Assembly (NCBI GenBank): GCA_025462885.1
Contig: JAOAPN010000005.1
Span: 124,001 to 188,000, forward strand
DNA: 64,000 nt
Direction of reading: 5' to 3'
Source: Acidobacteriaceae bacterium
GTDB taxonomy: Bacteria; Acidobacteriota; Terriglobia; Terriglobales; Acidobacteriaceae
This document shows, in pieces, positions 1 to 64,000 of the stretch. A program made the translations under genes and the position numbers. How positions within the stretch are numbered: the first letter of the stretch is position 1; each line of letters starts with the position of its first letter. Below the pieces are notes generated by a model that saw only the letters and a program-made list of their open reading frames with translations, made no database searches and had not been told where the DNA came from.

Positions 1-22
1 GTTCGAGACAACAGGGCAGGAC

Positions 23-826
23 GTGGTTCAAGTACCGGAGTGGAAGCAATATGGATGGCTTCGGCATGGGTTCAGCACGCGCGCTGGGGGAGTTTCTACG
101 GTTTACTTGGTTTCCACGGGTGGGGGAGAGCTGAATCTGGGGTGGACCCGGGAGGACGATCCGGCGATGGTGGCGGAAAACCGGCGCAGGATCGTCGCGG
201 AGATGGGAGACGACCTCCGACTCGTAACGGTGCGGCAGGTGCACGGGGCGTCGGTACGCGCGGTGGGGGAGGAAGCTTTTCAGGGAGGACTGGAGACTGC
301 GGAGGGGAAGGCGGTTCTGGAGGGTGATGGTTTGATGACTCGAACCCCCGGAGTTTTGTTGGGAATCCAGACGGCGGACTGCGTCCCGGTGCTGGTGGTG
401 GACGTGCGACAGAGGGTGGTCGCGGCGCTCCATGCAGGGTGGCGAGGGACGGTCGCGCGGATTGTGGAGGAGGGTGTTGCGGTGATGTGTTCAGAGTACG
501 GGTCGCTGCCAGAGGACCTGGTGGGTGCGGTAGGTCCGAGCATCGGGGCTTGCTGTTACGGAGTGGGAGACGAGGTTCGCGGAAAGTTTGAGAGTGCCTT
601 TGGGTATGCGGATAAGTTGTTTGGAGGAGACTCGGGACTGCACCTTGATCTTTGGGAGGCGAATCGGCGGCAGTTGTTTGCTGCAGGATTATTGGAGGAG
701 AAGATCACTGTGGTGGGAGAATGTACGGCCTGCGCCCGAAACGGAGATGGAGGGCGAAGGTATTTTTCACACCGGGACGAGAAGGGGTTCGCCGGAAGAA
801 TGTTGAGCGTGGTGGGAGTGGTTTGA
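23..826 (+). CDS. pgeF: Polyphenol oxidase/laccase-domain family protein (PgeF/YfiH-like)
   Basis: ORF with YfiH-family motifs GIQTADCVPVLVVD and ALHAGWRGTV, and C-terminal YFSHRDEKGFAGRM. Confidence 0.88.
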   Translation: MVQVPEWKQYGWLRHGFSTRAGGVSTVYLVSTGGGELNLGWTREDDPAMVAENRRRIVAEMGDDLRLVTVRQVHGASVRAVGEEAFQGGLETAEGKAVLEGDGLMTRTPGVLLGIQTADCVPVLVVDVRQRVVAALHAGWRGTVARIVEEGVAVMCSEYGSLPEDLVGAVGPSIGACCYGVGDEVRGKFESAFGYADKLFGGDSGLHLDLWEANRRQLFAAGLLEEKITVVGECTACARNGDGGRRYFSHRDEKGFAGRMLSVVGVV

Positions 827-842
827 CATCTGGAAGCGCGAA

Positions 843-1794
843 CTAGCGTCGGTGGACGTGTTTGAGTGGTCCGGCGGGCAGGGCAGGCGGCGTGCGGTGG
901 GGCCACAGCCGGTGCGGGATAAGGTAGGTGAATCCTCCAAAGGTCTGCCAGGCGGTGGAGGTGGATGTCAGGCCGTGGTCGAAGCCGACGTCGAGGATCA
1001 GGTTGGGGCGGACCGCGTAGCCGAGGGTCCAGAGTGTCCCGACTGCATTGCTGCGTTGGTTGGGAGAGCCGTGGATCGTCGTTGTGACGAGGGGTTGGGT
1101 AAAGTGCCAAAGCTCTCCCGTAATCTCCAGCCTGTCGTGCAGGGCTTCGGAAAAGAGGTCGTGCGTAACGGAGAGAGTCTGGCCGTACTGCGCGCGGCGC
1201 ACAGGGTCGGCGGTCTGCTCGTTGAGGACGAAGTTGCTGTCGTAGTGAAACTCCCCCACGTCTCCGCTGATCAGAACAAGGGCTGACTGGTTGAAGCTGC
1301 CGATGTCGAGGTCGGGTGCTGTACCGGTGCGGACGCGATGAACGTACCCAACCGGGAGTGTGGGAACGAGGCCGGCTTCCTTAATAAGGAGTGCCTGAAC
1401 GCCAAGTTGGAGGTCGCCTGGGTCGCGTGTCGAATAAGCCGGGCCTGCCGTCGGGCGAGTGGTTCGCCTGCAGGAAGCCTTGTTCAAGCTGGATATAGCC
1501 GACAGGTGGGATGTGGGCCGGACTCGTAACAGTTGGGCGAGCCGGATTGGCTTCGGGGATTTGGACGGAGTCGGGTTTGGCGGTGGACTCGGCGTTGTCT
1601 GCCTCAACCGCAGTTACCCTTGCAGGATTGGGTGGAGTGCTTTTGGGGGATTGGGCGAAGCTCTGGATGGAGAGGCAAGCGAGGTACGTGATCGCAAGAA
1701 AGCTACGGCTCGCTCCACTGGGGGAGCGAACCTTGCTGAAATTTGACTGGGAGGGAGGGACGCGAGTTCGGGTAGTGCTCTTCAGGGAGGACAT
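843..1794 (-). pseudogene. Secreted/outer-membrane beta-barrel-like protein, disrupted
   Basis: ORF 1381-1794 has a signal-peptide-like N-terminus and HIPPVGYIQLEQGFLQANHSPD; ORF 843-1607, in another frame, continues with TRDPGDLQLGVQALLIKEAGL...LDVGFDHGL. Together they look like one gene. Confidence 0.6.
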
Positions 1795-1797
1795 CGA

Positions 1798-2136
1798 CTA
1801 CATAGCTGGGGGGTGATGGGGATCCACTTCAGCAGCAGCCTTCGGGGTAGCTTTGATTCCGGAGGGGTTAACAGAGTCACGCAACTCTTTGCTGGGTTTG
1901 AAGAAGGGAACGCGTTTGGCCGGTACATCCACCTTCTCGCCGGTCTTCGGGTTGCGGCCGATGCGGGCGTTGCGCTGCCGGGTACGGAAGCTGCCAAAGC
2001 CGCGAATTTCGATCTTATCTCCTGATTGGAGTGCACCGATGACGGACTCGAAGAGAGTGTCGACGATGATCTCTCCATCCCGGCGGGTGAGATCGCCCAG
2101 GCCGGTTACTTTGTCGACAAGGTCAGCTTTAGTCAT
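1798..2136 (-). CDS. hup: HU/IHF family DNA-binding protein
   Basis: MTKADLVDKV...GDKIEIRGFGSFRTRQRNARIGRNPKTGEKVDVPAKRVPFFKPSKELRDSVN is a classic HU signature. Confidence 0.93.
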   Translation of the reverse strand: MTKADLVDKVTGLGDLTRRDGEIIVDTLFESVIGALQSGDKIEIRGFGSFRTRQRNARIGRNPKTGEKVDVPAKRVPFFKPSKELRDSVNPSGIKATPKAAAEVDPHHPPAM

Positions 2137-2376
2137 AAGAAAAAGATCCTTTCGTGCGGGAACGTTGCACTTTCGGGATCGGAGAAACGGTTAAGGCAAC
2201 TCTGTGGTTCGTATGAACCGTTTCTCTCGTATCGCTCGGTGTTCTGTGGGTCCGCTATCCTACTGATTTTAGATGAGATCAAAGAGAGGAAGAACCACGG
2301 TGTTTTTCCCCAAGCTTCAAACCGCACTGATTCAGTAGGATGCAGAGGTCTGAGCAAAAGGATGTGACGCAGAACG

Positions 2377-2403
2377 AAAAAAAATAGCCGCGGGGGCGGC
2401 TAT
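2377..2403 (-). terminator. Rho-independent terminator downstream of sppA
   Basis: Perfect stem atagccgc-gggg-gcggctat (2384-2403) with an A8 run on the + strand, i.e. a U-run for minus-strand transcription. Confidence 0.75.
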
Positions 2404-2464
2404 GTCCTTTTGCATCAAAGCGAAACTCTTCCCTGAGCGGCTGTAAACGGAGCTGGATGAGGAG

Positions 2465-3520
2465 TTACTTCCACATGAAATAGAAGCCCGGCGCATGATT
2501 CAGGAACTGGCTCGGGTTCGGGAAAAGATCTTCCGAATCGGAAAGCGCGGCGATAAGTCCCCGTTTGTCTTTGTTGGGGCGAACGATCGAGGGTTCGCCG
2601 GAGATGCCGACGTCCTTCGCAGTGTCCATCAGCGCAATGCGAAAGCCGCCGACCTTGTCGATCAGACCCAGTGAGAGGGACTGTTGGCCGGTCCAGACCT
2701 GTCCGGTGGCGAGCGGTTTGATCTTTTCGTCGGTGGTATGGCGACCGGACGCGACGTCATGGATGAACTGGGTGTACATGTTATCGACCAGACCCTGAAA
2801 GTACGCCTGCTCCTGTGGGGTGACGTCGTGGGTCGGGTCGCCGGCGTCTTTCAGCTCTCCGGCGTGGATAACGATGGCTTTGAGCTTGGCCCAGCGATAG
2901 AGTTCGCCGTAGTTGGTCCATTCCATGATAACGCCGATGGAGCCAACGACGGACGCGTCGTTGGCATAGATCCTGTCGCAGGCACTGGCAATGTAATACG
3001 CTCCGGAGGCTCCGACCGACTCGACGGACGCGATGATCTTTTTGTGCTTCTCCTGGCGGATGCGGAGCACCTCGTGGTAGACCTCTTGCGAGGCCGCCGC
3101 GCCGCCGCCCGGCGAGTTGATGTGCAGGATGATGGCTTTGACGGAGGAGTCGTCCCCGAACTTGCGGAGTTGGGTGTCGATCTTATCGGCGTCCATAATC
3201 ACGCCGTCGATGTCGAGCACGGCAATCTGGCTGGAGCCGAGTTTGAGGCCGGAAGAAGAGCCTCCGTTCAAGGAACGCATGGTGGCCCAGACCATCAGGG
3301 TCATAACGATGAAGATCGCAGCGACGGAACCGCCGATGACGGAGATATAAAACCATGCGGAGCGGTGAGGACGCGGCGGCATGCCATACGGATTCGCTTG
3401 AGCGTATTGGTTTGTCGCATAAGGGTACGGAGGATAGGGTGACGGCTGGGCGGCGTAGGGTCCGGGATACGGTTGGCCGTAAGGCGGCGGGGTAGGCTGG
3501 GGCTTAAAATCTTCCGTCAT
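2465..3520 (-). CDS. sppA: Signal peptide peptidase SppA, 36K type (S49)
   Basis: AIILHINSPGGGAAASQEVYHEVLRIRQ...ASVESVGASGAYYIASACDRIYANDASVVGSIGVI; proline-rich N-terminus and one TM segment. Confidence 0.92.
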   Translation of the reverse strand: MTEDFKPQPTPPPYGQPYPGPYAAQPSPYPPYPYATNQYAQANPYGMPPRPHRSAWFYISVIGGSVAAIFIVMTLMVWATMRSLNGGSSSGLKLGSSQIAVLDIDGVIMDADKIDTQLRKFGDDSSVKAIILHINSPGGGAAASQEVYHEVLRIRQEKHKKIIASVESVGASGAYYIASACDRIYANDASVVGSIGVIMEWTNYGELYRWAKLKAIVIHAGELKDAGDPTHDVTPQEQAYFQGLVDNMYTQFIHDVASGRHTTDEKIKPLATGQVWTGQQSLSLGLIDKVGGFRIALMDTAKDVGISGEPSIVRPNKDKRGLIAALSDSEDLFPNPSQFLNHAPGFYFMWK

Positions 3521-3723
3521 GCAAAGGAGTGTAGCAAAGGCGCGGGATGGGGATATGGGAGCGGTATGCTGAGAGGGCGGGGAGAGGGCGGCAGGTGTCC
3601 CGCGCTAAAAAGAATTGCCACGAAATCGATGGTGAGGCGTCCAATAGTTACAGTATGATGAAGCGCGGGAAGTACCGCTGACACGCATTTTCCCTCGGCT
3701 TCCAGAAAGATTCGGCGAAATAC

Positions 3724-4539
3724 ATGGCGCACCCGCAATTGAGTATCGTAATTCCCGCTTACAACGAAAGTGCACGCATTGAGGCGACCCTGGAACGGGT
3801 GATGAGTTGCGTGGCCGAGCAGGAGTGGGACGCCGAAGTTCTGGTGGTGGACGACGGCTCCAAGGACGACACGGCGGCCATTGTAGAGCGTTGGATGAGC
3901 GTTCATCCGCGGCTTCACCTGGTGAAGAACCCCGGGAACCGTGGCAAAGGATATTCCGTCCGGAACGGCCTGCTGCAGGCCGCGGGCGAGGTAGTGATGT
4001 TTACGGACGCCGACCTCTCCGCTCCGATGGAAGAGGCAGAACGGCTGATGGCGGCGATCGCCGACGGAGCCGATGTGGCAATCGGATCGCGCTGGATGGA
4101 TCGCACCCGGCAGACGATTCATCAGCCTCTGTACCGGCAGTTCTTCGGGCGATGTTTCAACTGGTTTACGCGGACGGTGATGGGCCTACCGTTCAAGGAT
4201 ACCCAGTGCGGCTTCAAGGCGTTCAAGCGCGAGGCGGCCCAGATCATATTTCGGCTACAGACGATCGAGCGTTGGGGATTTGATCCTGAAATTCTATTTA
4301 TCGCGCGCAAGTTGAAGTACACAGTGCGCGAGGTTCCTGTGACCTGGGGCCACGACGAACGCAGCCGGATGAGTTACCTGAAGGACGGCATGAAGATGCT
4401 GGAAGAGATGGCTGTGATTCGAGCCAACTCGGTGCGCGGGCGGTATGACGAGGCGATCGCCGCGATGAAAGACACGAGCACGATGGTGACTCCCCAGGTC
4501 GAGCATGTCGTGAAGGTAAGCGCCGAGGTCGGGCGTTAG
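3724..4539 (+). CDS. Glycosyltransferase family 2 (dolichyl-phosphate glycosyltransferase-like)
   Basis: LSIVIPAYNESARIEATLERV...VLVVDDGSKDDTAAIVERW...NRGKGYSVRNGLLQAAGEVVMFTDADLSAP. Confidence 0.9.
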   Translation: MAHPQLSIVIPAYNESARIEATLERVMSCVAEQEWDAEVLVVDDGSKDDTAAIVERWMSVHPRLHLVKNPGNRGKGYSVRNGLLQAAGEVVMFTDADLSAPMEEAERLMAAIADGADVAIGSRWMDRTRQTIHQPLYRQFFGRCFNWFTRTVMGLPFKDTQCGFKAFKREAAQIIFRLQTIERWGFDPEILFIARKLKYTVREVPVTWGHDERSRMSYLKDGMKMLEEMAVIRANSVRGRYDEAIAAMKDTSTMVTPQVEHVVKVSAEVGR

Positions 4540-4644
4540 GCTTCGTTCATCAATCTGACTTGAGTGACCCCGACTTGAGGGAATAGACGTGGGAGAATAC
4601 TTGCTGGAGCTCTCGCTGGAGAGCCGGATCAGGGGTATTGTCTT

Positions 4645-5559
4645 TTGTTGCGATCGTTGTTCATAGCACTCTCTCAAAATAAGAAGTTACGTGCGTTTTC
4701 TGAACGTTCCACCATGGGACGCAAGTTGTCTGGCCGATTCGTCGCCGGAATGACGGTGGATGAGGCGCTGGCTGCCTGTGAAGCGGTGAACCGCGAAGGG
4801 ATTGCGGTGAGCCTGGACTCGCTGGGCGAGAGCGTGACGACTGAAGCCGAGGCACGGGCCAGCGCGGCGATCTATCACCGGTTGCTGGATGCGATTGCCG
4901 ACAGGAAACTGAACGCCAACGTAAGCGTAAAGCTGTCGCAGATGGGAATGGACTTCGACCAGCAGCTTGCGGAGCGGATCGTGGGTGAGATGGTGGAGCA
5001 CGCCGCAGCCGCGGACTCTTTCGTACGGATCGATATGGAAGGCACGCCTTATACCGAAGTTACGATTGCGATGACGGAGCGGCTGTTTGAGCGCTATCCG
5101 ACCCGTGTCGGGACGGTGCTGCAGGCTTATCTTTACCGGACGGCGGCGGACGTGGAGCGGCTGTTGGGGCAGGGAATCCGGATACGCCTTTGCAAGGGTG
5201 CTTACAAAGAAGGGCCGGAGCATGCCTATCCCTCCAAGGAAGATGTCGATGCGAACTATGTAAAGCTGATGAAGCGGATGGTTCGGTCGGGGGTATTCTG
5301 CGGGATCGCCACGCATGATGAGACCATCGTCGATGCTCTCCGTAAGTTTGTAGGGGAGCAGGGCATGGACAAGAGCGCCTTTGAATTTCAGATGCTCTAC
5401 GGAGTGAGGCGGGATTTGCAGCGCAAACTGGCGAAGGAAGGGTTTGGAGTGCGGGTCTACATTCCGTTTGGAACGGAATGGTATCCCTACTTCATGCGGC
5501 GTTTGGCAGAGCGGCCTGCGAATGTCTTATTCCTGGCGAAGAACTTCTTCAAGAATTAG
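4645..5559 (+). CDS. Proline dehydrogenase
   Basis: NVSVKLSQMGMDFD, FVRIDMEGTPYTEVTI, TVLQAYLYRTAADVERLL, RLCKGAYKEG, GIATHDETIV, FEFQMLYGVR, VRVYIPFGTEWYPYFMRRLAERPAN. Confidence 0.9.
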   Translation: MLRSLFIALSQNKKLRAFSERSTMGRKLSGRFVAGMTVDEALAACEAVNREGIAVSLDSLGESVTTEAEARASAAIYHRLLDAIADRKLNANVSVKLSQMGMDFDQQLAERIVGEMVEHAAAADSFVRIDMEGTPYTEVTIAMTERLFERYPTRVGTVLQAYLYRTAADVERLLGQGIRIRLCKGAYKEGPEHAYPSKEDVDANYVKLMKRMVRSGVFCGIATHDETIVDALRKFVGEQGMDKSAFEFQMLYGVRRDLQRKLAKEGFGVRVYIPFGTEWYPYFMRRLAERPANVLFLAKNFFKN

Positions 5560-5580
5560 CCGATACAACTAAAGCAGAAG

Positions 5581-5620
5581 AAAAAGAACGCCCAGTCCTT
5601 GGACTGGGCGTTCTTTTGTT
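5581..5620. terminator. Bidirectional Rho-independent terminator between convergent genes
   Basis: aaagaacgcccagtcc-tt-ggactgggcgttctttt: perfect inverted repeat with A/T tracts on both sides, between the convergent proline dehydrogenase and TlpA-like genes. Confidence 0.85.
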
Positions 5621-5645
5621 ATCTGTTATCGCGCAGGAAATCGAC

Positions 5646-6896
5646 TTATCGAGCGAGGGTAGCGCTCTGAACCGGGGCGGGTTCGCTGAGCAGATGTTCG
5701 ATCAGTTCCGTGACCTCATGCTTCAGCGCCTGATTCGCGGCTGGGTTGCCGGGTCCGGCGAAGCCTGCGTGGATCTCCTTCACCTTACCGTCGCGGCCAA
5801 GGAAGAGGGAGGTCGGCCAGCAGTTGAGATTATTGGCCTGGGTGATCTTCTCTTCGAGTTGATCGGTCGTGCCGCCGAGCAGCACGGTGTAAGGAATATG
5901 GTAGCGGGCGATAAAGGCGCGGAGGCGGTTCGGATCCTTGAGCTGATCTTCTTCTTCGAACGAGAGGTTCACGACCTCCAGGCCCTTGGAGTGGAACTTG
6001 TTATACAGCTCGACGAGGAACGGAGCTTCGTCGTGGCAGTTCGGGCACCAGGATCCACCGATAGCGACGATGACAACCTTGCCGTCGAACTTGGGGTCCG
6101 TATTGGAGACGGTCTTTCCTGCGAGGTCCGGGAAGCTGAAGGTGAAGCGGGCGTTCGGATCTTTGATGGTCGTCTGCTGAGCCGTGTCGGTGGGGGGAGC
6201 GAGGTTTTCTTTACGGGCGACGGCCGGGCGGCGAGCGACGAGAGGTTCGGCGGTGGCGGCCAGCAAGTTGGTGACGACGAGGGTACCGTCAGTCTGCGGG
6301 GCAATGCCGTAAAGAGCCGGGCCGGCCGCGGTGAAGTGACTTACCTGGAACGCTTCGCCAGGTTGAGCGACGACTCCGTAGAGCGCGCCGGTGTCTCCAT
6401 CGATGCGCTGGATCACGGCGCGGACGGAGGCTGAAGGCGCATCGGATTTTGCGAGGCCAAGCTGCCAGGCGGATTCACCCTTGGAGCTCTTGACTGCGAT
6501 CTCCCAATCGCCGAGGACCTTCGGGTCGTCGAGCTTCGCGGCCGGAGTGAGTTCGGCGTGGTGCAGCGAGATGGGGAAAAAGCCGCCGCGCTTCCCGCCG
6601 AAATTGCCCGTCAGCGTATCGTCCTGCAGGGTCGCGTCGAGCGTGCGGGCGTAGTAGTTGAAGGTGAGGAGAAGATGCCCGTCGGTGAAGGTGGCGGAGG
6701 TGGCAGGCGTACTGTCTGTTCCGTTCAGTAGCGCGGCCTCAAGATGGCTGGAAGTCCCGGTGATCTTCAGCGAGACGGGAACCGACTGGCCCTTGGCGGT
6801 CGCGGTGCCCTGCCACGTACCGATAATGGTAGGCTTCGGCGCGGAGTAGGCGAGGGTAGAGACGGACAGCAGGAAAAAGCCGGCAAGGAGCTTCAT
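5646..6896 (-). CDS. TlpA-family thioredoxin-like secreted protein
   Basis: Signal peptide MKLLAGFFLLSVSTLAYSAP; redoxin motif KVVIVAIGGSWCPNCHDEAPFLVELYNKF. Confidence 0.83.
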   Translation of the reverse strand: MKLLAGFFLLSVSTLAYSAPKPTIIGTWQGTATAKGQSVPVSLKITGTSSHLEAALLNGTDSTPATSATFTDGHLLLTFNYYARTLDATLQDDTLTGNFGGKRGGFFPISLHHAELTPAAKLDDPKVLGDWEIAVKSSKGESAWQLGLAKSDAPSASVRAVIQRIDGDTGALYGVVAQPGEAFQVSHFTAAGPALYGIAPQTDGTLVVTNLLAATAEPLVARRPAVARKENLAPPTDTAQQTTIKDPNARFTFSFPDLAGKTVSNTDPKFDGKVVIVAIGGSWCPNCHDEAPFLVELYNKFHSKGLEVVNLSFEEEDQLKDPNRLRAFIARYHIPYTVLLGGTTDQLEEKITQANNLNCWPTSLFLGRDGKVKEIHAGFAGPGNPAANQALKHEVTELIEHLLSEPAPVQSATLAR

Positions 6897-7094
6897 GCAA
6901 GGACTCGATTCTATTGTTGGGAGAAGTTTTGAAACGATGCGCGCGTGGTTAGCGGGTGTGACACACGTCTGCGCAGGCCGGCGTTAGGCAGCGGCAACAA
7001 CAGAAGTGGAGACGGGTCATCACAAATATCAGTCTAGGTCGATTGAAAGCGAAGGTCAAGGGGAGACACGGTAGGACACGATTGCATAAAAACG

Positions 7095-7715
7095 CTACTT
7101 GCCGGCGTTGACAGAGTCGGCGTTGCGCTGGACGGGAAGGTAAGGCTCGACAGCCAGGAGGCTGGAGAGGGTGGAACGCTCCTGGTCGGAAAACTGGCCG
7201 CGAATGCGGTCGGAGCCGAGAATCGTCTGGCGCTGCTGGTCGGGCATCTCGCGCAGGTCGCGGAAGGCACGGGCGACGAGTCGGCGACGATCCACCGGGA
7301 GGTCGCGGAGTTGCCGCATGGCGGCACCAACCTGCTGCCGCTGGGGCTGGGTCAGATGCTCCATCGCTTCATTGCGCTCGAGGATGCGGCGACGCTGCTC
7401 ATCAGGCATGCTGTTGAGCTGGGTCAGACGGTCCAGCATGCGTTGCTGGGTCTGCTGGGGAAGCTGCCGGAAGCCGGGCTCACTCTGAAGCGCAGAGTGC
7501 TGTTGCGACAAAGGCAGGCTGCGATGACGGTCCATCCACTGCGCAAGATGTTCCTGATTTTGGCGTGGCCCTACAGTGGAGCGGGGCGCACCATTATTTC
7601 TTGGAGGGCCGACAGATTTCATCTGCGCGCTGTAGGCAAAACTGGCGCACATCAAGGTAAGCGCAGCAAAGCACTCTGGGAAGCGGTGGCGTCGGGATTG
7701 GACGTGAAGCTTCAT
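7095..7715 (-). CDS. DUF3106 domain protein
   Basis: Repeated LPxxQRxxxLxRLxxLxxMxxxQRRRIL pattern typical of DUF3106. Confidence 0.7.
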   Translation of the reverse strand: MKLHVQSRRHRFPECFAALTLMCASFAYSAQMKSVGPPRNNGAPRSTVGPRQNQEHLAQWMDRHRSLPLSQQHSALQSEPGFRQLPQQTQQRMLDRLTQLNSMPDEQRRRILERNEAMEHLTQPQRQQVGAAMRQLRDLPVDRRRLVARAFRDLREMPDQQRQTILGSDRIRGQFSDQERSTLSSLLAVEPYLPVQRNADSVNAGK

Positions 7716-7809
7716 GGAATTTGGGTCATGCCGAGCCTGAAGCCCGGAAATGACAGGATACTGCGTGCGGGACCTATCTTAGGATAATTTTGCGATGGCG
7801 CCTCTCTAA

Positions 7810-8310
7810 CTAAGTGACTGGAGTGGCACCGTCATCTTCGCCAGAGCTGTCATCGAGAAGTTGGTCCATCGTCTGAAGCACCAGATCTTCCTTATCCAGG
7901 GTCTGAAGATCCTTCACTGTGGCAGAGGTCTGTACCGGCGCGTGCGTACGTCCGACGTTGATCGCTGTTGTTCCGCCACCGACGATCAGAGCCAGGGCCA
8001 TCGCTCCGGCGAAGGCAGGGCGGAACTGGCGGCTTGTATTGAAGAGCAGGCGCGAGCGAAGACGTTCAAACCAACCGGCCGGCGGGGCAGCCTGCTCCTC
8101 CCGGATGCGAACCGCGAGCTTCTGATCGAAGTAAGCAGAAGGCTCGGGGGCGTTCCAGGTATCGAGCAGGTCGAAGGTCGACTGCAGGGCGGTGAACTCC
8201 ACGTTGCAGGCAGCGCAGCCTTTCAGATGTGCGCGTGCCGCAGAGTTCCCGGGCGCAGTGGGGTCGAGCAGGAGATCCGGCAAAGCAGCTTGGCAGGTTT
8301 TGCAGTTCAT
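7810..8310 (-). CDS. Anti-sigma factor with N-terminal zinc finger
   Basis: MNCKTCQAALPDLLLDPTAPGNSAARAHLKGCAACNVEF (H/C zinc-finger pattern), central TM; directly downstream of an ECF sigma gene. Confidence 0.8.
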   Translation of the reverse strand: MNCKTCQAALPDLLLDPTAPGNSAARAHLKGCAACNVEFTALQSTFDLLDTWNAPEPSAYFDQKLAVRIREEQAAPPAGWFERLRSRLLFNTSRQFRPAFAGAMALALIVGGGTTAINVGRTHAPVQTSATVKDLQTLDKEDLVLQTMDQLLDDSSGEDDGATPVT

Positions 8311-8413
8311 AATGTCCCTTTCCTGATTCTTTGGCTGAGGTGCGACTGCTTTGATTCGGGGGCGATGCCATCGCCTCTTGTATCGCCCAGCAGCTTTGCT
8401 GGGACGTGCGGTG

Positions 8414-9256
8414 CTAAATAAATGGCTTCAACTTTTCGCGCAAGGTCTGGTAGGCGCGAAACAACAAAGATTTGGTGGCAGACTCGCTGAGCTTGAGGAC
8501 GTCCCCGATCTGGCGGTAGTCCATCCCCTCGTACTTGTGCATGAGAACCGCCATGCGCTGTCGCTCGGGTAGAGCCAACACATGCTGGCGGATCGCGTTC
8601 AAACGTTCGCGCCGGAGAAGATTGGCTTCGGCACCGGGAGTGGTATCGGCAACGTCGGCGGTCGTTCCGGTCTCGGGGTCGGTTTCGTCGAGATACACGG
8701 TGGAGGCGGTGCGCTCGTGGCGATTATCGCGGGCATAATTGACGCCCAGATTCGTGGCGATGCGATACAGCCAAGTGCTGAAACGGGCTTCGGCGCGGTA
8801 GGTTTCGCGGGAACGGTAGATGCGGAGGAAGACCTCTTGTGCCAGTTCCTCGGCGATCGCCTGGTTGCGGACCATTCTGTACATGAAATGAATGATCGGC
8901 TTACGGTACTTCTGGATCAGAAAATCGAAGCCGGCCATGTTTCCTGCACTGAGTTGGAGCATGATCGCCGCGTCGTCCATATCGGCAAATTCGCCGTGGG
9001 GAGCGGCTTTTTCGACGGCCTCGAGATTCTGGAGGAGGGAAGCGTCATCCGACCGGGCTGGATGAACCGACGAAATCGGATTGAATGCCAGCGAAGCCAT
9101 ATCATCTACAACCCCGGTTTCATCCTCAGGTTGCGGATGCGGATCAAATTCCGCAGATTCGTCCTGGGAATTTGATTCTTCAGATACTTCCGGTTCGCTC
9201 TGCTGGCGTGGCTCAGGTACACCAGGGCGGCGGGGGCTGGAGTGAGGGAAGGGCAT
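8414..9256 (-). CDS. ECF RNA polymerase sigma factor (sigma-24 family)
   Basis: NQAIAEELAQEVFLRIYRSRETYRAEARFSTWLYRIATNLGVNYARD...LPERQRMAVLMHKYEGMDYRQIGDVLKLSESATKSLLFRAYQTLREKL. Confidence 0.93.
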   Translation of the reverse strand: MPFPHSSPRRPGVPEPRQQSEPEVSEESNSQDESAEFDPHPQPEDETGVVDDMASLAFNPISSVHPARSDDASLLQNLEAVEKAAPHGEFADMDDAAIMLQLSAGNMAGFDFLIQKYRKPIIHFMYRMVRNQAIAEELAQEVFLRIYRSRETYRAEARFSTWLYRIATNLGVNYARDNRHERTASTVYLDETDPETGTTADVADTTPGAEANLLRRERLNAIRQHVLALPERQRMAVLMHKYEGMDYRQIGDVLKLSESATKSLLFRAYQTLREKLKPFI

Positions 9257-9309
9257 TCGTCTTGTTTATTGTAGTCGGTCGCCGAACGCGAAGACACAAC
9301 CGCATTTGT

Positions 9310-9351
9310 GGCCATGACGTCTGGCTCACTCGTGCGCCAGACGTCATGGCC
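9310..9351. repeat. Perfect 16-bp inverted repeat, 10-nt loop
   Basis: ggccatgacgtctggc (9310-9325) - tcactcgtgc - gccagacgtcatggcc (9336-9351). Confidence 0.9.
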
Positions 9352-9448
9352 GCTGATACGGGGCGGTCGTCATACTGGTTGAAGTGAGAATCAGGTGCTA
9401 TTCTTTGGAGGTCAGGTTTGCCGGACGGCGTGGGATCGTGGCAGATGC

Positions 9449-9523
9449 GGGCGCATAACTCAGCGGTAGAGTGCCACCTTCACACGGTGGAAGTCGTAGG
9501 TTCGAATCCTGCTGTGCCCACCA
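9449..9523 (+). tRNA. tRNA-Val (anticodon CAC)
   Basis: Acceptor gggcgca/tgtgccc, anticodon stem ccacc/ggtgg with loop ttcacac (anticodon CAC), T arm ggttcgaatcc, encoded CCA. Confidence 0.9.
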
Positions 9524-10778
9524 ATCCTTTCAATAACTTAGGCGGTATGACGGTCGAAGCATTTGCGGCTTTTTGTGGCATTTCGCCAGAAGACTGATTC
9601 TCTCCTCCCTTCATTAGCATTGCGTACACCGATCCGACCATCGCCTGGACGCTTTCCGGCAACTCCTGCATGTACTCGTGAGCCGTCGTGTCCGGCCTAG
9701 AATGCCGCAGGTGAGCCTGGATGTCCTTCACCGATCCCATCTTCTGGGCCTGCGTCGCCATCGTCCGGCGCATCACTTGGAAGTTGAGCTTCGGAATGCC
9801 TAACGACTCGGCCAACGGCTTCAGTACCCGGAAGCGGTAGTTGTCCGCATCCATGAATCCACCGTCTGCATTCTGGAAGATGAATTCGTCGGGCGACGCC
9901 CTGCGATGTTCCGGCTTCGTGCAGAAACTGGTCTTGCAGGAAGCCTTCTTGCATTCCATCTTCCAGAGCAGCAGCTCATCCGCCAGACCATCCGGCAGGT
10001 GAACTTTGGTGAGGCTGCCTGGTGTCTTGCCGAACGGTCGGAGCGTTCTGGGATAGACGGTCTCGGTCAGGGTTAGCGTGTTCTGGTCATCGAAGGATCG
10101 CCACCTGAGCGCAAACAACTCACTCGGGCGAAGGGCCTCCGTCATATCGAGCATGAGGAGCAGACGATCTCGCCTGCCCGCATTGGCCAGGATCAGCCAA
10201 AGCTGTTCCCAGTTCAGCACCTGCTTGTCCTTGGGCCGGAGGTTCTTCGGAATCCGAAGCTTCCGGCTTGGATCTTTTGTCAGGTACTCCTGCTCGATGG
10301 CTTCATCGAAGATCGACTTCAGATACGACCTTGCTTGCTTCACACGATCCTGCGAGTACCGCTCCGCAAGACTGTTCAGGTGCGTCTGCAACATGAACTT
10401 GTCGAACGAATCGAGCGGATACGCTCCGAATCGATTTACGAGGTCGAGCTGAATCTGCGACATCTTCTCTTTCGCCGTTTCAGGTCGCCAATCTCCCTTG
10501 CGAAGCGGAAAGTAGCGATTGAGCACAAACCATGCGAAGGTGACGGAGCTGTCCTTGAGGACCCGGCCTCCGAGGTTCTGACCAGTACGTTTGGTGACTT
10601 CGGCTCGTAGTGCTTCTCGCGCCTGGAGCTTGGTCATTGTCGTTTTGAGAGCGAGCTTGACGCAAACTTTCTTGACTCGCTCCTCGCCTGTATCAGGATC
10701 AAGGACCGTCTGGCGGAAGTAACCAAACCACTGCTTTCCGCGCAGCGAGACCCAGCCTGTCTGGTGCGATTTACCCAT
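9480..10778 (-). CDS. Phage-type tyrosine recombinase/integrase
   Basis: LMLDMTEALRPSELFALRWRSFD...LNFQVMRRTMATQAQKMGSVKDIQAHLRHSRPDTTAHEYMQ; its C-terminus GTAGFEPTTSTV is the antisense translation of the tRNA 3' half. Confidence 0.92.
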   Translation of the reverse strand: MGKSHQTGWVSLRGKQWFGYFRQTVLDPDTGEERVKKVCVKLALKTTMTKLQAREALRAEVTKRTGQNLGGRVLKDSSVTFAWFVLNRYFPLRKGDWRPETAKEKMSQIQLDLVNRFGAYPLDSFDKFMLQTHLNSLAERYSQDRVKQARSYLKSIFDEAIEQEYLTKDPSRKLRIPKNLRPKDKQVLNWEQLWLILANAGRRDRLLLMLDMTEALRPSELFALRWRSFDDQNTLTLTETVYPRTLRPFGKTPGSLTKVHLPDGLADELLLWKMECKKASCKTSFCTKPEHRRASPDEFIFQNADGGFMDADNYRFRVLKPLAESLGIPKLNFQVMRRTMATQAQKMGSVKDIQAHLRHSRPDTTAHEYMQELPESVQAMVGSVYAMLMKGGENQSSGEMPQKAANASTVIPPKLLKGLVGTAGFEPTTSTV

Positions 10779-10832
10779 GATTCCTCTGTTTCCGCGGGGA
10801 GACAGTGGGCACTCTCATTGTATCGAGCGTGC

Positions 10833-11123
10833 TCAGCCCGTGCGCCTGTGCAGTTTGCTGATTTGCTCGTGTTCGGTGATGAAAAGCTCGATACCACTTG
10901 CGCGGTATCGTAGCGTTCCGTCGCCCATGCGAATGACTGGAAGAAGAGGCTTTTTGCGGGAGGAATGATCCCAGACCCAATCAGTGCTGACGTTTAAGCG
11001 ACGCGCCACGTCTTCTGCTGTGAGGAGTGGCTCGACCAAGGCTGATCGGGCTGGTGGCTTTCGCGGTATCTGTGAGTCTGAGGCAGAGTTAGCCAAATGA
11101 AGATCGCGGTTTTCCATGGACAC
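10833..11123 (-). CDS. Small HTH (excisionase/MerR-like) DNA-binding protein
   Basis: LLTAEDVARRLNVSTDWVWDHSSRKKPLLPVIRMGDGTLRYRASGIELFI resembles an HTH_17 excisionase-type domain; directly upstream of the integrase. Confidence 0.7.
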   Translation of the reverse strand: MSMENRDLHLANSASDSQIPRKPPARSALVEPLLTAEDVARRLNVSTDWVWDHSSRKKPLLPVIRMGDGTLRYRASGIELFITEHEQISKLHRRTG

Positions 11124-11223
11124 CTCGCATGTTCGTCACGTCGAGATTGCGGCGAGGCCAAACCAGAGTCCAATACTTCTCATCAATATCACCCAAAATT
11201 ACATGCATACATGGCGAGAGAGG

Positions 11224-11309
11224 TAGGAACTTTATAGTTCCTAGTTACCCGCATGAGTTGCTAGTAACCAGAAGGAAACTAATTGACGTATGCGGTTCCT
11301 AGTTGAACC
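11224..11309. promoter_or_regulatory. Cluster of GTTNCTAGTNAC-type repeats (candidate Xis/Int or regulator sites)
   Basis: taggaac (11224-11230, inverted), gttcctagttacc (11237-11249), gttgctagtaacc (11257-11269), ggttcctagttgaacc (11294-11309). Confidence 0.55.
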
Positions 11310-11388
11310 ATTGAAGGTGCAGCATCGACTCTCGTCCCCCGAGGGAGATCTGGAGTCTTGACGTCACTGCCAGCGGAGTACCAGGGCC

Positions 11389-12348
11389 ATGTCAGACATC
11401 GTTGAGTTTCGCCATCTGGAATATCTGGTTGCGATTGCCGAGCGCAAGAACTTCAGCAAAGCAGCCGAGCATGTACTGCGGTCACAACCTGCCGTCAGCC
11501 ACCAAATCAAAGCTCTTGAGGATGACATTGGATATCCGCTTCTCGTTCGTAAAGGACGCGATGGAGTCTATCCCACGCCTGCGGGAGAGTTCATACTTGT
11601 GTGGGCCAGAATCGTCCTTGCCGGAAAGAAAGAAACATTCCGCATGGCCAGGGCCATCCATGACGGAACGGTTCCACCGCTTCATCTGGGCTTCTCATCT
11701 TTTGTGAATGGATTCCTTCTCGACAACTTTCGTATCGCGTATCAGGGGATGTTCCCAGAGTGTGAGATCCATTTATTTAGCGGGGATACAAAGCATATTC
11801 TGGAGCGTCTTGAGAGAGGCGCGCTCGATTGTGCGCTCCTCCCAATGCCTATCGACAAAGATGTCTGGAGTGCTCGTCAAGTCGCACGCTCACCACTCGT
11901 CATCTGCATGCGCCCAGACGATCCCCTCAGCAATCAAGCCCTAGTAGATATTCGCGAAGCTGCGCCACGCCTCAAAGTGTTCCGTGATCCAGAATTGCAT
12001 CCCGCAGCGCATGCACGCCTTTCGGAGATGTTTTCTGAAGTGGGCGTGCCTCTCCATCTTGCCAGCTTTGCGGCGACACCGGCAGACATCCAACTGATGG
12101 TGAAGCAGGGATACGGACTCGCATTGATCGACCAGCTCTGGCTTCTCGATGCAGGTCTGATTACAAGGCCCTTATCGGGCTTGAACTGGACGGCTGACAC
12201 CGCGTTCGTTACGACGAAGAACCCGAGCCACATGGCCCTGATGTTCATCGAGAAATACCTAGATGAACACGATCTCGGGAGCACGCGTAAACAGCCGCAA
12301 CCGGCGGCGCTCCGCCAGCCTCATCAGCTGGAACTCATCAGTCGATGA
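11389..12348 (+). CDS. LysR family transcriptional regulator
   Basis: FRHLEYLVAIAERKNFSKAAEHVLRSQPAVSHQIKALEDDIGYPLLVRKGR HTH followed by a substrate-binding domain. Confidence 0.92.
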   Translation: MSDIVEFRHLEYLVAIAERKNFSKAAEHVLRSQPAVSHQIKALEDDIGYPLLVRKGRDGVYPTPAGEFILVWARIVLAGKKETFRMARAIHDGTVPPLHLGFSSFVNGFLLDNFRIAYQGMFPECEIHLFSGDTKHILERLERGALDCALLPMPIDKDVWSARQVARSPLVICMRPDDPLSNQALVDIREAAPRLKVFRDPELHPAAHARLSEMFSEVGVPLHLASFAATPADIQLMVKQGYGLALIDQLWLLDAGLITRPLSGLNWTADTAFVTTKNPSHMALMFIEKYLDEHDLGSTRKQPQPAALRQPHQLELISR

Positions 12349-12463
12349 GCGATCTATAAATAGAACTTTGAGCACTATAGAAATTACGTCTTGGACTTCG
12401 CGAATCTCCTGACCTTACCTTTCGTGACATGGCGAAGCAGAACCCGCCATCAGGAGATTGCCT

Positions 12464-12931
12464 ATGTCACTGAACTCGTATCGTCGTAACCGGCTCACGC
12501 GGGGTTTCCTCCAAGTTGGGCGCACGCTTCTGCCTGCGCTCTTCACCCTCGCTTGTGCCGGAGTTGCCCATGCCCAGGGAACGATGGACTTCTCCGGCGC
12601 ACAAACGTTGATGTCAACTTTCAAAACTTTCGCCATGTACGCTGGGGCCGTTATCTGTCTCGGCGGGCTCATTTTTGCGGGCATCCGCATGATGAGTGGG
12701 CGATTTCAAGACGCCATACCAGGGCTCTTCGGTGCGCTGTTTGGCGCTGGAGTTCTCGGCTGGGGAGCCGGATGGATCGGACCTGCAACGCAAGGATGTT
12801 CACCCGCTGGAGGAGGCGCAGGGCTTCCGCGCCTTGCTGGACTTGGAAGAACCCAAGTACAGCATCGAGCAAATTGGAGCGCGTGTCGGGAAATCGCCCG
12901 TCTTCGTCACTTCGAGGTTGAAATTGACTGA
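12464..12931 (+). CDS. VirB2/TrbC-like conjugal pilin with an aberrant C-terminus
   Basis: Signal peptide plus TrbC/VirB2-like TM region (MSTFKTFAMYAGAVICLGGLIFAGIRMMSGRFQDAIPGLFGALFGAGVLGWGAGWIG), then out-of-frame translation of parB sequence. Confidence 0.7.
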   Translation: MSLNSYRRNRLTRGFLQVGRTLLPALFTLACAGVAHAQGTMDFSGAQTLMSTFKTFAMYAGAVICLGGLIFAGIRMMSGRFQDAIPGLFGALFGAGVLGWGAGWIGPATQGCSPAGGGAGLPRLAGLGRTQVQHRANWSACREIARLRHFEVEID

Positions 12932-14069
12932 CCTTGTGCCGTCAGCGGTCGATGCCTTCTATGCCGATGAAATAGGCGTCGGACACGCGCTACTGCTGGC
13001 GAAGTTGCCCGCAGACCAGCAGATAACCGCACTAACAGCGTGCTTCAAAGAGGTATACAGCAGCGGAGCATCGAAGCCAGCGCGTATTCTGCTGCCGGTT
13101 CGCAATCTGCAATTCTGGATCGACAGCAACATCCTGTTGGTTCTGAAAGATGCTCCGTTCAACAAGCGGGACGCACAGCTTGTTCCCGTTGCTGGCAGTT
13201 GCGCCGACTGCGCGAAGCGGACAGGCCATAACAAACTGCTGTTCGGCGATGACCTCGGAAAGCAGGGTGACCGCTGCACCGACCCCGGCTGCTACGCTGC
13301 CAAAGTATCGGCACACGTCGCCAAGTCCATCGCTGCGAAACCCGAGCTGGTGCAGATCAGCACGGCCTATGGCGCCCAGAAAGAAGGTAGCCCGGTATTG
13401 CCACGCAACAAGTACACTGCGATCCGGGATGATAAGCCGAAGTCCACGGACGAAGCGAAGCGTCCCGAGTTCAAAGTGTGCAAGTTCACCACGGAAGCCA
13501 TCATCTCTGAGGGCAGCGATATTGGCACAATCCACAAGGTGTGTGCCAATCCAGCTTGCCCGGTGCATCACCCGAAGAAGCAAACCAGCACGGACGATGC
13601 GACATGGAAAGCCGATCAGGAGAAGCAGCGTCGGGAACAGGCCATCGCCAACGCAACCGGCCTCCGCGTTCTCGCCGCAGTGGGTGCTGCCGTTCCAGTT
13701 CGCCTGCTCAAGCGTGACTTACTCTTCGTGATTGAGAAGCTGGTAAGCGTCATGGATGAGAACCGCGTCGAGACGTTGGCACGGCAGCATGGTATCCGGC
13801 AGAAGCGCGACGATGGAGGTATCAGCAAAACTCTGACAGTCTTCGTTCGTCGTGCGGATGAGGGTACACTCTCCCGGCTGTTGGTGGAGGCAAGCATTCT
13901 GCTTGCTGCCTCGCGTGGTAACCCGGCAACAGCCCTCAAGGATGCAGCTAGCGCCTACAAAGTGGACACCGATGCCATCGCTGCGAAGGTGAAGCAGGAG
14001 TTCGCCGCCAAGGAGAAGGCGAAGAAGACGGCACAACCCGCAGTCAAGGCAGCAAAGAAAGTAGCCTAA
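12780..14069 (+). pseudogene. ParB/RepB/Spo0J-like partition protein, N-terminus missing
   Basis: DLQRKDVHPLEEAQGFRALLDLEEPKYSIEQIGARVGKSPVFVTSRLKLTDL matches the internal ParB HTH; the 84 nt of ORF before it (12696-12779) are the out-of-frame VirB2 gene. Confidence 0.75.
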
Positions 14070-14130
14070 CCATCCATCCACCGAGGGGCGGCAGTCCGCC
14101 GTCCCTCATGCTTCGCTCGCGAAAAATCGC

Positions 14131-14161
14131 GCGGGGAGAAACCGTGCTGGTTTCTCCCCGC
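14131..14161. terminator. Hairpin downstream of the parB-like gene
   Basis: gcggggagaaacc-gtgct-ggtttctccccgc: perfect 13-bp stem, 5-nt loop; no T-run. Confidence 0.5.
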
Positions 14162-14291
14162 CCCCTTATCCCGCCTAACTCCGGCCCCCACTCGCCGGCT
14201 GCGCGCCAGGAGTCAAGTTCCTCCTCCTGGACCTTCCCCTGTATTTCCTTGAAGTAGGCATGATGCTGCCAATTATTGGCCGCTACTGCGC

Positions 14292-14795
14292 CTACTCTTC
14301 GTCATTTCCCGATTTTCCAAATTGAAGGCCGGTGCCGACGACAATATCGAACCGGTCAGATTCGCCGCTCTTGAAGCGAACATCGACTCCGCCATCGCGT
14401 TCCGCCAAAGCCGCGATTGAGTCGGAGAAGCGGTACCGAATATGCTCGCGTTGTGTGAGATCTAAGAGCAACGATGTCAGCGTGCCCCGAGGCAGTTCAA
14501 TGTCGCGTTCTAACTCGCCGCCGGTCGGCGCCTCGGAAGGGATGCTTGCGATCGGAAGCCCGTCCGCCCCCACGAACGTGATCTTTTGAGCGTCGATGTG
14601 CGCTGCATGTAGTTTGGGAAGCAAGCCCACGCGGTCCATGGCCTCAACCGCAGTCCCATCGGATAGCCGCCGCCTCGAACCGACGCAGCACGCTCCACAA
14701 CGGTTACATCGAAACCGTATCGATTAGAGCCAGTAGGCAAGCATCGGGCCGGCGATACTAGCCCCTGAGATAAGGGCCTTCTTGTTGGTTTGCAT
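14292..14795 (-). pseudogene. FAD-dependent monooxygenase, multiply frameshifted
   Basis: MQTNKKALISGASIAGPMLAYWL (from 14795), then GSNRYGFDVTVVERAASVRGGGYP and MDRVGLLPKLHAAHIDAQKITFVGADG in three different minus-strand frames. Confidence 0.75.
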
Positions 14796-15107
14796 AGGTG
14801 AAAGCGGCTCGGCGGGATAGTGCATGTGAAAGGAATAGGCAGCCATTTGAAAGCTTTCGGCATTCACATCACCGGATAGGGCGAGATACTCTTGGGCAGC
14901 GCGAGGCCTTTGACAAGCTCTCCATCTGAGATGGCATGGCAGTTCTGACGAGGTAAAGCGCAGCAAGCCGAGCGAGTGTCGAAATGTTCGCACGAATGCT
15001 CTTCGTGGAGTTCATTTCTCTGTATCAACTCCACATTCAAGGTAAACAAGGTGAACGAAATTGGACTGCGCCCTTTCATCCATCGATCGGCGTCAGGAGA
15101 AAACACA

Positions 15108-15878
15108 ATGGGCAGGCTTTTGGGAAAGGTGCTTCTTTCAATTCTTTCGGCTACATTTTGGGGAGGTTTTGCCGTGGCACAAAAGCAGGCTCCTCACCCT
15201 GTAACCAATGTTCTACTTGTCCACGGTGCCTTTGCCGATTCCAGCAGTTGGAAGAAAGTGATCCCGCTCCTCAAGGCAAAGGGCTTGCATGTCGTCACCG
15301 TAGACATACCGCTTACCTCGTTGGCCGAAGACGTGGCCGCTACGAAGAAAGCGATCTCACTGGAAACCGGGCCTGTGCTTCTGGTTGGTCACTCCTATGG
15401 TGGAACCGTTATCACCGAGGCCGGGGATGACCCAAAGGTTGCGGGCTTGGTCTACGTCGCTGCATACGCTCCGGGGGAGGGACAGACCACCGGCGAGTTG
15501 GGAAGTGCGTTCCCGATAACGCCGGGCAGGGCGGAGATTCAGCCGCAATCCGGGGGGCTCTTGCGTCTTTCCGAAAAAGGCGTTTCGGAAGATTTTGCCC
15601 CGGATCTGCCAGCAGGTGAACAGAGCTCAGTTTTTGCGAGCCAGATTCCTTTGGCCGCAGCAAGCTTTCAGGTGAAGTTGTCTATTGCAGCCTGGAACAC
15701 CAAACCTAGCTGGTACATCGTTGCTACTAACGACCGCATCATCAACCCCGATCTCGAGAGGAGTCTGGCAAGGCGGATGGATGCCAAAACGACTGAAATA
15801 CCGTCAAGCCACGTCGTAATGCTCTCTCATCCAAAGGAGACAGCTGCCGTCATCATTCAAGCAGCGGCCGGAAAGTGA
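15108..15878 (+). CDS. Secreted alpha/beta hydrolase
   Basis: Signal peptide, VLLVHGAFADSSSWKKVIPLLKAKG, LLVGHSYGGTVI. Start chosen at 15108. Confidence 0.85.
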   Translation: MGRLLGKVLLSILSATFWGGFAVAQKQAPHPVTNVLLVHGAFADSSSWKKVIPLLKAKGLHVVTVDIPLTSLAEDVAATKKAISLETGPVLLVGHSYGGTVITEAGDDPKVAGLVYVAAYAPGEGQTTGELGSAFPITPGRAEIQPQSGGLLRLSEKGVSEDFAPDLPAGEQSSVFASQIPLAAASFQVKLSIAAWNTKPSWYIVATNDRIINPDLERSLARRMDAKTTEIPSSHVVMLSHPKETAAVIIQAAAGK

Positions 15879-16051
15879 AGCATCTGATGACGAAGCAGTC
15901 AGTTAGGTGCCAAGACAGCCTTCTATAGGGCGCCTTCCGGCCGAGGACATCTCATGGGAGGCACGAATGCCGACCGGTAATCGCTGCAACACTCAAATTG
16001 ACTCCTTCTCTGAACCACCAATCGTCAAACGCAACAAGAAAGGACATTCAT

Positions 16052-16564
16052 ATGACTTCCACCTCGGAGCTAAAGACACGTCGCATGGCTCCGTTACGAG
16101 TACCGTCCGATATCCCCCATGAGCGAGTTGAAGAAATTTCTGGAGCGTTGAACGCACTTCTCGCAGACGTATTTGCGCTTTATTTGAAAACAAAGAATTT
16201 TCATTGGCATATGAGCGGTCCACATTTTCGCGATTATCATCTGCTCCTCGACGAACAGGGGGGACAGATCTTTGCGATGACAGATGATATCGCCGAACGG
16301 ATCCGGAAAATTGGAGGCACGACCCTTCGGCCCGTCGGACAGATCAGCCGATTGCAGCGTCTCAAAGATAACGACGCGGATTTCGTGTCTCCGCAAGACA
16401 TGCTGAGTGAATTGTTTGAAGATAATAGATCTCTCGTGCGAAGCATGAAAGCGACACACGATTTGACTGATGACGCCGGAGACGTAGCGACGACAAGTGT
16501 TCTTGAAAACTGGATCGACGAGACAGAGCGCCGGTCGTGGTTTCTCCGAGAAGCCTCTCGTTAA
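16052..16564 (+). CDS. Dps family ferritin-like DNA-binding protein
   Basis: LNALLADVFALYLKTKNFHWHMSGPHFRDYHLLLDEQGGQIFAMTDDIAERIRKIGGTTLRPVG. Confidence 0.92.
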   Translation: MTSTSELKTRRMAPLRVPSDIPHERVEEISGALNALLADVFALYLKTKNFHWHMSGPHFRDYHLLLDEQGGQIFAMTDDIAERIRKIGGTTLRPVGQISRLQRLKDNDADFVSPQDMLSELFEDNRSLVRSMKATHDLTDDAGDVATTSVLENWIDETERRSWFLREASR

Positions 16565-16625
16565 TAGCAATCGGGAACTTGCTCACGCGGTTCGGAGCTG
16601 ATCAATTGATGTATCAAATCAGCTA

Positions 16626-16799
16626 CTAGCTACTCATCGTCCGCTCCGCAGTCGGTCTCGATGTGGCGCCTGTCTTCGGAACCACATAAATGAACTGCTC
16701 ATCGATACTGTGGCTGTGCTCTTCGCCAATACCCATCATCCTGCGGGTTAGAGCGCCAGGCATGAAAGGATCAGGCACATACTTGATAGCTTTCGGCAT
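16626..16799 (-). CDS. Short ORF (57 aa) with MPKAIKYVPDPF N-terminus
   Basis: Read directly: MPKAIKYVPDPFMPGALTRRMMGIGEEHSHSIDEQFIYVVPKTGATSRPTAERTMSS*. Too short for the supplied ORF track; its N-terminus resembles sequences at 14863 and 22818. Confidence 0.35.
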   Translation of the reverse strand: MPKAIKYVPDPFMPGALTRRMMGIGEEHSHSIDEQFIYVVPKTGATSRPTAERTMSS

Positions 16800-17104
16800 T
16801 CTCCCCTACCTCTTTAGTGCGTCACACTGAAAGCGTCACCCGACAGTAGGGTGGCCGAGACCTAAAGACAGTGGGGGCCATCCTTCGCGAGCGGGCAACA
16901 TGCATCTGAGTGTCGACCTTTCACACTCATCAGATCTATTCAATTCAGTATCCAGCGTTGACGTTGAAGACATCCGGGCGCCTAGCGAATGAGGTTCATT
17001 ATCTTTGCAGCAATGGTTTCAGCACCGGCATTACTCAACGCGACAGCGAAGCAGCAACCTCAATTGACCAGTCCGTTCGTAATTGACGATAAGGGGTGAT
17101 ACCA

Positions 17105-17755
17105 ATGAATGTCTTCATAGTAGGGATCGCTGGGGCGACCGGATCCCGTGTTGCCAAACTACTCGGAGAGCACGGGGACTACGTGTCTGGTCTGTACCGT
17201 AGACCTGAACAGATAAGCGCTTTAGATGCAGTCGGGGCCATTGGAATTCTCGGTGATCTTACAACGATCTCCGAGCAGGAACTAGCGTCTGCCGCTAACG
17301 GAGCCGACGTCATAGTCTTTACCGCAGGGGCCGGAGAGCAGGACAACGACTCGATGACCGACTGCGTCGACGGCGATGGAGTTCGTAAAGCGATCGCAGC
17401 TGCTCGCCTGGCAAGCATATCCAAGCTGCTGCTTGTTTCAGTGTTCCCAGAAGCATGGCGAGAGAGAAATATGCCAAAAAGCTTTGAACACTACATGGCC
17501 GTGAAGAAGAGAGCAGATGTAGAGCTCGTTCATAGCAAACTTGCGTGGATCATTCTGAGGCCCTCTGCACTTACAAATGAGCCCGGGACGGGAAGCGTCA
17601 GTTTGAGTCCTGCCGAGATTCATACGGCGATTTCCCGCGATGACGTGGCAACAACGATTGCAACTCTGCTCCACAGTCCGAGGGTGCAAAACACGATTCT
17701 CGAAGTGACCGCAGGCGACACTACGATCGCAAGCGCTGTCGCGGCTCTGAACTAG
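17105..17755 (+). CDS. NAD(P)-binding (NmrA/atypical SDR-like) protein
   Basis: MNVFIVGIAGATGSRVAKLLGEHGDYVSGLYRRPEQ nucleotide-binding motif. Confidence 0.8.
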   Translation: MNVFIVGIAGATGSRVAKLLGEHGDYVSGLYRRPEQISALDAVGAIGILGDLTTISEQELASAANGADVIVFTAGAGEQDNDSMTDCVDGDGVRKAIAAARLASISKLLLVSVFPEAWRERNMPKSFEHYMAVKKRADVELVHSKLAWIILRPSALTNEPGTGSVSLSPAEIHTAISRDDVATTIATLLHSPRVQNTILEVTAGDTTIASAVAALN

Positions 17756-17845
17756 GACGGTCGTGTGCCGCCTAAAGGCGGATCGCGCGCGGTGATCACG
17801 CTTGATGGAAAGTAGGCGCCCACGAAGCCGTCCAGATTCTCTGAA

Positions 17846-18340
17846 GTGGCGAACAAGGAGAAACAATTGAGCACATCGACACTGAAACTCGTTCCACCTT
17901 TTACACGGGAGATCGCCGCTCTGAAGGTCCGCAAGGCGGAAGATCTGTGGAACTCTCGTAGCCCGCAGCAGGTTGCGCTCGCATATACACCAGACAGTAT
18001 TTGGCGAAATCGCTCAGAGTTCGCCAATGGGCGCGAAGAGATTGTGGATTTGCTAACGCGCAAATGGCAACGCGAACTGGAGTACCGGCTTATCAAGGAA
18101 ATCTGGGCTTTCGACTATGACCGGATCGCGGTGAGGTTTGCCTACGAATGTCATGACGATTCGGGCCAGTGGTATCGCTCATACGGGAATGAAAACTGGG
18201 AGTTCAATGCCGAAGGGATCATGCATCATCGCTATGCGTCCATCAACGATTTGCGAATCAACGAGTCGGAACGCCTGTATCACTGGCCTTTGGGGCGACG
18301 CCCCGATGACCATCCTGGACTGAGTGATCTCGGGCTGTAG
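17846..18340 (+). CDS. DUF1348/nuclear transport factor 2-like protein
   Basis: [30 protein letters not shown]...[27 protein letters not shown]...[31 protein letters not shown]. Confidence 0.85.
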
Positions 18341-18409
18341 GCCTTGTGCGAGCCAAATCACATGACTAAGTTAGTAGCCCAACAAGGACAAAAGTAAAAG
18401 GAGAATCAC

Positions 18410-19792
18410 ATGGCTTTAGTATCCACGTTTTCCACGATAAACCCCGCTACAGAGGAGTCGATCGAGACCTTCTCGTACTTCACACCAACGGAAACAGAAT
18501 CCGTGGTCGCGCGCGCCGAGAAAACTTACCAGTCCTTCAGAAAGGGATCCGCGTATCAACGCGCGCAGCTCTTCTCAAACCTGGCAGTTTCATTGCGGAA
18601 GAATAAAGATCGAATCGCAAAAGTGATCACAACCGAGATGGGGAAAATTCCCTTTGACGCCAAAGCAGAGATTGAGAAGTGCGCCGCAGAGTCGGATTGG
18701 TACGCCGAGCATGGACCACAAATGTTTGCGGATGCCCCTGCTGCGACGGGCCACGCTGAAGCATACGTGTCGTATCTACCGCTCGGGCCGATCCTTGCGA
18801 TCATGCCTTGGAATCTTCCGATATGGCAATTGACGCGCATGGCGATTCCCACGATCCTGGCGGGTAACGTTGTCCTGGTGAAGCACTCACCCAACACGCA
18901 GAGGAGTTCGCTCGAGTTCGAACGTGCGATGCTTGAAGCCGGCTTTCCGGAAGGGGTGTTTCAGAATCTGATTCTGAAGACTGAAGATATCGTCAACGTC
19001 ATCAATGACTCGCGTGTCCGGGGAGCTTCCGTCACGGGGAGCGTGCGAGCCGGTTCTGCAGTCGCCTCCGAAGCCGGAAAGGTGATCAAGTCAACCATCA
19101 TGGAGTTAGGTGGCTCTGACGCTTTTATCGTCTGTAAAGATGCCGATATTCCGAAGGCCGTCGCGGCAGGCATCACGAGCCGGTTCAGTAACGCAGGTCA
19201 GGTCTGCCTCGCTGCGAAACGCTTCATCCTGGTAGAAGAGATCGCCGACGAGTTTGAGAAGTTGTTTGTAGAGGCGGCGAAGGCGATCCGAGTTGGCGAC
19301 CCAACAGATCCAGCAACTCAGATGGGCCCCATGGCGCGTGTCGATCTCCGGGACGGTCTGCATAAACAGGTGGAAGGCAGCATTGCAAAGGGCGCGCGAG
19401 TGCTGTGCGGGGGTAACCTTCCGGAAGGCAAAGGGGCTTTTTACACGCCTACAGTACTCAGCGGAGTGACTCCCGGAATGCCGGCCTTCGACGAAGAGAC
19501 ATTCGGTCCCGTTGCCGCGATCATCCGCGTCCCCAATATCGAGGCGGCTGTTGACGCGGCGAATGCAAGCGAATTCGGTCTGAGCGGAAATATATGGACC
19601 AGTGACATCGCTGCGGCCCGGAAGATCGCTCGTGATCTTGATACCGGTGGAGTGTTCATCAATGGCTTCACAGCGACCAATCCTCGGGTCCCCGTCGGCG
19701 GCGTCAAGAACAGCGGGTATGGCCGGGAGCTTTCTCATTTTGGAGCCCATGCCTTTGTCAACCCGCAAACTGTCTGGATCGAGAGTTTGTAA
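18410..19792 (+). CDS. NAD(P)-dependent aldehyde dehydrogenase (succinate-semialdehyde dehydrogenase-like)
   Basis: GPILAIMPWNLPIWQLTRMAIPTILAGN, SVTGSVRAGSAVASEAGKVIKSTIMELGGSDAFIV, RFSNAGQVCLAAKRFI, FDEETFGPVAAI. Confidence 0.92.
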   Translation: MALVSTFSTINPATEESIETFSYFTPTETESVVARAEKTYQSFRKGSAYQRAQLFSNLAVSLRKNKDRIAKVITTEMGKIPFDAKAEIEKCAAESDWYAEHGPQMFADAPAATGHAEAYVSYLPLGPILAIMPWNLPIWQLTRMAIPTILAGNVVLVKHSPNTQRSSLEFERAMLEAGFPEGVFQNLILKTEDIVNVINDSRVRGASVTGSVRAGSAVASEAGKVIKSTIMELGGSDAFIVCKDADIPKAVAAGITSRFSNAGQVCLAAKRFILVEEIADEFEKLFVEAAKAIRVGDPTDPATQMGPMARVDLRDGLHKQVEGSIAKGARVLCGGNLPEGKGAFYTPTVLSGVTPGMPAFDEETFGPVAAIIRVPNIEAAVDAANASEFGLSGNIWTSDIAAARKIARDLDTGGVFINGFTATNPRVPVGGVKNSGYGRELSHFGAHAFVNPQTVWIESL

Positions 19793-19874
19793 GGAACGTT
19801 CGCAGCTCAGATCACGAAAACGCTACGAAGCTACAAGCGGCGCTCGCTGAGCGGGCGCCGAGAGGAGTGAAAAC

Positions 19875-20756
19875 ATGAGCAAGGCAGCATTCATTGGACT
19901 CGGCGCGATGGGTTCGCGCATGGCGGCTAACCTGCTCAAGGCCGGTCACGAGGTCACAGTTTGCGACCTGGCTCCGGACGCGGTCAAGCGGCTGGCTGAT
20001 TCTGGCGCGAAGACAGCGGCTTCCGCGCGAGAAGCGGCGGAAGGTAAAGACTTCGTCTTCACGATGGTTCGTGATGATGAGATTTCGCGCAAGGTGTGGC
20101 TGGATGCAACAACCGGCGCATTGGCAGGTATGAAGCCGGGAGCTATCGCCATTGAGTGCTCGACAATAACTCCTGCGTGGGCTCGTGAACTCGGGAATGC
20201 GATAAGCAAGACCGGCATCGCAATGCTGGAAGCCCCGGTATCTGGCAGTACTCCGCAGGCGCAGAATGCCCAATTAGTATTCCTGGTCGGGGGTAATGCG
20301 GACGCGCTGACGCAGGCGGAGCCCCTTCTTAAGAGCATGGGCTCTGGCGTTCAACATGCGGGACCAGTAGGCGCCGGAGCCCTGGCAAAGTTGGTCACAA
20401 ACACTCTGATGGGCAGCCAATTAGCCACACTCGCGGAGATGATCGGGATGCTAAAGAGGCAAGGCGTCGAGCCAAAAGAGGTTTTAAATGCGGTGGCAGC
20501 AACGCCCATGTGGAATCCCCACCTCACCAGTGATTCGGAATCCATGCTGAGTGGCAATTTCGAATCACGTTTTCCAATCAAGCTTCTCTTGAAAGACCTC
20601 AACTACACGGTGAAGACGGCCGGCGGAGATGCGTCGGTGCCGACCGTGAGCGCGGTTCGGGATCTGTTCCAAAAGGCCATGGACGAACAGCTTGGAGACC
20701 TCAACATGACAGCAGTCGTCAAGCTCTTCGAAGGGAACAAGGTAGTGAGCCAATGA
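19875..20756 (+). CDS. NAD(P)-dependent 3-hydroxyisobutyrate dehydrogenase family protein
   Basis: AAFIGLGAMGSRMAANLLKAGHEVTVCD, EAPVSGSTPQAQNAQLVFLVGG, HAGPVGAGALAKLVTNTLMG. Confidence 0.92.
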   Translation: MSKAAFIGLGAMGSRMAANLLKAGHEVTVCDLAPDAVKRLADSGAKTAASAREAAEGKDFVFTMVRDDEISRKVWLDATTGALAGMKPGAIAIECSTITPAWARELGNAISKTGIAMLEAPVSGSTPQAQNAQLVFLVGGNADALTQAEPLLKSMGSGVQHAGPVGAGALAKLVTNTLMGSQLATLAEMIGMLKRQGVEPKEVLNAVAATPMWNPHLTSDSESMLSGNFESRFPIKLLLKDLNYTVKTAGGDASVPTVSAVRDLFQKAMDEQLGDLNMTAVVKLFEGNKVVSQ

Positions 20757-21697
20757 GGCGCTCGTTTCTCATCGCTTATCAGTTCTTCATCGGCCTATTG
20801 GACACATCAACGGGGCTTCTGCTCATCGCAACGCCGGCACTCGCCCTGCGGTTGATGAAGCTCCATGCGGCGGAGGACACGTTAGTTTACATCTCCTACC
20901 TCGGCGTCTTTGTCCTATCCGTGGGATTAGCTTGCCTCTACGGAGGGTTGCTGGCGGTAAAGGGTGCTCCTGCGGACAAGCTTGAAGTTGTTTGGCTGTT
21001 GACGGCGATCACGCGCGGCCTAGTCGCTGTCTTCGTCGTGGTCAAGGTGGCGTCTGGAGCCGTTGAGCCCGGATGGTCCACCGTCGCATTCACCGATGGC
21101 ACCTTTACCCTCATTCAATCCGTTGGTCTGGCAAGAGGATGGCTGCGACATGCCCGCGTCGGAACTGCGGGGCGTCAGCCTCGTCGCAATCACCTATCCG
21201 CCATCGTCAGTCGAGCGGAGAACCTAGGCGAGGCAGCTATTACTTCTTGGGGTGAACGGGCCTCCATCCGGGTGCTCCGTGTTACCAACGACAACAACTT
21301 TTGCATTCTCGATTATCGTGCGCCGACCGGCTTCGGACCGCCTCGTCACCTTCACTATCTCCAGCACGAAGTTCTGGAGATCCTTGAGGGCTCAATCGCG
21401 GTGTGGACTCCTGACTGGTGTGGCGTACTGCATGCAGGAGATATCGTCTCGCTTCCCGCTGGCGTACCCCACACATGGCGATCCATTGGTGATCAGGCCC
21501 TTCATTTCACCGTGATCGTTACGCCTGGCGGTCCCGGCGGATTTAAAGAGTTCTTCACGACTATTCAGCAACGGAACCTCACCATCGCGGATATCTCTGA
21601 GCTTGTAGTGGCGGCCGAAATCGGTGGTATGCAGATCATTGGCCCTCCCCTCAGCGAGGAAGAGGTTGAGAGGCTGAAGCTCGGCGAACAGTTGTAG
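20753..21697 (+). CDS. N-terminal membrane domain fused to a C-terminal cupin
   Basis: Hydrophobic segments in the first ~130 aa; cupin motif PRHLHYLQHEVLEILEGSIAVWTPDWCGVLHAGDIVSLPAGVPHTWR. Start overlaps the preceding stop (ATGA). Confidence 0.75.
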   Translation: MRRSFLIAYQFFIGLLDTSTGLLLIATPALALRLMKLHAAEDTLVYISYLGVFVLSVGLACLYGGLLAVKGAPADKLEVVWLLTAITRGLVAVFVVVKVASGAVEPGWSTVAFTDGTFTLIQSVGLARGWLRHARVGTAGRQPRRNHLSAIVSRAENLGEAAITSWGERASIRVLRVTNDNNFCILDYRAPTGFGPPRHLHYLQHEVLEILEGSIAVWTPDWCGVLHAGDIVSLPAGVPHTWRSIGDQALHFTVIVTPGGPGGFKEFFTTIQQRNLTIADISELVVAAEIGGMQIIGPPLSEEEVERLKLGEQL

Positions 21698-21834
21698 GTG
21701 AAGACTTCTATCAGTTTTGCGGGCTTTCGGTGAGCGACGATCTGGCAACTATATTGTTGCCAGATAATCTCCTGTGAGCGGAAGGGCCTGCCGCTGTCTG
21801 TAATCAGAGTGGTGTGACATCTAGCCAGTGAACT

Positions 21835-22752
21835 TCACGCCGTGGGTCGAGAACGCCTCCAATTAGAGACATCACGGCGGGGCGAGGTTCCAAACAGGCG
21901 GGTATATTCACGACTAAACTGGGAGACGCTTGCATACCCCACGTCGAGCGCGGCAGACTCTACCATGGCATTGCTGAAGATCAGCAGACGGCGGGCTTCA
22001 TGGAGGCGAAGCTGCTTTTGATACTGAAGCGGCGTCATGCCCGTGACCGACTTGAATTGACGATGGAATGTCGCCTGACTCATATTTGCGGTAAGGGCGA
22101 GATCTGTCACGTGAGTGGTCTCACTCAGCTTGTCTCGAAGAGTGTGAATGGCCTGGATGATCCTTTGATCGTGACCGTTTGCCATGATCATAATTTGGCT
22201 GACTTGATGACCTAAAGGCCCCGTAAGAAGCCAGTAACACAACTCACGCATGATCCCTGGATAGAGCGTCGGGATCGCCTCGGGAGTTTCGAGAAGACGA
22301 ATTGCGTGCTGAGCACAATCCACGAGTTGACGGCTTAGCTCCAGAACGAATGCGCCGCGGGCTTTTGGTTTGCCGACTGCGATCAAAACCATCTCGATCT
22401 CTTCAGCCACCTGTTGCATGATGGAGAAATCCAGTTCGATCGCAATTCCGAGATATGGCGTTTTTGAACTTGCGACAGTCACCGTACCGCGCGAAGGTAT
22501 ATCGACGGCGACCATAAGTGCTTGCCCTGCTGCAAATCTGTAACGCTTCTCACCGAAGGTCGCCCATTTGGCTCCTTGCAGGGTCATGTAGAGCGCAGGT
22601 TTGAACAGGCAGTGTGCTGGCCGATTCGCCTGATCTGAGCGAAGAATCGACAGTCCGTCAATCGCAGTCGAGAACGTGTCGCTCCCATCTGCAGCCTCTG
22701 TGTACTGACGGAGGCTCTGAACCAACTCTCGGAGAGTTCTCGATTCGTGTGG
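21835..22752 (-). CDS. AraC family transcriptional regulator
   Basis: VTDLALTANMSQATFHRQFKSVTGMTPLQYQKQLRLHEARRLLIFSNAMVESAALDVGYASVSQFSREYTRLFGTSPRRD. The ORF extends to 22818; internal start MSRLEP favoured. Confidence 0.9.
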   Translation of the reverse strand, partial: PHESRTLRELVQSLRQYTEAADGSDTFSTAIDGLSILRSDQANRPAHCLFKPALYMTLQGAKWATFGEKRYRFAAGQALMVAVDIPSRGTVTVASSKTPYLGIAIELDFSIMQQVAEEIEMVLIAVGKPKARGAFVLELSRQLVDCAQHAIRLLETPEAIPTLYPGIMRELCYWLLTGPLGHQVSQIMIMANGHDQRIIQAIHTLRDKLSETTHVTDLALTANMSQATFHRQFKSVTGMTPLQYQKQLRLHEARRLLIFSNAMVESAALDVGYASVSQFSREYTRLFGTSPRRDVSNWRRSRPTA

Positions 22753-22950
22753 TTCGAGACGGCTCATAGGGCTAGTGTACGTGACAGGATTAGGCATGTA
22801 TTTGAAAGCCTTCGGCATTCACGGATGGCAGCAGGACGGCCTATGCTGAGGGTGGAACTACCGGTCGGGCATGAAGTCTTATCGTCTGCTCCGACTTTGA
22901 AGAGCAATCTGAACGTTTTTCAACCAACTCTGCACCCAGAGGAGACTATT

Positions 22951-23328
22951 ATGCCGTTTGCACGTATCGATCTACTTAAGGGAAAAACCGCCGAGTATCG
23001 CGCCGCCGTCGCGGACATCGTGTACCGGGGAATTATTGATGTCCTGAAGGCGCCGGATGGCGACCGCTTCATCGTCATCAGCGAGAAGTCACCCGATAAC
23101 TTGATTTACGACCCCAAGTTCCTCGGCTTTGATCGATCGGCTGACTTCCTCTTGATCCAAGTGACCAGCACTGTCGGAAATAATAAAGAGTCGAAGCTTG
23201 CCTTCTTCCGATATATCGCCGACGAACTAAAGAGCAAGCTATCCATCCGCCCTGATGACATTATGATCAACTTGGTCTTCGTTGACCGCTCGGATTGGTC
23301 ATTCGGCAATGGCGACCCATGGGTTTAG
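22951..23328 (+). CDS. Tautomerase family protein
   Basis: MPFARIDLLKGKTAEYRAAVADIVYRGIIDVLKAPDGDRFIVI; Pro-2 tautomerase N-terminus. Start chosen at 22951. Confidence 0.85.
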   Translation: MPFARIDLLKGKTAEYRAAVADIVYRGIIDVLKAPDGDRFIVISEKSPDNLIYDPKFLGFDRSADFLLIQVTSTVGNNKESKLAFFRYIADELKSKLSIRPDDIMINLVFVDRSDWSFGNGDPWV

Positions 23329-23365
23329 CGGTTCTTAGCCCGTCGGGCGTGCGCCACCCCTGGGC

Positions 23366-23517
23366 ATGGATTGGAGTCTGAAATTCTTCCAAGCCCTTCG
23401 AGTTGGAGAGGGCTCACTTCGTTGCGCGAGCTTCAGCATGAAGGTGTTCGGCTCCAATATTTGGCAAAGGAGGTCGGTCGTCTCTTCAATTCGAGGCGAC
23501 CGACTCAACGTTTAGAG
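23366..23517 (+). pseudogene. Possible LysR HTH remnant
   Basis: MDWSLKFFQALRVGEGSLR in one frame, then VGRLFNSRRPTQRLE in another, resembling the start and end of a LysR HTH. Confidence 0.3.
23473..23504. terminator. Hairpin downstream of the tautomerase gene
   Basis: gtcggtcgtctc - ttcaattc - gaggcgaccgac: 12-bp stem with one G-T pair; no T-run. Confidence 0.35.
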
Positions 23518-23709
23518 ATGAGTAGTGCTTGATGTTGTACCGACTCACCATCAGTGTTACGTATGGACTAATGAGCGCTTTCCCCTCTGCTCTGCCATCG
23601 ACCCCAGGCTGGTACTAAGAATTCACAACGATGCCGAATTTATCTCGACCCTCGGGGATAAGAAAAGAAAGTCCATCCAAGATCGCTGTGACACGACAAG
23701 GAGAAACGG

Positions 23710-24444
23710 ATGACTCGAAATATCTCGCTACTGAAGGCGCTTCTCAACGGCGAGGCATCCCCCTCGGTACCTAAGCTCTCCAGTGCGCAGCTGCTTGACG
23801 CACCGGAAAACAAGGCGATTCTAGACATCTGGGTGCTTCCGCCCGATAATCCCCGACTCCACGTAGGCCGGAAGATCGCGGTACTCGCAACGGACGGTGT
23901 TGAGGAGATTGAGATCACTACCCTTCTCCACTATTTCCGCTCACGTGGAGCACAGGTGGATTTGATCGCGCCCAAGTTGCCAGGTTATCCAGCTTACCTC
24001 GGCATCCAATTTCCAGCTATCCGTGAAACGCACATCATGACCATTACCTACATCGCTGAAGGCGGCTGGATCAAGTTCGATCGGCTTCTTGATGACGCGA
24101 CCAGCGGTGAGTACGACGTAGTGATCGTTCCGGGTGGAACCTGGAATCCTGACACGCTGCGAGCCGATGCGAAGGCAATCAGCTTCGTTCAAAAAGCCGC
24201 AGCCGCGGACAAGATTGTCGCCGCGATCTGCCATGGCCCATGGGTTATTTCCGACGCCGGATTGACTCGTGGGAAGCGTGTCACTGGCTGGTGGACAATG
24301 CGTCCGGATCTAGAAAATGCTGGCGCAATCTTTATCGATGAACCGGCGGTCACAGACGGGAAGATTGTTACGTCGCGAGCTCCAATTGATCTCGCGGCCT
24401 TCGTCCATGCAATTGATAACCTCCTCGTGAAGACGGTCTCCTAA
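23710..24444 (+). CDS. DJ-1/PfpI family protein
   Basis: KIAVLATDGVEEIEITTLLHYFRSRGAQVDLIAP...YDVVIVPGGTWNPDTLR...VAAICHGPWVISDAGLTRGKRVTGW. Confidence 0.92.
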   Translation: MTRNISLLKALLNGEASPSVPKLSSAQLLDAPENKAILDIWVLPPDNPRLHVGRKIAVLATDGVEEIEITTLLHYFRSRGAQVDLIAPKLPGYPAYLGIQFPAIRETHIMTITYIAEGGWIKFDRLLDDATSGEYDVVIVPGGTWNPDTLRADAKAISFVQKAAAADKIVAAICHGPWVISDAGLTRGKRVTGWWTMRPDLENAGAIFIDEPAVTDGKIVTSRAPIDLAAFVHAIDNLLVKTVS

Positions 24445-24543
24445 TCAGCTTGCGGGACCGCTTTGGCTCAGTTTTTTGAGCACACGTCCTCTGCCATGAC
24501 CAAAGAATCTAGAGCGCCATTACCGATAGGGAGGCAATCCCAC

Positions 24544-25230
24544 ATGCTTTCTTTCCATTTACTCTTCACTACCGGTGTCGCTGCTCTGCTCGTCACCGCA
24601 CCAGCCTTCGGTCAAGTTCCGGCGCGGGTCCGCGGCACCATCACTGCGATCGATGACGGCAGCGTCACGGTCAAGGAGCGGGACGGCCGCACCTTCGTGC
24701 TAAAGACCGGACCCTACACGGCGTATGCCTACGTCGTCCCCTTCAGCCTTGACGCGATCAAAGTCAACGACTTCGTCGGCAGCGCCGTCAAAGGGCCGCT
24801 GAGCTCCTTTGTAGCCGTCGAGCTCGCGATAATCCCCGAAAATATGCGCGCCGGGCGCATTAGTCTTTATGATTGGGATCCGCTGCCCGATCCCACCGCG
24901 AGTCACACTTCCGACACGACCGCGACCAGCATGACCAACGGCCTGGTGTCGAAGGTCTCGCCGGGCGCGTCAGGGTTCTCCAACACCAACATGACCAACG
25001 GCATCGTCTCCGCCGAGACGGCTGGAGCAGGTGGTCTCACGCTTACGGTCACCTATGACGGCGGCAGCAAGAGCTTTCGGATCGCCGTGCCGCCTAATGC
25101 GCCGATCGTGCGCTACGTGCTCTCCGACCGGTCGGCAGTCGCCGTAGGTTCTTCAGTCATGATCAAAACCAACCCGGGCGACCAGGCCAGTCTTGTCACC
25201 ATAGGCAAGGGCGTTTCGCCGCCGATGTAA
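24544..25230 (+). CDS. Secreted DUF5666-like OB/beta-rich protein
   Basis: Signal peptide MLSFHLLFTTGVAALLVTAPAFGQ followed by VRGTITAIDDGSVTVKERDGRTFVLKTG. Confidence 0.65.
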   Translation: MLSFHLLFTTGVAALLVTAPAFGQVPARVRGTITAIDDGSVTVKERDGRTFVLKTGPYTAYAYVVPFSLDAIKVNDFVGSAVKGPLSSFVAVELAIIPENMRAGRISLYDWDPLPDPTASHTSDTTATSMTNGLVSKVSPGASGFSNTNMTNGIVSAETAGAGGLTLTVTYDGGSKSFRIAVPPNAPIVRYVLSDRSAVAVGSSVMIKTNPGDQASLVTIGKGVSPPM

Positions 25231-25376
25231 GGCCACGACCAATCGGGATCGGACCAGCGTCGCAAGCCGCGAGACCAGGCAAACTGGATCTCGCGCCGGG
25301 ACTTACTCCAGAGAACCGCGGAGCGTGGCTCGGTCCGTTGCTTACATCTAGATGAACTAAAGGAGGAGTAGGAACC

Positions 25377-25793
25377 ATGCCAAAACTGTTTGTTAATTCG
25401 CGCCAAGGTACCTTTACAGCCGAAGCCCGTGTTCGGGTCGCAGCCGCACTCACCAATTTGGGCATCGCTTGCGAGCGCCTCGCCGATACGGCAAAGGTCC
25501 GGGCTGGGGTCTGGGTGTTCTTTACCGAGCACGCGTCAGACTCTATATTCAGCGGCGGTCAGGTCGCGCCGAGCTCGCTGATCCGCTTGGTCGTCTACGC
25601 GCTCGAGGGCGGCCTCGACGCCGGGTCCAAGCAGAGACTGATCGCGGATGCGACCGCCATTCTCGGCCAGCATGCCGGGTCAAATGACGATCAGGTGACG
25701 GTCTACGTGGTCATCCGAGAAGTCCCCGAAGTCAACTGGGGCATGTATGGCAAACAGGTCTCGCTCGCGGCGCTGCGCGCTGACGGCTCATGA
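25377..25793 (+). CDS. Tautomerase-like small protein
   Basis: Starts MPKLFVNSRQGTF; C-terminal region DDQVTVYVVIREVPEVNWGMYGKQVSL resembles tautomerase-superfamily C-termini. Confidence 0.75.
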   Translation: MPKLFVNSRQGTFTAEARVRVAAALTNLGIACERLADTAKVRAGVWVFFTEHASDSIFSGGQVAPSSLIRLVVYALEGGLDAGSKQRLIADATAILGQHAGSNDDQVTVYVVIREVPEVNWGMYGKQVSLAALRADGS

Positions 25794-26116
25794 GAGTGCA
25801 CATGGCAAATACAGAGTTTCCGCACTAAACTGTAAATGTCAGGTAGACGACATGTTCTTTCACTCTCTTTTGGGTACACGGCAGTCCCCCTTGAAAGGGC
25901 TTCTGCGACGACAGTTCTGCATCCTCCATCCAACTCTGTTGGCGGAAAGTCAAATAGATCTTCTTGACGTCTACGATGTCCCTCGGTTTGCGATGAGGGA
26001 AAACCTAGGTGACAAGAAAAAAGCCACTGAGGCGAATGGGTTTCCTAACTTCAAGCGGAATAATGCCGCATGGTCGGGAGGGTTGTTCAATCGGAGCTCA
26101 GTAGGAAATTAAGTCC

Positions 26117-28984
26117 ATGGGAGTTAGCCCGGTTCTCAATCTCGCTTTTGCGTTCGGGCCGTTCAGGCTGATTCCGAGCCAGAAGATCCTCGTCCGGGAG
26201 GACCGACCCGTGAAGCTGGGTGGTAGGGCTCTGGACATCTTGCACCTGCTGGTCATGCGAGCTGGTCAGGAGATCAGTAAGAACGACCTGATCGAGTTCG
26301 CATGGCCCAATGTATTCGTCGACGAATCCAATCTGAAGGTCCACATCAGCAGCCTGCGCCGGGCACTGAATGATACTTTTCCTCAAGCAACCTACATTGC
26401 GACGATTGCGGGGCGCGGATACCAATTCGTGGGACAGGTTCAGGCGGAGCACGTCGAAACTACTGGCTTCACGGGCGATGAACAGCTGGTTGTTTCCAGC
26501 CTTCCAGCGCTCTCTACTCTCATTGGCCGTCAGCGCGATGTCGAAGGCGTGGCCCGAGCACTCGACTTCACAAGACTTGTGACTCTGGTCGGTCCTGGCG
26601 GCGTGGGGAAGACCAGCCTCGCGATTGCGGTCGCACACGCGAGACGTGGCGAGTTTCCTGACGGCGTTCGTTTCGTGGATTTGTCCGCGACCGACGACCC
26701 AGCGCTCGTTCCACACCTAGTGGCCACGGCCCTAGGCGTTCGCGGCGATCCTGCAGACTTGATCTCGGCCGTGGTCGAACACCTGCGAAACCGGCGCATC
26801 TTGGTCGTCCTGGACAGTTGCGAGCATTTACTCCACGCGGCCGCGGCGGTTGCGGCACGATTCGTCGAGGCGAAGATCAGCAGTTGTTTGCTGGCGACCA
26901 GCCGAGAGCCACTTGGAGTCTCTAGCGAGAACGTGCAACGCGTCGAGCCTCTCGCGTTTCCGCCCCGGGCGGAAGTGCGAAGCGTAAACGAAGCACTAGC
27001 CTATCCCTCGGTTGCGCTTTTCGCGTTGCGTGCACTCGAAACGGCCGACTACCGGCTGGCCGACGAAGACACCTGCGCCGTTGCAAGCCTCTGCGAAGCG
27101 CTGGATGGTCTTCCGCTCGCGATCGAGATCGTAGCTGCGAAACTCGATCACTTCTCTCCCACGGAACTCCTCAATTCCGTCGGCGCGCGCCTCAGCGAAC
27201 TCCGGAACGAATTAGAGGGCGCGCATTCGCGGCATCGGACAATCTGGGCGACGTTGGACTGGAGCTACCAGCTACTTTCCACGCAGGAGTCGACCATATT
27301 TCGGCTCCTATCCGTCTTCACGGGTTCCTTCGAGTGGACCGATGTCACCGGCATGGCTCGACTGGTACAGTACGACCCGTACCAGACCACCGTGGCGCTC
27401 GGCGGCCTTGTCTCCAAGTCGCTGCTGTCCGTGGAGATCGACGGGGAACAGCTTCGCTACCGGCTTTTGGAAAGCTCCAGAAGCTACGCGGCGGAGAGAT
27501 TGCTGCAGGATTCCCAGGCTCAAGCAGCACAACGTCACCATGCGCAGATTGTGCTATCGATGTTCGAAAGATCCGAGGCGGAATGGGCTTGGGCCGACAA
27601 TCGCGTCTGGCGCGCGCGCTACGAGGCGCGGATCGGAGACTTACGCAAAGCGCTGGACTGGTGCTTCGGCGACGCTGGGGACGCATCCCTCGGCGTCGCC
27701 CTTGCCGCCTCTGCGGTCTTAGTTTGGAACGAGCAATCGTCAATTTTCGAGCAGCTCTTTCAGGTGGAACGAGCTTTGAACTATTGCGCTTCGCTCACGG
27801 ATGCGCCGCGGCGAACGGCGGCGCTCGCATCATCTCGGGCTTGGTGCATGTCCCTCATCGGACAGCTCCATAGCGGAACAGATGACGCCTGGGAAATTGC
27901 GCTCAACTATGCCCAACGCAGCGGCGATGTTGGTCAACATCTGTCCGTCATTTGCGGCCATGCGCATTTCCTCATCTGGACGGGCCGCCTGGAACAGTCC
28001 GTCGATGTTTTGGATAGTGCCATCCGGGTTGCCGTCCAGTACGGTGACCGGGGGTTGCTCTTCGACGCGGAGTGGCTGCATGCCTTGGCAGAGATGCATC
28101 TCGGCAAGTTGCTAGAGGTGCGGCCTAAGCTCGAACGGCTCGCCGAAGATCTAACCCATCAGTCTCCATCGACGATCGCGCGCTATCAGTTGGAGCCCTA
28201 CCTCGGCATCAACATTACACTCGCTTTCACAACTTGGCTGACCGGTCAACCCGCACGCTCCCTCTCGATAACCGAGGAGATGCTGCTGAAGACCGGACAG
28301 AGCGATCAACTGATGGCTCAATCAACCATTCTCGCGATTGTCGCCATGCCGCTCGCATTGTGGAGTGGCCAGATCGACGCCTTGGGCCAGTATTCGGCCA
28401 CGCTTGGTAGGAATCTCGACCGCGAGAACCTCGCAGTCTGGGAGCCGGTACATCGGTTCTACGCTTCGGTCATCCGAAACGCGCGGGGCGACCTCAACGC
28501 CCTCGACGAAATGCGGTCTTCTATCGATGTGATTGTTCGCGCCCGAAGTCTGTTGCGAACTCCGATGCATCTCGGCGTGTTGGCCGAAGCGCTGCTCGCA
28601 AGAGGCAAACTCGTAGACGCCGATGATGCAGTCGAATGGGGGTTGAAGCTGCAACGCCAGTCGAAGGAGAACTGGTGCCTGCCCGAACTGCTTCGAGTGA
28701 AGGCCGGGATAATGGCGGCGCTCGGAGAACGAGTCCAAGCCCGCAAAATGCTTGCTAGCGCACTCCGAAAAGCCGTCGCAATTGGCGCACGGTCTCTCCA
28801 GTTGCGGATAGTGAATGACATAGCGCAGATGGCGATCGCAGCAGGAAACAAAAAGGAGGCCGTCGACCTCCTCTTGCCCGTGTATGAGAGCTACGCAGAA
28901 AGAGCTTCGACTGAGGACCTGAAGAGGTGCGCTCGCCTGCTCGCCGCGAGCACGAGTCGGGTTCCGATACCGCTGCAAGGTTAG
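26117..28984 (+). CDS. Winged-helix (OmpR/PhoB-type) - STAND-like ATPase - TPR-like regulator
   Basis: N-terminal Trans_reg_C (FGPFRLIPSQKILVREDRPVKLGGRALDILHLLVMRAGQEISKNDLIEFAWPNVFVDESNLKVHISSLRRAL), P-loop TLVGPGGVGKTSLAIAVAH, Walker-B-like RRILVVLDSCEHLL, helical repeat C-terminus. Confidence 0.9.
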   Translation: MGVSPVLNLAFAFGPFRLIPSQKILVREDRPVKLGGRALDILHLLVMRAGQEISKNDLIEFAWPNVFVDESNLKVHISSLRRALNDTFPQATYIATIAGRGYQFVGQVQAEHVETTGFTGDEQLVVSSLPALSTLIGRQRDVEGVARALDFTRLVTLVGPGGVGKTSLAIAVAHARRGEFPDGVRFVDLSATDDPALVPHLVATALGVRGDPADLISAVVEHLRNRRILVVLDSCEHLLHAAAAVAARFVEAKISSCLLATSREPLGVSSENVQRVEPLAFPPRAEVRSVNEALAYPSVALFALRALETADYRLADEDTCAVASLCEALDGLPLAIEIVAAKLDHFSPTELLNSVGARLSELRNELEGAHSRHRTIWATLDWSYQLLSTQESTIFRLLSVFTGSFEWTDVTGMARLVQYDPYQTTVALGGLVSKSLLSVEIDGEQLRYRLLESSRSYAAERLLQDSQAQAAQRHHAQIVLSMFERSEAEWAWADNRVWRARYEARIGDLRKALDWCFGDAGDASLGVALAASAVLVWNEQSSIFEQLFQVERALNYCASLTDAPRRTAALASSRAWCMSLIGQLHSGTDDAWEIALNYAQRSGDVGQHLSVICGHAHFLIWTGRLEQSVDVLDSAIRVAVQYGDRGLLFDAEWLHALAEMHLGKLLEVRPKLERLAEDLTHQSPSTIARYQLEPYLGINITLAFTTWLTGQPARSLSITEEMLLKTGQSDQLMAQSTILAIVAMPLALWSGQIDALGQYSATLGRNLDRENLAVWEPVHRFYASVIRNARGDLNALDEMRSSIDVIVRARSLLRTPMHLGVLAEALLARGKLVDADDAVEWGLKLQRQSKENWCLPELLRVKAGIMAALGERVQARKMLASALRKAVAIGARSLQLRIVNDIAQMAIAAGNKKEAVDLLLPVYESYAERASTEDLKRCARLLAASTSRVPIPLQG

Positions 28985-29575
28985 TACTCTCATTGCAGCT
29001 TACCCTCCGAAGACTACTGGCAAGAATCCACAAAGGCTGACGTGCTGCTCGCCGTCACGGGAATCCTAATTGTCTTTCATACAGCCAACGGAAGAACGGC
29101 GCGATCGCGGTCGTCAGACCGGTGCATCCGTGTGCGCTCAACTTACACCCTTACATCTCTTTATATACAACTGAGCAGAACCGATGATGCTTTTCCGCGG
29201 AGCATGTGAATGACCAAGCTGGCAATGGTGATGCTAGAGGTTGCGGGTGAAAAGCTGAACTGGTTCGAGCAGTCTAAAGGACTTCCGGTCGTTCCGGACA
29301 CGTCGTGGGCCCGATTCCCGACCTTGAATAAATGTCTCCCCTTGGCCTCAAATTATCCGCTGGCGTCGTTTTACCTCAATTTACCAAGGCCACCTCTGGT
29401 TCGGCGTTAGTGTGACTACATGAGCATGAGCGGAAAGACTCGTAATGCATCAAACGGGCTTGAAAATGGTGGCGCTCGCCACGTCAACTCTTATGGCAAT
29501 CGCACTTCTGAAAAGAGCGGATGTCCGCAGGCGTTACAACAATCATCAAGCTCGCGAACCGAACGAACGAGAATC

Positions 29576-30523
29576 ATGGATAGCACCGCAACAATGATGT
29601 CCAGAAGCGCATATCTCGAGGAATTAGCGGTAGCATTGGAACGACATACCAATGGCATAAGAGGGAGCAACCAACTCGAAACCGCGGTCGAAGGATTTTC
29701 GATAGTTCTCTCAGAGCACTCAGTGCAACCGGTCCGCCGCGCGTCGGAACCAGCAATATGTATGACGGTTCAAGGCGCGGAGTGGGCGATGGTAGGCGAG
29801 AAACGTTACGACTACCGGGCCGGCCAGGCATTCATCCTCTCCGTTGAGGAACCTTGCCGCTGTACCGTTCCCGTTGCCAGCCCAATACATCCTTACCTGG
29901 GACTGGTGGTTGAGCTCGATCGCGGCTATACGCAGCAGGTGATAGAAGAGCTTGGTATTCGTCTGAAACCCGCCCGCAAAGACAGGGCGTGTGATGCATT
30001 CGTGCTTGATTTAACCCCCCAGCTTTTGGATTGTGCTTTGCGAGCTGTTCGCCTTCTGGACACTCCAGAAGCGATCCCGATGCTGTACCCGGGGATCATG
30101 CGCGAGATCTGCTACTGGCTTCTGACCGGTCCCGCCTGTGATCAGATCGTTGACATAACAATGGCGAACGTTCACGACAGACGAGTGCTTCAGGCAATAC
30201 AACATCTTCGAGGCAAGTTCAGTGACCCGATCAGAGTAGAACAGCTTGCAACCGCCGCTGGCATGAGTCCGGCGACGTTTCACAGACAGTTCAAGTCGGC
30301 GACATCAATGTCGCCACTGCAATACCAGAAACAACTTCGCCTGCTCGAGGCTCGCCGTCTTATGATCACGAGCAACTTCAACGTGGAAAACATTGCATTT
30401 GAGGTTGGATATGTGAGTGCGTCGCAGTTCAGCCGCGAATATACGCGCATGTTCGGCAAGCCTCCTCGTCGCGACATGTCAACGTGCAAGTCATCCCAAT
30501 CTACTGCGCCGCATGTCGCTTAG
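29576..30523 (+). CDS. AraC family transcriptional regulator (paralogue of 21835-22752)
   Basis: Similar to the 21835 protein along its length, e.g. LLDTPEAIPMLYPGIMREICYWLLTGP and ATFHRQFKSATSMSPLQYQKQLRLLEARRLM. Start uncertain (ORF 29420). Confidence 0.9.
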   Translation: MDSTATMMSRSAYLEELAVALERHTNGIRGSNQLETAVEGFSIVLSEHSVQPVRRASEPAICMTVQGAEWAMVGEKRYDYRAGQAFILSVEEPCRCTVPVASPIHPYLGLVVELDRGYTQQVIEELGIRLKPARKDRACDAFVLDLTPQLLDCALRAVRLLDTPEAIPMLYPGIMREICYWLLTGPACDQIVDITMANVHDRRVLQAIQHLRGKFSDPIRVEQLATAAGMSPATFHRQFKSATSMSPLQYQKQLRLLEARRLMITSNFNVENIAFEVGYVSASQFSREYTRMFGKPPRRDMSTCKSSQSTAPHVA

Positions 30524-30759
30524 GACGAGCAGTTCGTCGTCTTCCATCCCTCAGTGTAGGCGGACTTCTCGCTGTGAGTGCCATCATGCACTACTCACGA
30601 TCAAGCGAATATTTCATTCTCACGGACGCATGTAAATGCGAACGGACTGGAGTTGCGCGTGGCATCACAGAAAGACACATTCGCTTATGGCTTTGACCGA
30701 GGTCAAAGCCGACGGCTGAAGAGGTCACCATAGTGATGGGGTAAGCCCAAGGAGCAACA

Positions 30760-31182
30760 ATGCAAACTAATACTGTCCTGTCGATATTTGGCGAGCAGGT
30801 TGAAATTCTCGTCTCCAGCAAATCTACAAATTATTCCTTTTGTGTCGGGAGGCAAACATCGCCGCCCGGCGGTGGTCCGCCTCCACATCTGCATGAACGG
30901 GAAGAAGAGATTTTTATCGTGATTGAAGGTCAGTATGAGTTCTTCGATCGAGATAAGTGGGTTCCTTTCGCGAAAGGTGAAGTCAAAACTTCTCTTCGCG
31001 GCAATTACCATGCCTTTCGCAACTCCGGAACGACCACCGGAAAGGTACTCTTCATGACGAATTCAGGCGGCCTGGACGAATATTTCGCGGAAATCTCATC
31101 CCTCGTCATGCCACGTGATTTGGATCGCCTCGTGGAGATCAGTAAACACTACGGTTATGTCTTTCTCCCCCAGGCGCCGTAG
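30760..31182 (+). CDS. Cupin domain protein
   Basis: PPGGGPPPHLHEREEEIFIVIEGQYEFFDRDKWVPFAKGEVKTSLRGNYHAFRNSG. Confidence 0.87.
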   Translation: MQTNTVLSIFGEQVEILVSSKSTNYSFCVGRQTSPPGGGPPPHLHEREEEIFIVIEGQYEFFDRDKWVPFAKGEVKTSLRGNYHAFRNSGTTTGKVLFMTNSGGLDEYFAEISSLVMPRDLDRLVEISKHYGYVFLPQAP

Positions 31183-31354
31183 GCAATCTTGGCAAGCAAA
31201 CGCTGGTTCATATTCAAGGTGGTTCCAGGAAACTCCTGACCGCATCCACGGAGGGAAAAGTGATGTTTGGCAATCACATCTGGGGGCATGCGCGGTGCCT
31301 TCAACCCATATTGATGTGGAGGATGTGTCACAAAGGTTGTTGCGAGTGTTCCAA

Positions 31355-32224
31355 CTAAGAGCGAGTTCTAGTTTTGGTGGCGAAGTGCCAGGTGAGCGCA
31401 CTCATTAGAGACAGAGCGATCGTTTCCAGAGTGAACTGACCCATGCTCGCAAGAGCCGTGATCACGGGAACCTTTGCGTAGAAAGGGTAGATGGCTGGCG
31501 CGAAGAGAACGTGACGGACGAGAAGGACGGTTACGGTGAATTGCAGAAATCGCACGGGGATTCGTGGAGACAGGCTGTCCCAGATGAGGGCGGCGACTAA
31601 GAGGGCGGCGAGGACGGGCTCAGCATACGTGAGGTAGGCGGGGACAAGAACATGCATGCCGTAAGGAAGGCCGTAGACTTCGTCATGGGCGAGAAAGGAG
31701 AAGTGGGTAAGAACGGGTGCGTAGGCCCGCGCAATGAGAGGCTTGCATTCGATAAAGACCAGCAGGTACAGAGCGGTTGCCCCGAGGACTTGCAGCCAGA
31801 TGTTTTTGAGCAGCGGTGCGATGGCGACAATGAGGAATGAGAGGAGGAGCCAGTTGAGAAGGCTAGGTACGTTCGAAAGAAAAGAGAAGGTCCAGGCGGT
31901 GGTGACGACGCCGTTCATAATGGGCGCCCGAAAGAATAGTTCCTGCAGCATGGTGATCACGAGGAAGAGCACCAGGCTGCGGGCGACAAGGGAGCGACGC
32001 TTGAGGGCGTTGGACGCGAGGGTATAGATGAAGATAACGCCGAGAACGGATGGGGCAGCATTGAGCCAAGCGCCGATGCCTGTGTGGGGAAAGCCTGACG
32101 GATAAGGAACGTGCAGACCCTGCAGCATAACAACGTGAACACTGAGAGCGAGGATCGCAGTAAGAAGTGCGCCGAGCAGGAATTTTGGCCAGCGGATTGA
32201 GCGGGTGCCAGATAAGGGAGACAA
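31355..32224 (-). CDS. Polytopic membrane protein
   Basis: Multiple hydrophobic segments; QELFFRAPIMN near the middle is only weakly suggestive of a CPBP-type motif. Confidence 0.6.
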   Translation of the reverse strand: MSPLSGTRSIRWPKFLLGALLTAILALSVHVVMLQGLHVPYPSGFPHTGIGAWLNAAPSVLGVIFIYTLASNALKRRSLVARSLVLFLVITMLQELFFRAPIMNGVVTTAWTFSFLSNVPSLLNWLLLSFLIVAIAPLLKNIWLQVLGATALYLLVFIECKPLIARAYAPVLTHFSFLAHDEVYGLPYGMHVLVPAYLTYAEPVLAALLVAALIWDSLSPRIPVRFLQFTVTVLLVRHVLFAPAIYPFYAKVPVITALASMGQFTLETIALSLMSALTWHFATKTRTRS

Positions 32225-32404
32225 AATAACCCTCTTTTCTTGAGTGTTGCAAGAGATGCGCTTTTTGCGAGCGCATTGTTTACTCGGAAGGTTTTATTTT
32301 GATGGATTGCGAATGCCGACAAGCGCGCTTCCGGTGACTGACGAAGAGCTCCCAATGTCGGTTCAATATTGAGCGTGTTTGGCCGAAATCATCTGACGCA
32401 CCAA

Positions 32405-32965
32405 TCAAATGGCACGTCGCGAGTTCGCGGTGAGCGCAGTGGCGGCGGATCCTGCGATGCTGGGACGACCGATGGCGTCGAGGAGATGCATCCCTTCGAG
32501 AAAAGTCAGGAACAGCGCGGCCGATGCAGCGAGATTCTCGTGTGCTTTGACCTTTAAGCGACTCGTCACCCAGGCAAGAAATTTATCTGCTATCTGTCCA
32601 GCAATATCGAGGTGTGGTTGAAGACCGCGCGACGCGCCCGACGCGAGATCGAGCCAAAGATGCATGAATGGCTTGATGCTGTCCGAAGCTACGACTACCC
32701 CTACCTCTTCCAGCAAGATGCGAAATGGGCGAGGCTTTCCGACTGGAACAGCTTCATCAAGCTGTGCGAGCATCCGCTCCGCAAGCCGGTGCAGCGTAAC
32801 GGATAGAATCTCGTCCTTATCAGCGAAGTAGTAGAGCAACATGCGGTCACTCGTCCCGGCGGCAGCTGCTAGCGGCCGTAGGGTGGCCGCACTAAGGCCT
32901 TCCGACAAGAGATGATCTGCCATGAGTTCGACGGCGGCATCTCGACGCTCCTCGCGGGTTTTCAT
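32405..32965 (-). CDS. TetR family transcriptional regulator
   Basis: RRDAAVELMADHLLSEGLSAATLRPLAAAAGTSDRMLLYYFADKDEILSVTLHRL. Confidence 0.87.
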   Translation of the reverse strand: MKTREERRDAAVELMADHLLSEGLSAATLRPLAAAAGTSDRMLLYYFADKDEILSVTLHRLAERMLAQLDEAVPVGKPRPFRILLEEVGVVVASDSIKPFMHLWLDLASGASRGLQPHLDIAGQIADKFLAWVTSRLKVKAHENLAASAALFLTFLEGMHLLDAIGRPSIAGSAATALTANSRRAI

Positions 32966-32974
32966 ACTCCTGAA

Positions 32975-33029
32975 TGTAGCAGACGCTACATCGTTGTGCT
33001 AGGATGTAGCGGTCGCTACATCCTAGCAC
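32975..33029. promoter_or_regulatory. Two TGTAGC-N4-GCTACA operators upstream of the TetR gene
   Basis: tgtagcagacgctaca (32975-32990) and gtgctaggatgtagc-ggtc-gctacatcctagcac (32996-33029, perfect 15-bp arms). Confidence 0.87.
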
Positions 33030-33198
33030 TTAACGTTCTTTCGCGAGCCATGATGTCCTTGCAAGGCACAAAGCAATGCTTCCAAAATTCGCCGGGCGTT
33101 GAGTTGAGCTGCCAGCCTTGTTGCTTACATTGCTACCTACATCTCGGCTATTACTTCAACCCCAACCTTAGACGCAGCATTGCTCATGGAGAGGAACG

Positions 33199-33963
33199 AT
33201 GAAACTCAACGGCAAGACGATCTTGATTACGGGTGGCACAAGCGGCATTGGAATGGAGTTCGCAAATCAACTCTCCGCAGCCGGCAACACTGTCCTGGTC
33301 ACGGGGCGCGGCGCCGAACGCATTCGTAAGGTTCGGCAAACGCTCCAGAACGTTCATGTGTTTCAGAGCGATGCGAGTGAACCTTCGGAGATCGCATCGC
33401 TGCAACGTGAAGTGCTCTCGAAGTTTCCAGCCCTGAGTGTGATTATCAACAACGCCGGCATTATGCGGAATTTAGATCTGAACAAGATTGAAGGGGGAGC
33501 GGATGTAGCACGGGAGATCGCGATCGATCTCAGTGGCCCTATCCTGATGACCCAACAATTCCTGGATCATCTGCTGCAGCAGAACGAATCACTCATTGTC
33601 AACGTCTCCTCGGGATTTGCTCTGGTTCCGTTTTCGATGTCGCCGATATACAGCGCAGCAAAAGCCGGACTGCACGCTTACACCAGATGTCTGCGAATGC
33701 AGATGAAGGGCACCTCGGTGAAGGTGATCGAACTTATACCGCCGGGGACCGAGACTCCAATGTTCCGGGGAGAATTCGCGAAAGAGTTCAAGGGCCAGAA
33801 GGCGATGGACGCTAAGGTCCTCGTCAAGAAGGCCATCGCCGGAATAGAGGCGAATCAGGACGAGATTCGACCGGGGCTAGCCAGAGTGCTGGGTGTAATG
33901 AGCCGACTCGCTCCGGACTTCATGATGGCGCAGATCACTAAGATGTCAACTCCAAAACCGTAG
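33199..33963 (+). CDS. Short-chain dehydrogenase/reductase (DltE-like)
   Basis: KTILITGGTSGIGMEFANQLSAAGNTVLVTGR...VIINNAGIMR...YSAAKAGLHAYTRCLR. Confidence 0.92.
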   Translation: MKLNGKTILITGGTSGIGMEFANQLSAAGNTVLVTGRGAERIRKVRQTLQNVHVFQSDASEPSEIASLQREVLSKFPALSVIINNAGIMRNLDLNKIEGGADVAREIAIDLSGPILMTQQFLDHLLQQNESLIVNVSSGFALVPFSMSPIYSAAKAGLHAYTRCLRMQMKGTSVKVIELIPPGTETPMFRGEFAKEFKGQKAMDAKVLVKKAIAGIEANQDEIRPGLARVLGVMSRLAPDFMMAQITKMSTPKP

Positions 33964-34173
33964 GAGGAGAGCGAGTTGAGCATCCTCAAGTGTGTGCGCC
34001 GCATGTTCGTTGAAACGAGTTCGCCGAGGTTCGTCCTGCGGTAACGGTAGACGCTCTATCGGAGGGATTGGGCGGCTTCCGAGTTGATAGATCATCACCA
34101 AGCGGCAGAAATCTCGACAGCGACCCATCGAGGCAGGTTCGTCTTCCGCGCAACCATCGCTAAGGAGCATTAC

Positions 34174-34983
34174 ATGAGCAAAGTAAGCACCAGCAAACTC
34201 GGTACCGCGGTCATTACCGGAGCATCCTCTGGCATTGGCAAGGTCTATGCTGATCGCCTAGCTACCCGGGGGTACGATCTTCTTCTAGTTGCGCGCCGGG
34301 CCGACCGCCTGCAGGCCATCGCTCACGACCTTCAGTCTCTCCATTCGGTACACGTCGAATATCTGGTCGCCGATCTTGCTTCGCCCACTGGCCTTTCCGA
34401 GACCATTCGGAAGATCACTGCCGAGCCCTCGATCACCCTCCTGGTGAATAACGCCGGCACAGTGTTTTTCGGTCCGCTCGAGACTACCTCTCAAACGACG
34501 CTCACCACCATGGTCGCGCTGAATGTCACCGCGCTCACTGCTCTCACCATGGCAGTCCTTACGACATTCCAGAAGCGCAACTCCGGGATGATCATCAACA
34601 TTGGTTCGGTCGGCGGCTTTAACGGTCTATCTATCTTGGCTGTTTACGGCGGAACCAAAGCCTATGTTCTCAATTTCACTCAGGCACTTCAAAAACAACT
34701 CTCTGGAACAGGGATTCGGGTGCAGTTGGTAACCCCGGCCGCTACCGCCACAGAGATTTGGGACACCTCGGGCTTTCCTATCTCTAACGTCGATCCAGCC
34801 ACCGTGATGAGCACTGAAGACTGTGTCGACGCCTCCCTCCAAGGCCTCGACGCCGGCGAACTCATCACCGCACCGGCTTTAGAAGATGAAGGCGTGCTGC
34901 GGAGCTTTGAGGCCGCCTCGGAGGCCCTCTTCAACGCCACTCAGACTGGACAGGCTGCATCACGTTATGGGCTCACACGTTGA
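34174..34983 (+). CDS. Short-chain dehydrogenase/reductase
   Basis: GTAVITGASSGIGKVYADRLATRGYDLLLVARR...LLVNNAGTVFF...YGGTKAYVLNFTQAL. Confidence 0.92.
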   Translation: MSKVSTSKLGTAVITGASSGIGKVYADRLATRGYDLLLVARRADRLQAIAHDLQSLHSVHVEYLVADLASPTGLSETIRKITAEPSITLLVNNAGTVFFGPLETTSQTTLTTMVALNVTALTALTMAVLTTFQKRNSGMIINIGSVGGFNGLSILAVYGGTKAYVLNFTQALQKQLSGTGIRVQLVTPAATATEIWDTSGFPISNVDPATVMSTEDCVDASLQGLDAGELITAPALEDEGVLRSFEAASEALFNATQTGQAASRYGLTR

Positions 34984-35000
34984 GCTCTTGGGAAGCGGCA

Positions 35001-35125
35001 CGGCCTGGTCTGGCCGAAGTCTTAGGTGTCATGAGCCGGCTTGCTCCGGACTTTATGATGACGCAGATCACTCGCACGCGCCTACGTGTTCTCAAGAAAA
35101 TACGTGAACACATGAAGTTTAGCTG
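35001..35125 (+). pseudogene. C-terminal remnant of an SDR gene
   Basis: RPGLAEVLGVMSRLAPDFMMTQIT versus RPGLARVLGVMSRLAPDFMMAQIT at the end of the 33199 SDR; no Rossmann region precedes it in frame. Confidence 0.75.
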
Positions 35126-35200
35126 AGAGTTCACTATCCACACGCTCAGTTCCGTGCAGTTTTCAATCCCAGCCCCCTTACGAACGTTCAGAGGTAGGCG

Positions 35201-35587
35201 ATGCAGAAACGTAAGGATCAACGGACCGGAACGCAGACTACCGACTTGGGATACTCGCGGCGTGTGAGTCTTACGCTTGAAGTCTTATTCAGAGGTAAGT
35301 GGCGGGTGCATATCCTTTGCGCCTTGCGCGTGGGGCCGGTTCGTCTTGGTCAACTTGCAAGGTTTATTCCCGGGGCCTCAAAGAAAATGCTGACGCACAA
35401 CTTGCGAAGATTGGAAGCGGATGGGATTGTCGTTCGCAGAGACCTCAGCGAGACCGTCCTACATGTCGAGTATGATCTGGACGACCAGATAAGGGAGAGC
35501 CTGTTCACTCTTTTGGAGAATCTGGCAAATTGGGGCGATTCCTATCTGGCAAGATCGATACAAGCTGAAAGTGAAGAAGGACCGTAG
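35201..35587 (+). CDS. HxlR family transcriptional regulator
   Basis: LEVLFRGKWRVHILCALRVGPVRLGQLARFIPGASKKMLTHNLRRLEADGIVVRRDLSETVLHVEYDL. Confidence 0.88.
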   Translation: MQKRKDQRTGTQTTDLGYSRRVSLTLEVLFRGKWRVHILCALRVGPVRLGQLARFIPGASKKMLTHNLRRLEADGIVVRRDLSETVLHVEYDLDDQIRESLFTLLENLANWGDSYLARSIQAESEEGP

Positions 35588-35809
35588 TTGCGTTCCAACC
35601 GCGAGCAACTGTCACATGGTCTCAGCCGACGATAGTGCTGCTTGGCGGTCACATTGCGACGCGAGTTCAGGAACCATTACCCACCTCTGAGGTGACCAAG
35701 CGGCACGTAGTTCTGAGGAGCGAGAACCGCGCTATACAAACTGCCTGGTGCAGCTCAACATAAGCCGACTTCGCCGTAACAATCCACAGAGTAGGCAATG
35801 CAACTACGC

Positions 35810-36595
35810 CTACAGCCTTTGCCCAAATCGCTTCTCCATTGAGGGGCGATAGGTTCTACTGACACGAGGACGGGAACCGTCTTTTAGAAGAAGCTCAAAC
35901 TCCCCATGGGAGAGGGGCTCCAACTGCACAACACTATCGATATTGACGATGACAGAGCGGTGTATACGAAGAAAGCGGCTTGGGTCGAGACCCCGCTCCA
36001 GATCAGTTAGCGAGGCCCGGCAGAGAGATACTTTCCCGGAGGTGTGGAGGGTTACATAGACCCCGGCAGCCTCGATCCAATCAATGTCTTTCACACGCAC
36101 AAACCTGGTGATTTCGCTCGTCTTGACCGCCAGTCGATCCAGATAAGGCTTTTCCGTTGCTTGCGCCGCGATCACCCGGGCGAGGCTTTTGCCAAACTCA
36201 CGTAGGTGGAGGTCGTCCCTACGACCTTTCACCCGGGTCATCATCGCCTCGAACCGCTCATCGCTGAAAGGCTTGAGGAGATAGTCCAGAGCATTTGCCT
36301 CGAAGGCGCGGATGGCGTGCTGGTCGTAGGCGGTAACAAAGACAGTGAGGGGCATATTTTCCGGCCCAACCGCTTCCATAACCTCCAGGCCGCTCAACTC
36401 AGGCATCTGCACATCCAGAAGCACCAGGTCTGGCCTTTCGCTGAGGATCATCTGCACCGCGGTTTCTCCGTCCCCTGCTTCATGCAGCGAACGCACTTCC
36501 GCATCCTGCTTCAACAAGTCGGCGATGCGCTGTCGCGCTGGGGCTTCATCATCCACGATGAGTGCCCGAATACCATCAGGTCGTAAGACAGTCAT
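35810..36595 (-). CDS. LytTR family response regulator
   Basis: REC domain (RALIVDDEAPARQRIADLL...PDLVLLDVQMPELSGLEVME) and LytTR domain (IDWIEAAGVYVTLHTSGKVSLCRASLTDLERGLDPSRFLRIHRSVIVNIDSV). Confidence 0.93.
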   Translation of the reverse strand: MTVLRPDGIRALIVDDEAPARQRIADLLKQDAEVRSLHEAGDGETAVQMILSERPDLVLLDVQMPELSGLEVMEAVGPENMPLTVFVTAYDQHAIRAFEANALDYLLKPFSDERFEAMMTRVKGRRDDLHLREFGKSLARVIAAQATEKPYLDRLAVKTSEITRFVRVKDIDWIEAAGVYVTLHTSGKVSLCRASLTDLERGLDPSRFLRIHRSVIVNIDSVVQLEPLSHGEFELLLKDGSRPRVSRTYRPSMEKRFGQRL

Positions 36596-37667
36596 CTGTC
36601 TCCTTTCGCTTGTGCATGGGAAGGGAAATTGACACCTCTGTTCCGCCCTCACTTCTGCGTCGGACGTCGAAGTGACTCGTATTGCCGGGATACATTCCGG
36701 CGAATCGCTCTCTTGTCACTGAGAGTCCAACTCCCTTATGCGTATCGAACGACCAGCCAGGCGCCAACCCGACGCCGTCGTCCAGCACCTGGATGAGCAG
36801 CTTTTCCTCAGCACACTGAGCAATCAGGACGATTGACCCACCCCGAGCCCTTCTGGAGATGCCATGCCGGATGGCATTTTCCACCAGCGGCTGAATGAAG
36901 AGACTGGGAACCAGAGCATCTCTTACGTCCGGGGCGATCCTCATTTCGATCTTCAAGGCATCGCCAAAGCGAATCCTTTGTATGGCGAGGTAGTGATCAA
37001 GGAAAGCCAACTCCTCGGTAAGGGATATCTCTTGAGCCCCTTGTGAGTTCAGGGAAAGGCGTAGCAAGTCGCCCAGGTGTTCGATCATTCTCCTCGCAAG
37101 TTTGGGCTCACGCTCGACCTGTGAGGAAACGGTATTGAGCGCATTGAAGAGGAAGTGTGGGTCTAACTGCATCCGCAATGCATTGAGCCGAGCCTCTGAG
37201 AAGTTCTTTTGCAGACGCTCCGTTTGCAATTCTGCGGAGACGAAGCGCTGGTGGTAGAGGTAGGTCTCCCACACGCCGACGATGAGGCAGTACACAAGCA
37301 TGCTCCAGAACATTTCCCTGAGAGCTTCGGAGATGACTCTCGTCCCGGACAGCCTTGACCAGGTACCCACACCGAGCAATGCTTTTAAAGCGGCCTCGAC
37401 GTAGCCATACACGATTGTCACGAGCGGGCCCAGAGCCAGGAGAGTGAGGGAGCGAGGCAGGATTCGTTGCACGGGGAAAGGGAGCGCATAATCGACGGCC
37501 AGGATGCCCGGAACGAGGATTCCCCAGGACCACCATTGCGCCAACGCGGACATCAGCACCTTGTGCAGGTTGCTGTTCTGCCCCAGTTGAGGCAAAGCAA
37601 AGATCACAGCAATCGCCGTCCAGAAAACGACTGAAAAGATCGACCATCTGAGAGTAGTTTTCATCAT
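36576..37667 (-). CDS. LytS/YpdA-type sensor histidine kinase
   Basis: NFSEARLNALRMQLDPHFLFNALNTVSS and SLFIQPLVENAIRHGISRRA, with an N-terminal membrane region. Confidence 0.92.
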   Translation of the reverse strand: MMKTTLRWSIFSVVFWTAIAVIFALPQLGQNSNLHKVLMSALAQWWSWGILVPGILAVDYALPFPVQRILPRSLTLLALGPLVTIVYGYVEAALKALLGVGTWSRLSGTRVISEALREMFWSMLVYCLIVGVWETYLYHQRFVSAELQTERLQKNFSEARLNALRMQLDPHFLFNALNTVSSQVEREPKLARRMIEHLGDLLRLSLNSQGAQEISLTEELAFLDHYLAIQRIRFGDALKIEMRIAPDVRDALVPSLFIQPLVENAIRHGISRRARGGSIVLIAQCAEEKLLIQVLDDGVGLAPGWSFDTHKGVGLSVTRERFAGMYPGNTSHFDVRRRSEGGTEVSISLPMHKRKETDDCLTT

Positions 37668-37928
37668 TGCTTGTCAAGCCATTTTGACAGATCACATTTG
37701 TCAGAGTGACGCTCCTCGGCGGAGGAAGGGCCGTTGAGAGATTTCAGAGGCTCCATTGTGTTCTTTTAGCATCCGGCTCATTCGCTCTCTAGGCCGATCT
37801 GCACCCGTCAGAACCGCTTCGAAACATATCCTCCGGGTGCGTGGTGAGTGTGCGTAGAGTCACGTTAGACATTCTTGCTCTCACATCCAGATGTGACCTC
37901 TGCAACCTTCGTCTTTCAGGAGAAACAT

Positions 37929-38462
37929 ATGAAGCGTTTCATCAGCAGCATCCTCTTTGCACTCACGATTCTGACTGGCACCGCAAGCTTGGCTCAAAGC
38001 CCATCAACTGCTGAGAGCAGCAAGACCATCCCTACCAGCATCGCGTCAGATACCGTCGACGTTCAGCATGTGATCGACGCCTACCACGAAGCCGTTCTCA
38101 ACCACGACGGATCTCGACTGGCGGGTCTATTTCTTCCTCAAGGCGGTATGTGGCTCAACGTGCTCTCCGATGAGGCTTACGCCCGCGCAAAAGCGAAAAA
38201 GCCGGATGCGTTAAAGATTCGCGTCGGAAGCTACTCAGATTTCGCAAAGCTCGTTTCGACTTCAAAGGTCAGCTTCAATCCGACGCACACACATCTGCAG
38301 CAGAATAGCGATGGAACAATTGCTTCGGTGTACTTCGACTTCGTATTCCTGGCCGACGGAGAAGAAACCAATCGCGGGAGCGAGACTTGGGTTTTGGTTA
38401 AGGGAGCGGATGGCTGGAGAATAGCCGGGATGACCTTTTCATCAAATCCACCCACGCCATAA
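37929..38462 (+). CDS. Secreted NTF2/SnoaL-like protein
   Basis: Signal peptide MKRFISSILFALTILTGTASLAQ; VQHVIDAYHEAVLNHDGSRLAGLFLPQGGMWLNV. Confidence 0.75.
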   Translation: MKRFISSILFALTILTGTASLAQSPSTAESSKTIPTSIASDTVDVQHVIDAYHEAVLNHDGSRLAGLFLPQGGMWLNVLSDEAYARAKAKKPDALKIRVGSYSDFAKLVSTSKVSFNPTHTHLQQNSDGTIASVYFDFVFLADGEETNRGSETWVLVKGADGWRIAGMTFSSNPPTP

Positions 38463-38844
38463 CCGTTTGCATCGATGGAACGAACCCAGCGCAGCTCCGC
38501 TTCTCGCAAAGCCGGCTGATGAACAGGGAGCGAATTAAACCTTCGATACTGAAAGAGGGTTGTGCCAGTAAATCGAACAGAGTACGGACCTTTTCTAACG
38601 CCCCGTTCGGAAGAAGTGGACCGCCTTGTTGCAGTTATTCGATGCAACTCATTGAGGGCTAACAGCCAACGGAACTGCAGAGTTCCAGCGGCCTCGGCAG
38701 ATAAACATGTCTGCGCGAGTTCGCCCCCACTCTGGAGAAAGCGCCGCGTGCGGTTAGTCCGTAAGACACCTTCTCGTGAGTGGTTGCGGCGAAGAGAAGT
38801 GCGTTCCTGGGATTGATCCAATTAAAGCTGTTGCGCAGCAGCGA

Positions 38845-39300
38845 TCACGGGACAAACCTGTTCCCGGATTCACTCAAAGGCGGGTTCTTGTCTGCGTGAG
38901 CGGCCCAAACCATCGCGATTAGAGCCACTTCTAAATTGAAGGGCACGTCGCAGACTGTCAGACCAAACATGCTTGCGTAACGTTTTGCAATCCACGTCGG
39001 GAGAGTTGCTATAAACGGCGACTCAGTCGCGGCGGTGAGAACAGTCAGAAATTCCGGAGCCGCCATAGCAACGTCGAGTCGAAGATTGAGCCTCTTCAAG
39101 GCGTCGTCGAGACAGCCCTCGATTTCCTGCTTCTGCGACACGAGTGCATGTCTCGCCGCACGGTATTCTCCCCGCGTGAGACCATGAGAAAATTTCAGTA
39201 GCTTCGGGTTATAGCAGTACGAAAGCGACTGCTGAAAGAGTTCCTTGCGCCGGTAGCGTCTTGCGCCTTCAAAGTGGCCATCGATCACTTGTTCACCTCC
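38845..39300 (-). pseudogene. LysR substrate-binding domain remnant (no HTH)
   Basis: LRLDVAMAAPEFLTVLTAATESPFIATLPTWIAKRYASMFGLTVCDVPFNLEVALIAMVWAAHADKNPPL is LysR C-terminal-like; no HTH upstream. Confidence 0.65.
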
Positions 39301-39697
39301 TTGTGGCTTGCGGACGGCCATGGAAGCCGACGATCTACCAGCCCAACCACGACAACGAAATGCTATTGTCTGCATGGAATGTTCCCTTGCAGGGAACAAT
39401 TTGTGATTCGGGTATCATTTGGATCCGCGACCTCTGCCCAAAAGCAAAGGTCTGAGCACAGCATAGGCAAAGGTTTAGAGGGCAAAGGTCACGGGTCCGA
39501 TAAGGGGCCCATAACCGCTCCTTTGGGTGTCTCAGGGCACTCAGGTAGCCATTCGCTACGCCTAGTGTCAACAAGTTACAATTTACCGGTTAGCTGTCAC
39601 GGAAGAGGTTGTGTGAATTATCACAAAAATCCTTGCAAATGACGATGAGCCACTTTCACTACTGACATTTAGCCAGATCCTTGCCTGCACGCAACCC

Positions 39698-40471
39698 TTA
39701 TGCTTGGCCCGCAGATGCCAAAACCGCCTTCCATCCTGAATCGCTCATGCGGAGTCGCCTGCCATTGGAAAGAATTGCGGTGCCCTCACCTCGTCCTTCG
39801 CGGATGACCTCACGAATGCAGCTAAGGTTCACGATGACAGAGCGGTGAATCCTCACAAATTTCTTTGGGTCGAGAGTGGACGCGAGTTCCTTCATGCTTT
39901 CTCGCAGAAGATAATCCTTGTGGCCGGTGTGGATGGACACGCAGTAATCGGCCGCTTCAATGCACACAATCTGATCGACATCGAGGAGTAGCGTCTTGAC
40001 GCCGTCCGGCAGCAGGAGCCGATTGCGATACGCGGCAGGCGCAGCTTGTGGCCCCATATTTGTCAGGAGCGAACGTAGAGTCTCCTCAGACAAGCCACCG
40101 GACTTAAATGCGAGTTGCTCTTTCACACGCTGGAGGCAGTCCCTCAGCCGATCTTCTTCGACAGGCTTGGTCAGATAATCAAGAGCATGCACCTCAAAAG
40201 CTTTCAGTGCGTAGCTGTCATGCGCTGTCACGAAGATTGTGATGGGCATTTCTCGCACGCCAACCTTATCGATTAGATCCAGGCCGCTCTCACCTGGCAT
40301 CTGGATATCGAGGAAGACCACATCGACGTCGTTGGTCTTAAGGAAGTTCGCGGCTTCTCTGCCGTTTCTACACTCTCCGCTCACCGTAAACTCTGGATCC
40401 ACGGAGAGCAGCCTTGCCATACGTGTTCGCGCAAGTACTTCGTCATCGACGATCAGTGATCGGATCTTCAC
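39698..40471 (-). CDS. LytTR family response regulator
   Basis: IRSLIVDDEVLARTRMARLLSVD...DVVFLDIQMPGESGLDLID...IVCIEAADYCVSIHTGHKDYLLRESMKELASTLDPKKFVRIHRSVIVNLSCI. Confidence 0.93.
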   Translation of the reverse strand: MKIRSLIVDDEVLARTRMARLLSVDPEFTVSGECRNGREAANFLKTNDVDVVFLDIQMPGESGLDLIDKVGVREMPITIFVTAHDSYALKAFEVHALDYLTKPVEEDRLRDCLQRVKEQLAFKSGGLSEETLRSLLTNMGPQAAPAAYRNRLLLPDGVKTLLLDVDQIVCIEAADYCVSIHTGHKDYLLRESMKELASTLDPKKFVRIHRSVIVNLSCIREVIREGRGEGTAILSNGRRLRMSDSGWKAVLASAGQA

Positions 40472-41628
40472 GCCGTTACCGTCTCGTAGGGGATTGCGAT
40501 ACGAACCTGAAAGCCTCCGTGCTCCTCGGGTTTGGCGTGGAAGGAATGCCGATCGGGGTAGAAATGCGCGAGCCGCGTCGCAGTATTGCTCAAGCCAATC
40601 CCGTGTCCTTCTGGTTTCTCGACTGTCGGGCCTGAACCGTCATCCAGGATACGCAGATAGAGCATGTCATCTTTGCGTTCGACAAATGTCTGGATCATTC
40701 CGCCTTTTTCCGACTGACCGATACCATGACGAATGGCGTTTTCCATCAGGGGTTGCAGCAGGAAGCTGGGTATCAGGGCGTTGAGAGCAGACGGATCGAT
40801 CCGGAATTCGATGCGTAGGCGGTCGGCGAAGCGAACCTGCTCGATGGCGAGATAGTTCTCGACCACATCCAACTCCTGTGCCAGAGAAATCTTCTGCGGC
40901 GCAGGTCGTCTGAGCGTCATCTTCAAGATCGTATTCAGATGCTTCAGCATATCGGTGGCCTGCTGCTTGTGTCCGCTTTCAACCAGTTCCGTGATGGAGT
41001 TCAGTGTATTGAAGAGGAAGTGTGGTTCCACCTGCGCCTGTAGCGCATGGAGTTGCGCTGCTGTGAGCGCCCGCTGTAGTTCAAGCGACTGGAAGGCATT
41101 CCGCTGTGCCTGCAACTGAAGACGGGTTACAGCTGCAACGCCGAAGATGAAGCCGTAAACCAGCATCTCAAGGCCCCAACGATTTAGGTCCAGATAGTGA
41201 TGCCAGGTAAGTTCCTTCCTGAGCCATGCGACATGACTGAAAAGATCGTCCGCCGCAGCCATCCATAGAAGGTGTCCCACGCCGAGAATCGCTGCCGCAA
41301 CGGTGTGTAGCAGCAAAGGAACAGTGGCCATCCGAAGCGATGCGGGCCAGCGCTTTCCAATGTGCCAAATCGCGAGTGCCGTTAGGCCCCACCAGCCGGA
41401 CAAAGTGAATCCATAACGCACCGAATCAAGGTCGGTGATGGAGTGACACTCTGCCGCCGTTGCCAATGCAATCGCAATGGTCGCAGGAAGAATGATATGC
41501 CAGGCATTGACGGAAATGGGCTCGCGAACCATCGCAACACTCCCCGGGGCATGTGCCTCAGCCGCCTTTACATCTTCACGAATAACGCTGAAATGACCCA
41601 TGGATGAGCCTCCCGGAAGCATGTGCAT
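40468..41628 (-). CDS. LytS/YpdA-type sensor histidine kinase
   Basis: ALTAAQLHALQAQVEPHFLFNTLNSITELVESG and SFLLQPLMENAIRHGIGQSEKGG; overlaps the response regulator start. Confidence 0.92.
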   Translation of the reverse strand: MHMLPGGSSMGHFSVIREDVKAAEAHAPGSVAMVREPISVNAWHIILPATIAIALATAAECHSITDLDSVRYGFTLSGWWGLTALAIWHIGKRWPASLRMATVPLLLHTVAAAILGVGHLLWMAAADDLFSHVAWLRKELTWHHYLDLNRWGLEMLVYGFIFGVAAVTRLQLQAQRNAFQSLELQRALTAAQLHALQAQVEPHFLFNTLNSITELVESGHKQQATDMLKHLNTILKMTLRRPAPQKISLAQELDVVENYLAIEQVRFADRLRIEFRIDPSALNALIPSFLLQPLMENAIRHGIGQSEKGGMIQTFVERKDDMLYLRILDDGSGPTVEKPEGHGIGLSNTATRLAHFYPDRHSFHAKPEEHGGFQVRIAIPYETVTA

Positions 41629-41645
41629 TCATTGTACGAATTTCT

Positions 41646-44405
41646 TCAAAATGAGAAGCGAGCGCCCAGCTCTATGCGCCGCGCGGCCTCCGCCTGATAC
41701 GGCTTGTCCACGCTGGGAGATGAGATAACAGTTCCTACGCCGTTTACATTCGTGTGGTTCAGGATGTTCGCGCTGCGCACGTTGAACGTGAACGTCCGTA
41801 AATGATCTGTGTTCTTCGGATTCAGTACAAATGCTCGGCTAAGATTCATATCCAGATGCACAGTCGGTGGCATCGTACCTACATTTCTTGGCACGGTACC
41901 ATTTACCGTGTTCGCCGTCATCAGCCCGTAGCGAGTGCTGTATACGCCCGGCCCGGCGGCCGATGCATAGGATGGCCGGTCGTTGAGGATGCCATCTCCA
42001 TTGCCATCCGTTCCGGTAGTGATGGTGTAGGAGCTTCCCGAGTACGCGCTGAACTGGCCTGACAGCTCCAGCTTCCTTGGAAGAACGGCATTTGCAAAGA
42101 GAGTAGCTCCATTGATATTTAACCAGTCAACGCGAGCCGATTCACCCTGCTCATCGTATGCCGACTGAGGGCTCACAATACCATCGCCGCCGTTTGCTTT
42201 GAAGATCATGTGCCGATAGCGTGCCTGTATTTGAAACCGCTTATAGCTGTTCTGTTCAAGCGCGATCGCGACCACGTGCCCTGCAAGGTGGCCGGAGTTT
42301 TCAAAGCGCAGGATGTTTTCGTTTCCGCCATAGGGCCTTGGTGCGTGCAGGGCTGTAGTGGGCTCCGCTGGCGTGCCGATGCTTGCGGTCACCATGGGCG
42401 CGTTAATGTTGCGCATGCGAATAGTGTTCCAATCCTCACCCCAGTAGAAACTGGCGCGAGCGAGCCACTGGTGGCCAAAGCTGTATTCGACGTTGCTGTC
42501 AGAGGAAACCGTCGCTTTCTGTGAGAGCCCCGGAGCAAATGCGTAAATGCTGGAAACAGCGACCGAGCCTGAGGTGGGCAACAAGGGCGTGGCATAGCTT
42601 GGCGAATACACAGTTGTCTGCTGCTGGCGAACTCCATTCAAGCGAAAGGCATTGGCAAAAGCTCTTGCATCGTTGACATCTTGAAAGATGCCCGCGCGTG
42701 TGTGAAAGACCCACTTCGATCGCTTGTCCGCAGACCAGGCCAGGCTGATTCGTGGCTCGAAGTTTGCAAAGCTGTTCGGGGCAGTTTGCATCTGATAACG
42801 CAGACCTCCGGCTATCGTGAGCCGAGGCGAAGCCTGCAGCGTCTCCTCCACATAAAGCGCTGCGTTCCACCTCGTAAATGGAACCACCGGGTTGCCTGTG
42901 CTGATTTGATACCGTGTGGGCACACCGCCTGCCAAAGCAAGCAACGTGCGACGATACTGCTCCATGCCGTCAATCGTGGTGGCCGGGCCTGTAGGCAAAT
43001 TGTTGCCATCAAGAACTGGTGCACCACCTCCACCAAAGAGCCATGCTCCATTGAAAGTGTCAGGAGTGTAGTTTCGTGTGAAGGTCGCCTGCGCCTGGGA
43101 ACCCATCTTGAGACTGCTTTTGCCCTTCGTCAGCAGTAGATCGTGATCCATTTCAAGGTTGAAACCATGGTTGTTCAGGTTTTGGCTTGTCGCGCCGCCG
43201 CCGGTGAAGTAACCCGACACCTGCAGTGAAGGCGCTGTGGAGTTGGGAGCGTTCTGCAGTCTCCACCAAGTTAGCCCCACCCTCGTCTGGTGCAATTGAT
43301 TGGTGCCGACCGTCAATGCGTTGGCAAAGCGAAGATCATACTGACTCGTAAAGTTGGAGTAGCCTGCTTCAGGCAGCACAAGTGCACTGACTCCCTGATT
43401 GCCAAGGCTATTCACATTCGCCGCAAAGGTCGCGGTCAGTGTATCGGATTTGCCGAGCTGCCACCCGCTGCGAAGAGATCCCATCCATAGCCGCTGGGGT
43501 GTCGGAACTGTCTGTCGGAAAGGTGCAATGGTAAAGTCCGGCTGCAATATCTGTGCATTTACCACTTTGAATTCGTCAATGTTACGCTTCTCCAGCGCCA
43601 TGGAAAAATCTCCCTTGTTTGGCACAAGGGTTCCGCTCAACTCAAATCCATAACGACGCTTACTTGCTGGCGTCGATGTGGGAGCGAATGCCGTCGTTGC
43701 GTTCCAACTGCCCGAGCTTCCAGTGAAAAAGGCCGCTCCGTGCAACGAAGGAGCCCCTGGTTTTGTAACGATCTCGATCAAGCCAGCGCCATATGGCGGC
43801 CACCGGTACTCCGTGGAGAAGAGATCCGGATTCACGCGGATCGAAGCGATCGATCCTTTCGGCGGCAACACTGTCGCACTCTGAAATCCGTCAACCGTGA
43901 TCACAGCCGAAGTCGGATCGCCGCCTGACTCGGAGGCCAAGGCTTGAAGCTGCCGCAGGAAATCATCAGGATCATCCGCTAGCTGTTTGATCATCTGCGA
44001 GTCGAGCACGACCGTGCCTGAGCCGCGGTCTGGATCGAGTGCCACTGGATTATCGGCAGTCACCTGCACATCCGCCGATACCGAGGCTATAGAAAGCTTC
44101 ACATCCAATCGGAGTGGGTCTACCTGCGAGAGATTGCGTTGAAGCGTCGCTTCTGCGAAACCATCCGCCTGGACGTGCAGCGTAAGTGCACGCGGCTGGC
44201 AGAGAAGTACATAGTGCCCTGAGGCATCCGTGACCGATCTGCTATCACCGATTCCTGTAACGGCAGCGCCGCGGATGCTCGCTCCTGAGGGATCGCTGAC
44301 GGTGCCCTCCACCCGCACACCATCCGTGCAGGCGCTTTGTGCCGAAGCCGCAACACGAAACAGAACCGGAATTGTTGCAACTACAAGTCTCCAGGAAACC
44401 TTCAT
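41646..44405 (-). CDS. TonB-dependent receptor with N-terminal carboxypeptidase-regulatory-like domain
   Basis: VRVEGTVSDPSGASIRGAAVTGIG...; plug VLDSQMIKQLADDPDDFLRQLQALA; beta-barrel-like C-terminus ending ARFSF. Confidence 0.87.
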   Translation of the reverse strand: MKVSWRLVVATIPVLFRVAASAQSACTDGVRVEGTVSDPSGASIRGAAVTGIGDSRSVTDASGHYVLLCQPRALTLHVQADGFAEATLQRNLSQVDPLRLDVKLSIASVSADVQVTADNPVALDPDRGSGTVVLDSQMIKQLADDPDDFLRQLQALASESGGDPTSAVITVDGFQSATVLPPKGSIASIRVNPDLFSTEYRWPPYGAGLIEIVTKPGAPSLHGAAFFTGSSGSWNATTAFAPTSTPASKRRYGFELSGTLVPNKGDFSMALEKRNIDEFKVVNAQILQPDFTIAPFRQTVPTPQRLWMGSLRSGWQLGKSDTLTATFAANVNSLGNQGVSALVLPEAGYSNFTSQYDLRFANALTVGTNQLHQTRVGLTWWRLQNAPNSTAPSLQVSGYFTGGGATSQNLNNHGFNLEMDHDLLLTKGKSSLKMGSQAQATFTRNYTPDTFNGAWLFGGGGAPVLDGNNLPTGPATTIDGMEQYRRTLLALAGGVPTRYQISTGNPVVPFTRWNAALYVEETLQASPRLTIAGGLRYQMQTAPNSFANFEPRISLAWSADKRSKWVFHTRAGIFQDVNDARAFANAFRLNGVRQQQTTVYSPSYATPLLPTSGSVAVSSIYAFAPGLSQKATVSSDSNVEYSFGHQWLARASFYWGEDWNTIRMRNINAPMVTASIGTPAEPTTALHAPRPYGGNENILRFENSGHLAGHVVAIALEQNSYKRFQIQARYRHMIFKANGGDGIVSPQSAYDEQGESARVDWLNINGATLFANAVLPRKLELSGQFSAYSGSSYTITTGTDGNGDGILNDRPSYASAAGPGVYSTRYGLMTANTVNGTVPRNVGTMPPTVHLDMNLSRAFVLNPKNTDHLRTFTFNVRSANILNHTNVNGVGTVISSPSVDKPYQAEAARRIELGARFSF

Positions 44406-44702
44406 GGGAACCTTGCCTCCACTGAGGCAAGATTCTTCGATGATCTACTCAGTCGCCAGCAGCTTGCAGGGAACACGACGGAAGATGCAGGCAACGCAAC
44501 ACATCGCCCGCCGGGCTTTCCCCCCTTCTATCGTTAACCTAATGTCTCCCGTGCAGATCTCACAATTTTCGGCATGGCGATAGTCTCTTGCGAGACCGTG
44601 GCCCCGCCTCCAAATAGGGTTCCTCTGGATGAATCCCGAGAAGCCGATTCCCGCGGCCAGTGTCCGAAGGTACCCCTCTCGTTATTGTGTCCGTCACGTT
44701 GA

Positions 44703-45318
44703 GCGATCTCGGTCCTCTTCTCCGCCTTCAATGCGCTCACACTGAGCCCCGCGCTCTGTGCCCTACTACTTAAGCCCAAGGATCATGATGCAAAGCCGGG
44801 GCTGCTGGGACGCTTCTTCGATGGTTTCAACCGAGTCTTCAGCAAGGCCACCAATGGCTACGTCAGCCTCTCTGGCTGGTTGGTGCGCAAGTCGATCGTC
44901 GGTGTCGTCATCATTCTCGGACTGAGTGCCGTGATCCTGCTACTTGGCCGCGGTCTACCCGGCGGCTTCCTCCCGACCGAGGACCAGGGCTATGCCTTCG
45001 TCAACCTGCAGCTACCCCAGGGTGCAAGCCTGGAACGCACGCCCAGGCGTCGAAGTCCATCGAGGACGCGCTACATCGGGTACCGGGCATCGAATCCGTC
45101 GTCTCCGTCGTCGGTTTCAGCCTCCTGTCGCAAACCCAGAGCACGTACAACGCCTTCTACTTCGTCACGCTCAAGAACTGGGATCAGCGCAAGAGTAAAG
45201 ACGAGCAGTTCGCGGCCATCCAGACCAATCTCTCACGGGCTCTCGGCAGCGTGAAGCAAGGGACCGCCTTCTCATTCGCCCCACCTGCGATTCCCGGCCT
45301 GGGAACCTCCGGCGGCGT
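44703..45318 (+). pseudogene. RND (HAE1/AcrB-type) efflux pump fragment
   Basis: AISVLFSAFNALTLSPALCALLLKPKDHD...RGLPGGFLPTEDQGYAFVNLQLPQGASLERT, then after a frame change QASKSIEDALHRVPGIESVVSVVGFSLLSQTQSTYNAFYFVTLKNWDQRKSK...FAPPAIPGLGTSGG. Both ends missing. Confidence 0.85.
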
Positions 45319-45526
45319 AGCGGCCGTCCTGTCTCTGCAAGTGCCGCAGCTTCGAGTCAGCTCTTGTGGGCGCTTGAGCAGTTGCAGTCTTACTGATGAG
45401 AAGCGCCGCAAGTACCGCACAACTGACTGACACAATTCATGTATCCACTCCTGAAACTTCGGGCACTATTGTCTTGTCAAGGCGCGGGTGCACTTGCTCC
45501 CACATCTAGCGGATGGCGCTGCTGCG

Positions 45527-46921
45527 TCACTCCTTCTTGGCCACCGGAGCTACAGCGGAAGCTTCATCTTTCGTCCGGATTGGCCTAATTGAGGATGCGG
45601 GCTCTGATATAGAGATAGCAACGATTGTATCGACCGCGCTTGGATTGTCCGTCAGAGAAACATCAACGCCAGCCACCGTTTGAGCACAGTTCACCTTCCC
45701 GCCTGTAAGCACCGAGCAGCCTGTAATCTGAGCAGAAAGAGCAGGCAACTTCAGTATTTTGTTCGGAGCATTCAAGATGTGAAGATAGATTGTCCGGTCA
45801 TGATATGTAGAAACACCGAAATCGCCGGGCATATATGGTCCTCCTCGAGTTGCATAGATACTCTGCCCGTAGATCTTCAGCCAGTCGCCGACCTCCTTTA
45901 GTCGTTGGGCTTGCGCAGGTTCGATCTGCCCATCCGGACGTGGGCCAACATTCAATAGTAGATTCCCGTCGTGTCCGACCGCACCAACCAGCAGCTTTAT
46001 AATTTGATCGAACGATTTTACCTCAGCGTTGGGTTGATAGCCCCAAGCACCTTCGGTGATAGTCGTACAAAGCTCCCAAGGATGACGGTTATCAAAGTCG
46101 CCCATCGCCCCATCCCCCTCGCGTGACCGAAAGTCTGCTGGAGCATCCGTGCGGTCGTTCACGAGGATCGCTGGTTGTGACTGCCTGAGGTCTGCAACTG
46201 CCTCTTCATCCTTCCATGAGAACAATCCGGTATAGTCCTGCCCCTTTGGACGCGCATGCCAACCACCTTTGAACTCAACTCCTCCAAATCCGAGCCAGTC
46301 CGCTCCCCCACCGTCAAACCACACGATGTCGAGCTTGCCGTAATGAGATGCGAGTTCATGCAGTTGCCGGTGATACTGCTCACGCAACTCGTCAGCACTT
46401 GCCTTATAGAGATCGGGAAAGAAGAAACCAGGATAGCGCCAGTCAAGCGGTGAATAGTAAAGACCGACATGCAATCCCGCTTTCCGGACAGCCGCGACAT
46501 AGTCAGCAACGAAGTCTCGGTGTGCCGCCGCCTTCATTGCTGTGAAGCTGCTCCCTGGATCATCAAACAAGGCAAAGCCATCGTGATGACGAGCCGTCAG
46601 AACGGTGTACTTCATGCCCGCATCCTTAGCCACCGCGGCCCAAGCCTCTGGATCGAAGCTTGTCGGCTTGAACTGCTGGGCCAGCTTCGCATACTCATCC
46701 ACAGGGATCTGCTCATTCCACTGAACCCACTCCCCACGTCCGGGAATCGAATAAACACCCCAGTGGAGAAAGAGTCCGAACTTCGCGTCTCGCCACCAGG
46801 CGATGCGCGAAGCGGCATCGGAATCTGAAACCATTGGGGCCCACTGCGCCCCCGCAGGGGGAACTGATAGGGGTAACAGCAACAACGAAGCGAGAAGCGT
46901 GGCACATACGGAACGTCTCAA
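45527..46921 (-). CDS. Alpha-L-fucosidase (GH29)
   Basis: RIAWWRDAKFGLFLHWGVYSIPGRGEW, GMKYTVLTARHHDGFALFDD, GLYYSPLDWRYP, LDIVWFDGG, LLVGAVGHDGNLLLNVGPRPDGQI. Confidence 0.93.
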   Translation of the reverse strand: MRRSVCATLLASLLLLPLSVPPAGAQWAPMVSDSDAASRIAWWRDAKFGLFLHWGVYSIPGRGEWVQWNEQIPVDEYAKLAQQFKPTSFDPEAWAAVAKDAGMKYTVLTARHHDGFALFDDPGSSFTAMKAAAHRDFVADYVAAVRKAGLHVGLYYSPLDWRYPGFFFPDLYKASADELREQYHRQLHELASHYGKLDIVWFDGGGADWLGFGGVEFKGGWHARPKGQDYTGLFSWKDEEAVADLRQSQPAILVNDRTDAPADFRSREGDGAMGDFDNRHPWELCTTITEGAWGYQPNAEVKSFDQIIKLLVGAVGHDGNLLLNVGPRPDGQIEPAQAQRLKEVGDWLKIYGQSIYATRGGPYMPGDFGVSTYHDRTIYLHILNAPNKILKLPALSAQITGCSVLTGGKVNCAQTVAGVDVSLTDNPSAVDTIVAISISEPASSIRPIRTKDEASAVAPVAKKE

Positions 46922-46998
46922 TGATCCTCCCTAAGATCGAATGAAGAAAGCAGGCCTGGGCATATTTCGCGTGATCTGTGAAACGCTTTGGATTGGTT

Positions 46999-49900
46999 TC
47001 AGAATGTAACCTTCAATGCGGCCTGAATCTGCCGCTGGTTTCCGAAGATCGAGGTAATCGTCCCAAAATTTGAGTTGCCCAGAGTTGAATTGGGATTAGA
47101 CAGATTCGGATGGTTCAACACATTGAACGCCTCTGCACGGAACTGCAGGTTCGTCCCCTCCTTGAACAGCTTAAAGTCCCGGAACAAGGAAAAATCAACG
47201 TTCTTGTACCCAGGTCCCCGCAGCGAGTTCCGGCTCACATTCCCATAATTGTAAGGTGCCGCTACCGCATACGCGGCAGTATTGAAATACTGCTGGATAG
47301 TATGCGGAGCATTCTCTGGATCCCCGACGAGGTTAGGCCGTTGTATCCCCCCATTCGCATTTGCGTTATCGAAGTTGATTGTGGGAGTAAACGGAGTTCC
47401 GCCTCTTGCAGCGACCAGCCCATTCACATGCCATCCACCTGCTAGAATCGACGCCATTCGGCCGGTCGCAAACGATTTTCCTTGCCCAAATGGTAACTCG
47501 TACACCGCAGATAAGGTGAATACAAGCGGAACATCCAACGAAGATACCGCCCGCTCGGCTCTTAGGTTGTTGCCATTTTGTATATTGCATCCCTCCCAAT
47601 AATCAACACACCCCACATCCATCGTCTTGGACCAAGTGAGGGCCCCGGTCAGAGCAAGCCCCTTGCTATACCTCCATTCATATTTGGATTGGAGTCCGTT
47701 GTAGGTTCGCCGACCGTGGCTTTCTACCGTGGAGAACTGTTGCATATTCGGATATGGAAGAACCTGGGTAGGTCCAAGCACTAGCGATTGATTACCTGGA
47801 ACGAGAAGAGGGGAACGATCGGTTACAGAGCCAACGTAGGCTATAGAAAAGACCTGATTGCTTGCGAGTTCATGCTGTAGTTCGAGATTCCATTGCATAG
47901 AGTACGCATTTTTGAGTTGTCGGTCTGGAAACAATCCGGAGCTCGGGTACGGACTCGCCGGAATAGTCGGTTGCGTGTTTCCAAAAGGATTTTGAACCGT
48001 GGCGCCGGGTGTGATGCCTGCCACGTTTGTATTTGCAGTGGTCTGACTAGAACCAGAGGGCCATGCGCCGCGTGCATTTTGAGCCGCCTGCATGGATCCA
48101 GACCAATTGTCGAAGATGATTCCGAAACCCGAGCGGATTGTGGTCTTAGGATCTGCGAGGAATGCCAGGCCGAACCGTGGAGAAACATTCTTGTAGTCGG
48201 GAGATGTTATAGAGTTAGACGGAAGGACGAAGACGCCAGCGGGGAGAACGGGTGGCGCATCGACATCGCCCTTGGGAATGTAGAACTCACCGGTGCGGTA
48301 ATCAAATCCGGAGAGGCGGTTATGCGTATCCGTCGTTGGTGAGGTGTAATCCCATCGAATTCCATAGCTCGTCGTCAAACGCTTCGTCAGCTTCCACGTA
48401 TCTTCGGCGTACACTCCTACAATTGCGGAGCGAAGATGCACTCCGGAGTTACCCAATTGACGGGAGGCCGTGACCGGCAGACCAAGCAACAGACTCGCGA
48501 AACTGTCGCCCCCAGCCCCCACGCACGCGGGTGTCACCGTCGCACAAGGATTCCACGTCGCCTGCTGGTTGAAGTTCTCGCTATTCGAGGCGTAGTAGTT
48601 ACCGACCAACAACTTGTAGTACGAGGCTCCCACTCTCAATGTATGGGCTCCTCGCTCCTTGCTGATGGAGCCTGAGACCTGGGGTACGGCCTGAGCTCCG
48701 CCACCGACGCCACTTGCGATCCCGAAGTAGCCCGAAGGCGAAATAGCAGGAACCGTGACCGCTGGAATCGCGCCAGGGTTTGGCGTAAAGCCTGCTCCAA
48801 AGCCTGCAGTGTCGAACAAACTCGCAGCATTCGGCTGAACCGCGCCGCCCGGATTGTTGGTCCAGTTCAACCCGACTGTGATCTGACTTGTCAGGGTCGG
48901 CGAGAACGTGTGGATCCAGTTCACCCCCATATTCTTGTTGTCCGACTGCCCAGGATAGGGATTGCTGGGCAACGAATCCGGGCTGTTCTGCGTCAGGTTC
49001 GATTGAAAATAATGTGCGTACAGAAGATCATTTTGTGCGATCGTGTGGTCCACCCGAATACCCCACGAGTTCTGATTGATTGTCGAGCTCTGGGTGTTCA
49101 CATAGTTGTTCTGGGTTGCCGCCGTCGGGAGTGACGATGGGAGAAAATTATTTAGTACAGCAAGCACGCCCTCATTCAGTCTGGGCTTGGGAATCACATT
49201 TCCACCGAACGCACTAATCGCATGAGTTGTCGGATTATAGGTTGCTGGATCGTAGATGACGGTTGTAGGGAGCAACGCACTGAAGTCACCACCCAACTCA
49301 GCCTGCGTGGGCAACGTCGAGATGATGCTCGCTGCTTGGATTTGGCGATACCCCTCGTAGTACCCAAAGGCAAAGAGCTTGTTCCGGACGATAGGTGCGC
49401 CCAATGTGCCGCCAAACTGATTCTGCTTATATGCTCCCTTACGAATGCCATGGAGATCATTGAACAAGTTGTTGGCGTCCAGAGCATCGTTCCTGAGGAA
49501 CTCAAATGCTGTACCGTGAAAGCTGTTCGTCCCGGCCCGTGTAGCAATATTCACCGTACCGCCAATAGCCTGTCCGACCTCAGCCTGCCCCGCATGCGTC
49601 TGTTCCTGAAACTCCTGAATGGCGTCGACTGATGGGCTTAGCGTGTAGCCATTTTCAAAAGGCGCGGAATCCACAATGCCGTTCACAAAGAACAGATTGC
49701 TCCGATTGCTTCCACCATTGATCGAGGGTAAAACTCCCCCCTGCCCAATCCGCGTATCAGCCCCGGAGTTCTGAGAGACATCAATCGGCACCGTCCCAGG
49801 AGCAAGCTGTAACAGCTGCGTAAATTGCCTGCCATTCAAGGGAAGATCCACAATCTGCTTCGCACCAACCACTGTCCCCAGTTGCACCGTCTGCGTCTCG

Positions 49901-50376
49901 AGCAGGGGAGCTCCACCCGTCACCTCGACCGTTTCAGCCACCGACCCCACTGAAAGCGAGATGGCGACGTTCGCTGCCTGGCTAATCTGCAGCTCAATGC
50001 CAGAGCGCTCAGCAACAGAAAAACCAGACTTCGAAATCTTCAAGGTGTACGTGCCAGGCTGCAGCAGGGGAATCGTAAACAGACCACTCGCGTTCGTCTG
50101 CGTCGTCCGCGTAGACCCAGTAGAAACCTGTTTCACTTCGACCGAAGCATCCGGGACAATTGCGCCCGCGGAGTCCGTGACCGCTCCCGACAACGACGCC
50201 GTATTCGCCTGTCCTATCGCAGGAATGGTAGCAACGAACAACACGATCACGGCAAGAGTGGTAAAGATGCACGCTGATGCGGCATGTACAGAGCTGCACA
50301 AAGCAGCGGCGATGTACTTCGTGTTCTGTCTAGCAATGCTGCGCATGTGAGACCTCAAAGTGTGTAGAAATGGCAA
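46999..50376 (-). CDS. TonB-dependent receptor (Oar-like, carboxypeptidase-regulatory-like domain)
   Basis: ASLSGAVTDSAGAIVPDASVEVKQVSTGSTRTTQTNASGLFTIPLLQPGTYTLKISKSGF; long beta-barrel; C-terminus QIQAALKVTF. Confidence 0.9.
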   Translation of the reverse strand: MPFLHTLRSHMRSIARQNTKYIAAALCSSVHAASACIFTTLAVIVLFVATIPAIGQANTASLSGAVTDSAGAIVPDASVEVKQVSTGSTRTTQTNASGLFTIPLLQPGTYTLKISKSGFSVAERSGIELQISQAANVAISLSVGSVAETVEVTGGAPLLETQTVQLGTVVGAKQIVDLPLNGRQFTQLLQLAPGTVPIDVSQNSGADTRIGQGGVLPSINGGSNRSNLFFVNGIVDSAPFENGYTLSPSVDAIQEFQEQTHAGQAEVGQAIGGTVNIATRAGTNSFHGTAFEFLRNDALDANNLFNDLHGIRKGAYKQNQFGGTLGAPIVRNKLFAFGYYEGYRQIQAASIISTLPTQAELGGDFSALLPTTVIYDPATYNPTTHAISAFGGNVIPKPRLNEGVLAVLNNFLPSSLPTAATQNNYVNTQSSTINQNSWGIRVDHTIAQNDLLYAHYFQSNLTQNSPDSLPSNPYPGQSDNKNMGVNWIHTFSPTLTSQITVGLNWTNNPGGAVQPNAASLFDTAGFGAGFTPNPGAIPAVTVPAISPSGYFGIASGVGGGAQAVPQVSGSISKERGAHTLRVGASYYKLLVGNYYASNSENFNQQATWNPCATVTPACVGAGGDSFASLLLGLPVTASRQLGNSGVHLRSAIVGVYAEDTWKLTKRLTTSYGIRWDYTSPTTDTHNRLSGFDYRTGEFYIPKGDVDAPPVLPAGVFVLPSNSITSPDYKNVSPRFGLAFLADPKTTIRSGFGIIFDNWSGSMQAAQNARGAWPSGSSQTTANTNVAGITPGATVQNPFGNTQPTIPASPYPSSGLFPDRQLKNAYSMQWNLELQHELASNQVFSIAYVGSVTDRSPLLVPGNQSLVLGPTQVLPYPNMQQFSTVESHGRRTYNGLQSKYEWRYSKGLALTGALTWSKTMDVGCVDYWEGCNIQNGNNLRAERAVSSLDVPLVFTLSAVYELPFGQGKSFATGRMASILAGGWHVNGLVAARGGTPFTPTINFDNANANGGIQRPNLVGDPENAPHTIQQYFNTAAYAVAAPYNYGNVSRNSLRGPGYKNVDFSLFRDFKLFKEGTNLQFRAEAFNVLNHPNLSNPNSTLGNSNFGTITSIFGNQRQIQAALKVTF

Positions 50377-51014
50377 GTGACCTCAGTAAGGCCCTTCGTC
50401 CGTTTGAAGCATAGGCTTGATCTAATCCGCTGCAAGCAACGGTGAAATAGGCGTTTAAAAAGCTCAATAGCCTTACGCTCTCACCGCGACGATGGCACCG
50501 TTCATTCTTGTCATAATGCATAGGCTGAATGCGTAGGTTTTACCCACAATGTGGAACGAAAAGTTCCTTGCTCATGGCTTCTGAGCGTCCTGCTACATAT
50601 TGAAACGGCAGGATAGGAAGTGTTTTGGGGATATGAGCCGCGCAGTCCTGCGTAGGAGTACATAACGTTCCCTTTCTTGCCTTCAACCTGCGTTGCATTG
50701 CTCTCAGGGGTGTTTTATGACATCTGAGGTGTCGAGACAGATTTCCGCCAACAATTTTCAGATTTCACCAGCGACAATGCCATGATTTCTTGAGCCAGCA
50801 AAATCTACTCTTCCGGTGAAAAATCTGCATCGGATGATCAGCGTTGAAATGCTGGTCCGAAAGGGTCAGCGTAAAACTGTCAAATGGGTAGGTCTATTGC
50901 AGGCGAATGGCGTATCTCCATGCGCCACTCGTCGTGTCCGGTGCTCCCCATGTACAACGCTCCTCAACCGGCGTTAGGATCACGACTGGAGAGCCTGGGC
51001 TCCGACACGATTGA

Positions 51015-53237
51015 TTGAGGGCGATGACAATACAGGGACGGCCTGAACAACTCGCGCCGAAGATGCCCCCGCGAAGTCGATACCTTCTTTCGGATCGACG
51101 TCATTTCTTTAAAGCAACGCCGATCTGTGTCCTTCTATGGAGTTTTTTGACCTTTTCTGCCTCTCAGGCGCAGTTTGACGAGGCGAAGACTGGGAAGCTG
51201 TATGACACAGCCTCCTCAGTGTTAGCCCTCTCTCCGCAAGATGCTAATAAAAGCCGCCCAGCCCACATACAGGGAGTCATCACCGGCTCAACCGATCTTG
51301 GTTTCACGGTGCAGGACTCCACAGCCGGAATCTGGGTTTACTGGGATCATTCCGCCGAGTTCTCTGCGGGCGACAGAGTTGAGGTACAAGGGTTCACCTC
51401 CCCGGGTCTCTTCACGCCGGCCATTAGCGCAAATTCGGTGCGTAAGCTGGGGACTGCCACGATGCCCAAACCTGAACAGGTCTCCTTTAGAGAGCTGAGT
51501 TCCGGAGACAAAGATTGCCAATACGTTTCTGTGACCGGAACGGTACGTTCGGCTGGAGTTCGGGAGTCGAGACCCCATACCTTCCGGCTCTGGCTTAAGA
51601 TCGCTATGACCGATGGTATGGTCGATGCCACTCTTCCAATGGGAAACCTCGTAGAGGGAACCAAGCTTGTTGATTCCGTTGTTCGCATCGACTCACCGGC
51701 AATGTGCCAGAAGAATCAAACTCGGCAGATTACTGCGGTCACTCTGCCCGTACAGAACATCCACCGAGTGGTCGTTCTTCGTCCGCCACCCCAGGACCTA
51801 TTCGGCCAACCGCTTACCCCCATCGCCATCTTGATGCAGTACCGCTCAGGGACCGATTACTTCCATCGCGTTCGAGTGGGCGGGACTGTGACGTACTACA
51901 AGCCTGGGGAGAGTCTTGTCATGGAGGACGGCGGGAGAGCACTGCTCGTCACAACCGCGCAGACGGATGAATTGCGAATCGGCGATCACATCGAAGTGGC
52001 CGGATTCCCTGCCCCGGAAAGGGGGGGGCCGATTCTCCAGGACGCAGTCTTTCGACGCCTATCCCATGGAGATCCTCCTCGTCCGATGTCGTTGAGCCTT
52101 TCCCAAATCGCAGCACAAGTTCCCAATCACAACATCGTCACGACGCAGGGCCATCTTGTCCGCTTTCTACAGGAGCCATCTCGTGAGGTACTGCTTCTCC
52201 AGGATGGATCGAGATTGCTGATGGCTGAGTTGGCAAGACCAATCCGGGCCTCCTTCCCCGACGCTCTCCGGGAAGGAAGTATCGTACGCGTGACAGGAAT
52301 AAGTATGCTGGAGGTCAAGGGAGCCTGGCACTTCGGCAATCCGGCCGACTTTACGGTGACTCCAAAATTGGTCATCCGTTCCTACAGAGACATTGAGATA
52401 TTGGAACCGCCGTCTTGGTGGGACACTCGGCATGTGCTCTACATCGCTGGTGTCTTTGGAGCGTTGATGTTGGCCTTTCTCGTTCTGGTCTTCTACAACT
52501 GGATGGAACGATGGAGACTTCACGCGGTTTTAGATGAACGGGAGAGGCTAGCGCACGAACTTCACGACACGCTTGCTCAGAGCTTTGCAGGCATTGGATT
52601 TCAGTTGCAGGCAATGCGTAAGGCTATTCCGGCTGACAACGGTCGTCTTCAGCAACAGCTCGAGTTGGCTGGAGCATTGGTACGCCATAGCCATAAAGAG
52701 GCTCGCCGAAGTATGGAGCCTTTGCACCTCGACGTGCATGAGGAGGTCGTTGATCTACTCGCCACGCTAGAGCAGTCTGCGTACAAGATGTTTGAAGGCG
52801 GTTCGGTGACCATCACGGGGGAAAAGAGTGGCGATGCGCGTCAACTGCCGCCCGCCATTGGCATGACACTGCTAAGAATTGGTCAAGAGGCAATCGCAAA
52901 CTCGGCACGTCACGCCGATCCGACCCATCTCCAGATCCATGTCGGATATACCAAGGGCACAGTCCGGCTGGCGGTTAAAGATGACGGAGCAGGGTTCGTA
53001 AAGAGTGGAGATTTATTGGGATTTGGTTTGCGCGGTATGCGCAGTCGAGCAGCATCCATCTCGGCGAAGTTAAAAATAGTGAGTGAAATTGGAGTCGGCA
53101 CTCGAGTCGAAGTTGAGGCCCCTACACCGCCGAACGCCATGCTGATCGATCTCTTTCAAAGACTAAGAATTTATCTCTTGGAGATTATCCCGTATGCCAA
53201 AACAAAGCAGCAACCGAGTAAAGATTCTGATCGTTGA
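51015..53237 (+). CDS. NarL-type sensor histidine kinase with repeated OB-like extracytoplasmic modules
   Basis: Kinase core ERERLAHELHDTLAQSFAGIGFQLQAMRK and TLLRIGQEAIANSARHADPTHLQIHVGY; N-terminal modules GVITGSTDLGFTVQDSTAGIWVYWDHSAEFSAGDRVEVQGF. Confidence 0.9.
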   Translation: MRAMTIQGRPEQLAPKMPPRSRYLLSDRRHFFKATPICVLLWSFLTFSASQAQFDEAKTGKLYDTASSVLALSPQDANKSRPAHIQGVITGSTDLGFTVQDSTAGIWVYWDHSAEFSAGDRVEVQGFTSPGLFTPAISANSVRKLGTATMPKPEQVSFRELSSGDKDCQYVSVTGTVRSAGVRESRPHTFRLWLKIAMTDGMVDATLPMGNLVEGTKLVDSVVRIDSPAMCQKNQTRQITAVTLPVQNIHRVVVLRPPPQDLFGQPLTPIAILMQYRSGTDYFHRVRVGGTVTYYKPGESLVMEDGGRALLVTTAQTDELRIGDHIEVAGFPAPERGGPILQDAVFRRLSHGDPPRPMSLSLSQIAAQVPNHNIVTTQGHLVRFLQEPSREVLLLQDGSRLLMAELARPIRASFPDALREGSIVRVTGISMLEVKGAWHFGNPADFTVTPKLVIRSYRDIEILEPPSWWDTRHVLYIAGVFGALMLAFLVLVFYNWMERWRLHAVLDERERLAHELHDTLAQSFAGIGFQLQAMRKAIPADNGRLQQQLELAGALVRHSHKEARRSMEPLHLDVHEEVVDLLATLEQSAYKMFEGGSVTITGEKSGDARQLPPAIGMTLLRIGQEAIANSARHADPTHLQIHVGYTKGTVRLAVKDDGAGFVKSGDLLGFGLRGMRSRAASISAKLKIVSEIGVGTRVEVEAPTPPNAMLIDLFQRLRIYLLEIIPYAKTKQQPSKDSDR

Positions 53238-53835
53238 TGACCATCCGGTCGTCTGTTCCGGCCTAACCAGCATGTTGAGTGCACAACAAGCTATTGAGGT
53301 GATCGGTTCAGCAGCCAGTGGAGAAGAGGCCCTTGTAATCATCGAGCGTGAGTGCCCGGATTTGATCCTGCTCGACCTTAGAATGCCTGGCATGGATGGT
53401 ATTGCTGTTCTGAATTCCCTGAAGCTGATGGAAAAGGCCCCGCGAGTTGTTGTCCTCACCAGCTTCGAGAAGGAGGAGGATATCTATCGCGCAATCCGAG
53501 CCGGCGCCCGAGGTTATCTCATGAAGGATACGACTGAATCGGAGATGGTTGCAGCCATCTCCATAGTGTTCGGGGGGAAGCGATACATTCCACGCCATAT
53601 CGCCGCTCGGCTGGCGGATCGTATGATGCGGTCGGATCTCACGGCCCGTGAGCTTCAAATATTGGAGCAGCTGGCACAAGGTTCGACCAACAAGCAGATT
53701 GCAAGCACGCTCGAGATCAGCGACAACACCGTGCGTCATCACGTCAACAGCATCATGGAAAAACTACAAGTATCAGACAGAACCGAAGCTGTCGCGACGG
53801 CTATGCGGAGCGGAGTGTTGCCGGGAACGGACTGA
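53194..53835 (+). CDS. NarL/FixJ-type response regulator
   Basis: VKILIVDDHPVVCSGLTSMLSAQ...PDLILLDLRMPGMDG...LTARELQILEQLAQGSTNKQIASTLEISDNTVRHHVNSIMEKLQV. Confidence 0.95.
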   Translation: MPKQSSNRVKILIVDDHPVVCSGLTSMLSAQQAIEVIGSAASGEEALVIIERECPDLILLDLRMPGMDGIAVLNSLKLMEKAPRVVVLTSFEKEEDIYRAIRAGARGYLMKDTTESEMVAAISIVFGGKRYIPRHIAARLADRMMRSDLTARELQILEQLAQGSTNKQIASTLEISDNTVRHHVNSIMEKLQVSDRTEAVATAMRSGVLPGTD

Positions 53836-53863
53836 TCCAGGATGCTGCTCCATGCCCATATCG

Positions 53864-54940
53864 TTACTTCGCTGAAAGTATGGAAGACTTTCCACTCCTC
53901 ACATCCAGCGACCACGGTTTGGGCTCTGGAAGGATAGTGGCCCCTCCGCCGATTTCAAGTGGCATCCAAATGTATCGGCTATCCCAAAGAGCTTTCGGTT
54001 TCCATCGATCGCCGACGTAGATGACCGTGGTCGCTTTCTCTCCAATAACCTTGATGAGCATGCTTGATTGCGAGGAATAGGTCTTCGTCTCCGGTGGAGC
54101 AATGTCTTTGAATTCAGTCCAAGGTCCTTCAAGGCTTTTCGCAGTGGCGTAGACATTCGGGTTGGGAGCCCAACCCGTCAAATGAGAACCGATGAGATAG
54201 TAGAGTCCCTGGTAGTGGACAAGTGCCCCGCCTTCAAGCGGTGCGTGTACGAAGCTGGCCTCCCTCTCAACACTCATGTAGTCGTCGGACAGCTTCCCAA
54301 TGAAGAATCCCCCCGTGGGTCGGGATTTAAAAATAAGATAGGCCGCTCCGTCGTCATCAATGAATTGACCAATGTCACGACTTTCGTGATCGAGGGGTCG
54401 AAAACTCCGGACGTACGTGTAGTCACCATCCACCTGATCACTCACCGCAATCGCGACGCGTGCGAGCTTGTAACCGGGCCCATCCAGATGCATGTACATC
54501 ACGAACTTGTGACTCACCTTACTCACCTTGTTGTAAAAGACCTTTGGACGCTCAAGAATCCAATTACCCAGATGATCTGGATCACTCTGCTTGAGCACCT
54601 GATTGCGGAACTTCCAGTGAACCAAATCCTGTGAGGAATAACAGGCCACGTAGCGCTTCTTGGGATCGTTTGAAGGCGTTCGATCTTCGCCAAACCAGTA
54701 ATATGTGTCCTTCAACCTGATAATTCCACCGCCATGAGCTTCGATCGTTTGCCCTCGATCATCCACCCAAGTTTCGCCTGGGCGAATCACGTTGTTCTGT
54801 GCAGCGCATGTGTACGGAAGACAGGCGCCGCCAAGGAAGGTGAGCAGACAGAGGACAAGACTGCTCTGGCCAAGCAACCAGTCATTCGTGCCAAAGATCT
54901 GGACGGCGAAATGATGTTCTTCATACCACGTTCCTCCCAC
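53864..54940 (-). CDS. Glycoside hydrolase family 43-like protein
   Basis: DDRGQTIEAHGGGIIRLKDTYYWFGEDRT...ERPKVFYNKVSKVSHKFVMYMHLDG...DDDGAAYLIFKSR. N-terminal ~20 codons antisense to a LysR remnant. Confidence 0.8.
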   Translation of the reverse strand: MGGTWYEEHHFAVQIFGTNDWLLGQSSLVLCLLTFLGGACLPYTCAAQNNVIRPGETWVDDRGQTIEAHGGGIIRLKDTYYWFGEDRTPSNDPKKRYVACYSSQDLVHWKFRNQVLKQSDPDHLGNWILERPKVFYNKVSKVSHKFVMYMHLDGPGYKLARVAIAVSDQVDGDYTYVRSFRPLDHESRDIGQFIDDDGAAYLIFKSRPTGGFFIGKLSDDYMSVEREASFVHAPLEGGALVHYQGLYYLIGSHLTGWAPNPNVYATAKSLEGPWTEFKDIAPPETKTYSSQSSMLIKVIGEKATTVIYVGDRWKPKALWDSRYIWMPLEIGGGATILPEPKPWSLDVRSGKSSILSAK

Positions 54941-55246
54941 CCTGCGTTCTACGACAGCACCATCGAGTACATCGAAAGCACAGGAGCAACACCTGTCTCT
55001 TTAAAGGAGGCCATCTCTTTCGCGCATATGATGGAAGTCGTTTCGCACAATTTCGGCATGGCACTGCTGCCGAAATCGATGTCCCGCTCCTCGCACCTAG
55101 GCGTCGTCTTTCGCCCCGTAGCAGACAAACTCCTGCAGCTAGAAACGGTGCTGTTTGCCAGAAAAGATCAGATGCATCGTGGCGTCCATGACCTCATTCA
55201 AACGGTGTTGTCTCGGATTGATCCAACGAAACTCAACTATCGGTGA
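54866..55246 (+). pseudogene. LysR substrate-binding domain remnant (no HTH)
   Basis: LAKQPVIRAKDLDGEMMFFIPRSSHPAFYDSTIEYIESTGATP...SFAHMMEVVSHNFGMALLPKSMSRSSHLGVVFRPVADKLLQLETVLFARKD. Confidence 0.65.
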
Positions 55247-55489
55247 TGCAAAATGCGGGATGCCGCGCCAAGCTGCATCTCGCATGTAGTTTTGTCGTTC
55301 AATGGAAATCATGCACTGGAGGAGGGACGGCAAGCCAGTTTGTCCTATCTCAACTGGCACAAGAAATGCCGAGGCCGATCACATTGATCATAGTTGCATC
55401 GTGGGCAACGCTATAGCACGTCTGCATCGCCAATCGACTATAATTAAAATTAATCGTTTGACTTCCTTTATTTCTAAGAGAATCTAGTT

Positions 55490-57190
55490 ATGAGAAGATT
55501 CCTACTCTTGTGCGTCCTCTCACTCTCAGCCCACGCTTCCCAGGTCATCGATCTCAGCGGCAGCGGCTGGAGCTTCAAGACAACGCTCGACACTGACCAT
55601 CGTCCCGTAACCGTGCCACACTCCTGGTTGCTTGAGAAGGAAACGCAACGCTACATCGGCCATGGTCTCTACGAGCGTGACTTTGACCTGCCGTCATTGC
55701 CCGCAGGTAAGATAGCCCGCCTGCACTTCGACGCCGTGTACGACGTGGCCGAGGTATGGGTAAATGGAAAGCGCCTCGGCCGCCATGAAGGTGGATACAC
55801 TCCATTTGAATTCGACATTACGAAACTGGCGCGTGTCGGACGCAATCATGTAGTCGTCGACGTTGACAATACGCCCACTCTCACGTCGATCCCTTCTCTC
55901 TCAACTGGCCACCTCACCACCGATCCATGGCCTGAGTTCGACACCGCTAAAGCAACCATCGTCGGATGGCTGCCATACGGCGGCATCGTGCGGCCAGTCC
56001 ACGTAACCATCGGTGATGCAATCTATGTGGAGAACGTGAAGATCGACGCTATCCCGAACCTGCAGACGGGAGATGCGGCGGTCACGGTCCGTGCGCGGAT
56101 CAGAAACGCCAGTGCCAATACAGCAGCGGCCCATTTGGACGGCACGGTCGCGGGACTGAAAACATCATTCCGTCCGGCGCGTATCAACAGCGGTGACAGC
56201 AAAGTGCTTACCTGGACGGCGACACTACCCAAGGCACATCTCTGGAGCGTGCGCGAACCATATCTCTATGACGCAGAACTTCATCTCGGTGAGGAAGTAT
56301 TTCGCTCACGGATTGGTGTGCGAAAGATCGAGGTGCGCGGAACGGAACTCCTGCTGAACGGCCGCGTCGTCCATCTGAATGGTGCAAATCGCATCGGCGA
56401 AGACGAGGAAGAAGGCTCGCGGGAGTCTGACGCAATCATCGAGCGTGACCTAACCGACATGCTGGCCGCTAACATGCGCATGATGCGTATCGCACACTAT
56501 CCGCAAACTGAGGCGATGCTGCGGTTTGCAGATGAACACGGGATGCTGATCATTGCGGAAGCTGGAAACTGGGGCATGAGCAGCTGGCAGATAGCTGATC
56601 CCGATATCCGTAAGCGATGGAAACTGCAGATGAACGAGATGATGGAGATGGATTGGAACCATCCTTCGGTCATTGCCTGGAGCGTCGGCAACGAATACGA
56701 GTCATACAAACAAGAGGGGAAAGACTGGACGCGGGACATGCGCTCTTATACGCTCTCGCTCGACCAGACCCGGCTCGTCACCTTCGCCGACCGCTACACT
56801 GGCGATCCCTCTGTGAAGACCGGTGCGGACGACGCCAGTCAGTTCTCGGACTTTGTATCCGTCAACGTCTATGGAAATTATGCGAAGGCTTTTGATCACG
56901 TGCACCAACTCTATCCGGATAAACCGGTCTTCATAACAGAGTTCGGCAAGATGACCGACGCAGGCCTGCACGATCCAGAACGCATCGCCAATATCAATGA
57001 AGCAATGACGGCTGTGAAAGCGCGGCCGTGGATCATCGGCGCTTCGTTGTGGACCTGGAACGACTATCGCTCGTTCATCAAAGGTACTCCTTCGAACGGA
57101 ATCCGCTCATGGGGCGTCGTCACGCTAAAGCGCGAGCGCCGTGACAGTTGGAAGGCCGTACAGGAGCTCTTCAAAGGCGACTTGCCCTAA
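55490..57190 (+). CDS. Glycoside hydrolase family 2 (beta-galactosidase/glucuronidase-like)
   Basis: VDLSGSGWSFKTTLDTDHRPVTVPHSW, GLYERDFDLP, HFDAVYDVAEVWVNGKRLGRHEGGYTPFEFDIT, NHPSVIAWSVGNEYESY, KPVFITEFGKM. Confidence 0.92.
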   Translation: MRRFLLLCVLSLSAHASQVIDLSGSGWSFKTTLDTDHRPVTVPHSWLLEKETQRYIGHGLYERDFDLPSLPAGKIARLHFDAVYDVAEVWVNGKRLGRHEGGYTPFEFDITKLARVGRNHVVVDVDNTPTLTSIPSLSTGHLTTDPWPEFDTAKATIVGWLPYGGIVRPVHVTIGDAIYVENVKIDAIPNLQTGDAAVTVRARIRNASANTAAAHLDGTVAGLKTSFRPARINSGDSKVLTWTATLPKAHLWSVREPYLYDAELHLGEEVFRSRIGVRKIEVRGTELLLNGRVVHLNGANRIGEDEEEGSRESDAIIERDLTDMLAANMRMMRIAHYPQTEAMLRFADEHGMLIIAEAGNWGMSSWQIADPDIRKRWKLQMNEMMEMDWNHPSVIAWSVGNEYESYKQEGKDWTRDMRSYTLSLDQTRLVTFADRYTGDPSVKTGADDASQFSDFVSVNVYGNYAKAFDHVHQLYPDKPVFITEFGKMTDAGLHDPERIANINEAMTAVKARPWIIGASLWTWNDYRSFIKGTPSNGIRSWGVVTLKRERRDSWKAVQELFKGDLP

Positions 57191-57380
57191 ACAGGTTCTT
57201 CGATCGATGCTGTCGTCTCTTCGTTGACTTGATTGTGCTGATGGCTACGAGAAGTACAGGGAGGATTCGGCGGCGTGGGATGATGTCGTTGTCTATGCTG
57301 CATACCTGTTTTAGGTAGAGCCGTGGCGGGATGACCGCGAATCCGGTAGCATGAGACGCGCGAGAAGAGGTTCGATCGAT

Positions 57381-58407
57381 ATGGCAACACCCAAGCTCTC
57401 GGATATTGCAAAGCCGCCGGCGTCTCGACGGCGGCGGTTTCGATTGCACTGAATAAAGGCGCGACGACGCGGGTTAGCGAGGAGAAGCGGAAGCTGATTC
57501 GGGGAATTGCGGAGGAGCTTGGGTACTATCCGGATGAGCTGGCGAAGGCTCTGGCGGAGCAGAAGACGAGGCTGCTGGGGCTTGTGGTTCCGCTGCGTGA
57601 TCCGATCTTCTTCAACCAGTTCATCGCGCAAGCGTTGTCGGGGATTCAAAGTACGCTGATGTGCCGGGGATACAACTTGCTGGTGTTTTCTCCTTCGGGC
57701 AACCCGGGGTGGGCAACCCGGGATCAGATCCTGGCGATCCGGTTTACGGATGGGCTGATCCTGATCAATACGCGGTCGTGCACTACGCAGGATGTGAACG
57801 ACACGATTGAAGAGCTGCAGGCGGCGCAGATCAAGTTCGCGATGATCAACTCGTACTATGGTAAGGCTCCGATCAACTATGTGGGCGTGGACGATGCGGC
57901 GATTGGGGCGGCGGCGGCGGAATACCTGGTCGAGCGCGGACATAAGCGAATTGCGTTCTTGAGAGGATCCTCGACGCTGCCGGCGCATATGTATCTGCTG
58001 AAAGGGCTTCGGAAAGGGTTGGCGAAGCATGGACTGGAGCTGCCGGACGACCGCATCGGTTGCACGCAATACGAGCGCGAGCGGGCATTTGTGATTTTGG
58101 ACGGTTGGTTCAGGACCAAGCGTGGAAGGCCTTCGGCAATCTTTACAGCGGATGACCAGTTGCTGTTGCACCTGTACGACTATATGGAGGCAAGGGGTTT
58201 GTCGATCCCGCAGGACGTGTCAGTACTGGGACGGGTGAATGCGCACTCTGGGAATCATCTGCGGCCGCGGCCAACGTCGCTGGCGATTCCTACGTTTCGG
58301 ATGGGGAGCTGGCTTCGGATCTGCTGATCGACTCGATCGAGAAGCCGGGGACGGTGCTGCAGCGGGTGCTGCTGCCTTATGAGTTGATTGCGGGGACTAC
58401 GGCTTAG
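57381..58407 (+). pseudogene. LacI family transcriptional regulator, two frameshifts
   Basis: MATPKLSDIAK then +1 frame AAGVSTAAVSIALNKGATTRVSEEKRKLIRGIAEELGYYPDELAKALAEQKTRLLGLVVP; second frame change near 58300 before GELASDLLIDSIEKPGTVLQRVLLPYELIAGTTA*. Confidence 0.8.
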
Positions 58408-58460
58408 GCTGATTGACGTTTGGGGCGCAGGTGGATTTGTGCCGCTACGGGCAAACCGTG

Positions 58461-58489
58461 GGGATTCTTCGCTGCGCTCAAAATGACAA
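58461..58489. repeat. Copy of a GGATTCTTCGCTGCGCTCAAAATGACA-type sequence, likely dispersed repeat
   Basis: gggattcttcgctgcgctcaaaatgacaa; recalled as a frequent intergenic sequence in several phyla; no second copy seen here. Confidence 0.4.
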
Positions 58490-58504
58490 GAGTTTGTTGG
58501 ACGG

Positions 58505-58546
58505 TTGACATTCTTGATTCAAATGAATTAAACGATTAACTCGTTT
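58505..58546 (+). promoter_or_regulatory. Promoter-like sequence with LacI-type operator
   Basis: TTGACA-N17-TTAAAC overlapping the interrupted palindrome AAACG-attaact-CGTTT (58530-58546). Confidence 0.45.
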
Positions 58547-58708
58547 TTTGAGGTGTGCGATGCGTTCTGGTTTTGTGGCTTTGGTTCTGGGGTGGGGGAG
58601 ACCGGCGGTGCAGAGGTGAGTATAAAATTTCGACGGTTCGAGGTTAGTTAGTCCTCGGAAGTCGGCTTCTCGTCAGTTTGGCTAACAGCGAGATAGCGTT
58701 TCCGAGGA

Positions 58709-59128
58709 CTAATCCGAACTTTGCTGTTTCCTGAGATTCGCCCAATCGAGCAGTGCGCGCAAAGTTGGACGGAGTGCCTCTCCCATGCTGGTAAGTTGAT
58801 ATTCAACCTTGGGTGGAACCTGCGGGTGGATGGTGCGCCGCACGATACCATCACGTTCCAGACAGCGTAGTTGCTGAATCAGCATCTTCTGCGACACGGT
58901 CGGAATCGCCCGCTCCAACTCCGAGAAGCGCATGACGGGTGGTTTGCCTCGTTCACGGCCGAAGAGGTTGTGAATGATCACCAGCTTCCACCGCCCTTCC
59001 AAGAGCTCGAAAGCCTCTGCTGCCGCCTCAGGAGAACAGTCTCTGGATTTCATCGCCGCAGTGGGCTTACTTTTCGGTAAGTACCCAACCGATTTGTGTG
59101 TTCTTGTCATTCCAGCAGCATAACGCAT
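58709..59128 (-). CDS. HxlR family transcriptional regulator
   Basis: CSPEAAAEAFELLEGRWKLVIIHNLFGRERGKPPVMRFSELERAIPTVSQKMLIQQLRCLERDGIVRRTIHPQVPPKVEYQLTSMGEALRP. Confidence 0.92.
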   Translation of the reverse strand: MRYAAGMTRTHKSVGYLPKSKPTAAMKSRDCSPEAAAEAFELLEGRWKLVIIHNLFGRERGKPPVMRFSELERAIPTVSQKMLIQQLRCLERDGIVRRTIHPQVPPKVEYQLTSMGEALRPTLRALLDWANLRKQQSSD

Positions 59129-59166
59129 AGGGTTGGACTATCGGTTACACGGAGAAATGACATCCC

Positions 59167-59982
59167 ATGGATTTAGAACTGCAGGGTAAGCGCGCATTGG
59201 TCACAGGCAGCAGTAAAGGGATCGGCGAAGCTATCGCGAGGACACTGGCGCGCGAGGGAGCGATCGTGATTGTTCACGGCCGCGATCGCGAAAGCGCTGA
59301 GCGCGTTGCGTCCAGCATCATCGCGCAAGGAGGGCAGGCTCATGTTGTGATTGGAAACCTGACGCAGGACGATGCGGTCGAGCGGTTGGTGGCGGAGGCG
59401 GAAACCCTCGCTGGTACCGTCGAGATTCTGGTGAACAACGCCGGAGGCTCAGGCGGGGTGAAGGAGAGCTGGGAGAATACCCAACTATCTTCATGGTCCT
59501 CTGCCTATGATCGCAATGTGCTGGCGGCGCTCAGGGTGACGACACGCGTTCTACCGAAGATGCGGCAGACCAAGTGGGGGCGCATCATCAACATTTCAAG
59601 CCTGGCTGCAACCTTGCCGCCACCAACGGGACCGGACTATTCGGCTTGCAAGGCAGCCATGAATGCCATGACGGCTTCCTTGGCGAAGGCGGTCGCAGCC
59701 GATGGAATCACGGTCAACGCTGTCTCTCCTGGCACGATTCGTAGTGCCGCATTGGAGGATCGATTCCGTGAAGTCGCCAAAGAGCGAGGCATGGGGGATG
59801 GAGATTTGCCGTGGAAGGAGATCGAGCGCGCCGTCTTGCCTATGTTTGCGCAGGTTCCCCTGGGGCGAGTGGGAGAGCTTGACGAGATCGCCAATATGAT
59901 CGCTTTCCTCGCCAGCCCATTAGCCGCATACATAACGGGTATCAATCTGCGAATTGATGGAGGCCTGTCGCCAAGTCTCTAG
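59167..59982 (+). CDS. Short-chain dehydrogenase/reductase
   Basis: KRALVTGSSKGIGEAIARTLAREGAIVIVHGR...ILVNNAGGSGG...YSACKAAMNAMTASLAK...YITGINLRIDGGLSPSL. Confidence 0.93.
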   Translation: MDLELQGKRALVTGSSKGIGEAIARTLAREGAIVIVHGRDRESAERVASSIIAQGGQAHVVIGNLTQDDAVERLVAEAETLAGTVEILVNNAGGSGGVKESWENTQLSSWSSAYDRNVLAALRVTTRVLPKMRQTKWGRIINISSLAATLPPPTGPDYSACKAAMNAMTASLAKAVAADGITVNAVSPGTIRSAALEDRFREVAKERGMGDGDLPWKEIERAVLPMFAQVPLGRVGELDEIANMIAFLASPLAAYITGINLRIDGGLSPSL

Positions 59983-60329
59983 GCCCGTCACCCGCCAACA
60001 CGGCTGATCGGGATCGGCGGTGACGCCTCCTAACAGTCGGGATTTGGCATTTACCGAATGCGGCTTCGCTCAGAGCGGGTTCCATCCCTGATTAGTCCTT
60101 ACAAGTCGGCTCGTGTTTACGAATCGTTGTCAGCGAAAGCTCACCTTGCAACATCAGACCAAAACGCTGATTGATGTCGCTTATCTGGGCCAGATCAGTA
60201 TCAGTACTCATCATCCTCCCTATTGGAGTGACCATCTGTGCTGTATGGCTCGAGTCAACTGCATAAAGGTGAGATAAAGACAAAAGGCCCCTTCCAGGGG
60301 GATACGGGCCCGTGGTCTCACTCCACCGT

Positions 60330-61310
60330 TCACGCGAAGGTTTCGCCAACCAACTCTTCACTCTTCTTCCAAAGCGCCTCTGCGCTCTCCGAATCGAGAG
60401 CGTAGCCGCGCACCCCTTCGTCAAGCATGCCCAGGCTTGCGTCATCTGCGACGACCTCACTCACATGGCAATTCTTGCAATATCGTCCTGCTACCTCTGC
60501 GGCGGCCGCAACGACAGCTGCCCATACTGAGGTGGCGGCTCCCTGGGGAACTGTTTTGAACTCGAACGGTCCTTTGCCCGCTGCTGCGGCTTGTTCATTG
60601 ATCTGTTTGACCATCTGTTCCAGGCTTCCCGGATCCATGTAGCGGCCAAGCTCGGTCATGATGCCACCTGGATGCACGGCCGTAGCTCGTACGCCGCGGT
60701 CACCATGACGGCGGTCGAACTCGACTGCGAAGAGGATGTTTGCAGTCTTCGAACGCCCGTAAGCTACGAAGGGCTCGTACAGCATCGTTTCAAAGTTGGG
60801 ATCGTTGAGGTCCACATTGCTGAAGCGGTGTCCTGAAGAAGAGAGGTTGACCAGGCGTCCGCCGTCCTTGATCAACTTCGCGATGCGGTTCGCAAAGACG
60901 AAGTGGCCGAGGTGATTGGTCCCGAATTGCGTTTCGAACCCATCCTCTGTCTTCCCCAACGGAGTCGCCATGACACCGGCATTTGCAATGATCACATCGA
61001 ACAACCGGCCATCGGCAACCAATTTGTCGGCAGCGGCGCGCACGCTTTTCAGGCTGGCAAGGTCTAACTCAACCAGCTCGAAACTTGCGCCCGTCTCCGC
61101 CGCGGCCTTACTGACTTCAGATATCGGCTGGCGTGCTTTCTTCAGGTCACGCGCTGCCCCGACAACATCTGCGCCATGCGCCGCCAGCGCACGGGCGGTC
61201 TCCACACCGAGACCTGCAGATACCCCCGTCACGAGAACCCGTTTACCCTTGAGATCGACCCCTGCGAGGACCTCTTCCGTTGTTGAATTCGCTCAAAATT
61301 TCGCTGCCAT
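60330..61310 (-). pseudogene. Short-chain dehydrogenase/reductase with in-frame TGA at codon 6
   Basis: MAAKF*ANSTTEEVLAGVDLKGKRVLVTGVSAGLGVETARALAAHGADVVGAARDL...; intact from 61232 down if restarted downstream. Confidence 0.7.
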
Positions 61311-61426
61311 GCTGCACTCTCCGATCACAAAATCTTTGACACTGGCCTTGGCCTGGAATAAAACGGAGGTATTCTCCGTTGCGGGAAGTAGATTATCGGA
61401 GAGCTCCTCCGGATTCAGAGAGTTCG

Positions 61427-62007
61427 ATGAAAACTTCAGCCTCACAAAAAAACGCTCGTAAGCCCTGAGCCGACGCGCAGCGCAACCTTGAACAGGTCCT
61501 CGAGATTGTGAAGCAGGTCTTCGCGCGCGCCGGGGTGCGGAGGCCAGGATGAACGAGATTGCCAAGTACGCCAGGATTGGCCCCGGGACGCTCTATCGCC
61601 ACTTTCCTAACCGCGATGAGTTGCTCGCAGCTGTCTATATCAGCGAAGTCGAGAAGCTGGCCGAGGCACAAAGAAAGTTCTCCGCCGCGTTACCGCCGAT
61701 CGAGGCGCTTCGGGCGTGGATGGTGGTCTTCATCGACTACATTGCTGCGGCAATAATTATTGCCCCGGCTTTGAATGCGATCGCTGGCGGTCCTTCGCGG
61801 GTATATCAACAGACCACTCGTGTCATGGAGAAAGCTGCCAATGCGCTGGCTAGCCGCGCCGTCGCCAGCGGAGATCTTCGGCCAGATGTCGATCCGATGG
61901 ACATGCTGCGTGCTATCTATGGGGTTTCCAGCGCGGGCAACACAGACGATTGGCCGGCAAAGGCGCGGCTGTTCGTGAACATTCTCATTCAGGGCTCCCG
62001 ACCTTAA
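61427..62007 (+). pseudogene. TetR family regulator with in-frame TGA and frameshift
   Basis: MKTSASQKNARKP*ADAQRNLEQVLEIVKQVFARAG then, after a frame change near 61535, ARMNEIAKYARIGPGTLYRHFPNRDELLAAVYISEVEKLAEAQ. Confidence 0.75.
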
Positions 62008-62238
62008 TGAATCGCATCTCCGAGAAGCGGTGCGATGTGGGAGGGATAACGGGCTGAGAGACATCGTGGTATACCCCCGACCAGACCGGCAGATCAATGA
62101 TCGCAAGTCGCCTTACTTTGCAGATCCGTCATCAATGAGTGCATCGGCGACGATGCACAATTCCAGATTTGCACCGGAGCCCTAGCGTTTGCTGGTCCTG
62201 AATGAAATCGTCAAGATTCGCTAGCCTTCGTTAGACAT

Positions 62239-63083
62239 CTAAGAGTCCCCTCCTTCGGGTATTACCCGACGTGTCGTCCCTTTTTCCCTCTTGAGTGCCC
62301 TGTAATCCGCGTTCATGACGTTACAGACGTGGACGGCTTCAACAGCGAGTTCGTTCAGTCGCTCAGTGTCGAAATCGAATCGCTTAGCGAGGTAACGAGC
62401 GACTATGAATTGAACATGCCCGACGCCGTGGAGCACATTGTTCGCTCCAAACATGACATGCCACGGAGATTCTTCCTCCCCGGCAATCAGGTACCGTATG
62501 TGTTTGTGAATGGTCTTGTAAGAGCCATGCACGTACCCGCTTCCCGTCACATAGACAGTTGCCAACAGACCCGCGAAATCCGTTAGACCCGTTTGCTCGT
62601 CAATGGCATCTGTTTTCTTCTTGTCCCACTGCGGCTGTCCACCTTTAGCCCGGATGCGCTACTCGCTTCGCTGGCTAGCTTAGTAACGCGGCTATGGAGG
62701 TCAGAAGGAACCAATAGGTTCTTGTGTACTTTCTTCATGTCCTGAAGTGCCACAAGGCCCGCGATGGAATCGTGGTGCATGTAGCTCATCAACTCCTCAT
62801 CAGAAGCGTGCTGCAGGTAACAGGCGTTGACCGAGAGTTCCACTTGAGTCCGCAGAAGGACGTTCAGTTCGTCTACGTACCCGTGCTGACTGAGCAGCCT
62901 GATAGCAGCTGAGCCTTCTTGCAATTTGCAGATAGCTCCGTAGAGCACCGCGGACTGCTTAGTTACCTTGGGATTACGATGTTTCAGTTCGTTGGCGAAG
63001 CCAGCCAATATGTTCGCAGTCTCCTGCTCCAGCGCCAGCAGCCGCTGCTTGCATTCCGTCTGAATCTTCAAGTCGTCCATCAC
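62239..63083 (-). pseudogene. DUF5677-like protein split by a frameshift
   Basis: ORF 62583-63083 (LLSQHGYVDELNVLLRTQVELSVNACYLQ) continues in another frame as WDKKKTDAIDEQTGLTDFAGLLATVYVTGSGYVHGSYKT into ORF 62239-62565. Confidence 0.6.
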
Positions 63084-63610
63084 TGCTTAGAGCTTACAAC
63101 CCGATGCAAAGTCCAAGCGCGATGCCACCACAGGCGCTATTATCGTGGGTCTGGCCCGATTCCGAAGGATCCTTGAGTTCGCCTCGTCCGCCTTGGGCAA
63201 AGGTGCATAACACCAGACGCTAGAGTGCCTTATATTGAGGATGATTTTGAGAAATGCCCTTCCGTCGGCGGTTGGTTAACCGGCACCCAACAGCACCTTC
63301 GCGTTTTAGCTAATTGCGGCATGTCTCGAGATCTCTTGGACTTGCTGAGTTCAACAGAACAGACCTCTGCCGAAGCCCGGCAGGGCTCTGCAGATTGATC
63401 CTCTCAAGTCGGCTGGTGTCCGCCGATCTGTCTCCGCGTAGTCTTCGGTTGGGGTATCAGGCCAACGCGCGTTTCGGGCACAGATCCTGCTGGAAACGTG
63501 CGTTGGCGATTTATCGCCAACTGAGAAAAAAGAGACTGCCAACTTCTGGTTTCGTCCAAAGGCATGCTCGCGAAGGGTAAAACTATCCAAATAGCTGCGA
63601 AGCAGTTCTT

Positions 63611-64000
63611 CTAAGAGGCAGTTCTTCTAATTTGAAGCAATCGGGTGACGTAGGCGGGTGTCAGAGGGATTCGACGGGAGTGAATGCCGGTGGCGTCGTG
63701 GAAAGCGGCGGCGATCGCGGGCGGGCAGACCGCATTAGCAGCCTCGGAACCTCCGCCGTAGCCTTTGTCGTCGCGAGAGATCTGCACGGTTTTGATCTCG
63801 GGCATCTCGGCCATGGTAAGAATTTTGTAACTGGTCCAGAGGGTGCTAGTTATCTTGCCAGTGTCGAAAGTGGTCTCTTCCTTAAGTGCTTCGCTGATGC
63901 CCATGACGACGCCGCTGAGCATACAGCGCTCGAGTTGGCGCGGGTTGATGATCTTGCCGGGGTCTGCGCCTATGGTGAACCTTGTCACCTGGATAACACC
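63611..64000 (-). CDS. Xanthine dehydrogenase family molybdopterin-binding subunit, C-terminus (cut by window edge)
   Basis: VTRFTIGADPGKIINPRQLERCMLSGVVMGISEALKEETTF...KILTMAEMPEIKTVQISRDDKGYGGGSEAANAVCPPAIAAAFHDATGI. Confidence 0.88.
   Translation of the reverse strand, partial: GVIQVTRFTIGADPGKIINPRQLERCMLSGVVMGISEALKEETTFDTGKITSTLWTSYKILTMAEMPEIKTVQISRDDKGYGGGSEAANAVCPPAIAAAFHDATGIHSRRIPLTPAYVTRLLQIRRTAS

Follow-up and report, generated by a model that had tools for sequence, protein, structure and literature searches.

A recurrent joint between a virB2 pilin gene and a truncated parB gene in integrative elements of the Acidobacteriaceae

How did the gene for a VirB2/TrbC-type pilin come to be joined, inside its coding sequence and in another reading frame, to a partition gene that has lost its first domain? 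The joint lies in a 64,000-nucleotide stretch of an Acidobacteriaceae genome (contig JAOAPN010000005.1, positions 124,001 to 188,000; the window). The original prediction attributed it to a deletion or recombination that took away the rest of a conjugation operon together with the start of parB, leaving a mobilization-deficient remnant.

The joint and its surroundings

The pilin frame (ATG 12464, stop 12931) matches the TrbC/VirB2 family of Pfam with E = 2.2e-4, under the curated cut-off; its assignment as a VirB2/TrbC pilin combines this weak domain score with the virB3 and virB4 genes that follow its intact homologs, the window copy itself having no virB operon. DNA similarity to two pilin paralogs of the same genome, both on contig C15, ends with base 12780, and ParB similarity, measured against three intact parB genes of the same genome (84, 64 and 60% at the amino acid level), starts directly after it at 12781, in a different reading frame. 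The ParB frame (GTG 12696 to stop 14069) contains an HTH_ParB domain (E = 3.8e-11) without the ParB_N CTPase domain, the joint falling between the two, and the window parB counts as a truncated relative rather than as a full ParB. The two frames overlap from 12696 to 12931, with 151 nt of this overlap lying beyond the joint. In these respects (the switch of homology and frame, the missing ParB_N and an overlap put at about 150 nt) the first description of the locus was accurate. One of the C15 paralogs, at 404 kb, is intact and ends in GAGWIGSLTGQSM; in the other, at 423.7 kb, the identical pilin base is followed by relaxase sequence of the TrwC/TraI type, from its C-terminal helicase part.

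Table 1. Features of the element around the joint, in window coordinates.
Feature	Position	Strand	Basis
tRNA-Val(cac), integration site, left end of element	9449..9523	+	ARAGORN; Rfam tRNA
Tyrosine integrase of element, 3' end overlapping the tRNA	9480..10778	-	Pfam Phage_integrase 2.7e-8
Small protein in excisionase position, no Pfam match	10833..11123	-	position
LysR-type regulator, likewise 5' of virB2 in intact elements	11389..12348	+	Pfam; conserved position
virB2/trbC pilin 5' part, to ...GWGAGWIG; final codons SLTGQSM lost	12464..12780	+	homology
Joint GGATCGG/ACCTGC (break between the halves), identical nucleotide at 14 loci	12780..12781	+	sequence comparison
parB 3' part: HTH_ParB and C-terminal region; frame open from GTG 12696 within the pilin	12781..14069	+	
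Conserved non-coding hairpin stretch after parB	14070..14240	+	oriT-like by position only

A search of C13 from position 108000 to 213678 revealed no second tRNA-Val 3' end (attR). The hairpins of the stretch after parB are GGGGAGAAACC..GGTTTCTCCCC and CTCGCCGGCTGCGCG..CCAGGAG..CTCCTGG, and the same region is common to different ParB lineages (the window, L068, L108, L085 and L174). Homology between elements ends just past these hairpins.

Intact relatives have the gene order int-xis-LysR-virB2-virB operon-virD4-TrwC relaxase-cargo-ardC-parB, with virB2 and parB about 20–58 kb apart on one strand, as expected if a deletion took away the remainder of the conjugation operon along with the beginning of parB. 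A 40-kb stretch of genome G031 encodes the pilin, VirB4, VirB9 (CagX), VirB10 (TrbI), TrbL/VirB6, VirB8, a VirB11-type ATPase, VirD4/TraD, a TrwC/MobF relaxase, cargo, ArdC and a full ParB (ParB_N 11–103, HTH_ParB 105–192), with the core genes all on one strand. The integrase and LysR genes stand upstream of virB2 in many intact copies, as they do in the window. Judged by its gene content, the parent is an integrative conjugative element (ICE), of which the window locus probably represents the left and right remains.

A self-transmissible ICE has an integrase, a type IV secretion system (T4SS), a coupling protein and a relaxase. Of these the window locus retains just the integrase, as an open gene, and the remnant has lost everything for self-transfer. 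The description "mobilization-deficient" holds for the T4SS, coupling protein and relaxase, which are gone, but not for the integrase, the candidate excisionase and the structured stretch after parB, which remain. The hairpins of that stretch are a possible oriT, and a better candidate for one than virB2, and the remnant may be mobilized by a helper element. Full ParB proteins bind parS and spread from it; by analogy, the ParB half, if made, might bind parS without spreading, because the CTPase domain is absent.

Recurrence and independent origins

The pilin core is present in 36 of the 62 genomes of the genus. Most of the fetched copies, in which the sequence 3' of the core was read, run on to SLTGQSM and a stop. 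At 13 loci in the genus the pilin breaks off behind TGGATNGG, and parB takes over at the second A of the Asn codon of an EN/L motif; a 14th such locus, L209, belongs to a second genus of the family. The consensus of these 14 loci is GGATNGG from virB2 followed by AYCTN from parB, with exact matches in nine genomes of the two genera in a pattern search of 398 family genomes, and the boundary is identical when approached from the parB side. Certain genomes hold more than their share of joined loci (2.2 within-genome pairs would be expected, and 10 were counted; p = 1e-4, for 69 loci labelled by hand), and ParB types differ among the joined loci of a single genome. We found no description of such a joint in the open-licence literature on Acidobacteria. 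The chance that it is an assembly artefact seems negligible: sequences are repeated within these genomes, but the identical joint occurs in nine that were assembled separately, one of them a single contig (G249).

Trees were built from the DNA nearest the joint because later recombination could distort a long alignment. In the parB tree (240 nt) as many changes are needed as there are joined rows (14), supported branches forcing at least 10 of them, and a single origin is rejected (AU test, p = 3.7e-90, a value not precise to the digit, the intact row L147 having a very long branch). In the virB2 tree (final 203 nt) 12 joined rows need 12 changes, at least seven of them forced, and a single origin is again rejected (AU p = 7e-5). 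Joined copies are also scattered, with 12 changes, in a tree of the complete parB half, and joined pilins do not group more tightly with one another (0.817) than with intact ones (0.810). The first bases past the joint agree with those of intact relatives from very different ParB lineages. The ParB of L085 is of another subfamily, shared with L174, and is 96% identical to that intact copy from the first post-joint base, and L068 agrees on both sides with a single intact element of G004, 57 kb long, at 94.9% across 1.5 kb on the left side and 91% across 1.3 kb on the right side. The final ~230 pilin nucleotides of L068 differ from an otherwise ~95–100% identical relative, so that later recombination has also been active here. 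Compared with L077, L068 has near-identical upstream DNA and a pilin core (the last ~230 nt) that is strongly diverged, mostly at synonymous positions, a pattern of local gene exchange.

These comparisons indicate that the joint was formed on at least ten separate occasions among related bacteria, at identical nucleotides in both genes. A single ancestral deletion, dispersed as the element spread and shuffled by homologous recombination, would suit the frequent mosaic structure of these elements and the integrase and LysR genes that travel with the joint; it is nevertheless extremely improbable, since the near-joint DNA on both sides rejects a single clade, the joined set is scattered on the near-joint trees and the ParB lineage changes within 10 nt of the joint. 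Conservation of the joint and the overlap in several independent genomes, with coding constraint, had been named at the outset as the outcome that would speak against a remnant. That outcome occurred in part: the joint is indeed shared by nine genomes, but this recurrence does not represent one inherited arrangement. The deletion originally proposed thus stands, but not as a one-off accident, the joint having arisen repeatedly at the same nucleotides.

Other partners and breakpoints

The fixed virB2 base is also found joined to the relaxase gene, at FDHGYAVTSHS (two loci, L003 and L065), to virB4 (L093, where 0.6 kb is deleted) and, at L252, to a second position in parB. The parB base has a different left partner at one locus, L155; at L155:3230 this partner is the start region of an oppositely oriented gene that looks like one of the phospholipase-D type. 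The pilin has a further breakpoint, at SGRFQ, with four joints, all different from one another, which look like ordinary short-homology deletions. The partners seen at this breakpoint (L148, L149, L150, L151 and L260) are relaxase, virD4 and TonB-receptor-like genes. The reciprocal joint, of the parB 5' part to the virB2 3' part, was found neither in a scan of genome contigs (genome_contigs; one chance match) nor in the 62 genus genomes (two chance matches).

How the deletion may be made

We conclude that the pilin-parB joint is probably generated by a recurrent site-specific deletion, in which the end of virB2, the virB operon, virD4, the relaxase gene, cargo, ardC and the ParB N-terminal domain would be excised to the exact nucleotide. 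The virB2 and parB sites have no sequence in common, and we therefore infer a site-specific cutting-and-joining activity; exactness without homology, the fixed left end and the lack of a reciprocal product all argue for enzymatic cutting and joining. The putative enzyme would have its primary recognition site within virB2, would also recognise secondary ones in parB, virB4 and the relaxase gene, and would join primary to secondary site. It may be, as a tentative extension, that this family carries a dedicated DNA-processing site inside the virB2 coding sequence, with a partner site in parB, through which the enzyme repeatedly and precisely sheds the conjugation module to leave a small, still-integrating element.

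Which enzyme might do this? Our preference, a guess and a doubtful one, is for a single-strand transfer of the relaxase/HUH type, which would cut at the secondary site, travel round the excised circle and finish at the virB2 site; the product would be a small circle that retains int and could re-integrate. Counting against it, the virB2 and parB sites have no common 5'-side sequence, which a relaxase should require, and no hairpin conservation was found at either site. Less likely still is the tyrosine recombinase of a Tn554-like transposon, recombining a parB site with a virB2 site and deleting the DNA between. Wherever the ends of a Tn554-like copy (TnpA/TnpB/TnpC) were read, the insertion is in parB at RTYGAR^, 1 nt from the joint, with two ParB subfamilies represented, and these insertions in the parB codon show that the motif is a favoured landing site. 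The joint, however, is at RTYGARA^, such an element is present in only four of the 62 genomes, and none of these four has the pilin-parB joint. The 6-nt core of the element predicts AAYCT past the joint, whereas the first A is missing from every joint; the left cores are parB-like and never virB2-like; and exchange across a 6-nt core should yield varied products, whereas 14 of 14 joints are identical. The elements themselves (L137, L138, L139, L140, L141, L142 and L177–L185) encode two tyrosine recombinases and a DUF6262 protein between TTATCT/AGATAA ends, and their 6-nt core may differ between the two ends. No recombinase gene common to the neighbourhoods of the joined loci was found.

Random deletions retained by selection for the overlapping pilin/truncated-ParB pair, for example as a fragment that blocks the partition of competitors, are very unlikely. 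Both halves are mostly open frames, the joint falls between ParB_N and the HTH domain, and dN/dS is 0.09–0.18 for joined against intact parB and about 0.03 for the pilin, values that combine the time before and after the joint and are not separable into these parts because no two joined copies demonstrably stem from one event. Selection, however, could not fix one nucleotide 14 times when a few nucleotides either side would do equally well, and it is with its relaxase partner that the pilin is in frame, not with parB. A joint made by group II introns was also considered and rejected: introns adjacent to parB lie past its stop, with none at the joint. Those at L217, L221 and L223 are directly downstream of parB, on the opposite strand.

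When ICEs lose their transfer genes, random decay is usually assumed. The deletion described here joins two non-homologous genes and has recurred at an identical base pair, and decay would therefore follow a defined biochemical route, making the origin of satellites from conjugative elements directly testable. Like other defective ICEs or mobilizable remnants formed by deletion, the window element keeps its integrase and attachment side and has lost the T4SS, coupling protein and relaxase; unlike them, it shows deletion ends that are exact to the nucleotide and have recurred in independent events. Members of the Tn554 family target the same parB motif and likewise make no target duplication beyond a 6-nt core, but they break 1 nt away, and the genomes that bear the joint are without such an element. 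Relaxase-catalysed site-specific recombination between oriT and secondary sites is known for TrwC/MobF, the relaxase type that the parent element encodes. By analogy, the events described here would resemble it in having one fixed end, a variable other end and no reciprocal product, and would differ from it in that the site lies inside a coding gene and has no common nic-side sequence.
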